A stretch of 39,200 nt of DNA from Komagataeibacter europaeus LMG 18890. Lineage in GTDB: Bacteria > Pseudomonadota > Alphaproteobacteria > Acetobacterales > Acetobacteraceae. The stretch covers positions 1 to 39,200 of the forward strand of contig NZ_CADP01000024.1 in assembly GCF_000285295.1 (NCBI RefSeq), given 5' to 3'. The notes beneath the pieces are model-generated. The model saw only the letters and a list, made by a program, of their open reading frames with translations. It was not told the DNA's origin and ran no database searches. Each line of letters starts with the position of its first letter. The stretch's first letter is position 1. This document shows positions 1 to 39,200 of the stretch, one piece after another. Both the position numbers and the translations under genes were made by a program.

Positions 1-36
1 AAGCACAAAATTCAAGAACAGCAGATTTGTGGGTAA

Positions 37-735
37 CTGCAAGGTTTCACGGAGATGTACGAAACGACGAAACGTGTCGACTTCGACGAGTGGCACCGTA
101 CCGAACCAGCGCCCCAGGTAGACAAGCAGGCTGTCCGCGACGGCCGCGAGGGGCGCAAGCACAACGTCCAACTCGCCTTCATTTCACAGAACCATACCGA
201 TTTCAGCGAGGACCTTTACAAGATATCAACCGCCCGATGGGTCCTCAAATGCGGTGATCAGGAGACGGCAGACAGCCTTATCCGACGCTTTAAGCTGTCC
301 GATGCCAGCGCCTATGTGATCCGCAACGCACTGCCGGGTCCGGGAAAGAATGGTGCGCCGTTCTTCGTGGACATGTCGGCCGGAGAAGCAAAGTATGAAC
401 AGCTTCTGGTGAACGTCCTGGGGCCAATCGAACTCTGGTCTTTTTCGACGACGCCTGGAGACACGGCGCTCCGTTCGCGCCTTTACAAACGGATCCACTT
501 TGCCCGGGCCCTGCGGATGCTTGCCACCGTATTTCCCTCGGGAACAGCAAACAGCGAGATCGAACGCAGAAAAAGCGAACGCATGAATGTTTTTGGTCTC
601 GCAACTGATGAAGCATTTGCTGGCGTTCTGGACGAACTGGCAGATGAGATCGTGGACGGGAAAGGCGTTGCAGCCGGGCTCTATGAAACCCTGCGCGCCA
701 TTGACGAATATCAGGCGTTTTCTGCGGCCGAATAG
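37..735 (+). pseudogene. C-terminal part of an IcmB/VirB4-like conjugation ATPase
   Basis: The protein from the ATG at 55 is 226 residues. It has a Walker-B-like FDEWHRT near its start, then RDGREGRKHNVQLAFISQN, and later LGPIELWSFSTT followed by an arginine-rich stretch. This order matches the C-terminal third of IcmB/DotO-type ATPases, which energise type I (Dot/Icm-like) type IV secretion or conjugation. The P-loop half is absent. The similarity seems to begin before the ATG, and a TAA at 34-36 interrupts that frame, so this is more likely a broken gene than a true short one. No type IV secretion genes follow it. The assignment rests on motif recall; a different VirB4-family member is possible. 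Confidence 0.5.
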
Positions 736-878
736 AATAATGATCGCCGCCCCCGCTGTCTTCAGAATATCTGGCATTGCATCGAAATTGGCAAATACCG
801 TCACAGTTCCTATGAGTAAAACGGCCGTCAATAACAATCGTCCATTGAATTAAAATCAGCCAGAAGCGGAATACGTCC
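736..878. other. Short gap without a recognisable gene
   Basis: Only a 37-codon plus-strand frame (740-853) and a hydrophobic minus-strand frame are present. The latter runs on antisense through the ATPase fragment. Neither has a clear ribosome binding site. I see no gene here. Confidence 0.4.
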
Positions 879-1277
879 CTACGGGGCTTTACAGGCTTCA
901 TATCTGAACGGTGTATTTTCATCTCCCCATTTCTTGAGGGCCATGATCACCGGCTCCAGGGTCCATCCGCGTCCGGTCAAGCTGTGTTCCACCTTTGGCG
1001 GGACCTGAGGATAAACCGTCCGCAGGACAAACCCGTCATGCTCCAGTTCACGAAGCTGCGCTGTGAGCATACGCTGGGTGATATAGGGTAGGCGTTTGCG
1101 CAGTTCGTTAAAGCGCCGGGTTCCCTGAAGCAGATGATAAAGGATCACGCCCTTCCATTTTCCGTCAATGAAGCGGAACTGCGTCTCCCGGACAGCAAAA
1201 CCGAAGCGAGGACAGCCCAGTTGGGCACGGCGTCTGTTGACATCCTGAAGGCCACCCCTCGCCTGACCAACATGCAT
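879..1277 (-). CDS. HxlR-family winged-helix transcriptional regulator
   Basis: This is a 132-residue DNA-binding regulator. The HxlR signature is complete: IDGKWKGVILYHLLQG, RFNELRKRLPYITQRMLTAQ, LRELEHDGF and VPPKVEHSLTGRG, ending in a WGDEN tail. Such proteins act as dimers and often sense redox or electrophile stress through a conserved N-terminal cysteine; one cysteine is present here (QLGCPRF). The similarity to relatives starts at about RRRAQLGC, so the first 15-17 residues from the ATG at 1277 are probably not original. That stretch overlaps, in antisense, the remnant of a metallophosphoesterase gene. The natural start codon may have been lost when the two sequences were joined. The target gene is not evident nearby. 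Confidence 0.85.
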   Translation of the reverse strand: MHVGQARGGLQDVNRRRAQLGCPRFGFAVRETQFRFIDGKWKGVILYHLLQGTRRFNELRKRLPYITQRMLTAQLRELEHDGFVLRTVYPQVPPKVEHSLTGRGWTLEPVIMALKKWGDENTPFRYEACKAP

Positions 1278-1426
1278 ATCAGCCGGCTGTTTCCCGCCAG
1301 ATGGGCAAGGACAGTTGTCGAGCGCACCAACGCGACCGGTGCCGATATGATTGTCGTGACGGGCGATTTCATTGACGGTTCGGTGGCCATGCGCCGTGCC
1401 GACGTTGCACCGCTTGCCGGGTTATA
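1233..1426 (+). pseudogene. Metallophosphoesterase, left fragment (before IS)
   Basis: The frame reads LTNMHISRLFPARWARTVV, then ADMIVVTGDFIDGS, then RADVAPLAGL. This is the N-terminal part of a YkuE/YaeI-type calcineurin-like metallophosphoesterase: a degenerate D-x-H metal motif (here NMHIS, with the usual Asp replaced by Asn) followed by the GDxxDG motif. The frame stops being recognisable exactly where the IS630-family element begins. The gene continues on the far side of the element. Its 5' end is missing and overlaps the HxlR start. Confidence 0.65.
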
Positions 1427-2417
1427 CCAACGGTTATGGGCACTGACCTTGTAAGCCCACTTTCTAAGGCCGATGGATCGAATGGTGTCAGGCAAGGCGG
1501 CAAGATTATTCCAAGCGGAACAGGCAGCGTCGATGATGTGCTCGATGCCGTCGAAGACGGTATTGGCCAGCCAGTTGGCGCACAGGAACTGCCAGATATT
1601 CTCGACCGGGTTCAGTTCGGGAGCACGGGACGGCAGGAAGATCAGGCTGACATTGCGGGGGAGCTTCAGTTTACTGGTGGTATGCCACCCTGCGCGATCG
1701 AGCAGCACGACGGCATGGGCACCGCGGGCGACGTAGCGTGAGATCTCCTCGATATGAAGTTGCATGCTGGCGGTGCCGACGAATGGCAGCACCAGGCCGG
1801 CAGCCTTGCCGCGCGCCGGGCAGATCGCCCCGAACAGCCAGGCATTCTCGTAGCGCTGATCAGCCGGTTGGCGTGGTCGCGTGCCGCGCCGGGCCCATTG
1901 GCGGACGATGCCGTTCTTCTGGCCGATGCGGGCTTCGTCCTGAAACCAGATTTCGATCGGCTTTCCCTTCGGCAGATGGCCGATATGGGCATTCAGGATG
2001 CGGGGGAAGTTTTTTTGAACGCTTCCATGACGGCAGGATCCTGCCCCGGATGACGCGGCCGGGCGCTGACATGGGAAAAACCAAGACGTTTCAGCAAAGT
2101 GGAAACATGCCGTTCGTGGTAGATGACACCGAAGCGCTCCTTGATCATGCGTTGCAGATCAATCCGGCGCCAGCGCACCACACCGTCACGCTGCCGATCG
2201 GGCCCGGCCTCGACCAGCGCCTTCAGTTCGGCCTGCTGTGCCCCGTTCAAACGGCAGGCTGGTCCCGGATGCTGATAATCGCGCAGGCCATCCGGCCCTT
2301 CAGCATTGAAGCGGTGGACCCAGTCCCGCAGCGTCTGGCGGTCCATGCCGCCTACGCGGGCCGCATCCGTCCGGCTCGCCCCGTCATGGATCGCCGCCAG
2401 GGCCAGAAGCCGGCGCC
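1427..2417 (-). pseudogene. IS630-family transposase in two frames (A7 frameshift site)
   Basis: Frame one (to 1993) begins with a helix-turn-helix region reading RRRLLALAAIHDGASRTDAA and then MDRQTLRDWVHRFNAEG. It ends at a stop after FKKTSPAS. A -1 shift on a run of seven A (minus strand, plus coordinates 2010-2016) gives FKKNFPRILNAHIGHL. It continues through the catalytic domain: IWFQDEARIG (first Asp), VVLLDRAGWH (second Asp) and LNPVENIW (Glu). So the DDE triad is intact. The second frame has no usual start codon before the catalytic domain, which supports frameshifted expression. About 25 N-terminal residues seem to be missing: an in-frame TGA precedes the similarity and the first ATG is at 2346. 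The second frame has no stop inside the element. Mobility is therefore doubtful. Confidence 0.75.
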
Positions 2418-2458
2418 GTTCGTCACTTCACACACGAGTCAGTGGCTACGTCCTTTGG
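1427..2458 (-). mobile_element. IS630-family insertion sequence, about 1032 bp
   Basis: The ends are imperfect inverted repeats. The left end reads CCAACGGTTATGGGCACTGAC and the right end, read inward, is related (the plus strand has GTCAGTGGCTACGTCC then TTTGG). Both ends abut a TA dinucleotide (1425-1426 and 2459-2460), as expected for the TA target duplication of IS630/Tc1-mariner elements. The element carries one transposase gene in two overlapping frames on the minus strand. It interrupts a metallophosphoesterase gene whose two halves lie directly outside the ends. Confidence 0.75.
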
Positions 2459-2661
2459 TATTACATACGCATGAGTATTGCTTTGATTATGCCAACTGGA
2501 TGCATCACCTGTCGGAACTGGGTTTTCACATGCTGCTGAACCGGCATGCGGTCATCATAAGGGGAGGGGCAAGACTGGTCATTGCTGGCGTTACCGACCG
2601 GTCGACGCCCGGCATGGGCAGGCCGTCCGAGATCATCCTTTTCCATCTACGTGCGGGATAA
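2459..2661 (+). pseudogene. Metallophosphoesterase, right fragment (after IS)
   Basis: The frame reads THEYCFDYANWMHHL, then LGFHMLLNRHAVIIRGG and LVIAGVTDRSTPGMG, followed by a stop at 2659-2661. In intact relatives the GNHE(Y) metal-binding motif comes here; only T-HEY remains, so Gly-Asn appears deleted. The later GHTH motif is absent because the frame ends early. Together with the left fragment this is a decayed gene that was probably damaged beyond the IS insertion itself. Confidence 0.65.
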
Positions 2662-2881
2662 TGTTGGAACTTTACCCTTCGTCTTTTGCAGCCATAATTC
2701 GGGGCTATTTTCGGCCAGCACGTCTGGACGTGGCACGATGCCCGTAATAATCTGACGAAAGCGCCCGCGTCCGGTCGCAGAACCGGTTGCATCGTCCACT
2801 ACCCGAACTGTTCAATAGATCGCATTGCGTGATCTGCCAGAGCACCGTAGAGCGTACCATGCGTTAGTTGGAAGTCTGCGT

Positions 2882-3169
2882 TTAATTTTCGCCTCTGATC
2901 TCGCGCATGATGGTCCCGCGCAGGACAAGCAGGCTGGCAGCCATGAGGCCACCAAACGATAGGGCGGCAAACCATAAAAGCACCCCCATGACGCTCCCCT
3001 GCCCTTCCACCGCCAGTCCCAGGGCTAGAACGGGCAAGATGAACCGCGTTACACCCATCATGCTCTGAGCGGCCGACGGGAGGACAGGCAGCCCGTACCG
3101 TGCAGGCCACAACGCCGCATGACACATGAAGGCTATGACCCAAAGCACGAGGAGAGACACAACGGTCAT
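2882..3169 (-). CDS. Small membrane protein, DUF3325-like, in PepSY cluster
   Basis: The ATG at 3169 gives a 95-residue protein with three hydrophobic segments: VVSLLVLWVIAFMCHAAL, FILPVLALGLAV and VLLWFAALSFGGLMAASLL. It starts 2 bases after the stop of the PepSY gene, so the two are co-translated. Size, topology and position match the DUF3325 proteins that follow PepSY proteins in siderophore uptake clusters of proteobacteria. Its molecular role is unknown. A longer frame starting at 3283 overlaps the PepSY gene and is less likely. Confidence 0.6.
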   Translation of the reverse strand: MTVVSLLVLWVIAFMCHAALWPARYGLPVLPSAAQSMMGVTRFILPVLALGLAVEGQGSVMGVLLWFAALSFGGLMAASLLVLRGTIMREIRGEN

Positions 3170-3171
3170 GC

Positions 3172-4620
3172 CTACGGCCGCTCCAGCCTGCCACGGGCAT
3201 AAATCGCGGTGACCCCGGCCAATAGCGCCATGCCATCCACTGCCATGTGCAGCCCTGGCAGAGCTTGGAAGGCTGCAGGACAACAGAGCAAATCAAGGAT
3301 CGTCAGGCTTCCACCAAGCAGGCCAGCCAAGCCAAGTTGCGCCCGCCATGCCCATGAAGCCTGCCCACGCAGCGCATGAAAGAGCGCATGCAGCGCGCAT
3401 AGCCCCCAGACAGTAAAAAAAATCCCGGTTTCCCAGCTTTCGCGCCCGTTCAGTCGGACCGGAACAAGCCGGTTACCCCATAGCAGGGCCAGCATGGCGA
3501 CAGGTAGCCCGACAATAACCGCAATGTTCAGCCCATCAGCCAGCCGGTGCGCTTGCCTGTGGCCCGCATGGCGGCGGCGCTTCATCACGAACAGGACCAG
3601 CCCGCTGGCCATGACGGTGGTTGCGCACAGGCCGGACAGGAAATACAGCCACCGCAATCCCGGCGGGGCAAAACGGGCATAATGCAACCCACGCATCAAT
3701 TGCATGGTGCGGGCAACGGGGGATGCCGCAGTGTTGACCGGCAGGGCGCGCCCATCGGGCATGCGGAAATCGGCGTGGTCACGGGTCAGAAACGCGCTGC
3801 TGGCATCGCCTGCAAAGATATGCACGCCATTTGGCGCGAACAGGATGAAACCGGGTTCCTGCCCCGGTAGGCTGGCACGCGCCTGGGCCAGCAGCGGCGC
3901 AAGTGGCGGATATGTCAGAGCCTGCATCGGCGCACGGGGGGGCGACGACGTACGAAGCGGCATGGAGTGGAAGGGGGGACCGGGAAGGGTCATGTCGGCC
4001 TTCACCAGCACGCCTGTATAGGCCATCATGACCATGAATGGCAGGAACAGTACGCCCGCCAGCAGGTGTGCATCAAGCCACGCCCGTAGCCTGGCCACCG
4101 ATAGGCGTAGCATGACGATATCGGGCACAAGCGCATGGATATGGATGACAACGCCCGACACAATGGCAACCAGAAGGGCAATCCCTGCAATGCTGACAAT
4201 GACGGTACCCATCTGCGCGTTGAGGTAAAGCGTATGATGAAGGTTGTAGAACAGGCCACCTCCTGCTGTTGCCCGCGCGGGGATGAGCGCACCGGTGGTT
4301 GGGTCAAGCCGCGCGCCTACAAACTCGTGGCCATTATAATGCAGCACATCCAGCGTAGGCGATCGGCAACCAGGCAACGCCACAAAGGCCAGCACCCCCT
4401 GCGCCTTCTCGAGTGCAACCATCCGGGCAGCGGCATCAAGTGCCGTGGCCGTGGGTGGCGCCGGCATCGCCCGAAGCACTTCAGGCTGCATCCAACGCGT
4501 GAGTTCCATATTGAAAACCGCGACGCTGCCGGTTGCAAAAATGCAGGTCAGCACCAGCCCGGCCACATAGCCAAGCCAGCCATGCAGCCAGCCCAGACGG
4601 GTCCGCAGGGTTTCACGCAT
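3172..4620 (-). CDS. PepSY-associated membrane protein (PiuB-like)
   Basis: This is a 482-residue integral inner-membrane protein. The N-terminal LGWLHGWLGYVAGLVLTCIF is the typical first helix. A conserved LHHTLY follows before a long helix (MGTVIVSIAGIALLVAIVS). Two further helices, a periplasmic loop of about 150 residues and C-terminal helices complete the PepSY_TM pattern. Members sit beside TonB-dependent siderophore receptors and are thought to act in iron release or reduction at the inner membrane. The ATG at 4620 was chosen because it overlaps the stop of the upstream gene (TGATG); a frame extended to 4698 lies inside that gene. No receptor gene is next to this cluster; the only one in the window is 30 kb away. 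Confidence 0.85.
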   Translation of the reverse strand: MRETLRTRLGWLHGWLGYVAGLVLTCIFATGSVAVFNMELTRWMQPEVLRAMPAPPTATALDAAARMVALEKAQGVLAFVALPGCRSPTLDVLHYNGHEFVGARLDPTTGALIPARATAGGGLFYNLHHTLYLNAQMGTVIVSIAGIALLVAIVSGVVIHIHALVPDIVMLRLSVARLRAWLDAHLLAGVLFLPFMVMMAYTGVLVKADMTLPGPPFHSMPLRTSSPPRAPMQALTYPPLAPLLAQARASLPGQEPGFILFAPNGVHIFAGDASSAFLTRDHADFRMPDGRALPVNTAASPVARTMQLMRGLHYARFAPPGLRWLYFLSGLCATTVMASGLVLFVMKRRRHAGHRQAHRLADGLNIAVIVGLPVAMLALLWGNRLVPVRLNGRESWETGIFFTVWGLCALHALFHALRGQASWAWRAQLGLAGLLGGSLTILDLLCCPAAFQALPGLHMAVDGMALLAGVTAIYARGRLERP

Positions 4621-4904
4621 CAGGCCACCAGCACCCATATCCCGGCGGCGATGCAGCCACATGTTCCCACACCGATCAGCCCCGCGTGTCGCCGCCACAC
4701 TCCGAAGGCCACCACGATCATGACCGGCAGGCAGAATACCGCAATCATCTGGCCGATATGGATCAGATCCGTCGCATCTGGCATGGGCGCGATGTCACGC
4801 ACCAGCAGGCGGGCTATCACGTAGGCCATCAGGCAGGCGGCTACGGCACAAACTAGCCTGTTGCGGTTGAGGCGTGCGACGCGTTCAATCCGGTCTGTTG
4901 TCAC
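4620..4904 (-). CDS. Small three-helix membrane protein of the PepSY cluster
   Basis: This is a 94-residue protein from a GTG start. It has three hydrophobic stretches: RLVCAVAACLMAYVIARLL, IGQMIAVFCLPVMIVVAF and LIGVGTCGCIAAGIWVLV. It is translationally coupled to the PepSY gene. In many proteobacteria a small membrane protein (DUF3649 type) takes this place between a TonB receptor and a PepSY protein; the likeness here is by position and topology rather than clear sequence identity. A weak GAAGAAGA precedes the start. Confidence 0.6.
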   Translation of the reverse strand: MTTDRIERVARLNRNRLVCAVAACLMAYVIARLLVRDIAPMPDATDLIHIGQMIAVFCLPVMIVVAFGVWRRHAGLIGVGTCGCIAAGIWVLVA

Positions 4905-5876
4905 GGTGGATCTTCTTCATGCTCATACTCTCAAATGCGACGCATTCGCTCATTGTGTCTATGGCATATAAAGGTTCCGCTGCGAAGTCGCGAGGAGTGT
5001 TCTACAGCAACGTGATTGTCTTTGTCAGATATCCTACCACGCTCGCTCCTCTGAACTGCATTTCCGTCTTCTGTTTGCCAGGCCCGACACTCTAATGCGA
5101 CGGTCGAAAACGACAGGACAAATTTCGCTTCAGGTAACTACCATGCCAAATGGTCCAGAGCATCACGTCTAAGATCCGCGATTCAACCCTTGGCTAGTAG
5201 AAGCGCCCAGCAGGTGTCATGCACCAGTCTTCCTCATCGTTTCTGTTTCCCGTTAAGCAAAACGGTAATCAAGGCCTGAACATCGCATTGTGCCTGACCA
5301 ATTGGTCGTAGCCGTAGCAGCCGGCTTTTGCTGGAAAATTGTATTTGTGAGTATCTGTATGAAACCTACCAGATAGCAAGATGCCTACCGATGTAGTAAG
5401 CATTAAATCTTATAATAAAAGTTTTTGATTTATTCGCTCATAAAATTAATTATCGAGTATATTATACTCATACAACTTAATAATTTTGTCTATGTCTCAT
5501 ATATTATGGACATGGCGTATAACAATGTTGGTTTTACCGAAATATCTATCCGCCGTAATTTGGTACCCTACATCAACCGGATATATGATGGAACCCCAGC
5601 GCGATTGCGCATAAAATTCTGACAAATTTCAACATTGTTGAACGCCCGGCTCATATTTCCACGCGACAGGAAAACGTGGAGCGTATATCCCCTCGCCTTG
5701 AATGAAAGCAAACCGGCGGGTCGGGTTTTGTAAAAAACTGGCGCGCGGGCATGCTTCGTTTAATGTAAAGCATATGAAATAAATATATCTCTTCGATATT
5801 TCTAACTAAAACACATGCTTTGAATATGGACGCGTAACGGAAATATTCATTCATATGATGTAAAAGGCATCAATCC
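4905..5876. other. Gene-free region, AT-rich in its right half
   Basis: I find no convincing gene. From about 5390 to 5860 the sequence is markedly AT-rich, for example TTATAATAAAAG near 5410 and ATTAATTATC near 5445, unlike the GC-rich surroundings. A small dyad CTACCGATGTAG lies near 5385-5396, with a related CTACCAGATAG just before it. The region holds the promoters of the sldB operon (plus) and of the PepSY cluster (minus). A 65-codon AT-rich frame at 5425-5622 resembles nothing known. Confidence 0.5.
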
Positions 5877-6257
5877 ATGTTGCGTGAATATGGGGGAAAG
5901 CCCCTTGTGGAATGGCTCGTGCTGCTGTTGGGCATAGTCATTTTTCTTGTTGGTCTGGTGTTTGTCGCTGGCGGGGCCGAACTGGCGCTGCTGGGTGGTT
6001 CCCTTTACTATCTGCTTTGTGGCCTTGTCCTGCTTGCCAGCGGACTGTGCATGTTGATGGGGCGCCTGCAGGGGGCGCTCCTTTATCTTGTGGCCCTCGC
6101 CTATACATGGGTCTGGTCCGTGTGGGAGATCGGGTTCAGCCCGATTGACCTCCTGCCCCGCGCCTTTGGCCCGACCCTGCTCGCCCTGCCTGTCCTTTTC
6201 TCCATTCCTGTCCTGCGGCGGATGGCCGCACGTCGCGCCATCGGGGGCACATGCTGA
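5877..6257 (+). CDS. sldB: Polyol (sorbitol/glycerol) dehydrogenase small membrane subunit SldB
   Basis: This 126-residue hydrophobic protein has four likely membrane helices, including WLVLLLGIVIFLVGLVFV and ALLYLVALAYTWVWSVW. It corresponds to the N-terminal membrane domain of PQQ glucose dehydrogenase, made as a separate subunit. In Gluconobacter, SldB has this length and lies just before sldA. It anchors the large subunit to the periplasmic face of the inner membrane and is needed for its activity and for electron transfer to ubiquinone. The stop overlaps the sldA start by 7 bases. The start at 5877 is preceded by AAAAGGC. Confidence 0.9.
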   Translation: MLREYGGKPLVEWLVLLLGIVIFLVGLVFVAGGAELALLGGSLYYLLCGLVLLASGLCMLMGRLQGALLYLVALAYTWVWSVWEIGFSPIDLLPRAFGPTLLALPVLFSIPVLRRMAARRAIGGTC

Positions 6258-8473
6258 TGCGCTGGTATCGTTTCCTCGCCATCGGCATGGGGGCCGCATG
6301 GCTGTGCCTGCCGGTATCATCACACGCACAGTTTGCCGCCGCAGGGTCTGGCGGGCCACCGGGCGCATCCATTCCGGGGCCGGGCCGGGCCGATGAACCG
6401 GCGGAACAGGCTCCGGCCGATCCCGGCTATTTTGCCGGTCCCTCCCCCTATGCCCCGCAGGCGCCAGGGGTAAACGCAGCGAACCTGCCCGATATTGGGA
6501 GTGTTGCCGCCGACAGCCTGCCCATCATGCTGCCACAGGCGGGTGCGGACCCGGCACCGGGCGACTGGGCCACCTATGGGCGGGATGACGCGCAGACCCG
6601 TTATTCACCTCTGGCCCAGATCACGCCGGAGAATGTCTCACACCTTCAGGTTGCCTTTACCTACCACACCGGCAGCTATCCCCGGCCAGGGCAGACGAAC
6701 AAATGGGCGGCGGAAACCACGCCGATCAAGGTGGGCGACGGGCTGTACATGTGCTCGGCGCAGAACGACATCATGAAGCTGGACCCCGCCACGGGAAAGG
6801 AAATCTGGCGGCGCAACCTTGGCGAAAAATACGAGGCCATTCCCTATACCGCCGCGTGCAAGGGGGTGACGTATTTCACATCGTCGCAGGTGCCGCAGGG
6901 CCAGCCCTGCCACAACCGGATACTCGAGGGCACGCTGGACATGCGGCTGGTGGCGGTGGATGCCGCCACGGGGGAATTCTGCCCCGGCTTCGGCCATGGC
7001 GGGCAGGTCAACCTGATGCAGGGCATGGGCGAGTCCGTTCCCGGTTTTGTCGCCATGACGGTACCACCCACCGTGGTGAACGGCGTGGTCGTGGTCAATC
7101 ATCAGGTGCTTGACGGGCAGCGCCGCTGGGCGCCCTCGGGCGTGGTGCGCGGTTATGATGCCGAAAGCGGCCGCTTTGTCTGGGCGTGGGACGTCAAACG
7201 CCCCGATGACCACGACCAGCCCACGGGTAACCGGCATTACAGCCGCGGCACCCCCAATTCCTGGGCCGCCATGACCGGGGACGATGCGCTGGGTCTGGTT
7301 TACGTGCCCACGGGCAATTCGGCGGGGGACTATTTCAGCGGCTATCGCAGTGCTGCCGAAAATGCGGTCTCCACCTCCATCGTGGCGCTCGACGTCAAGA
7401 CCGGCAGCCCGCGCTGGGTGTTCCAGACGGTACACAAGGATGTCTGGGATTACGACATGGGATCACAGGTCACCATAATGGACATGCCGGGTACCGACGG
7501 CCAGACGGTGCCCGCCATCATCGTGCCGACCAAGCGGGGGCAGACCTTCGTGCTGGACCGCCGCACCGGGCAGTCGATCCTGCCGGTGGAAGAACGCCCC
7601 GCCCCCGCTGGTGACGTGGCAGGCGACACCCGCGCGTCCACCCAGCCGTGGTCGGTCGGCATGCCATCGCTGCATATGCCGGACCTACGGGAGAAGGACA
7701 TGTGGGGTATGTCCCCCATCGACCAGCTTTACTGCCGCATCAAGTTCCGTCGTGCCCATTACATGGGTGAGTTCACGCCCCCCAGCCTGGACAGGCCGTG
7801 GATCATGTATCCCGGCAATAACGGGGGCAGCGACTGGGGATCGATGGCCTATGACCCGCAGACCGGCATCCTGATCGCGAACTGGAATGCATCACCGATG
7901 TATGCCCAGTTGATCACCCGCAACAAGGCAGATGCGCTGAACCTCATGCCGATCGACGACCCGCATTACCACCCCGGCGCGGGGGCAGCGGAAGGCAATG
8001 GCCCGATGGAGGGCACGCCCTACGCCATCACCATCGCCCCGTTCTGGGACCCGTTCACGCGCATGCTGTGCCACAAACCGCCCTATGGCATGATTACCGC
8101 GATTGACATGAAGCACGGCCAGAAAGTGCTGTGGCAGCACCCGCTGGGCACGGCGCGCGCCAACGGGCCGTGGGGCCTGCCGACCGGCCTGCCGTGGGAG
8201 ATCGGCACGCCCAACAATGGCGGCGCGGTGGTTACGGCGGGCGGGCTGGTGTTCATCGGTGCTGCGACGGACAACCTGATCCGCGCGATTGACGAACGCA
8301 CCGGCAAGGTCCTGTGGTCCCATGTACTGCCCGGCGGCGGACAGGCCAACCCGATGACATATGAGGTCAACGGACGGCAGTATGTGGCGATCATGGCGGG
8401 CGGCCATCACTTCATGATGACGCCGGTGACGGACGAGTTGGTGGTCTTCGCCCTGCCACAGGCGGCACAATAG
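6251..8473 (+). CDS. sldA: PQQ-dependent polyol (sorbitol/glycerol/arabitol) dehydrogenase large subunit SldA
   Basis: This 740-residue quinoprotein has the length of Gluconobacter SldA. A signal peptide (cleavage likely after SHA, residue 26) is followed by a PYAPQAPGVNAANLPDI stretch that I recall from SldA. The beta-propeller then starts at GDWATYGRDDAQTRYSPL, with repeats such as WAAETTPIKVGDGLY, TGSPRWVFQTVHKDVWDYD and GLVFIGAATDNLIRAIDERTG. The enzyme oxidises polyols (glycerol to dihydroxyacetone, sorbitol to sorbose or fructose, arabitol to xylulose, erythritol to erythrulose) in the periplasm and passes electrons to quinone. Membrane attachment comes from SldB. Ordinary glucose dehydrogenase is unlikely because that has its helices in the same chain. 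PQQ and Ca2+ would be cofactors; pqq genes are not in the window. Confidence 0.92.
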   Translation: MLMRWYRFLAIGMGAAWLCLPVSSHAQFAAAGSGGPPGASIPGPGRADEPAEQAPADPGYFAGPSPYAPQAPGVNAANLPDIGSVAADSLPIMLPQAGADPAPGDWATYGRDDAQTRYSPLAQITPENVSHLQVAFTYHTGSYPRPGQTNKWAAETTPIKVGDGLYMCSAQNDIMKLDPATGKEIWRRNLGEKYEAIPYTAACKGVTYFTSSQVPQGQPCHNRILEGTLDMRLVAVDAATGEFCPGFGHGGQVNLMQGMGESVPGFVAMTVPPTVVNGVVVVNHQVLDGQRRWAPSGVVRGYDAESGRFVWAWDVKRPDDHDQPTGNRHYSRGTPNSWAAMTGDDALGLVYVPTGNSAGDYFSGYRSAAENAVSTSIVALDVKTGSPRWVFQTVHKDVWDYDMGSQVTIMDMPGTDGQTVPAIIVPTKRGQTFVLDRRTGQSILPVEERPAPAGDVAGDTRASTQPWSVGMPSLHMPDLREKDMWGMSPIDQLYCRIKFRRAHYMGEFTPPSLDRPWIMYPGNNGGSDWGSMAYDPQTGILIANWNASPMYAQLITRNKADALNLMPIDDPHYHPGAGAAEGNGPMEGTPYAITIAPFWDPFTRMLCHKPPYGMITAIDMKHGQKVLWQHPLGTARANGPWGLPTGLPWEIGTPNNGGAVVTAGGLVFIGAATDNLIRAIDERTGKVLWSHVLPGGGQANPMTYEVNGRQYVAIMAGGHHFMMTPVTDELVVFALPQAAQ

Positions 8474-8528
8474 AGCCACGCCACTGTAACAGGCCGGGTT
8501 CTGGCTCCCTGCGGGCCGGACCCGGTCG

Positions 8529-8548
8529 CCCCGCCTGCTCGGGCGGGG
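8529..8548 (+). terminator. Hairpin after sldA
   Basis: CCCCGCC and GGCGGGG form a perfect 7-bp stem with a 6-base loop, 56 bases after the sldA stop. Only two T residues follow, so it is a weak intrinsic terminator at best. It lies between convergent genes. Confidence 0.5.
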
Positions 8549-8570
8549 TTCAGCCGCATATCATCCTATG

Positions 8571-9626
8571 TCAGCGTGAACGCGGTCCGTCCCTGCCGAT
8601 GCGCGGGATCACGCCGTTCTGCTGCTGGCGTTCGATCGCGCTGATCAGCACCGCGAGCGGATCGACATCCTGCGCGTATCCGGCCAGCCGGATCTTGGTC
8701 ATGTCGGAGATGACATCAGCCTCCGTGCCGAACACGAAATCACCAAACCCCCAGCCAACGGCTTTGGCGAAATCGGGCTGCACCAGATCCCTTGCAATCG
8801 CATCCCAGACCGGGGCGAGCGCGGGCATATGCCCGGCCAGCGAGAACGGGATCGGCTCGCCTGTGGTCAGGCCGAAATGCCGCGCCACACCTTCCCATAT
8901 CCGGCGCCAGCGGAAGGGCGCGTGCACGTAATTGAAAGCCTGACCGGCTGCCGTGCCGGACGTTGCCGCCCACAGGCTGGCACGGGCCAAAGCGTGGGCA
9001 TCCGTGACCTGCGCCAGGCACCTGTCATACGTTTTACAGGAGCCGGGAAAACGGAACGCGGCCCCGTCAGCCGCACAGATGGCGGCATAGGCACCGATGA
9101 CGGTTGCGATATTCATCGCATTGCCTCCGGCATCGCCCACGACCACGTCGGGACGGAGAATGGTCCATTCGGGGCCACCGGCTTCATGGCGTTCCTGCAA
9201 TTCACGCTGCTGCGTAAAATAGAAATTCGGGCCGATCGGGCGCGGGTTTTCATCTTCATAAAACGGCGTGGAAACCGGGCCAAGATGCACGCCATACACC
9301 TTGGCACCCTGATACAGGACAACCCGTTGCAACGGTGCGCCAGCGTGCTGCAATCCATTAAGCAGGTTGCGCAGCATGGCCGCATTGCGCGTATCCTCCC
9401 CGGCCAGCCCGCCACCGGGGCCATAGGCGGCATAGAACAGGTGCGTGCAGTCCGCCGCTGCTTCCAGCGCCCCGTGCGTCTGCGCGGCATCGGTCAGGTC
9501 CGCGCGGATATCGCCATGGCTGCGCGACAGGCCACGGGCTTCCCAGCCGGGTGCGCGGGCCAGTTCCTCCAGCAGGGCCTTGCCAATAATGCCGTTCGCG
9601 CCCGCGACAAGTGCTTTGTAAACCAA
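8571..9626 (-). CDS. PRISE-type short-chain reductase (enone/progesterone 5-beta-reductase-like)
   Basis: This 351-residue atypical SDR has an N-terminal dinucleotide motif GANGIIG (residues 9-15). The typical PRISE Lys and Tyr lie in QGAKVYG and NFYFTQQRE, followed by WTILRPDVVVG, RFPGSCKTYDR and QAFNYVHAPFRWRRIWE. Related enzymes reduce C=C bonds of enones with NADPH; bacterial homologues are often named NAD-dependent epimerase. The TTG at 9626 is chosen because AGGGAG precedes it and the family similarity begins there; the longer frame to 9791 overlaps the upstream SDR gene. It is the last gene of a three-gene redox operon. Confidence 0.8.
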   Translation of the reverse strand: MVYKALVAGANGIIGKALLEELARAPGWEARGLSRSHGDIRADLTDAAQTHGALEAAADCTHLFYAAYGPGGGLAGEDTRNAAMLRNLLNGLQHAGAPLQRVVLYQGAKVYGVHLGPVSTPFYEDENPRPIGPNFYFTQQRELQERHEAGGPEWTILRPDVVVGDAGGNAMNIATVIGAYAAICAADGAAFRFPGSCKTYDRCLAQVTDAHALARASLWAATSGTAAGQAFNYVHAPFRWRRIWEGVARHFGLTTGEPIPFSLAGHMPALAPVWDAIARDLVQPDFAKAVGWGFGDFVFGTEADVISDMTKIRLAGYAQDVDPLAVLISAIERQQQNGVIPRIGRDGPRSR

Positions 9627-9672
9627 TTCCGTTCTCCCTGCTGCAACATGCCGACGCAGCCCATCATTGCCT

Positions 9673-10416
9673 TTAGAATGTCTGTGCTGTCGGCCGGATA
9701 ATAATCTCGTTAACATCGACATCCGGCGTCTGGGAGATCGCATACACGATGGCCCCAGCAACCGCGTCGGCGCTGATCTCCGCCGTGGCATACATGGCCT
9801 CTACCGCGTCTTTCGCGGAGCCTGCGCTGATATGGGTGGGCAGTTCGGTCGCGACCGCACCCGGGGAGATGACCGTGCTGCGGATGTTCGGCCCGGCTTC
9901 CTGGCGGAACCCCTCGGAAATCGCGCGCACGGCGAACTTGGTGCCGCAATAGACGGCAAAACCCGGCCCAACCTTGTGCCCGGCCACCGATGAGACAGTA
10001 ATGACATGACCCGCGCCATGCGCCTGCATGACCGGCAGTGCCGCGGCAATGCCGTACAGCACGCCCTTGATGTTGACGTCGATCATCTGGTTCCACTGAT
10101 CGACCTTCAGGTCACTCAGGGGGGCGACCAGCATGACACCCGCATTGTTGACGAGAACATCCAGACGGCCGAATTCCCTGACAGCCCCGTCAACAAACGC
10201 CTGAACCTGCCCCTGTTGCTGAACGTCCAGCTCAAGCGCAATGGCCCTGCCGCCCGCGCGCTCGATATCCGCCACGATGGCGGAAAGCCGGTCCATCCGG
10301 CGTGCCCCAAGCACGACGAAAGCGCCGGAATGCGCCAGCCGCCGGGCCGTGGCCTCGCCAATCCCGCTGCTGGCCCCGGTAATGGCCACGACCTTGCCCT
10401 GAAGGGAATTGCTCAT
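9673..10416 (-). CDS. SDR-family oxidoreductase (YdfG-like)
   Basis: This is a 247-residue classical short-chain dehydrogenase: TGASSGIG at 13-20, NNAG at 90-93, Ser142, then Tyr156-x3-Lys160 (YCGTK). SPGAVATEL marks the part after the active site. ARR after the second strand suggests a preference for NADP(H). Enzymes of this type reduce aldehydes, 3-hydroxy acids or quinone-like carbonyls; the substrate cannot be read from the sequence. It lies between an upstream 277-residue SDR (61-bp gap) and the PRISE reductase downstream (46-bp gap), in one direction. Confidence 0.9.
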
Positions 10417-10476
10417 GAAACCTATCCTTTATGGTATTTGATTAAAGGGTTGAAATGTGGCGGTCGCGCCCGCCCT

Positions 10477-11310
10477 TCACGGGCTGGCGTCCGTCGAGAG
10501 GGCGATGTCTTTCTGCGCCTCGAGTTGCGCAATCCGTCCTGTCAACGCCTCATGCAACAGCCGGTAGGCATCACTGTCAAGGGCCAGGCGCCGGGGCGCG
10601 GGGGAGACATCCACACTGGCGATCATCTCACGGACCATTTTTTCCGGATCGCCGATGGGCGTGTAGGAATCCTGGGCCAGAACCGCGCGGCGTGCGCTGA
10701 ACGGGGCCACCTGATAGGCCGCAAGTGGCGCGGCCATGACCATGCTGCTCCGGCCGAACTGCGTTCTGGCTGCCCCCGGTTCGATCAGCGTCACCTCGAT
10801 CCCGAACGGGGCGACTTCCTGCACAAGGCTTTCGAAGAATCCCTCGATTGCCCATTTGCTGGCGTGATAAAGACCGAGCCCCGGAAACGCGACCTGTCCG
10901 CCCATCGATGAAAGCTGGAGGATGCGCCCCCCACCCTGTGCGCGCAGATGCGGCAATACCGCCCGGACAAGCTCGATTGATCCGATGACGTTTGTATCAA
11001 GTTGCTGCCGGATCTGGGCGCTCGAGACCTCCTCCACCGCACCGAACAACCCGTAGCCGGCATTGCTGACGATCACGTCAATCCGGCCAAGCCGTGCGAA
11101 GGCCTGGTCCACGACCTGACGGACCTGCTGCGTATCGGTAACATCTAGCGCAGCCAGATGCAGACGCTCCGGATACCGGGACCGAAGACCGTGGAGCCTG
11201 TCAGGCTGGCGCAATGTCGCGACAACGGTGTCTCCGCGCTCCAGAAGACGTTCGATCATGATGCGGCCGAACCCCGAGGACGTTCCGGTAATAAGCCAGT
11301 TTCTGGACAT
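10477..11310 (-). CDS. SDR-family oxidoreductase, first gene of redox operon
   Basis: This 277-residue classical SDR has TGTSSGFG, SNAGYG, SSMGG and YHASK. The ATG at 11310 follows AAGGGA; a TTG one codon earlier is less likely. The long C-terminal extension (about 50 residues beyond the catalytic core) matches the oxidoreductase group often annotated as retinol-dehydrogenase-like. It is a close relative of the 278-residue SDR at 17855: both have the same GLGLYH segment and end in STDA. It is transcribed away from a LysR gene 117 bp upstream, which probably controls it. Confidence 0.9.
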   Translation of the reverse strand: MSRNWLITGTSSGFGRIMIERLLERGDTVVATLRQPDRLHGLRSRYPERLHLAALDVTDTQQVRQVVDQAFARLGRIDVIVSNAGYGLFGAVEEVSSAQIRQQLDTNVIGSIELVRAVLPHLRAQGGGRILQLSSMGGQVAFPGLGLYHASKWAIEGFFESLVQEVAPFGIEVTLIEPGAARTQFGRSSMVMAAPLAAYQVAPFSARRAVLAQDSYTPIGDPEKMVREMIASVDVSPAPRRLALDSDAYRLLHEALTGRIAQLEAQKDIALSTDASP

Positions 11311-11427
11311 CAAAATCCCTTCCCGATCTGCACAGCCCGGTGCGTTAAGCCCACTGGCAGGAAATCTGTCGCATCCAGATAGCTGGGTCTATGCATGGAA
11401 ATGCGCATGAACTATTAAAAAAACACC
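11311..11427. promoter_or_regulatory. Divergent LysR/SDR promoter region
   Basis: This is 117 bp between the SDR operon (minus) and the LysR gene (plus). It holds two adjacent palindromes, ATGCAT and ATGCGCAT, near 11392-11410. A divergent arrangement like this is the usual site for a LysR regulator to act on both genes. Confidence 0.4.
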
Positions 11428-12342
11428 ATGAATAAAACGCCCAGCCTGCCGGAACTGACGGCCTTCCTTGCTGTTGCAAGGCATCAGAGCTTCCGCATCG
11501 CGGCGGATGAACTCGCCCTTTCGCCATCAACGCTCAGCCATATGATCCGTGCCCTTGAAGAACGCTTGGGGCTACGCCTGTTTAACAGGACAACGCGCAG
11601 TGTCGCCCCGACCGAGGCTGGCACGCAGCTTGTTGTGCAACTGGCCCCCATTCTTTCCGGTCTCGAGCAGACCCTCGCCACTGTCGGCATGCTGAAGGCA
11701 CGACCTTCAGGCACATTGCGGATCAATGCCTCCAGACAGGCCGCCCGCGCCCTGCTGGGGGACATCGTGCCCTTCTTCGTCGACCGCTACCCCGATGTTC
11801 ATATTGACCTCGTGACCAATGGCCGGTTCATCGACATTGTGGCTGAAGGTTTTGACGCTGGCATCCGTCTGGTGGAAGCCGTGCCCCAGGATATGATCGC
11901 CGTGCGGTTTGGCGCTGATGGGCGCTTTGTCGCCGTTGCCTCGCCTGCTTATCTTGCCACGCACGGTATCCCGCGAACCCCCGATGACCTGCTCCACCAC
12001 GCCTGTATCCGCTTTCGCCTGCCCGGCGGGCGGCTCTATCGCTGGGAGTTCGCGCGTTACGGCCAGGATCATGTCATGGATGTCTCCGGCGCCCTGACGC
12101 TGGACGATATGGACCTGATGGTCGATGCGGCCAGCGCGGGGCAGGGTATTGCCTTTGTCTCCGAAGAGACGGCCCGGGAAGCCCTTGAAAAGGGACGGCT
12201 TGCGATCATTCTGGATGACTGGTCGCCTGCCTTCCCCGGTTATGCCCTCTATTATCCCGGCCACCGGCTGGTTCCGCCCGCGTTACGGGCCTTTATCAAC
12301 GTTGTGAAGGAATTGCAGGCACGCCAGATCGAAACGCCATGA
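11428..12342 (+). CDS. LysR-family transcriptional regulator
   Basis: This is a 304-residue regulator. The N-terminal helix-turn-helix reads ELTAFLAVARHQSFRIAADE, then LSPSTLSHMIRALEERLGLR and LFNRTTRSVAPTEAG. The C-terminal part is a substrate-binding-like effector domain (VDLVTNG-type strand, then FDAGIRLVEAVPQDM). It most resembles the CrgA/AaeR-like subgroup. Its divergent position suggests control of the three-gene SDR/PRISE operon. The effector is unknown. Confidence 0.9.
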   Translation: MNKTPSLPELTAFLAVARHQSFRIAADELALSPSTLSHMIRALEERLGLRLFNRTTRSVAPTEAGTQLVVQLAPILSGLEQTLATVGMLKARPSGTLRINASRQAARALLGDIVPFFVDRYPDVHIDLVTNGRFIDIVAEGFDAGIRLVEAVPQDMIAVRFGADGRFVAVASPAYLATHGIPRTPDDLLHHACIRFRLPGGRLYRWEFARYGQDHVMDVSGALTLDDMDLMVDAASAGQGIAFVSEETAREALEKGRLAIILDDWSPAFPGYALYYPGHRLVPPALRAFINVVKELQARQIETP

Positions 12343-12396
12343 CTGGTTTGTGGCCGTATCCTGCGTCCACCATCGCCATCTCATGCGTGCGCCGTA

Positions 12397-13344
12397 TTAT
12401 GCTCCGCGTTCCGCCCAGAACTGTAAAAGGTCGCTCACAACCCGGCGCGGCGCCTCCTCGGGCATGTAGTGACCGCAATTTTCAAACACGCCGCCCCGCA
12501 CGTCCGTCGCAACGGACTTCATGGTTTCATACAGGACGCTCCCCGCCCCGTTATCCGCACCGAGTGCCAGCACCGGAATGGACAGCGGATGCGCGGCGCG
12601 GCGGCGATTTGCATTCAGGCCATCAGGGCTGAAGACATGCCGGTAATAGGAAAGCGCCGCCCGTGTTGCTCCCGGCGCCGCGTTGACCCGGACATATTCC
12701 TCAAGATCCGTTGGCGTGATGGTCCATGGGCGGGTTGCCTTGACCCTGAACAGCCATGTCAGGAATTCGCGCTCACGCCCCTGCAGCAGGATTTCCGGCA
12801 GGTCATCAAGGCGGTTGAAGGCGAAATGCCACGTTTTCAGGTTGACCGCATCCGGCAGGACATCAACGGCCGGAACCTGCGTGATGCCGGGCAGGGCCGC
12901 ATCAAGAACCGCAAGCCGTCCGACATCCTGTGGCCAGTCCGCCGCATAGGCGTAGCTGATCCAGCTTCCGACATCATGCCCCACCACATCAAGGGGACCT
13001 TCCGCCGCAAGGCCCAGCGCCTGTACCAGGCCGTGAATATCGGCAGCAACCGTCTGGAGATCATACCCGCTGGCGGGACGGCCTGAATCGCCCATGCCTC
13101 GCGGGTCAAGCGCAATGACCCGCCGCCCGGCCTGACGGAGCAGGTCCATGACATGCCGCCATGCGTACCAACTCTGCGGCCATCCCGGCACCAGCAGGAC
13201 GGGTGGACCGTCGCCGCCCGCCACATAATGGAGATCGGTCCCGCCTGTCCGGACCGTTTCATGCCCGAACACGCTCCAGAACGCCCCCGGATCAAACGCC
13301 GGACAGGTATCGTCCGCCGTTGTTGCGATGATCTGACCTGTCAT
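12397..13344 (-). CDS. Alpha/beta hydrolase (epoxide hydrolase/dehalogenase type)
   Basis: This is a 315-residue alpha/beta hydrolase. LLVPGWPQSWYAWR forms the oxyanion region. The nucleophile motif is VGHDVGSW with Asp124, not Ser, which points to epoxide hydrolases or haloacetate dehalogenases rather than esterases. The likely His is in ENCGHYMPEEAP near the C-terminus. Its ATG overlaps the stop of the upstream flavin oxidoreductase gene by four bases (ATGA), so the two are translationally coupled. The substrate is unknown; the pairing suggests stepwise breakdown of a reactive small molecule. Confidence 0.85.
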   Translation of the reverse strand: MTGQIIATTADDTCPAFDPGAFWSVFGHETVRTGGTDLHYVAGGDGPPVLLVPGWPQSWYAWRHVMDLLRQAGRRVIALDPRGMGDSGRPASGYDLQTVAADIHGLVQALGLAAEGPLDVVGHDVGSWISYAYAADWPQDVGRLAVLDAALPGITQVPAVDVLPDAVNLKTWHFAFNRLDDLPEILLQGREREFLTWLFRVKATRPWTITPTDLEEYVRVNAAPGATRAALSYYRHVFSPDGLNANRRRAAHPLSIPVLALGADNGAGSVLYETMKSVATDVRGGVFENCGHYMPEEAPRRVVSDLLQFWAERGA

Positions 13345-14444
13345 GCCTGCATTTCCTTCACCGGGACATCGTGGAAAGGGTAATCGGTATAGCCATGCGC
13401 ATCACCGCCATAAAATGTCATGCGATCATAGGCATTGAGTGGCCAGCCATGCCGCAGACGCGCCACCAGGTCCGGATTGGCGATAAATGAGCGCCCGAAG
13501 GCAATCAGGCCCGCATTCCCCGACGCCAGCAACCGGTCCGCACTGTCATGCGCAAACCCGCCAGCGGCAATGATCGTGCGCGAAAACAGGGGACGGAGTG
13601 CGGCGGCATCCACGGGGTTGTCCTCGGCATCCAGACCGAGGCGGGGCTGGACGATATGCAGGTAGCCCGCCCCCATCTCCTCCAGCATGCTTGCCACATA
13701 GCCAAAGGTCGCGTGACGGTTGCTGTCGGACATCGACCCGTACGAACCGCTGGGAGACAGCCTGACGCCCACGCGCGCAGGCCCCCAGACCTCCATGGCC
13801 GCCTGCGTCACCTCACGCAGGAAACGGGCGCGATTCACGATCAGGCCGCCATAATCATCCGTCCGCCGGTTTGCACCATCCTGCAGGAACTGGTCGGGCA
13901 GGTAGCCGTTCGCGCCGTGGATTTCCACACCGTCGAACCCGGCCTTCAGGGCACGTTCCGCCGCCGCGCGATAGGCTGCCACCAGCAGCGGAATCTCGTC
14001 GCGCTCAAGGGCGCGGGGCATATCGAAGGGCACGGTACCCTGCAGGGTCCATGCCATGCCATCCGCCCGGATGGCCGAGGGCGCAAGCGGTGCGCCACCG
14101 CCGGGCTGGAGAATACGGGCCGACTGACGCCCCACATGCCACAACTGCTGGATCATGCGGCCGCCTTTGGCATGCACGCCATCGGTAATGCGCTTCCAGC
14201 CCGCGATCTGCGCATCGTCATAAATACCAGCAGCCCGCTCGAAGCCGTAACCGGACAGGGCAACGGGCGAGGCCTCGGAGATCAGAAGCCCGCCGGGGGT
14301 CGCGCGCTGGGTATAGTATGTCAGCATCAGGTCGTTGGGCAGGTTGCCTGGGCTTGAGCGCATGCGGGTCAGCGGGGCCATGACAACGCGGTGCTTCAGC
14401 AGCATGGAGCCGACGAATTTCGGGGTGAAAAGCAGATCGGTCAT
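13341..14444 (-). CDS. Old Yellow Enzyme family FMN ene-reductase (NemA/XenB-like)
   Basis: This is a 367-residue FMN-dependent TIM-barrel enzyme. Visible features are VMAPLTRMRSS (residues 21-31), QLWHVGR (100-106), EIHGANGYLPDQFLQDGANR with the substrate-binding pair His176 and Asn179, RVGVRLSPSG, and FGRSFIANPDL near the C-terminus. These enzymes use NAD(P)H to reduce activated C=C bonds or nitro groups (N-ethylmaleimide, enones, nitrate esters). The gene is transcribed away from a LysR regulator, and a hydrolase follows in the same transcript. Confidence 0.93.
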   Translation of the reverse strand: MTDLLFTPKFVGSMLLKHRVVMAPLTRMRSSPGNLPNDLMLTYYTQRATPGGLLISEASPVALSGYGFERAAGIYDDAQIAGWKRITDGVHAKGGRMIQQLWHVGRQSARILQPGGGAPLAPSAIRADGMAWTLQGTVPFDMPRALERDEIPLLVAAYRAAAERALKAGFDGVEIHGANGYLPDQFLQDGANRRTDDYGGLIVNRARFLREVTQAAMEVWGPARVGVRLSPSGSYGSMSDSNRHATFGYVASMLEEMGAGYLHIVQPRLGLDAEDNPVDAAALRPLFSRTIIAAGGFAHDSADRLLASGNAGLIAFGRSFIANPDLVARLRHGWPLNAYDRMTFYGGDAHGYTDYPFHDVPVKEMQA

Positions 14445-14568
14445 GAAACGGTCTTTCGTTTTACGGACTGTATGGGCAGTTCCCTGCCCTGAAATGAACG
14501 ATAGACATGCCGGTCCTGCGCTGGCAGACCCAGTATTGACCTAATGTTCATTCCATAAGGGAATAACC
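14445..14568. promoter_or_regulatory. Divergent OYE/LysR promoter region
   Basis: This 124-bp gap holds an inverted pair, AATGAAC (14493-14499) and GTTCATT (14546-14552). The right half lies 16 bp before the LysR start. It could bind the LysR dimer pair; the spacing is wide for one site. Confidence 0.35.
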
Positions 14569-15477
14569 ATGGACCGCCTTCAGGCCATGACCGTGTTCGT
14601 GCGCGTTGTCGAAACCGGCTCCTTTACCGCCGCCGGCCGCCAGATGGGGATGGGCCAGCCGGCGGTGTCCAAGATCGTGGCAGGGCTTGAGCAGCAGTTG
14701 GGCACCCAGCTTCTCCTGCGCTCGACCCACGGCCTGACACCGACCGATACCGGCCAGCGCTATTTCGAACGGGTTGCCCGCGTCATCGCGGATGCGAATG
14801 AAGCCGATGCGCTGGCGCGGAACAGTCTTGCCGATCTGAGCGGCCGGTTGCGCGTGGCGGCCCCCACGACATTTGGCCGCCTGCAGATCATTCCCAGGCT
14901 CGGGCGGTTCCTGTCGGCTCATCCGCGCCTTGAGGTGGATATCGAACTCGATGACCGGCGCGTCGATCTCGTGGCGGAAGGAATCGACGTGGCCCTTCGC
15001 GTGGGGCCACTGAATGAGAGTACCGTGGTCGCGCGGCGTCTGGCGCGCGGGCGGCGGTCCGTCATCGCCACGCCAGGCTACCTCGCCCGGGGGCCGGCCC
15101 TGATATCCCCGAAAGACCTGATGCATCATCAGGCCATTCTGTACACACGTGGCGGCACACTCAGGCAGACCTTTCGCCGGGGGGAGAAAAGCATTGATGT
15201 CACACTCTGCTCACGCCTGCGCCTGAGTGCGGCGGAAGGCGTGCGGGCGGCCGTGCTCGCGGATCTGGGGCTGACGGTTTCCTCGGACTGGATGTTCCTG
15301 ACCGAACTGCGCACGCAGGCAGTCGTGCGATGCCTGCGGGACTGGACGCTCCCGGCGGTCGATCTGTGGGCGCTGCTGCCTGCCGGGCGCCTGACCAGTG
15401 CGCGGGCGCGCGCGTTCATGGATTTCGTGACGGAGATCATCCAGCAGGTGGAGGCGGAACAGGGCGCATTCACATAA
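14569..15477 (+). CDS. LysR-family transcriptional regulator
   Basis: This is a 302-residue regulator. The N-terminal domain starts MDRLQAMTVFVRVVETGSFT, with AVSKIVAGLEQQLGTQLLLR in the recognition helix and RSTHGLTPTDTG in the wing. The effector domain carries the usual VDLVAEGIDVALRVGPL. It belongs to the DsdC/AaeR-like (PA0477-type) group. The divergent ene-reductase/hydrolase operon is the likely target. It runs convergently with the next LysR gene, 18 bp away. Confidence 0.92.
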   Translation: MDRLQAMTVFVRVVETGSFTAAGRQMGMGQPAVSKIVAGLEQQLGTQLLLRSTHGLTPTDTGQRYFERVARVIADANEADALARNSLADLSGRLRVAAPTTFGRLQIIPRLGRFLSAHPRLEVDIELDDRRVDLVAEGIDVALRVGPLNESTVVARRLARGRRSVIATPGYLARGPALISPKDLMHHQAILYTRGGTLRQTFRRGEKSIDVTLCSRLRLSAAEGVRAAVLADLGLTVSSDWMFLTELRTQAVVRCLRDWTLPAVDLWALLPAGRLTSARARAFMDFVTEIIQQVEAEQGAFT

Positions 15478-15495
15478 GGCCGCAAGCCCGTATGG

Positions 15496-16416
15496 CTAAA
15501 TCCCCTGTATGGTCCACGGGGCCGTACCATCGAACGCGCGCACCAGAAAGTCGATCATGGCGCGCACCTTGGCGGGCGGCGTCCGGTCCGGGGCATATAA
15601 CAGGTGAATATCGCCCAGTGCGGCGGGTGGTGCGTCGAGCGTAAGAACCTCCAGCCTGCCTGCCCGGACGGCATCGGCCACGATGAAGTCCGGCTCATAA
15701 ATGATCCCGAGGCCAGCGGTGGCGCAGGCAACCAGGGCATCGCCATTATTCGCGCATAGGGGGCCACGCACGGGAACACGCCTGTCCCGTGACCGCCCGT
15801 AAAGCCATTCTCCCGGCTTTGCGATGCCGGAGAGTGAAAACCCCAGACAGTCATGTTCCGACAGATCAGCCCAGGATCGGGGCCGCCCGCGTCCTGTCAG
15901 GTAATCGGGGGCCGCGCAGACCAGCAGTTCGCACGTGGCCAGCCTGCGGGTGACAAGGCGGCTGTCCCTGAGGCGGCCGATGCGGATGGTCAAGTCCCAC
16001 CCCTCCCCCGTCAGGTCCACAACCCTGTCATTCAGCCCCAGATCGACCGTGACCGCAGGATGCTGCGCGTGAAACGCCGGGATCAGCGGTGCGATATACC
16101 GCACCCCGAAAGACAGCGGGACATTAAAGCGCAGGACGCCGGACGCCTCGATACGCTGTGAGGCAATATGCGCCTCGACCTCCTCCAGTTCGGGAAGGAG
16201 GCGCTGGCACAGTTCCAGATAATGCTGGCCCGCCTCGGTCAGGCTGAGCCTGCGGGTGCTGCGATGGCACAGCCGCACGCCCAGGCGCTTTTCCAGCGCA
16301 TCCAGATGCCTGCTGGCCATGCCTGGTGACAGGCCCAACGCCCGGCCAGCGGCCGAAATGCTGCCCATCTGCATGGCACGGGAAAAAAGCTGCATGCCGG
16401 TAATGCGGTCGAGCAT
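15496..16416 (-). CDS. LysR-family transcriptional regulator
   Basis: This is a 306-residue LysR protein. The helix-turn-helix covers MQLFSRAMQMGSISAAGRAL and PGMASRHLDALEKRLGVRL, followed by CHRSTRRLSLTEAG. The effector domain has VDLTGEGWDLTIRIGRLRDS. It is divergent from the serine hydrolase at 16530, followed by an SDR gene, and probably controls both. Confidence 0.92.
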   Translation of the reverse strand: MLDRITGMQLFSRAMQMGSISAAGRALGLSPGMASRHLDALEKRLGVRLCHRSTRRLSLTEAGQHYLELCQRLLPELEEVEAHIASQRIEASGVLRFNVPLSFGVRYIAPLIPAFHAQHPAVTVDLGLNDRVVDLTGEGWDLTIRIGRLRDSRLVTRRLATCELLVCAAPDYLTGRGRPRSWADLSEHDCLGFSLSGIAKPGEWLYGRSRDRRVPVRGPLCANNGDALVACATAGLGIIYEPDFIVADAVRAGRLEVLTLDAPPAALGDIHLLYAPDRTPPAKVRAMIDFLVRAFDGTAPWTIQGI

Positions 16417-16529
16417 GTGATTGATGACTGTCCGTATAAACTAAATTGATTTTCAGCCTGATTATGTCCCGAAATGACAGGAATTACGATAGCGCCCTGA
16501 CAGTTGCACAAAACAGCAGGGACGAAGGC
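16417..16529. promoter_or_regulatory. Divergent LysR/serine hydrolase promoter region
   Basis: This is about 113 bp between the two divergent genes. It includes AT-rich stretches (CGTATAAACTAAATTGATTT near 16432) suitable for promoters. No clear T-N11-A dyad was found by eye. Confidence 0.3.
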
Positions 16530-17792
16530 ATGCGACAGCGAACACAGGCACGGCATCACGCTGCTACGGGGCGGCGCAGCATTCTTGGTGCGGCTTTGCC
16601 AGCCGCCATGTGGGCATCATCGCTCTCCCACGCTTCGGCTGCGGGGGGATCTGCCGCCAGTGTGCGCGCAGGCGCGCTCGACAGCGTTCTGGACCACGCT
16701 GTCCGCTCGGGCACAATTGTCGGGGCGAGCGTAATGGTCGCGGAACGCGGCAGGACCGTTTATCAGCGCGCGGTCGGTTTGGCCGATCGTGAGGCTGGCG
16801 TCGCGATGCGGACGGACACGCTCTTCCGTCTGGCCTCAATGACCAAGCCGGTCGTCTGCGTTGCCGCCCTTGTCCTGATGGAACAGGGCAGACTGTCACT
16901 GGACGCGCCGGTAACACGCTGGCTGCCCGATTTCCGCCCTGCCCTGCCGGATGGCAGGCGACCCGTCATCACCATCCGGCACCTCATGACGCACACGGCT
17001 GGGCTGGGCTATGGCTTTCTGGAGCCTGAAACCGGCCCCTGCCATCGCGCTGGCGTATCGGACGGGTTGGACCATTCCGCTCTCACGCTGGCAGAAAACA
17101 TCGCCCGGATCGCATCGGTTCCCCTGCTCTTTGCCCCCGGAACGGCATGGCATTATTCGCTCGCCATTGATGTGCTGGGCGGGGTCATCGAACGCGTTAC
17201 CGGCCAGGACCTGCCAGCGGCGGTCAGGATGCTCGTGACCGGCCCGCTTGGCCTGAACACCATGACCTTCTCGGTGCCCCAAGGCACGCCTATCGCCACC
17301 CCGTATGGCGATGGCGGAGCGGCGGGGACCATGCGCATGACAGACCCGTTCAGCCTGAAATTCGGGCCGGGTCATGTGGTGTACTCACCCTCCCGCGCCT
17401 TCGATCCAACGGCGTGGCCGTCCGGGGGTGTCGGCATGCTGGGCACGGCCGCCGATTATCTGCGCTTTGCCGAGACCATCCGGACGGGAGGTGCCGGAAT
17501 ACTGAAGCCTGAAAGCGTCGCCGCCATGACGGGCAATGCCATAGGCGACCTGCCGGTCGGGGCGGCGGGTCCGGGTTTTGGCTGGGGACTGGGCGTTGCG
17601 GTCCTGACAGACCCGGCGAAGGCGGGACTGCCGCTTTCACCCGGTTCATGGAACTGGTCGGGCCTGTATGGCACCGGCTTCTGGGTCGATCCGGTACGCG
17701 AACTGAGTGTCGTGGCCCTGACCAATACGGCGGTTGCGGGAATGACCGGGCCATTTCCACTGGCGCTGCGCCGTGCGGTCTATGCGGCCTGA
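16530..17792 (+). CDS. Exported class C beta-lactamase-like serine hydrolase (EstB-type)
   Basis: From the ATG at 16530 the protein has 420 residues. The signal sequence has twin arginines (TGRRSILG, residues 13-20), a hydrophobic core and an ASA cleavage site near 37, so export by Tat or Sec is likely. The catalytic SMTK (Ser103-x-x-Lys106) and Tyr209 in WHYSLAID fit the penicillin-binding-protein/class C fold. The usual Asn of YxN is replaced by Leu, as often seen in esterases and transesterases of this fold rather than true beta-lactamases. A 448-residue form from 16446 would bury the signal peptide. A 62-bp gap leads to the next SDR gene, suggesting one transcript. Confidence 0.85.
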   Translation: MRQRTQARHHAATGRRSILGAALPAAMWASSLSHASAAGGSAASVRAGALDSVLDHAVRSGTIVGASVMVAERGRTVYQRAVGLADREAGVAMRTDTLFRLASMTKPVVCVAALVLMEQGRLSLDAPVTRWLPDFRPALPDGRRPVITIRHLMTHTAGLGYGFLEPETGPCHRAGVSDGLDHSALTLAENIARIASVPLLFAPGTAWHYSLAIDVLGGVIERVTGQDLPAAVRMLVTGPLGLNTMTFSVPQGTPIATPYGDGGAAGTMRMTDPFSLKFGPGHVVYSPSRAFDPTAWPSGGVGMLGTAADYLRFAETIRTGGAGILKPESVAAMTGNAIGDLPVGAAGPGFGWGLGVAVLTDPAKAGLPLSPGSWNWSGLYGTGFWVDPVRELSVVALTNTAVAGMTGPFPLALRRAVYAA

Positions 17793-17854
17793 GCCTGCGG
17801 CCATCCCTCATCCGACCGGGAACCTTCCTAAAACACAGGGAAACACAACCAGAT

Positions 17855-18691
17855 ATGACACAAACACAAACGCGCCGCTTTCTCATTACCGGCGTCAGCA
17901 GCGGTCTGGGGCGCGCACTGGCCGAGCAGGCTCTGGCTGATGGTCATGATGTCATAGGCACCGTCCGGACCGAAAAGGCGCGGGAGACATTCGAGGCGCT
18001 TGGGGCACGCTTAACCGGCATTGTGCTCGACGTCACGGATTATGCTGCCATCAAACCCGCCGTCGACCGGATTGAAGCCGATCAGGGACCGATCGATGTG
18101 CTCGTCAACAATGCGGGTTACGGGCTGGAAGCCACGATCGAGGAGGCATCGCTGGACGAGATCCGACGGCAGTTCGAGGTCAATGTCTTTGGCGCCATCG
18201 CAATGATCCAGGCGGTTCTGCCGCATATGCGCGCGCGCAAGGCCGGTCATATCCTCAATGTAACCTCGATGGGCGGGATGATCACCATGCCGGGGCTGGG
18301 CCTTTACCATGGCAGCAAGTTCGCCCTCGAAGGCATTACCGAGGCCCTGGGCAAGGAGGTGGCCGGTTTGGGAATTCATGTCACAGCCGTGGAACCCGGT
18401 GCGTTCCGGACCGACTGGGCCGGACGGTCCATGGTCAGGGCTGAACGTCATATTCCCGATTATCGCGCAGTCTTTGAGCAGCTACACGAACGCCGTGCCG
18501 AAAATAACGGGCCTCATCTGGGTGATCCGCAACGGGCCGCGCGCGCAATGCTGGAAATCCTGAAGGTCGCGGCGCCGCCTGCGCACCTGCTGCTGGGCCG
18601 TGACGCGGTGCGGCTTGTCGGCGATCAACTGGCGCGCCTGCAGGCGGAATTCGAGCGCTGGCGGACGCTATCCTGTTCAACGGATGCCTGA
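17855..18691 (+). CDS. SDR-family oxidoreductase
   Basis: This 278-residue classical SDR has TGVSSGLG, NNAGYG, TSMGG and YHGSK. The sequence EPGAFRTDWAGRSM follows the active site. The ATG at 17855 follows ACAGGG and begins right at the Rossmann fold; upstream in-frame codons belong to the end of the serine hydrolase gene. It is paralogous to the 277-residue SDR at 10477, with the same architecture. Its partner is the exported hydrolase before it. Confidence 0.92.
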   Translation: MTQTQTRRFLITGVSSGLGRALAEQALADGHDVIGTVRTEKARETFEALGARLTGIVLDVTDYAAIKPAVDRIEADQGPIDVLVNNAGYGLEATIEEASLDEIRRQFEVNVFGAIAMIQAVLPHMRARKAGHILNVTSMGGMITMPGLGLYHGSKFALEGITEALGKEVAGLGIHVTAVEPGAFRTDWAGRSMVRAERHIPDYRAVFEQLHERRAENNGPHLGDPQRAARAMLEILKVAAPPAHLLLGRDAVRLVGDQLARLQAEFERWRTLSCSTDA

Positions 18692-18715
18692 CCCCGATAA
18701 ACGGACATAAAATTT

Positions 18716-18750
18716 CCGGGTGTCGCGTTTCCATAAAGGACGACACCCGG
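18716..18750 (+). terminator. Hairpin terminator after SDR
   Basis: CCGGGTGTCG and CGACACCCGG form a perfect 10-bp stem with a 15-base loop, 24 bases after the SDR stop. An ATTTATTGTTT stretch follows. This ends the plus-strand transcript between convergent genes. Confidence 0.65.
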
Positions 18751-18785
18751 AGCACATTTATTGTTTCTGCCCTACTCTGCAAAGA

Positions 18786-18808
18786 CAGGCGGCTTCAGAC
18801 ACCGCCTG
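18786..18808 (-). terminator. Hairpin terminator of the minus-strand SDR operon
   Basis: CAGGCGG and CCGCCTG form a 7-bp stem with a 9-base loop. Read on the minus strand it follows the SDR stop at 18817 and is followed by TCTTT. Confidence 0.5.
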
Positions 18809-18816
18809 ACGCAAGA

Positions 18817-19734
18817 TCAGGGCGATGCCGGTCGTGTGGGTGCCACGATATGCCGCAGATCCTCAAGACCGATGCGCCGTAGCAGTTCTGCCCGCATCCT
18901 GTCGGCCACGCCGTTGACGATTTCCGCCCCATCCTGTGCCGGATCGACATGTACGCGGAACGGGCGGCTGCCGCGCGGTGCATCCACAACCGCTTCGATC
19001 GCCCGGGCCACGCTCTGCGGGTCGGCATCGGTCGGTTCGAGGGCCGCCAGCCCCGCAAGCGCCTTTTCCTCCACGCCCTTGTACGGCCCATCCATATAGG
19101 CCAGCGCCACGGCCTGATCGGCTGGGGCACCGGCATCACGGAAATGGTTGGTGCCCTTGGTAAAGGCGCCCGGCACGATGATGGTCGTCTCGATCCCCCA
19201 GCGGGTCAGTTCACCAGCATAGGAAATGGCCAGCGCATCCATCGCCGCCTTTGCCGCGAAATAGGGGCCGAGGAAAGGCGGCGTGCCGCCCCGCGTGCTC
19301 GATGACGAGACCCACACGACCAGCCCCTGCCCCCTTTTGCGCATATGCGGCAGGGCCGCGCGATTGAGGCGTTGGGTGGACAGGACATTGACGTCATAGA
19401 GCACCGCCAGCTGCTCCGGCGTGAACGCTTCCGCCGGGCCAAAACACATATGACCCGCGTTATGGATCACGACGTCGATCTGGCCCTGCTCCACTATCAC
19501 CCTGTCTATCGCCGCCCGGACCTGCGTATCCTGAAGCACGTCGAGTGCGACGGTTCGCAGGTCAACATTCCAGTCCCCGGCAAACCGGGCCGCGTCCGCC
19601 ACCGCCGCTTTCCCACTGCCCGTGGGGTCCAGAATACCGGCATAGACGCAGTGCCCCGCGGTGGCGAGCGCGCGTGCGGTCATGGCGCCAAACCCGCTCG
19701 ATGCCCCGGTAATCAGGACAACCTGCCTGCCCAT
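18817..19734 (-). CDS. SDR-family oxidoreductase
   Basis: This is a 305-residue SDR starting at the second ATG (MGRQVVLITG). The bases GAAGGA just before it form its ribosome binding site, so the ATG at 19752 is not preferred. Motifs: TGASSGFG, HNAGH (a variant of NNAG), and SSSTRGGTPPFLGPYFAAK with Tyr-x3-Lys. The C-terminal extension suggests the same oxidoreductase group as the 277/278-residue SDRs. It follows the next SDR by 25 bp in one operon. Confidence 0.9.
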   Translation of the reverse strand: MGRQVVLITGASSGFGAMTARALATAGHCVYAGILDPTGSGKAAVADAARFAGDWNVDLRTVALDVLQDTQVRAAIDRVIVEQGQIDVVIHNAGHMCFGPAEAFTPEQLAVLYDVNVLSTQRLNRAALPHMRKRGQGLVVWVSSSSTRGGTPPFLGPYFAAKAAMDALAISYAGELTRWGIETTIIVPGAFTKGTNHFRDAGAPADQAVALAYMDGPYKGVEEKALAGLAALEPTDADPQSVARAIEAVVDAPRGSRPFRVHVDPAQDGAEIVNGVADRMRAELLRRIGLEDLRHIVAPTRPASP

Positions 19735-19759
19735 GCTGCTTTTTCCTTCCATGACCGCC

Positions 19760-20497
19760 TCAGACTATGCCGCCATTGGCGCGCAGGGTCTGGCCATTGA
19801 TCCACGCGCCATCGGGACCTACGAGGAACGCCACGGCCGCCGCAATGTCGTCTGGCGTGCCCAGGCGTTCCAGCGGGTTCATCTTCGACAGTTTTTCAAT
19901 CAGTTCCGGGCTTTTGCCATCAAGGAACAGCGCCGTTCCGGTCGGTCCCGGTGCGACCGCGTTGACTGTGGTGTTCCGGCCGCGCAGTTCCTTGGCCATG
20001 ATGGCCGTCAGGGTCTCGACTGCCGCCTTTGTGGCGGCATAGACGCCATAATTCTCGAATTTCAGCCCCACGACGCTGGTCGAGAGGTTGACGATCCGCC
20101 CATCCCTACGCAGCCGCCTGCCCGCCTCGCGCAGCGTGTTGAACGTGCCGCGGAAATTGATATCCACCTGGCGCGTAAAGGCCGCATCATCCACATCGGC
20201 AATCCGGCCCAGCGTCATGATCCCGGCATTGTTGACCAGCACATCGACCCCGCCAAAGGCTTTTTCCGCCGCATCAAACAGCGCGGCCACGGCTGCCGGA
20301 TCGGACACATCGGCTTTCACCGGGATGGCTTCGCCACCGTCGTGATGGATTTTGGCGACGAGTTCCTCCGCCTGCGCGGCATTGCCGGCGTAATTGACGA
20401 CAACAGCCAGCCCGTCCTTCGCCAGCCGCGTGGCAATAGCGGCACCAATCCCGCGTGACGAACCCGTGACGATCGCGACTTTTCTGCCCTGTGTCAT
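19760..20497 (-). CDS. SDR-family 3-oxoacyl-ACP-reductase-like oxidoreductase
   Basis: This is a 245-residue classical SDR: TGSSRGIG, NNAG, Ser in STSVVGL and YAATK. The C-terminal FLVGPDGAWINGQTLRANGG is typical of FabG-like enzymes. The ATG at 20497 follows AAAAGGAAAAG. It is the first gene of a two-SDR operon transcribed away from the LysR gene at 20615. The substrate cannot be read from the sequence. Confidence 0.92.
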   Translation of the reverse strand: MTQGRKVAIVTGSSRGIGAAIATRLAKDGLAVVVNYAGNAAQAEELVAKIHHDGGEAIPVKADVSDPAAVAALFDAAEKAFGGVDVLVNNAGIMTLGRIADVDDAAFTRQVDINFRGTFNTLREAGRRLRRDGRIVNLSTSVVGLKFENYGVYAATKAAVETLTAIMAKELRGRNTTVNAVAPGPTGTALFLDGKSPELIEKLSKMNPLERLGTPDDIAAAVAFLVGPDGAWINGQTLRANGGIV

Positions 20498-20614
20498 GTC
20501 TGCTTTTCCTTTTGTCTGCGGCCACTCAGGCCTTCGGACATGACCCTGCCCCTTTTCGGCCGCCCGATAATCCCGCATAATCCGGACAGGCTATTCGGAT
20601 AATGGGAACAGTTC
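20498..20614. promoter_or_regulatory. Divergent SDR/LysR promoter with LysR-type dyad
   Basis: At 20580-20600 there is ATCCG-N11-CGGAT. This fits the T-N11-A layout of LysR binding boxes exactly and sits 14 bp before the LysR start. It would let the regulator repress itself and activate the SDR pair. Confidence 0.55.
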
Positions 20615-21511
20615 ATGGACCGGCTGGATATCATGCGCCTGTTCATGCGCATCGTGGAACGCGAAAGCTTTACCCAGGCGGCAGAGGACATGAACCTGCC
20701 GCGTTCGACGGCGACCGATGTCATCAAGGGGCTGGAGGCGCGGCTTGGCGTGCGCCTGCTGCACCGCACGACCCGCCAGGTCAGCCCGACGCCGGAAGGC
20801 GAAACCTATTACCGCCGCTGTCGGCATATCGTGGCCGATATCGAAGATGCCGAGGCGGCATTCGGCACTGTCCGGCCAAAAGGCACATTGCGGATCGATG
20901 TGCATGGCACGCTCGCGCGCCATTTCCTGCTCCCGGCCCTGCCCGCGTTCTTTGCCACCTATCCGGATATCGAACTGCATATGAGCGAGGGCGACCGTCT
21001 GTTCGATCCCGTTCGCGAAGGCATGGACTGCGTGCTACGGGTGGGTGAACTCAAGGATAGCGGGATGGTGGCAAGGCAACTGGGCATGCTGGAGGAAGTG
21101 ACCCTGGCTGCCCCGGCCTATCTGGCGGCGCATGGCGTCCCGACCCACCCGGACGCGCTGGCGGATGGCCACTACATGGTCGGTTTCCAGTCCAGCCTGC
21201 GGGGCCGTATCCTGCCGCTGGAGTTCGTCATTGACGGAAAACAGCGTGATATGACCCTGCCCCTCCACATGGCCGTCAATGCGGCGGAAAGCTATGTTTC
21301 GGCTGCCCGGGCCGGGTTGGGCCTCATCCAGATCCCGCGCTATCACGCGGCGCACGACATCGGGGCCGGGACACTGGTTGAAATCCTGGCGGCGTTTCCA
21401 CCAACCTCCTCCCCCGTCGCACTGCTATATCCGCATAACCGGCAGATGTCGCCGCGCGTGCGCCTTTTCATTGACTGGGTTGTGGAGATTTTTCACGGCA
21501 TCCGCCCGTAA
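20615..21511 (+). CDS. LysR-family transcriptional regulator
   Basis: This is a 298-residue regulator. MDRLDIMRLFMRIVERESFT and LPRSTATDVIKGLEARLGVR form the DNA-binding domain, with LHRTTRQVSPTPEG in the wing. The effector domain is intact up to RVRLFIDWVVEIF. A LysR-type dyad lies just upstream, and the two-SDR operon is divergent. A secreted hydrolase gene follows 28 bp downstream and may share its transcript. Confidence 0.92.
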   Translation: MDRLDIMRLFMRIVERESFTQAAEDMNLPRSTATDVIKGLEARLGVRLLHRTTRQVSPTPEGETYYRRCRHIVADIEDAEAAFGTVRPKGTLRIDVHGTLARHFLLPALPAFFATYPDIELHMSEGDRLFDPVREGMDCVLRVGELKDSGMVARQLGMLEEVTLAAPAYLAAHGVPTHPDALADGHYMVGFQSSLRGRILPLEFVIDGKQRDMTLPLHMAVNAAESYVSAARAGLGLIQIPRYHAAHDIGAGTLVEILAAFPPTSSPVALLYPHNRQMSPRVRLFIDWVVEIFHGIRP

Positions 21512-21539
21512 CCTGGCCAGAAGCCACCAAGGAACCCCG

Positions 21540-22373
21540 ATGCGAAAATACACGCGAAACATGATCGCGACACTGTCGCTTCTCGCCCTCCTGCCCGCCG
21601 CGGCCTTCGCGCGTGATCACCCCCTGCAGAAAATGCCAGCCATCACCGCCGAGCCGGGCCAGAACGACCGTCTTTTCAACCTGCCGCTGAATGGGAGAGA
21701 AACAGTCCGTGTGCTGTCTACCGCGCCCGACCGCCCCCGGGGGATCATTGTCATGCTGCCTGGCGGGGCTGGCGATGTCGGCCTTGAAGAGAATGGAGAC
21801 ATCCGACACGGCGACAATTTTGTCGTGCGCACGCGCGGCCTGTGGAACAGGCGGGGTTTTGCCGTTCTCATTCCCGATACGATCGACCGCGCCAACCTCA
21901 GGGGCCAGCGCAGTTCTCCGGTCTATGCCCGTGTTGTGGCGCAACTCATCGCCCTTGCGCACCAGCAGGGACCGGAACCTGTTTTCCTGCTGGGCACGAG
22001 CCAGGGCAGCATCGCAGCCGTGAATGGCGCAGCACATGCCCCAGCGGGCAGCATTGCCGGTGTGGTGCTGACGGAATCCGTTTCCGTCATGGGGGGCAGC
22101 AGGGAGACAGTTTTCAGCGCCGATCCGCAGGCAATACGCGCGCCCGTCCTTGTCGTCGCCAACCGTGATGACCGCTGCAACGTCGCACCGCCACAGGCCG
22201 CCCAGCGGATTGCGGACGCCATGACGGCTAGTCGGGACGTGCATGTACTGATGGTTGCAGGCGGCACCACCCGATCGAAAAAGGCGTGTGGTTCACTCAC
22301 CCCGCATGGGTATTACGGGATTGAAGACCGGGTAGTTGACGCGATCAGCCAATGGCTGGATGCCCACTCATGA
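21540..22373 (+). CDS. Exported alpha/beta hydrolase
   Basis: This is a 277-residue protein with a clear signal peptide (MRKYTRNMIATLSLLALLPA, cleavage near AFA at 24). It has VMLPGGAGD (oxyanion region), the nucleophile elbow GTSQG (Ser154) and ANRDDRCNVAPP (probable acid loop). The ATG at 21540 is chosen because the signal peptide begins there. It acts outside the cytoplasm, probably as an esterase; the substrate is unknown. It sits downstream of the LysR gene in the same direction. Confidence 0.8.
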   Translation: MRKYTRNMIATLSLLALLPAAAFARDHPLQKMPAITAEPGQNDRLFNLPLNGRETVRVLSTAPDRPRGIIVMLPGGAGDVGLEENGDIRHGDNFVVRTRGLWNRRGFAVLIPDTIDRANLRGQRSSPVYARVVAQLIALAHQQGPEPVFLLGTSQGSIAAVNGAAHAPAGSIAGVVLTESVSVMGGSRETVFSADPQAIRAPVLVVANRDDRCNVAPPQAAQRIADAMTASRDVHVLMVAGGTTRSKKACGSLTPHGYYGIEDRVVDAISQWLDAHS

Positions 22374-22398
22374 TGATCCGGGCTACAGTAAAAAGCAG

Positions 22399-22479
22399 CT
22401 TCTGGTGAGGATTTTTTCAAAAAGCTTCGAAGAATGCCGCCTTTTTCGATCAAAAGGCGGCACCCGAAAACCTTTATTT
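22399..22479. repeat. Twin-hairpin repeat, copy 1 (bidirectional terminator)
   Basis: This is one of three related elements of about 78 bp. The strong hairpin is GCCGCCTTTT (22436-22445), loop TCGATC, AAAAGGCGGC (22452-22461). A second, decayed hairpin around CAAAAAGCTTCGAAG precedes it. It lies between the convergent hydrolase and transaldolase genes and has T runs on both sides, so it probably ends both transcripts. Confidence 0.75.
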
Positions 22480-22482
22480 TTT

Positions 22483-23637
22483 TCAATGTGGCTTCAGGCT
22501 TGATATCTTCGTGGATATACTGTCGCGCAGGACATGAAAGGCTTCCTCAAACGCGCCCAGCCCTTCATGCAGCAGGGCCTCCGTCACCCCGCCCAGATCA
22601 AGCCCCAGCCGGTCCGCCTCATGCAGCACCCGTTCCGCGCCCGGCATATCCCGTGTCAGCGTCGGGGCCACCGTGCCGTGGTCGCGAAAGGCTGCGAATG
22701 TAGCCGGTGGGATGGTATTGACCGTCTCGGGCCCGATCAGCGCATCGACATACAGCACATCGCTGTAAGCAGGGTCTTTCGTGCCGGTCGAGGCCCAGAG
22801 CAGGCGCTGGGGCTGCGCGCCAAGGGCCGCCAACTTCCGCCATCGCGCACTCTGTGTCACCTCCCGCCAGTATTGATAGGCCATCCTGGCATTGGCGATG
22901 GCGACCTTGCCACGCAGGTTTTCCAGCGCCCCTGCTTCCGGATCCGCTGCCGCCACCCGCGCGTCGATTGCCGCATCGATACGGGCATCAATGCGGCTGA
23001 CGAAAAAGGACGCGACCGAGGCGATGCCCGATACCGGCAGACCCTGCGCATGCCGCGCCTCCAGCCCGGCCATGTAGGCATCCAGCACCTTCTTGTATGC
23101 CTCAAGCGAGAACAGCAGCGTCACATTGACATTCATGCCATCCGCGATCGCGGTTCGCACGGCCTCTCCCCCTTCCTGCGTGCCGGGGATCTTGATCATG
23201 AGGTTGGGCGCGTCGACCCGTTTCCATAAATGCCGTGCCTCGGCCAGTGTGCCGATGGCATCATGCGCCAGATGGGGCGAAACCTCGAGGCTGACATACC
23301 CGTCAATATGCCTGCTGGCTTCATAGACGGGGTACAGCACTCTGGCTGCGGCCTGTATGTCCTCCACCGCCAGAATTTCATATAGGGCTGCCGCGTCGAC
23401 TGTCCGTTCGGCCAGCACCTGCCGGATGCGGGCGTCATATTCACTGCCCTGCCCGATGGCCTTCTGGAAGATGGCGGGATTGGAGGTCACGCCCTTCAGC
23501 CCGTCCTGATCCACCAGCCGTTTCAGGCTGCCGTTTTCGGTAAAGGAACGCTGGATGAAGTCCAGCCACGGCGACTGGCCAAGGCTGGCCAGTGCGCATA
23601 ATGGATTGGTCAGGGTCATGCTGTGGAGTTCGTTCAT
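22483..23637 (-). CDS. tal: Transaldolase
   Basis: This is a 384-residue cytoplasmic transaldolase. It transfers a dihydroxyacetone unit between sedoheptulose 7-phosphate and glyceraldehyde 3-phosphate, giving erythrose 4-phosphate and fructose 6-phosphate. Key features are SLKRLVDQDGLKGVTSNPAI near the start, NLMIKIPGT with the Schiff-base Lys149, and NVTLLFSLEAYKKVLDAYM. The length fits the long bacterial transaldolases, without a fused glucose-6-phosphate isomerase. It begins 27 bp after the transketolase stop. Its position as the last gene of the polyol operon suggests that erythrose 4-phosphate made by the operon is processed at once. Confidence 0.93.
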   Translation of the reverse strand: MNELHSMTLTNPLCALASLGQSPWLDFIQRSFTENGSLKRLVDQDGLKGVTSNPAIFQKAIGQGSEYDARIRQVLAERTVDAAALYEILAVEDIQAAARVLYPVYEASRHIDGYVSLEVSPHLAHDAIGTLAEARHLWKRVDAPNLMIKIPGTQEGGEAVRTAIADGMNVNVTLLFSLEAYKKVLDAYMAGLEARHAQGLPVSGIASVASFFVSRIDARIDAAIDARVAAADPEAGALENLRGKVAIANARMAYQYWREVTQSARWRKLAALGAQPQRLLWASTGTKDPAYSDVLYVDALIGPETVNTIPPATFAAFRDHGTVAPTLTRDMPGAERVLHEADRLGLDLGGVTEALLHEGLGAFEEAFHVLRDSISTKISSLKPH

Positions 23638-23664
23638 GATCTGTGTTTCCGGCTCTTCATGGGG

Positions 23665-25767
23665 TCAGGCGCGCGCGATCTGCCACCTTGCCGCGGCAAG
23701 GACAGTGGCCACGGTAAAGCCGAATTTTTCCTGCAACGCTTCCGCCGGGGCGGATGCGCCAAAGCCATGCATCACCACGGCCTCGCCCGTCAGGCCGATA
23801 TAGCGCGCCCACCCCATGCCGGATGCCTGTTCCACCGCCACGCGGGCAGTGACATCGGGCGGCAGCACGCTGTTGCGGTAGGCTTCGGGCTGGGCCTCGA
23901 ACAGATCCCATGACGGCATGGAAACGACACGAACGCTGATACCTTCCTTTTTCAGGATTTCATACGCCGCTACCACAAGGGAGACCTCGCTACCCGTCGC
24001 CATCAGGATCAGGTCCGGCTTGCCGCCGCAATCGGCCAGGACATAGGCCCCTTTCGCCAGTCCCGTGGCGGGGGCGTAAACGCTGCGGTCCAGTGTTGGC
24101 AGGTTCTGGCGGCTGAGCACCAGCACGGCGGGGCGATCGGTCATGGGGATGATGACCCGCCAGGCTTCCGCCACCTCGTTCGCATCGGCTGGGCGGATCA
24201 GGGTCACGCCGGGGGTGGCGCGCAGCTGGGCCAGCTGCTCGATGGGCTGGTGGGTGGGGCCGTCCTCGCCCACGCTTATGGAATCATGGGTGAAAATATA
24301 AAGGACCGGCAGGTTCATCAGTGCCGACATGCGGATTGGCGGCTTCATGTAATCGGAAAAGATAAGGAAGCCGGAGCAGAACGGCCGAAGACCCGCCAGC
24401 GCAATCCCGTTGCAGATCGACCCCATGGCATGTTCGCGCACGCCAAAATGCACATTGCGCCCGCCATAGGTCCTGCCCCATTGCGGCGGCTGGAAATCAC
24501 CCGCGCCCGCAAATGTCAGGTGGGTCTTGGTGGAAGGCGACAGGTCGGCCGAACCACCGATCATCCATGGATAATTCTGCGCAACCGCGTTGAGCACCAT
24601 GCCCGAACTGGCGCGGGAGGCCACACCTTTTGCATTCGCATCAAAGGTCGGGATGCCACCATCCCACCCGACCGGCAGCGTGCCGTTGATGATGGCCGTA
24701 ACCTCGGCCCCAAGGTCGGGATGGGCCTGAAGGTAGGCAGCAAACAGCGCCTGCCACCGTGCGCTGGCCGCAGCCCCGCGTGCATCCAGCCCGGACTGGA
24801 AATGCGCCAGCACGCCGTCAGGTACGTAAAAGCTGCGGTCTTCCGGCCAGCCGTAGAATTTCTTGGTCTCGCGGATTTCTTCCACGCCCAGCGGCTCGCC
24901 GTGGGCGGATGCCGTGCCCGCCTTGTGCGGCGCGCCCCAGCCGATAATGGAGTGGACGATGATCAGCGTGGGCCGCGAGGTCTCGGCCTTCGCATCGGCC
25001 AGCAGGCGTTCAAGATCGCCCGTGTCGTTGGCATCCATCAGTTCCAGCACGTGCCAGCCATAACCCTCGAAGCGCCGACGCACGTTTTCGGTAAACGCGA
25101 TGTCGGTCGAGCCTTCGATGGAAATCCGGTTGCTGTCATAAATCCATGTCAGGTTGCCCAGTTTCAGGTGGCCCGCGATGGATGCGGCCTCGCTCGCCAC
25201 CCCTTCCATCATGTCGCCATCACCGCACAGCGTGTAGATATGGTAGTCAAACAGGTCGAAGCCGGGGCGGTTGTAGCGCGCCGCCAGCCATTTTTCCGCC
25301 ATCGCCATGCCGACCGAATTGCCACATCCCTGCCCCAGCGGCCCGGTTGTGGTCTCCACGCCCGTGGTGTGGCGGTATTCCGGGTGGCCCGGAGTCCTTG
25401 AGCCAAGCTGGCGGAACTGCTCCAGATCCCCCAGCGTCAGGGCTGGCGCATCCGTCACCCGGCCCGCCTGCACATCGCGCACGCCCGCCAGATGGATCAG
25501 GGAGTAAAGCAGCATCGAGGCATGCCCGATGGAGAGCACAAAGCGGTCGCGGTTGGGCCAGAGCGGGTTGGCCGGGTCGTAATTCATGACATTGCGCCAC
25601 AGGGCATAGGCACAGGGTGCCAGCGCCATCGCAGTGCCGGGATGGCCGGAATTCGCCTTCTGCACGCCGTCCATGGACAGAGTGCGGATGGTGTTGATGC
25701 AGAGCTGGTCGATACTGGCGCTGGCGTGGCCGCCCCCATCGGGGGCAGCAGGGACTATGTGGCGCAT
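23665..25767 (-). CDS. tkt: Transketolase
   Basis: This is a 700-residue thiamine-diphosphate enzyme of the pentose phosphate pathway. Visible are SGHPGTAMALAPCAYALW near the N-terminus, the cofactor motif GDGDMMEGVASEAASIAGHL, HDSISVGEDGPTHQPIEQL, and the C-terminal domain (LSRQNLPTLDR, MATGSEVSL). The start is taken at MRHIVPAAP (25767), where similarity begins; a frame opening at 25884 would include the repeat upstream. It transfers two-carbon units, for example between xylulose 5-phosphate and erythrose 4-phosphate. The gap to the upstream SDR (135 bp) holds a hairpin repeat that may lower or separate its expression. Confidence 0.95.
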   Translation of the reverse strand: MRHIVPAAPDGGGHASASIDQLCINTIRTLSMDGVQKANSGHPGTAMALAPCAYALWRNVMNYDPANPLWPNRDRFVLSIGHASMLLYSLIHLAGVRDVQAGRVTDAPALTLGDLEQFRQLGSRTPGHPEYRHTTGVETTTGPLGQGCGNSVGMAMAEKWLAARYNRPGFDLFDYHIYTLCGDGDMMEGVASEAASIAGHLKLGNLTWIYDSNRISIEGSTDIAFTENVRRRFEGYGWHVLELMDANDTGDLERLLADAKAETSRPTLIIVHSIIGWGAPHKAGTASAHGEPLGVEEIRETKKFYGWPEDRSFYVPDGVLAHFQSGLDARGAAASARWQALFAAYLQAHPDLGAEVTAIINGTLPVGWDGGIPTFDANAKGVASRASSGMVLNAVAQNYPWMIGGSADLSPSTKTHLTFAGAGDFQPPQWGRTYGGRNVHFGVREHAMGSICNGIALAGLRPFCSGFLIFSDYMKPPIRMSALMNLPVLYIFTHDSISVGEDGPTHQPIEQLAQLRATPGVTLIRPADANEVAEAWRVIIPMTDRPAVLVLSRQNLPTLDRSVYAPATGLAKGAYVLADCGGKPDLILMATGSEVSLVVAAYEILKKEGISVRVVSMPSWDLFEAQPEAYRNSVLPPDVTARVAVEQASGMGWARYIGLTGEAVVMHGFGASAPAEALQEKFGFTVATVLAAARWQIARA

Positions 25768-25812
25768 CTCGTGCGGTTTTCCTGCGTTTTTAAGTATTGT
25801 TGAGAAAAATGA

Positions 25813-25892
25813 TAAAAGTTTTTGGAGACCGCCTTTTTTCAAAAGGCGGCGTTCCCTGAAGCTTTTTGAAAAAAGCTTCACCAAAAACTTTC
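25813..25892. repeat. Twin-hairpin repeat, copy 2
   Basis: Outer arms AAAGTTTTTGG (25815-25825) and CCAAAAACTTT (25881-25891) are exactly inverted. Between them lie two hairpins: CCGCCTTTTTTCAAAAGGCGG and GAAGCTTTTTGAAAAAAGCTTC. The element sits between the SDR stop and the transketolase start in one transcription direction, so it may attenuate the operon. Confidence 0.8.
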
Positions 25893-25902
25893 TTTTGACT
25901 GT

Positions 25903-26658
25903 TCAGCGGATTGTATAGCCGCCATCCACCACCAGGTTTTCACCATTCACCATGGCGGCGGCATTGCTGACCAGATAGGCGACGGCGCAGGCAATCTCGT
26001 CTGGCTGGGCAAAGCGGCCTGTTGGCACCTGCGCGCGGAAGGCATCGCCCACTGCCCCGGCCCAGACCTGCTTGCCCAGTTCCGTCTCGACCACGGTGGG
26101 GGAGATGGCGTTGACCGTAACCCCTGATGGTCCCCATTCAAACGCCAGTACCTTGGTCAGGCCCAGAATGCCAGCCTTGCTCGCGCTATAGGCGGCATGC
26201 TTGTCCAGGGCCACAAGGGCTGCCTGTGATGCGATGTTCACGATCCGCCCGAAGCCCTTCGTGCACATGGCCGGGCCAAGGGCGCGGGCAAACAGGAAGG
26301 GCGCGCGCAGGTTGATCGCCATGGTCAGGTCCCATGCGGACGTTTCCAGTTCAGCCGCTGATGCGATCAGGGCGATGCCAGCGTTATTGACCAGAATATC
26401 GACATGCCCCAACTGGGACAGGATGGTGCGGCAGGCCGTCGCGATCGCGGCCTCATCCGTAACATCGGTATGCACGCCACAATGCTGGCTACCCAGGCTG
26501 GCCGCGATTTCGGCCACCTTTTCATTACGGTCAACCAGGCAGACCACGGCCCCCTGCCCCGCAAGCCGCCGGGCAATGGCCAGGCCAATGCCGGATGCCC
26601 CGCCGGTCACGACGGCAGTACGGCCCGCAAGGCTGAGGAGTTCACTGAACGGTTTCAT
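25903..26658 (-). CDS. SDR polyol dehydrogenase (D-threitol/arabitol dehydrogenase-like)
   Basis: This is a 251-residue classical SDR: TGGASGIG, NNAGIAL, IASQAALVALDKHAAYSASK with Tyr-x3-Lys, and a C-terminal VNGENLVVDGGYTIR. VDRNE after the second strand, with an Asp, indicates NAD(H). Sequence style and position match the SDR D-threitol and related polyol dehydrogenases, which oxidise a polyol to the 2-ketose. Within this operon it lies after the polyol permease, so its substrate is probably what the permease imports. Choosing between threitol, erythritol, ribitol and arabitol is not possible from sequence alone. Confidence 0.85.
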   Translation of the reverse strand: MKPFSELLSLAGRTAVVTGGASGIGLAIARRLAGQGAVVCLVDRNEKVAEIAASLGSQHCGVHTDVTDEAAIATACRTILSQLGHVDILVNNAGIALIASAAELETSAWDLTMAINLRAPFLFARALGPAMCTKGFGRIVNIASQAALVALDKHAAYSASKAGILGLTKVLAFEWGPSGVTVNAISPTVVETELGKQVWAGAVGDAFRAQVPTGRFAQPDEIACAVAYLVSNAAAMVNGENLVVDGGYTIR

Positions 26659-26696
26659 TTTATTATTTCCGTCTATGTTTTTATTTATGGTCAGGT

Positions 26697-28046
26697 TTAT
26701 TTACTTCTGGCCACGGCCCGTCGGGAACTGTCCAGTTCCGCCTGAAGCACCGGGTCCAGTGTCAGGAACCACGCAAGGCAGGCGCTCAGCAGGTAGATGC
26801 CCGCATAGATGCACATGACGCCGAAGATGCCAAAGCCTGGTTCAAAGAGGTAGACGACAGCAGGCCCGATCCACACACTCGCCCCGGCCCCAAGGTTGAG
26901 CAGCGACATCGCGGCCGGTTTGTCATCGGGTGCCAGGTAGGGCATCAGCGCCGAAAGCGGCACGTAAGCGGCCAACGTCATACCATACAGCGCCCCGGCC
27001 AGCAGCGTGGGCAGCATGTGCCCCGGCCCGAAATGGGTGGGGCACCAGTACAGCAGCAGCGTGCTGATGGCCGACCCCACGCCGCCCCCCAGCATGACCG
27101 TGCCGCGCCAGCTCAGCCAGTCGCTCAGTATGCCGAACAGGAGGTTCCAGATCACGTTGGAGATGAAAATGGCCTGCAGCACCAGCAGCCACTGCCCCAG
27201 GCTGAAATGCAGGTCGTGCATGAAATACAGCGGCAGGCAGACCAGAAAGCCGAATTCAGCCGAGGTATCAATAGCCCGGACAATACAGCCCAGACCAACC
27301 TTGGGCCGTTCCCACGCAATGGACAGCGAGGCGAACAGGGTTTGTAGCGGGTGCCTGTCCGCACTGGCGGCATGGAGATTGCCGTGTGTTTCCCGAATGC
27401 CGCCCAGCGCCATGATCCCGCCAAGCATCACAAGGCCAAGTGCGAGCCACAGCGTTGCGATCGGGCCGATATGGGGAATGGTGTAACGGGCAAATACGGA
27501 GCCAAGTGTTGGCATGCCGCCGGTAAAGCAGAACCAGAACCACCCGACGGCGGAACCCAGCCTGCCAGGATTGACCGTTGTCACCACCCAGACCAGGAAG
27601 CCGAACGCGAAAAGCGGATACCCAAATCCCCGGATGCCATACAACAGGAGCATGAGCGGGTAGGACCGCGCAGGCAGCGCCAGCAGCAGGAAGCCGACCT
27701 GCAACACCCCCCAGATCGAAAGCCCGATCAGCATGACCCGCCGCGCCCCCCACAGGTCGGACAGCGCACCGGACAGCCACGCCGCAACCGCAGCACTCAG
27801 CCCGTAGATGGTGAACAACAGGGCCACGTCATGTTCGCTAAACCCCATGCTGACAAGGTAGGGGGAGAGATAGCCGCTCTCCACCCCATCGCCCGTCATG
27901 AAGATCAGGACCCCGGCAAACCCCCATGCCAGTGCGGGGGGCATGCCAATGCGGGAAAGGAACCGGCCAAGGGCCGTGCGCGGTCTTTCCTCGTGCGGTA
28001 TTTCATCCTCGACCCGCATGGGGTCGAGCAGGACTGTCTGGGCCAT
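26697..28046 (-). CDS. MFS transporter, polyol permease family
   Basis: This is a 449-residue, 12-helix transporter. It contains FMTGDGVESGYLSPYLVSMG, WLSGALSDLWGARRVMLIGL (the loop 2-3 MFS motif) and LLLYGIRGFGYPLFAFGFLV. The last is typical of the DalT/RbtT (arabitol/ribitol) permease family. Start ATG 28046 is preceded by GGAGGG; an ATG at 28061 lies before that site. It imports a polyol or ketose by proton symport. It lies between the kinase and dehydrogenase genes, supporting uptake followed by oxidation and phosphorylation. Confidence 0.88.
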   Translation of the reverse strand: MAQTVLLDPMRVEDEIPHEERPRTALGRFLSRIGMPPALAWGFAGVLIFMTGDGVESGYLSPYLVSMGFSEHDVALLFTIYGLSAAVAAWLSGALSDLWGARRVMLIGLSIWGVLQVGFLLLALPARSYPLMLLLYGIRGFGYPLFAFGFLVWVVTTVNPGRLGSAVGWFWFCFTGGMPTLGSVFARYTIPHIGPIATLWLALGLVMLGGIMALGGIRETHGNLHAASADRHPLQTLFASLSIAWERPKVGLGCIVRAIDTSAEFGFLVCLPLYFMHDLHFSLGQWLLVLQAIFISNVIWNLLFGILSDWLSWRGTVMLGGGVGSAISTLLLYWCPTHFGPGHMLPTLLAGALYGMTLAAYVPLSALMPYLAPDDKPAAMSLLNLGAGASVWIGPAVVYLFEPGFGIFGVMCIYAGIYLLSACLAWFLTLDPVLQAELDSSRRAVARSK

Positions 28047-28189
28047 GGTACCCTCCAACATCGCGGATGGCGCAATGTGGGCGCGCTCTTTCCGCAGAAG
28101 GTGTTATTATTGTTATTGCAGGGATGGTGGTGCCCATGGCCGCAGATGATGACCATGGGGAGGTAATGATTACGCCCGTGCGGGCATTT

Positions 28190-29962
28190 TCAGGCTTCGG
28201 CAATAGCGGACAGGCTGGCCGCCATGGTTTGCAGGATCAGGCAGCACGACGTGGCCCCCGCATCCAGCACGCCACGGGAGCGCTCACCCAGCCTGCTGGC
28301 CCGGCCGATGCGCGCCACCAGGTCACGGGTTGAATCACGCCCCTGTTCCGCAGCCGCCGACATGGCGGCAAGTGCGGGCTTCAGCCCCTGCCCTTCCGCC
28401 GCGTGATAGGCCTTGACGGCTGGCACGAGCGTGTCCATCAGCGTCTTGTCGCCTACATCGGCATTACCCAGCGAGCGGATGCCCGCTTCCGCCCCGTCCA
28501 GCATCAGGCCGAACAGGTGGGCGTCGATACAGGTGACACCTGCCAGCGGCTTCGCCAGCCCTTCAAAAAACCGCCCGTAAAGCGGTCCCATCGAGCCACC
28601 AATGCCAGCCATGAGCGAATCCGAAAGCGCTCGCAACCCGCCTTCCATCGTGGGCGGCGCATCGCCCAGCGCCTGACCACAGCGGGCAAAGCCCTTGGCC
28701 ATGTTGATGCCGTGGTCGCCATCACCGATCTTGCCATCGATCTCGCTCAGCCAGTCACGCGCCCCGACAATGGCACTGACCAGGGCGGGCACGACCGTGC
28801 GCGTGTTCCCGACCGCGATCCCCGATGTCGGGATGTAGCGTTCGGTTTCTGCTGTTGCCGCATGGGCGGCAAGGTCATGCGCGCTCGCACCCGGTGCCTC
28901 GGCTGCGGGTTCTTCGGGCGTATCGCCAACACGGGTCAGGCCAATGGCATGGGCGGGATGGGACATGAGCCGGTCCAGTTCCGCATCCAGCTTCATGACC
29001 GTCAGCGTCACCCCCTTCATGTCCAGGGACGTAAACAGGTTGCCGACGAAGTTGTGGCGGATGGTGATGCCGCGTTCGCGCATGATGTCAGCGATATCGG
29101 CAAACAGCACGTAAAGCTCAATGACCGGCGTGGCGCCAAGGCCGGATACCAGTACCGTCACCTCATCTCCCGCCCCGAACGGCAGGTCGGGCAGGATATG
29201 GTTGCACATCATCCGCGCGATCTCGCGCGACGAACCCAGTTTGCTGATCTCCACCCCCGGTTCGCCATGATGGCCGATGCCGACTTCCATCGTCCCGGCC
29301 TCGATCATGAAATTGGGGTGGCCGTTGGCGACAATGGTACACGGTGAAAGGCCAACACCGATCGAACGCGTATTGTCGATGGCCTTGCGGGCGGTCGCCA
29401 GCACGTCCTCCAGGGAAGCCCCTTCCTCCGCACGGGCACCGGCGGCCTTCCACATCAGGATTTCGCCCGCGACACCGCGTCTGCGGGCCGCGTCATCTTT
29501 CGGGGCCGAGGCCACATCGTCATTGGCGACCACCGTGCCCACGGCAATTCCCTCGCGCGTTGCATCATCCACGGCCAGACGGACATTCATGGTGTCGCCC
29601 GCGTAATTGCCGAACAGGCAGGCGACCCCCGCGCCGTTATCCGCCTCACGCATCGCATCAAGGAAACTGGCCGCCGTGGGAGAGGAAAAGATTTCCCCGA
29701 TCGCCACCGCATCCAGCATGCCCCTGCCCACATAGCCAAGGAATGCCGGTTCGTGGCCGGAGCCGCCGCCGGTAATCACACCGACCTTGCGCACCGCACT
29801 CTTGCACGCACGGCGCAGGACACGCGGGTTTTTCGTGCCCGCCAGGATATCGGGATGCGCCAGCAGGTAGCCGCGGATTCCGTCTTCAACGATCTGGTCG
29901 GGATCATTGAAGATACGGTCCAGCGGGCGTGCGGCACGCAGGTGAATGTCGATGGTATTCAT
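28190..29962 (-). CDS. DhaK-DhaL fused ketose kinase (dihydroxyacetone/D-erythrulose kinase)
   Basis: This is a 590-residue ATP-dependent kinase. The DhaK domain (1-330) has GGGSGHEPAF (65-74) and GNYAGD (118-123), then MEVGIGHHGEPG with the His (232) that binds the substrate carbonyl covalently. After a linker (350-370), the DhaL domain holds GKIGDGDHG (410-418), which binds ADP and Mg. ATP-dependent single-chain enzymes of this kind phosphorylate dihydroxyacetone, glyceraldehyde or erythrulose. The neighbours (polyol SDR, EryI/DerI-like isomerase, transketolase, transaldolase) make D-erythrulose the better guess. If the substrate were dihydroxyacetone, no isomerase of this type would be needed. 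The ATG at 29962 is used; a frame to 29992 lacks a good site. First gene of the operon. Confidence 0.88.
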   Translation of the reverse strand: MNTIDIHLRAARPLDRIFNDPDQIVEDGIRGYLLAHPDILAGTKNPRVLRRACKSAVRKVGVITGGGSGHEPAFLGYVGRGMLDAVAIGEIFSSPTAASFLDAMREADNGAGVACLFGNYAGDTMNVRLAVDDATREGIAVGTVVANDDVASAPKDDAARRRGVAGEILMWKAAGARAEEGASLEDVLATARKAIDNTRSIGVGLSPCTIVANGHPNFMIEAGTMEVGIGHHGEPGVEISKLGSSREIARMMCNHILPDLPFGAGDEVTVLVSGLGATPVIELYVLFADIADIMRERGITIRHNFVGNLFTSLDMKGVTLTVMKLDAELDRLMSHPAHAIGLTRVGDTPEEPAAEAPGASAHDLAAHAATAETERYIPTSGIAVGNTRTVVPALVSAIVGARDWLSEIDGKIGDGDHGINMAKGFARCGQALGDAPPTMEGGLRALSDSLMAGIGGSMGPLYGRFFEGLAKPLAGVTCIDAHLFGLMLDGAEAGIRSLGNADVGDKTLMDTLVPAVKAYHAAEGQGLKPALAAMSAAAEQGRDSTRDLVARIGRASRLGERSRGVLDAGATSCCLILQTMAASLSAIAEA

Positions 29963-30300
29963 GGAACTTTCCCGTCTTTCCTCGTGCGACATTGGGCCGC
30001 CTTGTTGTTTTTGGTCCAGCTTCCGGAACTTTTGTAATTCTTCCGGAACACCTGTTTACGCGGAATCGTAGAACGAAAGCATCTCGCATAAGCTATAACG
30101 CCTTTAACGCACATATTTCTGGCGTTTTCATATCACTATAACGTGATAAAGGCAGATATATCCGGTTTACAAAGGTTATTATAATTGTCGTTTGTGCCGT
30201 TTAGTTATCTTTTGTGCGGCGCACAACGCAAAACCTCTGCAACAGGAACACCGCCGGGCGTCCTTCGCTCCACGGATGCCCGGATAAAAGGATACACATC
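29963..30300. promoter_or_regulatory. Divergent promoter and operators of the kinase operon and isomerase/SorC genes
   Basis: This 338-bp region holds several symmetric motifs. TTCCGGAA occurs twice, within CTTCCGGAAC at 30020-30029 and 30040-30049, exactly 20 bp apart. TATCAC-TATAAC-GTGATA is a perfect dyad (30131-30148). TTGTGC-GGC-GCACAA is a perfect dyad (30212-30226), and its half site TTTGTGC also lies at 30191, again 20 bp apart. SorC proteins bind as tetramers to paired dyads, which fits this spacing. The rpiB-like gene has AAAGGA before its ATG. Confidence 0.6.
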
Positions 30301-30750
30301 ATGGATATCGCCATTGGCTGCGACGAAGCAGCATTCACCCTGAAGGAAACCATCCGTGATTTCCTTACAGCGGAAGGCCATGCCATTACCGATTACGGTA
30401 CATATGACGGCGCGCCGGTCCTCTATCCCGACATTGCCGTCACCGTGGCTGAAGCCATCAAGGCCGGAAAGCACGAACGCGGCATCCTTCTGTGCGGGAC
30501 GGGAATCGGGGTCGCCATCAGCGCCAACAAGGTTCATGGCATCCGCGCCGCCCAGACACACGACACCTATTCCGCCGAGCGGGCCATGAAGAGCAATAAC
30601 GCCCAGATCATTACATTGGGCGCGCGCGTAATCGGCCCCGAACTTGCCAAAACGATCGTGAAAGCGTACCTCTCATCGGAGTTTCCCGGCGGCCCGTCAG
30701 CCGAAAAGATCAGCCGCATTGCCTATTACGAGGAACGCCTCCCTGTCTGA
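30301..30750 (+). CDS. RpiB-fold isomerase, probably D-erythrulose-4-phosphate isomerase (EryI/DerI-like)
   Basis: This is a 149-residue enzyme of the RpiB/LacAB fold. Common features are CGTGIG with Cys65, SANKVHGIRAA, and the ALGARVIG-type strand near the C-terminus. Two family positions differ from classical ribose-5-phosphate isomerase B. The usual GSDHAGF is GCDEAAF (Glu9 for His), and the HNDAN segment is SNNAQ (Ser98 for His). This pattern, with THDTYSAERAMKSNN, is what I recall from EryI of Brucella and DerI of Mycobacterium, which convert D-erythrulose 4-phosphate to D-erythrose 4-phosphate. Divergent from the kinase operon; the SorC gene overlaps its end. Confidence 0.85.
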   Translation: MDIAIGCDEAAFTLKETIRDFLTAEGHAITDYGTYDGAPVLYPDIAVTVAEAIKAGKHERGILLCGTGIGVAISANKVHGIRAAQTHDTYSAERAMKSNNAQIITLGARVIGPELAKTIVKAYLSSEFPGGPSAEKISRIAYYEERLPV

Positions 30751-31807
30751 CAATCCGCGTAAAACACCCCGCACGGCATCGTCCGAACGCCCACGGCGGC
30801 GGTCAGGATCGCGCGATGCCGTGCAGGCCGCGCCAGATGCAAAACCCGGTGGACGTACGGAAGTCACGCTGGATCAGGTAACGGAAATCGCGGCTCTCTA
30901 TTACCTTGAGCAGGTGACACAGGAAGACCTGTCCAGGCGGTTTTCCATGTCGCGCCCGACCATCAGCAAACTGCTCAAGCGCGCGCGCGAAGAAGGCATT
31001 GTCGATATCCGTGTACGCGCCCGCCCGGCCGCCGCGGCCGCACTTGAGCAGGAATTCCAGCGCCGCTTTGGTATTGCCCGACTGCTGACGGCAGTGGACC
31101 AGCGCGACCAGGACGCCCAGCGTGACAGCGTGGCCGCCATCGTCGCCATGCATCTCGACAGCATCTTGCAAGACGAGATGATCATTGCCGTGGGCATGGG
31201 CCGTAATATCGCAGCCATCGCCAGCCATATCGGCATGCCCGTGACCCGCGCCATTACCTTTGTCTCCGCCATTGGCGGGTCTATGCGCGCGGGCGAGCAT
31301 ATGAGTTCGGACCACATATGCCGCCGCCTTGCTGCGCGGTTTGGGGGCGAGAGCGAGACGCTGTATGCCCCGGCCCTGGTGGCCGATGCACAGATGCGCC
31401 GCGCGCTGATGGCCAATGACGTCGTGCAGCATACGCTGAACCGGGCGCGGCGCGCCGATATCGCCCTGATCGGCATTGGCGATGTCAATGAAGACAGCAA
31501 CATGGTGCGCATGGGCTGGTTTTCCCCCGCCGAAATCGCGGCCTCGAAACTTGCAGGCGCGATTGGCGACATGATGGGGTATGATTTCATCACGATTGCA
31601 GGCAAGCCGGCCGACGTGCCCATGCAGGGGCGTGTCATCGGTCTTTCGCTTGACGAGTTGCGGCGCATCCCCAATGTCATCGCCATTGCATCGGAAAGCA
31701 CGAAGATCGTCGCCATCCTGGCCGCCCTGCGCACGGGCACCATCACCACGCTGGCCACGACCGAAGCCAATGCCCGCACCATCCTGGAACTGGATGCCAC
31801 GGCATAA
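30719..31807 (+). CDS. SorC-family sugar-responsive transcriptional regulator
   Basis: This protein has up to 362 residues. A helix-turn-helix (EIAALYYLEQVTQEDLSRRF, then RPTISKLLKRAREEGIVDI) is followed by the sugar-phosphate-binding SorC domain (VGMGRNIAAIA, GGSMRAGEHMSSDHICRRLA, GDVNEDSNMVRMGWFSPAE). SorC proteins bind sugars or their phosphates and control catabolic operons. The TTG at 30719 gives a start inside the isomerase gene; a GTG at 30821 would give a 328-residue protein and is equally possible. It follows the isomerase directly and is divergent from the kinase operon, which it most likely controls together with itself. Confidence 0.9.
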   Translation: MPITRNASLSDNPRKTPRTASSERPRRRSGSRDAVQAAPDAKPGGRTEVTLDQVTEIAALYYLEQVTQEDLSRRFSMSRPTISKLLKRAREEGIVDIRVRARPAAAAALEQEFQRRFGIARLLTAVDQRDQDAQRDSVAAIVAMHLDSILQDEMIIAVGMGRNIAAIASHIGMPVTRAITFVSAIGGSMRAGEHMSSDHICRRLAARFGGESETLYAPALVADAQMRRALMANDVVQHTLNRARRADIALIGIGDVNEDSNMVRMGWFSPAEIAASKLAGAIGDMMGYDFITIAGKPADVPMQGRVIGLSLDELRRIPNVIAIASESTKIVAILAALRTGTITTLATTEANARTILELDATA

Positions 31808-31828
31808 GGAAATGGAATGAAAGTTTTT

Positions 31829-32871
31829 CCCGCGTATCAACAAGACAGTACGGCCTTACCGGGCGTATTTTGCCATCCCATATGGAGTTGAGTGGCTGGA
31901 GTTCTGGTGATGTTGAAAGTCATGAAGGGTCTGACAGACGTTGAGTTCGAGCGTTTCTAGAGCACGGAAGAAGCCTATATCGCGGCGTTGGTGATGCCGC
32001 GTCGGAAGGCATTGATGACCTGCCCGTCCTGCGGCCACGAGCGGAATTACCTCTGTGGTCGTCGGGTGGGGTGCACACGCTGCAACCGTCGCTGGTCGGT
32101 CACGGCCGGCACGGTGATGAGCAGCACGAAACTTCTGCTCACGATCTGGTTTCGGGCCATGCACATCATGACCAGCACCAAACAGGGTGCCTCGGCCATC
32201 GAACTGGGCCGTCGGCTGGGCGTGAGCTATCCGACGGCGTGGTATCTTGCCAAACGCCTGCGCCGCGCCATGACCGAACGTGAAACCCGTTATCTTCTCG
32301 GTGGTTCAGGTCCGGACGGTGCCCCCGCCGTGGTCGAGGCAGACGATGTTTATCTGGGAGGCGAGCGAAACCAGAGCTCGGGTCCGCGAGGCAAGACCAG
32401 GATGATCGCAGCAACCGAGCGGTATGAAGAGGGTCGTATGGGCCATGTCACCATGCGGATGGTGGCCGGCTTCACCAGCAGGGCGGTGCGGGCATTCGCC
32501 GATATCTGCCTGACGGCAACCGTCAGGGTTCATACCGATGGCCTGAAGGCTTTTCTGGCTTTCGGCACATCTGTGCGATCCCATGTGGTCACTGTCAGCG
32601 GCAGCAGACGCCCCTCCCGCCAGCGCACCGCGCCGTTCCACGGCCTCAATACCGCCATCGCCAATCTGAGCACGGCCCTCAAGGCAACGCACAAGGCCAT
32701 CGCCCCGCAGCACACATCCGATTATCTCGGCGCTTTCTGCTGGACCACAAATCGAAGGCACAACATGCCCGGCATGATCCACGCCGCATGCCGTGCCATA
32801 GCAACCTCTTCAATCCTTACCCGCCATCGCACATACGACGAAATTCCCGTGCTGCTTGATTGATAAGCGGG
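31829..32871 (+). mobile_element. IS1595-family insertion sequence, about 1043 bp
   Basis: The ends are inverted repeats: left CCCGCGTATCAACAAG, and the right end read inward CCCGCTTATCAATCAAG. They are flanked by nearly identical octamers AAGTTTTT (31821-31828) and AAATTTTT (32873-32880), consistent with the 8-bp target duplication of this family. The flanks are the first bases of the twin-hairpin repeat, so the element inserted into that repeat, just after the SorC gene. Confidence 0.75.
31910..32863 (+). pseudogene. IS1595-family transposase with early amber stop
   Basis: The reading frame starts near 31910-31922 (MKGLTDVEFERF) but meets TAG at 31958-31960. It then continues in the same frame with STEEAYIAAL, the zinc-ribbon CPSCGH with CTRCNRRWSVTAGTVM, a helix-turn-helix (ELGRRLGVSYPTAWYLAKRL), and the ISXO2-like catalytic domain (VEADDVYLGGE, VHTDGLKAF, YLGAFCWTTNRR). 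A start at the ATG at 31994 or GTG at 31988 would give about 290 residues without the first 25. The nonsense codon probably lowers or abolishes activity. The rest is intact. Confidence 0.8.
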
Positions 32872-32950
32872 AAAATTTTTGGGTGCCGCCTTTTTTTAAA
32901 AAAGCGGCGTTCTTCGAAGCTTTTTGAAAAAAGCTTCACCAAAAACTTCC
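32871..32950. repeat. Twin-hairpin repeat, copy 3 (split by IS1595)
   Basis: It contains GGGTGCCGCCTTTTTTT with its arm AAAAAAGCGGC, then GAAGCTTTTTGAAAAAAGCTTC, and the outer arm CCAAAAACTTCC. The first bases of the repeat (GAAAGTTTTT at 31819-31828) remain on the other side of the IS1595 element. Before insertion it lay directly after the SorC stop, like a terminator. Confidence 0.75.
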
Positions 32951-33139
32951 TTCCGGTTTGCCGCCCGTTTTACAGGGGGCTGGCCCTGATTTTCGGGCGC
33001 AATCTGCTACCCGAAAAAACCGGGCGCGTCATATAAAATCCGACGTAAAAAACGCATGACTGTGATTACCGACAAACGCTGGTCTTTCCCCCTGCACATC
33101 CATATCTGCGCGTGAACAATTTTTTCGTGAGCAATCTGG

Positions 33140-34069
33140 ATGAAGAATACCGGCCTTTCGGCAGGCATGATGCTGGCATTCGCGGCATACGCCTCGTTTT
33201 CGATCAGTGACGCCTATTCCAAGCTGCTGGCAGGACAGATCGATCCGTTTGAAGTGGCGTTTTCCGGCGGCGTCTTCGGCCTGCTGCTCATTCCCTTCAT
33301 ACGCGGAAAAAACGAATCCTACCGTGACCTGTTCGTGGTCCGGCAGCCGGTTATGTGGCTGGTGCGAGCAGCCGCCACCTTTGCCGCCACGGCGGCGAGT
33401 GTCGAAGCCTTCATGCTCCTGCCCATGCCGGAAGCCTTTTCACTCATTTTCCTCATGCCGCTTTTCGTGACCATCCTCTCGGTCGTGCTGCTGCGTGAAA
33501 AGGTTTCCACATTGGGCTGGCTGTCCGTCATCGTGGGCTTTATCGGCGTGCTGATCGTACTGCGGCCCGGCCTGCGTGCGCTCCACTTCGGGCATCTGTG
33601 CGCGCTGATCTCGGCTGTGGCCAATGCGGTGGGCGTCATTGCCTACCGGATGTCAGGGCGCAACACGCCGCGCCTGTCCATGTTCAGCTCCAGCCTGTGC
33701 GGCCCGCTGGTGGGCAACGGCGCGCTGATGCTCGCCCACGCCCACTGGCCGCAGGGCAGCACGGTATGGATGTTCCTGTTCGGCTATGGATTCCTTGCCG
33801 CACTGGGGCAGCTGCTTATGATGATGGCGGCAACCCGGTCCACGGCCAGCGCAATCGCCCTGCCGCAATACAGCCAGATGCTGTGGGCCGTGGCCTTCAG
33901 CTTCTATGTCTTTCATGAACCACTGGATGACTGGACCTTTGCGGGCATCGCGGTGATTATCGTGTCAGGCCTGTTCAAATGGGCCTATCCACGTGTTGCA
34001 GCCAGGATCGCCGTCATAAAGCAGCAGAGAGCCGTTCAGCCACCATGTGGCCCGTATCCGTTCGCCTGA
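33140..34069 (+). CDS. DMT-superfamily (EamA) transporter
   Basis: This is a 309-residue inner-membrane protein with ten likely helices in two EamA repeats. MLAFAAYASFSISDAYSKLL starts the first. LPMPEAFSLIFLMPLFVTIL, VSTLGWLSVIVGFIGVLIVL and AIALPQYSQMLWAVAFSFYV are typical EamA segments. Such proteins export or import small metabolites; the substrate cannot be inferred. It stands alone, with a poor ribosome binding site. The gene upstream is the IS1595 transposase and the one downstream the siderophore receptor. Confidence 0.88.
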   Translation: MKNTGLSAGMMLAFAAYASFSISDAYSKLLAGQIDPFEVAFSGGVFGLLLIPFIRGKNESYRDLFVVRQPVMWLVRAAATFAATAASVEAFMLLPMPEAFSLIFLMPLFVTILSVVLLREKVSTLGWLSVIVGFIGVLIVLRPGLRALHFGHLCALISAVANAVGVIAYRMSGRNTPRLSMFSSSLCGPLVGNGALMLAHAHWPQGSTVWMFLFGYGFLAALGQLLMMMAATRSTASAIALPQYSQMLWAVAFSFYVFHEPLDDWTFAGIAVIIVSGLFKWAYPRVAARIAVIKQQRAVQPPCGPYPFA

Positions 34070-34771
34070 AACACAATGAGCCTGCCACCAGCATACAACT
34101 ATTAATCCGATGACCGTCATGGAGCACGCGGTACATGTCTTTCATGCGCCCACGCTTCTTTCGCCGGGGTAAACTCGCCTCATGGCACATGCTCTATGCC
34201 TCGATGCAATCCAATCATATCCGATGTACGGCCTGAGAAGATCCCTTGCCTCGGACGATTTATTTCACGCTTCGTCTTCCAGTGCGTGAAATAACCGGAT
34301 TTCCAACTCCGATCGTCCAGTTAAGCAGAGGCGACCGGGCGCATGACATCACGTCATCAATTATATTAGGGCAGCAGGTCACCAGTTCCTTATTCTCCCG
34401 GGTTTTGGTGAGTCCAAGGCAACTGTTTCGGATTCTTCCCGTTGCGGTTCGCGCGACGCCTTTCCGCGACTACGGGACAGAGCCCCGCCGAATACAAAAT
34501 ATTACAAAGTGCCGAAAAGGCGTTCACGTTCATGCCTCTTCGGCTGCACGTGACGCAGCCCGGAGCACGTCTGATGGCTGGAATCCAGACATTAGCTGAA
34601 GGTAACGCCCATTAACGTCAGCGGCATGACGCGCTCTATCGAGGTGACGATACGCTCCAGACCTGATGACGAATTTCGAGCATGTGTCCCGCACGGCTGC
34701 GCGCCTGCTATTGCAAATTACTATCAGTCGCGGAATAAGGTGCCGGAAACATCATTCTATGGGCTTTGATA
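34070..34771. promoter_or_regulatory. 700-bp gene-free region with candidate Fur-type site
   Basis: No gene was recognised. At 34711-34726 the sequence TTGCAAATTACTATCA lies 46 bp before the receptor start. It resembles the AT-rich dyads bound by Fur-type regulators (TGATA...TTGCAA in reverse). The rest shows no clear structure. Confidence 0.3.
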
Positions 34772-37039
34772 ATGAATCTTCGTGCGCTTTGCCTGACCAC
34801 CGTCCTGGCATCCGGCCTGCTGCTGGGCGTTGACGGTCGGGTGGCAGCTGTCGCTGCCACAGACACGTCTTATCCCGTGCCTAAAAAAGTCCGGTCTTCT
34901 TCTCGCGGTGATGTGTCGCCTCGCAATGTTGCAGCGAAGGGCGCGGATACGAACGCAAAAGACACTCCTGACGGCACGCCGGGCCAGCACGAAGACATCG
35001 TCGTCACCGCCGCGCGCCAGAATCGCATGTATGTCAGCAGCGGCGGTGATCTGGGCGCGCTTGGAAAGAAGAAGGGCCTGGACGTGCCCTTCAACATCCG
35101 TAGTTACAATTCCAGCCTCATCCTGAACCAACAGTCACAGACGCTTGGCGATGTGCTGCTGAACGACCCCACCGTGCGCACCACCATGGGGTATGGCAAT
35201 TACGCCCAACTGTTCCAGATCCGCGGCTTCACCCTGTATGGAGATGACGTGGCCATTGACGGCCTGTATGGCGTTACCCCACGGCAGCTTGTCTCACCCC
35301 AGCTTTATGATTCAGTGCAGGTGCTCAACGGCGCCAGTGCGTTCCTCAATGGCGCGGCCCCCGGTGGTTCGGCCGTAGGCGGCAACGTCAACCTGATCCC
35401 CAAACGGGCGGCGGCGACGGATATTACGCGCATTACAGGCGATTACACCAGCAGCGGACAGGGCGGTGGCGCATTTGACGTAAGCCGCCGGTTTGGCAAG
35501 GACCACGCTTTCGGTTTCCGTTTCAACGCAGCCGGCATGGATGGGGAGACGGCGATCAAGGGCGAGCGGCGCGACGACGTGGCCCTAGGCGCGGCCTTTG
35601 ACTGGCATAATGACGACACGCGCATCGATATGAACATGAATTACCAGAAGCAACAGGTTTTTGGTGGGCGCAGCGCCATCATCGTCTCCAGCCTGGCCGA
35701 TGGCATGCCCGCGCCCAAGGCCACGTCCCCTTCCGAAAACTGGGGCCAGCGCTGGGCCTATACCGACCTGAGCTACCTGTTCGGCACGCTGAATATCGAA
35801 CATGATTTTGGCAGTCACATTACCGCGTATGGCAAATTCGGCGCGCAGGGCGGTAATGAGATGGGCAATTACGCGACCACCACGCTGACGGATTCCGTAA
35901 CTGGCGCGGGTAAGGTCGGTGCCATGGCGGATGCGTATAACGTCATGAACGAAGCCACGCAGGCCGGGATTCATGCACATGTGTCCACCGGCCCCATCAG
36001 GCATGAAATCAACGCTGGCGGGTCCGCGATATGGGAGGAATCGGATGCCGCCTATTCCATGAGCCTCGTCTCCCAGGCAGGCAACATCTATCACCCTACC
36101 CAGTTCACGCCCTCAGAAACCTATAGCGGCGGCACGCTGGACAATCCCGGTCGCGTGGCGTGGAACAAGCTGTACAGCCTGTTTCTGTCAGACACGATGA
36201 CCTTCTGGCACGACCGCATCGCGTTGACGGGCGGGTTCCGGTATCAAGATATCCTGTCGGACTCCTTTGCCTACGGCACCGGCAAGCTCAGCACCCATTA
36301 CGATGCAGCGGCGTTCTCCCCGGTCATTGGCCTTGTCATCCATCCGGTCAAACATGCAGCCCTGTATTTCAACCGGATCCAGGGCCTGTCGGCGGGGCAG
36401 ACGGTGGGAGCCACCTATGTCAATGCCGGGCAGGTTTTCGCGCCATACCAGAGCACCCAGTACGAGGTAGGCGCGAAATACGATGTCGGGCGGTTTGCCG
36501 CTGGCGTGGCATTTTTCCAGACCGCCATGCCGCAGGGCATGACCGAAGCCTATGGCAATACCGGACAGGAGATTTACACGCAGGACGGCCGACAGAGGAA
36601 CCGGGGCATGGAACTGACCTTCAATGGCGAGATCCTGCGCGGTCTGCGTTTTAACGGCGGGCTGACACTGATCGACGCCAAGCAGATGCATACGGCGGGC
36701 GGCGCATATGACGGCAAGACCGTGATCGGCGTGCCGAACTATACCATCAACGGCAACCTTGAATATGACGTGCCATTCGTAAAGGGCCTGACACTGGTTG
36801 GTCGTGTCATCAGCACCGGCAAGCAGCAGTTCAACAGCATGAATACGACGCACCTGCCTGCATGGTCACGTTTTGACCTTGGCGCGCGCTATACCTTCCT
36901 TGCGGCAAAGAAGCCACTGACCGCACGTTTTGAGGTCGATAACATCGGCAACCAGCGGTACTGGGCATCAGTTTACCAGAGTGATCTGGTCATGGGCGAC
37001 CCCGAAACCTTCAAATTTTCGATTAGTGCTGATCTCTGA
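34772..37039 (+). CDS. TonB-dependent siderophore receptor
   Basis: This is a 755-residue outer-membrane receptor. A signal peptide (NLRALCLTTVLASGLLLG, cleavage after VAAVAA) is followed by a TonB-box-like EDIVVTAARQ near residue 72. The plug domain reads QTLGDVLLNDPTVRTTM, FQIRGFTLYGDDVAIDGLYG and VQVLNGASAFLNG, with GGSAVGGNVNLIPKR. The 22-strand beta-barrel follows, ending DPETFKFSISADL. It resembles the FhuE/FoxA class of ferric hydroxamate receptors. The ATG at 34772 begins at the signal peptide. The PepSY cluster that usually accompanies such receptors is 30 kb upstream. An IS1595-family element begins 13 bp after its stop. Confidence 0.9.
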   Translation: MNLRALCLTTVLASGLLLGVDGRVAAVAATDTSYPVPKKVRSSSRGDVSPRNVAAKGADTNAKDTPDGTPGQHEDIVVTAARQNRMYVSSGGDLGALGKKKGLDVPFNIRSYNSSLILNQQSQTLGDVLLNDPTVRTTMGYGNYAQLFQIRGFTLYGDDVAIDGLYGVTPRQLVSPQLYDSVQVLNGASAFLNGAAPGGSAVGGNVNLIPKRAAATDITRITGDYTSSGQGGGAFDVSRRFGKDHAFGFRFNAAGMDGETAIKGERRDDVALGAAFDWHNDDTRIDMNMNYQKQQVFGGRSAIIVSSLADGMPAPKATSPSENWGQRWAYTDLSYLFGTLNIEHDFGSHITAYGKFGAQGGNEMGNYATTTLTDSVTGAGKVGAMADAYNVMNEATQAGIHAHVSTGPIRHEINAGGSAIWEESDAAYSMSLVSQAGNIYHPTQFTPSETYSGGTLDNPGRVAWNKLYSLFLSDTMTFWHDRIALTGGFRYQDILSDSFAYGTGKLSTHYDAAAFSPVIGLVIHPVKHAALYFNRIQGLSAGQTVGATYVNAGQVFAPYQSTQYEVGAKYDVGRFAAGVAFFQTAMPQGMTEAYGNTGQEIYTQDGRQRNRGMELTFNGEILRGLRFNGGLTLIDAKQMHTAGGAYDGKTVIGVPNYTINGNLEYDVPFVKGLTLVGRVISTGKQQFNSMNTTHLPAWSRFDLGARYTFLAAKKPLTARFEVDNIGNQRYWASVYQSDLVMGDPETFKFSISADL

Positions 37040-37052
37040 TCCAAAAAAACTT

Positions 37053-37783
37053 GGGGCTGGCATAGGTAAGACAATAAAGGATTGATATGTCAGATAAAAG
37101 CACGTCGTCGCAGTCGGCTGCCTATCAGCATCCAAAAGCGCCTTCTGGAGCACTTCGTTGCGGGCACGTCCGCCCGAAGTGCCACCGAACTTATAGGCGT
37201 CAATCGTAATACAGCGACCCTGTATTATCGAAATTGCGAGAGGTCATCGCAGAACAGATTGCTCATGAGGCACCGGTCTCGGGTGAAATCGAAGTCGATG
37301 AAAGCTATTTCGGCGGACATCGCAAAGGAAAACGAGGCCGGGGCGCCGCCGGGAAAGTGGCCGTTTTCGGTCTGCTGAAATGGCACGGCCGTGTCCATGC
37401 CGTCATGATCCTCCATGCCGGACATCAGACGCTGATGTCGATCATTCGAAAGAAAGTACAGCCGGGCTCAATCGTTTACAGCGATTCCTGGCACGCTTAC
37501 GACAAGCTGGATGTCTCGGAATTCCATCATGAACGCATTGATCACAGCAGGCATCTTGCCCTGGGTAGAAACCATATCAATGGCATCGAGAATTTCTGGA
37601 GCCAGGCAAAGCGGCATCTGCGGCGATATAATGGAATACCACGCAAGGACTTCCATCTCTTCCTGGGCGAGTACGAGTGGCGCTTCAACATCCGCTCACC
37701 TGCACAACTCGTGAAAATCCTCACTCAATGGGATAAACTGTCGGCGTGAACCGCCGTAAACAATGCTTACCTATGCCTGCCCC
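37053..37783 (+). mobile_element. IS1595-family (IS1016-like) insertion sequence, 731 bp
   Basis: The inverted repeats are GGGGCTGGCATAGGTAAG on the left and, read inward from the right end, GGGGCAGGCATAGGTAAGC: one mismatch over 18 bases. The length is that of IS1016-like elements. I see no direct target duplication (flanks AAAAACTT and TATGATTT). It carries a frameshifted transposase. Confidence 0.85.
37088..37749 (+). pseudogene. IS1016-like transposase, frameshifted
   Basis: The N-terminal part reads LPISIQKRLLEHFVAGTSAR, then GVNRNTATLYYR in one frame. The catalytic part reads KLREVIAEQIAHEAP, then EIEVDESYFGGHRKGKRGRG, VYSDSWHAYDKLDV and NHINGIENFWSQAKRHLRRY in the frame one base back. 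They would join as YYRKLREV if one base had not been lost near 37229-37232. No strong slippery heptamer is present at CGAAATTG, so a deletion is more likely than a programmed shift. The catalytic D-D-E set appears intact. Confidence 0.8.
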
Positions 37784-37827
37784 TATGATTTATACCTACA
37801 GGATCCTTATTTCCTGCTTACGGTATT

Positions 37828-39066
37828 TCATTTCCATCCTCGGGCAATGACCATTTCACCGTTGATTTCTCTTATCAGAAAATCAGGCACTCCACAATTT
37901 GCAGCGACCTCTTCCCACAAGCAAAGCGCACTGTCGACCGCATCAATAATCTTGTCTCTTCGAACAGGCTTGATGCCTGCAACCCGCGCGACTTCATTGA
38001 TGGCAATTTTACCCGGGTGACGCCCATCACCAGCGATCGATATCGAATGCTCGCCACCAGGGCCGGCGGAAAACGACACATCATAGGCGGGAGCCAGCGA
38101 CCACTCAGCAGCCGCATTCATGAGAAACGCGTGATTTCGAACATGATCGTCCCGGTTCAATGCCCGCACGTTAAATACCATACGTCGGAAAATTTCCTCG
38201 ACGACATCAATCCGACCACACATGATTTTGGAAAGCTTGATGAGATCAACGTAATCAACCGCACCGTGCTGCATACCAGTATCAAGCAACCCCGCCACCG
38301 TGGACATATGCAAGCGGCCACGACCCGGACGATCAAACCGATCAGTGCCAAAAAATCGCTCTCTATTACCTTCCAGCGGGAACATTCGACAGACGTTGAT
38401 GCCAGCTTCTTTCATAAGAATGCCGTAAGCGATCTCGGCTTCCACCGTCCCGATAGGATCAGATGATGCACGCCCTTTGATCAATACCTGAGTCCAGCCG
38501 GAAGCGAGCGGCAGACGGTGATCGCGCAAGGAATGCATATCATCATTGATCTGCGCGACAAACTTGGGCCGCGCGCCCTGACTGCCACCGGACATGACAC
38601 GGAGCCGCGAAAGATCCGCTGCGGACGCACCATTCACCACTTGTGGTATGATCTCTTCGAACCAGCCCAGATCAATGCTCTCATTCGGAAGGCTGTCTGT
38701 TTCAGGGGCGTATGTCAGGGCCCCGCTACCATAGCGCCCGACATAAGCGAGGCGCTCGATATCTCCGATTGTGGTTCGGCTGATACCTCTCGCCGCAATT
38801 TCCCGATCAAGCAGGAGACGTCCCCAACCATCTGGGAGACTATCTTCAAACAGGGAAGGAAGACTTGCACCCCGACCGCTGTTTGGCCTCAACAACTGAT
38901 CATATGACCGACAAAGCACCGGAGAGAGAGGAAGAGGACTTGCCGCAAATCCGGCATCCCACTCGAAAGCTATGCTTCGACGTTCAGGATCCCGGCCAAG
39001 CTGTCCCACCTGTAGAGGCTTTTCTCCATCACCGAAATCAAGCGCAACAGAAAGTCTTTCAATCAT
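37828..39066 (-). CDS. hipA: HipA-family serine/threonine kinase toxin
   Basis: This is a 412-residue HipA kinase. The N-terminal subdomain holds SLFEDSLPDGWGRLLLDREI. The glycine-rich loop MSGGSQGARPKF (158-169), a nucleotide-binding LIKG (Lys197), the catalytic NRDDHVRN (Asn304, Asp306, His308, Asn311) and LAPAYDV with Asp329 for Mg are all in place. HipA kinases phosphorylate a translation factor or tRNA synthetase (GltX in E. coli) and cause growth arrest and persistence. The gene overlaps the antitoxin gene upstream by four bases. No damage is seen. It lies beside the IS1016-like element. Confidence 0.9.
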   Translation of the reverse strand: MIERLSVALDFGDGEKPLQVGQLGRDPERRSIAFEWDAGFAASPLPLSPVLCRSYDQLLRPNSGRGASLPSLFEDSLPDGWGRLLLDREIAARGISRTTIGDIERLAYVGRYGSGALTYAPETDSLPNESIDLGWFEEIIPQVVNGASAADLSRLRVMSGGSQGARPKFVAQINDDMHSLRDHRLPLASGWTQVLIKGRASSDPIGTVEAEIAYGILMKEAGINVCRMFPLEGNRERFFGTDRFDRPGRGRLHMSTVAGLLDTGMQHGAVDYVDLIKLSKIMCGRIDVVEEIFRRMVFNVRALNRDDHVRNHAFLMNAAAEWSLAPAYDVSFSAGPGGEHSISIAGDGRHPGKIAINEVARVAGIKPVRRDKIIDAVDSALCLWEEVAANCGVPDFLIREINGEMVIARGWK

Positions 39067-39200
39067 CGCGTCCTCTGCTTCGCTGCGCGTCGACGGAGTT
39101 GACTAAACTCATCCAGTTCATCCAGGGAAGAAGCCTCTGGCATGGGAAAAAGATCAGAAAAAGCGTCAAGTGTCCCGAGCGCCTCAGCTATTGCTAGCAG
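39063..39200 (-). CDS. hipB: HipB-like antitoxin, C-terminal part (runs off the window)
   Basis: The last 45 codons of a gene on the minus strand are visible, reading LLAIAEALGTLDAFSDLFPM, then SSLDELDEFSQLRRRAAKQ and the stop. The ATGA overlap with hipA and the arginine-rich tail fit a HipB/XRE antitoxin, which binds HipA and represses the operon. The helix-turn-helix lies outside the window, so the family is inferred from position. Confidence 0.65.
   Translation of the reverse strand: MLAIAEALGTLDAFSDLFPMPEASSLDELDEFSQLRRRAAKQRTR

Follow-up and report, generated by a model that had tools for sequence, protein, structure and literature searches.

A candidate C4-polyol operon with its own transketolase and transaldolase genes in Komagataeibacter europaeus

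Gene content and conservation of the locus

In the 39,200-nucleotide stretch of Komagataeibacter europaeus LMG 18890 DNA that we analysed (hereafter the window), five minus-strand genes encoding a kinase, a polyol permease, a short-chain dehydrogenase (SDR), a transketolase (TKT) and a transaldolase (TAL) lie divergent to two plus-strand genes, for an RpiB-fold isomerase and a SorC-type regulator (Table 1). Every gene named in the original prediction is present, and the gaps, which it had put at 27 to about 145 bp, measure 27 bp (TAL-TKT), 135 bp (TKT-SDR), 38 bp (SDR-permease) and 128 bp (permease-kinase). The longest open reading frame of the TKT gene begins at a TTG codon at 25884, within the intergenic repeat. 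Because the alignment with full-length housekeeping TKT homologues begins only at residue 32-46 of this frame, the ATG at 25767 is probably the true start.

Table 1. Genes, repeats and candidate sites of the locus, with positions in the window. Paired model scores are score/cutoff.
Feature	Position	Strand	Model score or remark
Dispersed repeat copy directly past the TAL gene end	22391..22483	+	
Transaldolase (TAL), 384 aa	22483..23637	-	PRK03343 470.5/367 bits; TIGR00876 316/234 (NCBIfam)
Transketolase (TKT), 700 aa	23665..25767	-	TIGR00232 822/682 bits
Dispersed palindromic repeat copy, SDR-TKT gap	25795..25897	-	
SDR, GolD/DthD family; putative tetritol dehydrogenase	25903..26658	-	NF005309 341/286 bits
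MFS polyol permease, RbtT/DalT/CsbX family	26697..28061	-	TIGR00897 506.5/375 bits
Two-domain DAK kinase (DhaK+DhaL), GHHGEPG clade; putative D-erythrulose 4-kinase	28190..29992	-	PRK14479 595/492
Palindrome TATCAC-N6-GTGATA, candidate regulator site	30131..30148	.	putative function
Direct TTTGTG repeats, ~20 bp spacing, candidate regulator site	30191..30216	+	putative function
RpiB-fold isomerase, Glu9/Cys65/Ser98; putative D-erythrulose-4-phosphate isomerase	30301..30750	+	
SorC/DeoR-type sugar-binding regulator	30719..31807	+	PF04198 233.9 bits; start uncertain

A comparison of gene order, which the original prediction had proposed, found the seven-gene set in identical order in three of the 18 other Komagataeibacter genomes (4 of 19 with its own), those of K. 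swingsii, K. rhaeticus and K. melomenusus. This recurrence argues that the arrangement is not due to chance. When the window is compared with each of the three relatives, all seven genes have dN/dS values of 0.03-0.18 and are under purifying selection.

The dispersed repeat gave at least 46 match rows in its own genome (40 scored of 241 first-look candidates). The copy in the SDR-TKT gap, where the segment 25768-25902 folds at -37.8 kcal/mol (z -4.25), is found at the equal position in loci L022, L023 and L024; the copy at the TAL end is found also in L022, and not at that place in L023 or L024. Between the divergent genes, TCAC-N6-GTGA is retained in all six aligned intergenic regions. The TTTGTG repeats occur in the six as well, one of the two halves being degenerate in L022 and L023.

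In six relatives (loci L242-L247) the hydrolase and EamA genes that flank the operon directly adjoin each other and the operon is missing from this place; one of these six genomes, G015, has the operon elsewhere. The hydrolase gene was not seen within the 1.5 kb examined at L239, L241 and L249, and L248 holds a fragment of it. A near-identity search of a plasmid collection returned no record in which one place spanned 80% of the query, and a recent plasmid origin was rejected.

The isomerase departs from ribose-5-phosphate isomerase B

The isomerase retains the catalytic Cys65, but Ser98 replaces the ring-opening His (His102 in C. thermocellum) and Glu9 replaces the His of the DH motif, leaving both hallmarks of ribose-5-phosphate isomerase B absent. 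The Ser98-type pattern occurs in 50 of 53 RpiB-fold rows (49 in strict form), the other three being canonical, and one branch with support 98/98 separates the two groups in a tree of this hand-picked set of 50 loci, the window and two PDB chains, which holds few canonical references. The protein had been predicted to be EryI/DerI-like, with clustering beside classical RpiB named as evidence to the contrary; its active-site residues are of the DerI/EryI and not the RpiB type, and it falls apart from the three canonical rows, few as these references are.

On the NCBIfam rpiB equivalog model (TIGR01120) the isomerase scores 143.6, just above the cutoff of 138.65 (E. coli RpiB, 255.7). On NF051858 (D-erythrulose-4-phosphate isomerase, Rhizobiales) it scores 172.6, below the cutoff of 240, and we therefore do not class it as a member. 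A Shinella isomerase with the same Ser signature passes the DerI model (253.8/240); its operon runs FGGY kinase, G3P-dehydrogenase, TIM-barrel, regulator and TIM, which we take to be the ery gene order. In an excerpt of PMC3212906, the identical His-to-Ser change is described for C. immitis RpiB, whose authors suspected shorter-chain substrates. According to an excerpt of PMC4783025, the H102N variant of Leishmania RpiB is inactive and H11N has little altered kinetics, for which reason Glu9 is weak evidence. A canonical ribose-5-phosphate isomerase is rejected on the active-site residues and the tree, despite the narrowly passed rpiB cutoff; from the sequence we infer a tetrulose-type, EryI-like enzyme. 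The isomerase gene is the only PF02502 gene found in its own genome, and RpiB-fold genes occur in 12 of the 19 genus genomes, every one a few kb or less from a DAK gene.

The same residues bear on a pentitol or pentulose pathway, in which ribitol, arabitol or xylitol would enter, the kinase would form a pentulose 5-phosphate, the isomerase would interconvert Ru5P and R5P, and TKT and TAL would play their ordinary pentose-phosphate role. TKT and TAL fit such a pathway equally well, the permease belongs to the RbtT/DalT/CsbX family, and the isomerase does lie above the rpiB cutoff. Yet R5P is a furanose, whereas Ser stands at the ring-opening position; RpiA is present in 19 of 19 genomes; the operon has a DAK kinase and no FGGY pentulokinase; and the kinase orthologues lie within erythritol-type clusters. 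We consider a pentitol pathway unlikely.

Kinase, dehydrogenase and permease

The kinase falls in a GHHGEPG clade with support 100/100 (56 of 120 rows used; L045-L047, L052 and L053 omitted from the DhaK set as duplicates) and scores above the PRK14479 cutoff. On dak_ATP (TIGR02361) it reaches 354.6, below the cutoff of 574.95; the second DAK of the genome, at 481.3, is also below. At E<=1e-110 it was found in 9 of 398 random Pseudomonadota genomes, its own included.

Kinase orthologues lie in clusters with FGGY kinase, GlpD-like dehydrogenase and TIM genes, or beside Zn-dehydrogenases. An Ameyamaea orthologue (73%) is accompanied by an FGGY kinase, a GlpD-like protein, a TIM, an ABC transporter and a GolD/DthD SDR (342/286 bits); a 324-aa protein of that locus (L026:11030-12001), considered as EryC-like, was set aside for want of any match in Pfam or NCBIfam. 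The GHHGEPG motif is not required for an erythritol-type setting, since DAKs lacking it stand beside FGGY, GlpD-like, TIM and RpiB genes in other Komagataeibacter (L030, L032, L033). A Zn-dehydrogenase lies near the kinase in 45 of the best 80 of 560 relatives, a Pseudomonas-rich set that includes three Komagataeibacter, with neighbours counted anywhere in the locus DNA (21 of the 80 loci span less than 19 kb). Some of the 14 control loci, whose DAK lacks GHHGE, are themselves erythritol-type clusters, and the controls are not lineage-matched.

The SDR passes the GolD/DthD model, which is broad. The family name of the permease refers to ribitol and arabitol.

Descent and distribution of the dedicated transketolase and transaldolase

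The unusual part of the operon is its dedicated TKT and TAL. In our tree the operon TKTs form the sister group of the housekeeping TKTs of Komagataeibacter (100/99); the operon TKT is an old duplicate of that enzyme which arose within the lineage. The TAL (row L125 in its tree) resembles the TAL domain of a tal-pgi fusion, without the PGI domain, and groups among Acetobacteraceae TALs, the operon branch having support 94/99 and a sister that the tree does not resolve.

This placement of the TKT is pertinent to a dihydroxyacetone (DHA) pathway. The DHA (xylulose monophosphate) cycle has an enzyme list close to DAK, TKT, TAL and RpiB, and the kinase is of the DAK family; the kinase would then yield DHAP, TKT would act as or with a DHA synthase, and RpiB and TAL would regenerate the acceptor. 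Against this, the operon TKT groups with housekeeping transketolases of its own genus, the kinase falls below the dak_ATP cutoff (as does the second DAK), and the isomerase and SDR would be superfluous for DHA. On the genes of the operon, DHA use or a DHA cycle seems quite unlikely.

A TKT or TAL scoring above 250 bits was found in 13 of the best 80 of 560 kinase relatives and not in the other 67 (21 of the 80 loci being shorter than 19 kb). The TKT of L093 and L105, some 7-8 kb beyond the kinase, is probably unconnected with the kinase operon; in L057 a TAL lies about 3 kb away, beyond an opposite-strand gene. Two Gluconacetobacter have SorC, RpiB, DAK, MFS and SDR without TKT or TAL. Among the kinase neighbourhoods of the random sample (7 of the other 8 genomes, G097 being left out), full TKT/TAL matches occur only in G352 and G420, and G364 has weak partial TKT matches at one of its three DAK places. 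In G352 and G420 a TKT/TAL lies some 4 kb away from the tetritol-type operon; it was rejected as a source, since neither genome yielded a second TKT and theirs groups elsewhere.

Equivalent arrangements exist beyond acetic acid bacteria, in Sphaerotilus, Ideonella, Serratia and on enterobacterial plasmids. The Sphaerotilaceae have a TKT-TAL fusion beside the DAK kinase, and Serratia chromosomes and Klebsiella-type plasmids an enterobacterial TKT/TAL pair. As the Komagataeibacter TKT is an in-lineage duplicate, dedicated TKT/TAL were probably recruited at least three separate times.

A proposed model for C4-polyol catabolism

We propose, with a probability of roughly 0.7, that the operon serves the SorC-controlled catabolism of a C4 polyol or ketose to D-erythrose 4-phosphate (E4P). 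The permease would import a tetritol, preferably D-threitol (or the ketose D-erythrulose); the SDR would oxidise the tetritol to D-erythrulose, the DAK kinase would form D-erythrulose 4-phosphate, and the RpiB-fold enzyme would convert this to E4P. The ring-opening His would be dispensable here because the proposed substrates cannot form furanose rings. Dedicated TAL and TKT would then clear E4P (E4P + F6P -> S7P + GAP; S7P + GAP -> R5P + Xu5P; Xu5P + E4P -> F6P + GAP), which with F6P as carrier amounts to a net 2 E4P -> R5P + GAP. The SorC regulator presumably controls the operon. Gene content, conservation, selection, active-site residues and phylogeny are observed, and substrates, stereochemistry, fluxes and regulation are inferred. 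At the level of sequence, the original prediction that a tetritol or erythrulose is turned into E4P gains from the isomerase active site, the kinase-orthologue clusters and the GolD/DthD SDR, and its view of TKT and TAL as an E4P drain is likewise favoured. The joining of TKT and TAL of differing descent to DAK and RpiB sets also speaks for a C4 substrate. Counting against the model are the isomerase scores on the rpiB and Rhizobiales DerI models, the family name of the permease, the DAKs without GHHGEPG in erythritol-type settings, and the lack of a TKT or TAL above 250 bits at 67 of the best 80 of 560 kinase loci and in the two Gluconacetobacter.

Oxidation of D-threitol to D-erythrulose would be our first choice of entry. 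Tentatively, meso-erythritol, L-erythrulose or a tetrose might enter instead, with the SDR acting on a different tetritol or reductively. The breadth of the GolD/DthD model and the Zn-dehydrogenases near kinase relatives leave room for this, and acetic acid bacteria are reported to turn erythritol into L-erythrulose (PMC9171043, excerpt). That report counts against the proposed model; such L-erythrulose would call for a LerI-type TIM, and the genome contains a single TIM. An L-erythrulose 1-phosphate route would need a TIM-type isomerase (PMC10733421, excerpt). One TIM gene is present in the window's own genome and in each of the three operon-bearing relatives, versus two in each of the 8 relatives that carry the other RpiB gene; the lone TIM gene argues against that route and favours the D series. 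Such other entries appear less likely to us, and D-threitol oxidation is retained as the preferred entry.

One may further speculate, at about even odds in our estimate, that E4P clearance limits C4-sugar catabolism and that private TAL-TKT pairs were repeatedly wired into DAK/RpiB-type tetrulose operons as a self-contained module for 2 E4P -> R5P + GAP: in Komagataeibacter an old copy of the housekeeping pair, attached at the dispersed hairpin repeat, in Sphaerotilaceae the fusion, and on Serratia chromosomes and Klebsiella-type plasmids the enterobacterial pair. The separate recruitments make this a testable claim on a flux bottleneck during growth on C4 sugars. Catalytic Cys together with Ser for the ring-opening His in an RpiB-fold protein, with an adjacent DAK gene, is a lead for recognising probable erythrulose-phosphate enzymes that at present carry ribose-5-phosphate isomerase B or dihydroxyacetone kinase annotations. 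These points are relevant to erythritol metabolism, to E4P supply for aromatic compounds and to synthetic formaldehyde routes via erythrulose phosphates (PMC10733421, excerpt).

Comparison with known systems

In the literature searched, among the matches listed (titles and abstract openings, with few subscription journals), we found no description of an erythrulose or threitol operon with its own TKT/TAL. The D-threitol pathway of Mycobacterium smegmatis, said to have been worked out by Huang et al. in 2015, reportedly uses DthD (SDR), DerK (DAK family) and DerI (RpiB fold) to reach E4P. By enzyme family the Komagataeibacter operon is alike, with SDR, DAK-family kinase and RpiB-fold isomerase predicted to lead to E4P in a D series that needs no TIM-type isomerase; it differs in its MFS permease, SorC regulator and dedicated TKT and TAL. 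Excerpts of PMC12780249 and PMC10733421 cite the M. smegmatis pathway.

The erythritol pathway of Brucella and Rhizobium (EryA, EryB, EryC, EryH, EryI) would share the EryI-type end step giving E4P. EryI has the RpiB fold. Unlike that pathway, the Komagataeibacter operon lacks an FGGY kinase (EryA), a GlpD-like protein (EryB) and a TIM (EryH), has the TKT and TAL genes within the operon, and would place oxidation before phosphorylation. Brucella feeds the E4P derived from erythritol into metabolism through Tal and two Tkt reactions, and loss of both tal and fba abolishes growth on erythritol (PMC11508834, excerpt).

Two further arrangements carry their own TKT and TAL. Klebsiella plasmid pCAV1042-183 and Serratia bockelmannii each have a divergent cluster that unites DhaK/DhaL, RpiB-fold, RbtT-like MFS and SorC genes with TKT and TAL, but their TKT is enterobacterial and their TAL of the TalA/B class, adjoining the isomerase rather than within the kinase operon; a Zn-dehydrogenase replaces the SDR on pCAV1042-183 and is additional to it in S. 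bockelmannii. Sphaerotilus and Ideonella likewise have the DAK kinase, divergent RpiB-fold and SorC genes, and TKT and TAL right after the kinase; there, however, a single fusion protein (1031 aa in S. sulfidivorans) combines TKT with TAL, in an operon without SDR or permease.

Operon structure and conservation

All seven genes of the predicted operon were found, confirming this part of the original prediction (see table): a dihydroxyacetone-kinase-family (DAK) kinase, permease, short-chain dehydrogenase (SDR), transketolase and transaldolase, with the isomerase and the SorC regulator divergent from them. Their order is kept in 3 of 18 other Komagataeibacter genomes (K. swingsii, K. rhaeticus and K. 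melomenusus), and dN/dS is 0.03-0.18 for every gene in all three comparisons. The window's own genome comprises 4.23 Mb in 321 contigs. The window also holds a PQQ-dependent alcohol/glucose dehydrogenase gene (710 bits) and, between SorC and EamA, an IS1595-type transposase gene (Pfam, 61 bits) in an element with imperfect inverted arms; K. swingsii has no such transposase at the corresponding place.

Features of the window and of compared loci (L numbers: loci of relatives and plasmids)
Feature	Position	Strand	Remark
Two-domain DAK kinase	28190-29992	minus	first in transcription order
RbtT/DalT/CsbX permease	26697-28061	minus	second
GolD/DthD-family SDR	25903-26658	minus	third
Transketolase	23665 to ATG 25767	minus	fourth
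Transaldolase	22483-23637	minus	fifth
RpiB-fold isomerase	30301-30750	plus	
SorC regulator	30719-31807	plus	start uncertain
TCAC-N6-GTGA palindrome	30131-30148		
TTTGTG-like repeats	30191-30216		paired
Dispersed hairpin repeat	22391-22483		after transaldolase
Dispersed hairpin repeat	25795-25897		SDR-transketolase gap
Dispersed hairpin repeat	32872-32952		right of operon
PQQ-dependent dehydrogenase	6251-8473		
IS1595-type transposase gene	31988-32863		
Transposase element	31808-32880		arms 31820-31853/32847-32880
Transketolase-transaldolase fusion ORF	L042:6401-9493	minus	next to DAK kinase; also L081, L085 (Sphaerotilus, Ideonella)
Plasmid sugar clusters	L187:2637-11839, L186:3926-11711		
Regulator-DhaK fusions	L043:4149-6236, L188:11410-13479, L189:10437-12524		

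Proposed pathway and regulation

Sequence comparisons support in outline the proposal that the operon turns a tetritol or erythrulose into erythrose 4-phosphate (E4P) and drains it through its own transketolase and transaldolase. The system also occurs outside acetic acid bacteria, with equivalents in Sphaerotilus, Ideonella, Klebsiella and Serratia. After entry through the permease, the SDR would deliver D-erythrulose, which the kinase would convert to D-erythrulose 4-phosphate and the isomerase to E4P. Transaldolase would turn E4P and F6P into S7P and GAP, transketolase running backward would make R5P and Xu5P from these, and transketolase would then convert Xu5P and a further E4P into F6P and GAP. 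By arithmetic on these textbook reactions, the net result would be 2 E4P to R5P and GAP with F6P as carrier, for which the two enzymes would be enough. That transaldolase matters is supported by Brucella, where a double tal/fba mutant is reportedly unable to use erythritol (PMC11508834).

Among the C4 options, D-threitol or D-erythrulose is our first choice of substrate, at a little better than even. The window genome has one TIM only, so that a step needed by L-erythrulose 1-phosphate is missing, which favours the D series. Across the aligned kinase-isomerase intergenic regions of four Komagataeibacter and two Gluconacetobacter, the palindrome is kept in all six, as is the form of the TTTGTG-like repeats, one half of which is degenerate in two; either is a candidate site that SorC may bind.

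The isomerase

The isomerase alignment comprises 53 rows, with only three canonical references (E. coli RpiB, C. thermocellum 3he8 and S. medicae RpiB), in which an Asp-His pair lies close to the N terminus and the ring-opening His is present. In the other 50, including the window's, the Asp precedes Glu, Asp or Ser, and a Ser takes the place of the ring-opening His (49 match a strict motif, one a looser form); the window residues are Asp8-Glu9, catalytic Cys65 and Ser98. A single branch (98/98) parts Ser-type from canonical rows in a tree with several long rows and those three references, bearing out the predicted unlikeness to classical RpiB. The window isomerase scores just above the rpiB model cutoff (143.6 vs 138.65; E. 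coli RpiB, 255.7) and below that of the NCBI D-erythrulose-4-phosphate isomerase model (172.6 vs 240). A Ser-type Shinella isomerase passes the latter (253.8 vs 240), and its operon (FGGY kinase / glycerol-3-phosphate dehydrogenase / TIM-barrel / regulator / TIM) follows the ery gene order. Since E4P and erythrulose 4-phosphate are unable to close a furanose ring, loss of the ring-opening residue fits these compounds. Judged by its residues, the window isomerase departs from a typical RpiB.

In Leishmania RpiB, the H102N mutant is described as inactive and H11N as little altered (PMC4783025). For the Coccidioides immitis RpiB structure, an identical His-to-Ser change is described and a shorter-chain substrate suspected (PMC3212906). 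This protein (PDB 3qd5), named RpiB, carries the Ser-for-His signature, clusters with one row each from Arthrobacter and Ameyamaea, and may be a fungal erythrulose-4-phosphate isomerase.

All 19 Komagataeibacter genomes have RpiA. An RpiB-fold gene, one each, occurs in 12, with none found in the other 7; four lie in a window-type operon and eight in a different cluster that has a DAK and a second TIM close by (content read in L030, L032 and L033; for the other five deduced from the positions of DAK, TIM and RpiB). The operon (4/19) and the other cluster (8/19) were found together in none of the 19 genomes.

The kinase clade and its neighbours

The GHHGE motif of the clade holding the window kinase is present in 98 of 120 DhaK rows, and I/V-HGE in the other 22, among them the genome's second DAK. 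A tree built from 56 of these rows places the GHHGE group on one side of a branch (100/100). The Ameyamaea orthologue (73%; L026) neighbours an FGGY kinase, GlpD-like protein, TIM, ABC transporter and GolD/DthD SDR; in Swaminathania and Asaia a Zn-dehydrogenase follows the orthologue. Most Pseudomonas loci have the kinase with an ABC transporter, SDR and Zn-dehydrogenase, and an RpiB-fold gene and SorC opposite. Anywhere in the DNA examined of 80 named kinase loci, which are not a random sample, an RpiB-fold gene occurs in 66, a strong SDR in 48, SorC in 47 and a Zn-dehydrogenase in 45. The DAKs of FGGY/GlpD-like/TIM/RpiB clusters in other Komagataeibacter (L030, L032, L033) lack GHHGE, so the motif is no requirement for an erythritol-type setting.

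Three Comamonadaceae loci (L061, L062, L120) combine a xylose-isomerase-like TIM-barrel protein, a same-clade DAK, an RpiB-fold gene and a split, two-gene transketolase, perhaps another C4 pathway; L061 also has a gene close to, and under the cutoff of, the L-threonate dehydrogenase model. On Hyphomicrobiales/Rhodobacterales plasmids a sugar-binding regulator is fused to a DhaK domain, beside other DhaK/DhaL genes.

Origin of the transketolase and transaldolase

The operon pair is extra to the one or two housekeeping tkt and tal-pgi-like sets of the genus. The four transketolases from the operons form the sister group of 26 housekeeping Komagataeibacter rows in a 56-row tree (100/99), and on this placement the gene looks like an old in-lineage duplicate. 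The transaldolases fall among those of Acetobacteraceae, with no exact sister settled. The set SorC-RpiB/DAK-MFS-SDR also occurs in Gluconacetobacter asukensis and G. takamatsuzukensis, where neither transketolase nor transaldolase was found within the locus DNA examined; in G. asukensis an opposite-strand gene follows the SDR. The SDR-transketolase junction carries a copy of the hairpin repeat in all four Komagataeibacter operons. This repeat has at least 46 match rows in the window's genome, with 40 of 241 candidates scored, and the junction copy folds at -37.8 kcal/mol (z -4.25). It is possible that tkt-tal was captured at the repeat.

The same coupling in other bacteria

On a Sphaerotilus sulfidivorans plasmid, the kinase is followed by a 1031-aa ORF in which transketolase and transaldolase are fused (925 bits TIGR00232, 433 PRK03343), with an RpiB-fold gene and SorC divergent; the PLSDB table has no gene at the fusion's place in L042. 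S. hippei and Ideonella livida share this layout. Klebsiella plasmid pCAV1042-183 carries tkt-tal-RpiB divergent from Zn-dehydrogenase-MFS-DhaK-DhaL-SorC, a cluster covered whole at 99.8% in 1 of 5,426 E. coli genomes and to at least 80% in five plasmid records, its own included. On a Salmonella plasmid and in two Serratia loci the corresponding place is taken by tal; S. bockelmannii has tkt-tal. The transaldolases of Klebsiella and S. bockelmannii are TalA/B class and their transketolases group with E. coli TktA. In P. gingeri G9001 and Pseudomonas sp. dw_612 a TalA/B-type gene adjoins RpiB. Plasmids of Klebsiella, E. coli, Raoultella and Salmonella carry the (tkt-)tal-RpiB / dehydrogenase-MFS-DhaK-DhaL-SorC cluster; the Klebsiella and Salmonella records examined are typed conjugative.

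A transketolase or transaldolase above 250 bits is present in 13 of the 80 named loci (two probably unrelated, a third doubtful). Of 14 loci with a non-GHHGE DAK none has one, and a single locus shows two weak partial transketolase hits. A random sample of 398 Pseudomonadota genomes holds 8 with the kinase besides the window's own; of the 7 whose neighbourhoods were read, only two have a full transketolase/transaldolase nearby, and there the pair is their single housekeeping set.

From the transketolase tree and transaldolase classes, three sources of these enzymes are clear: Acetobacteraceae, the Sphaerotilaceae fusion and Enterobacterales. The dedicated arrangement looks like a repeated solution, and the pathway is of an already known kind rather than a new one.
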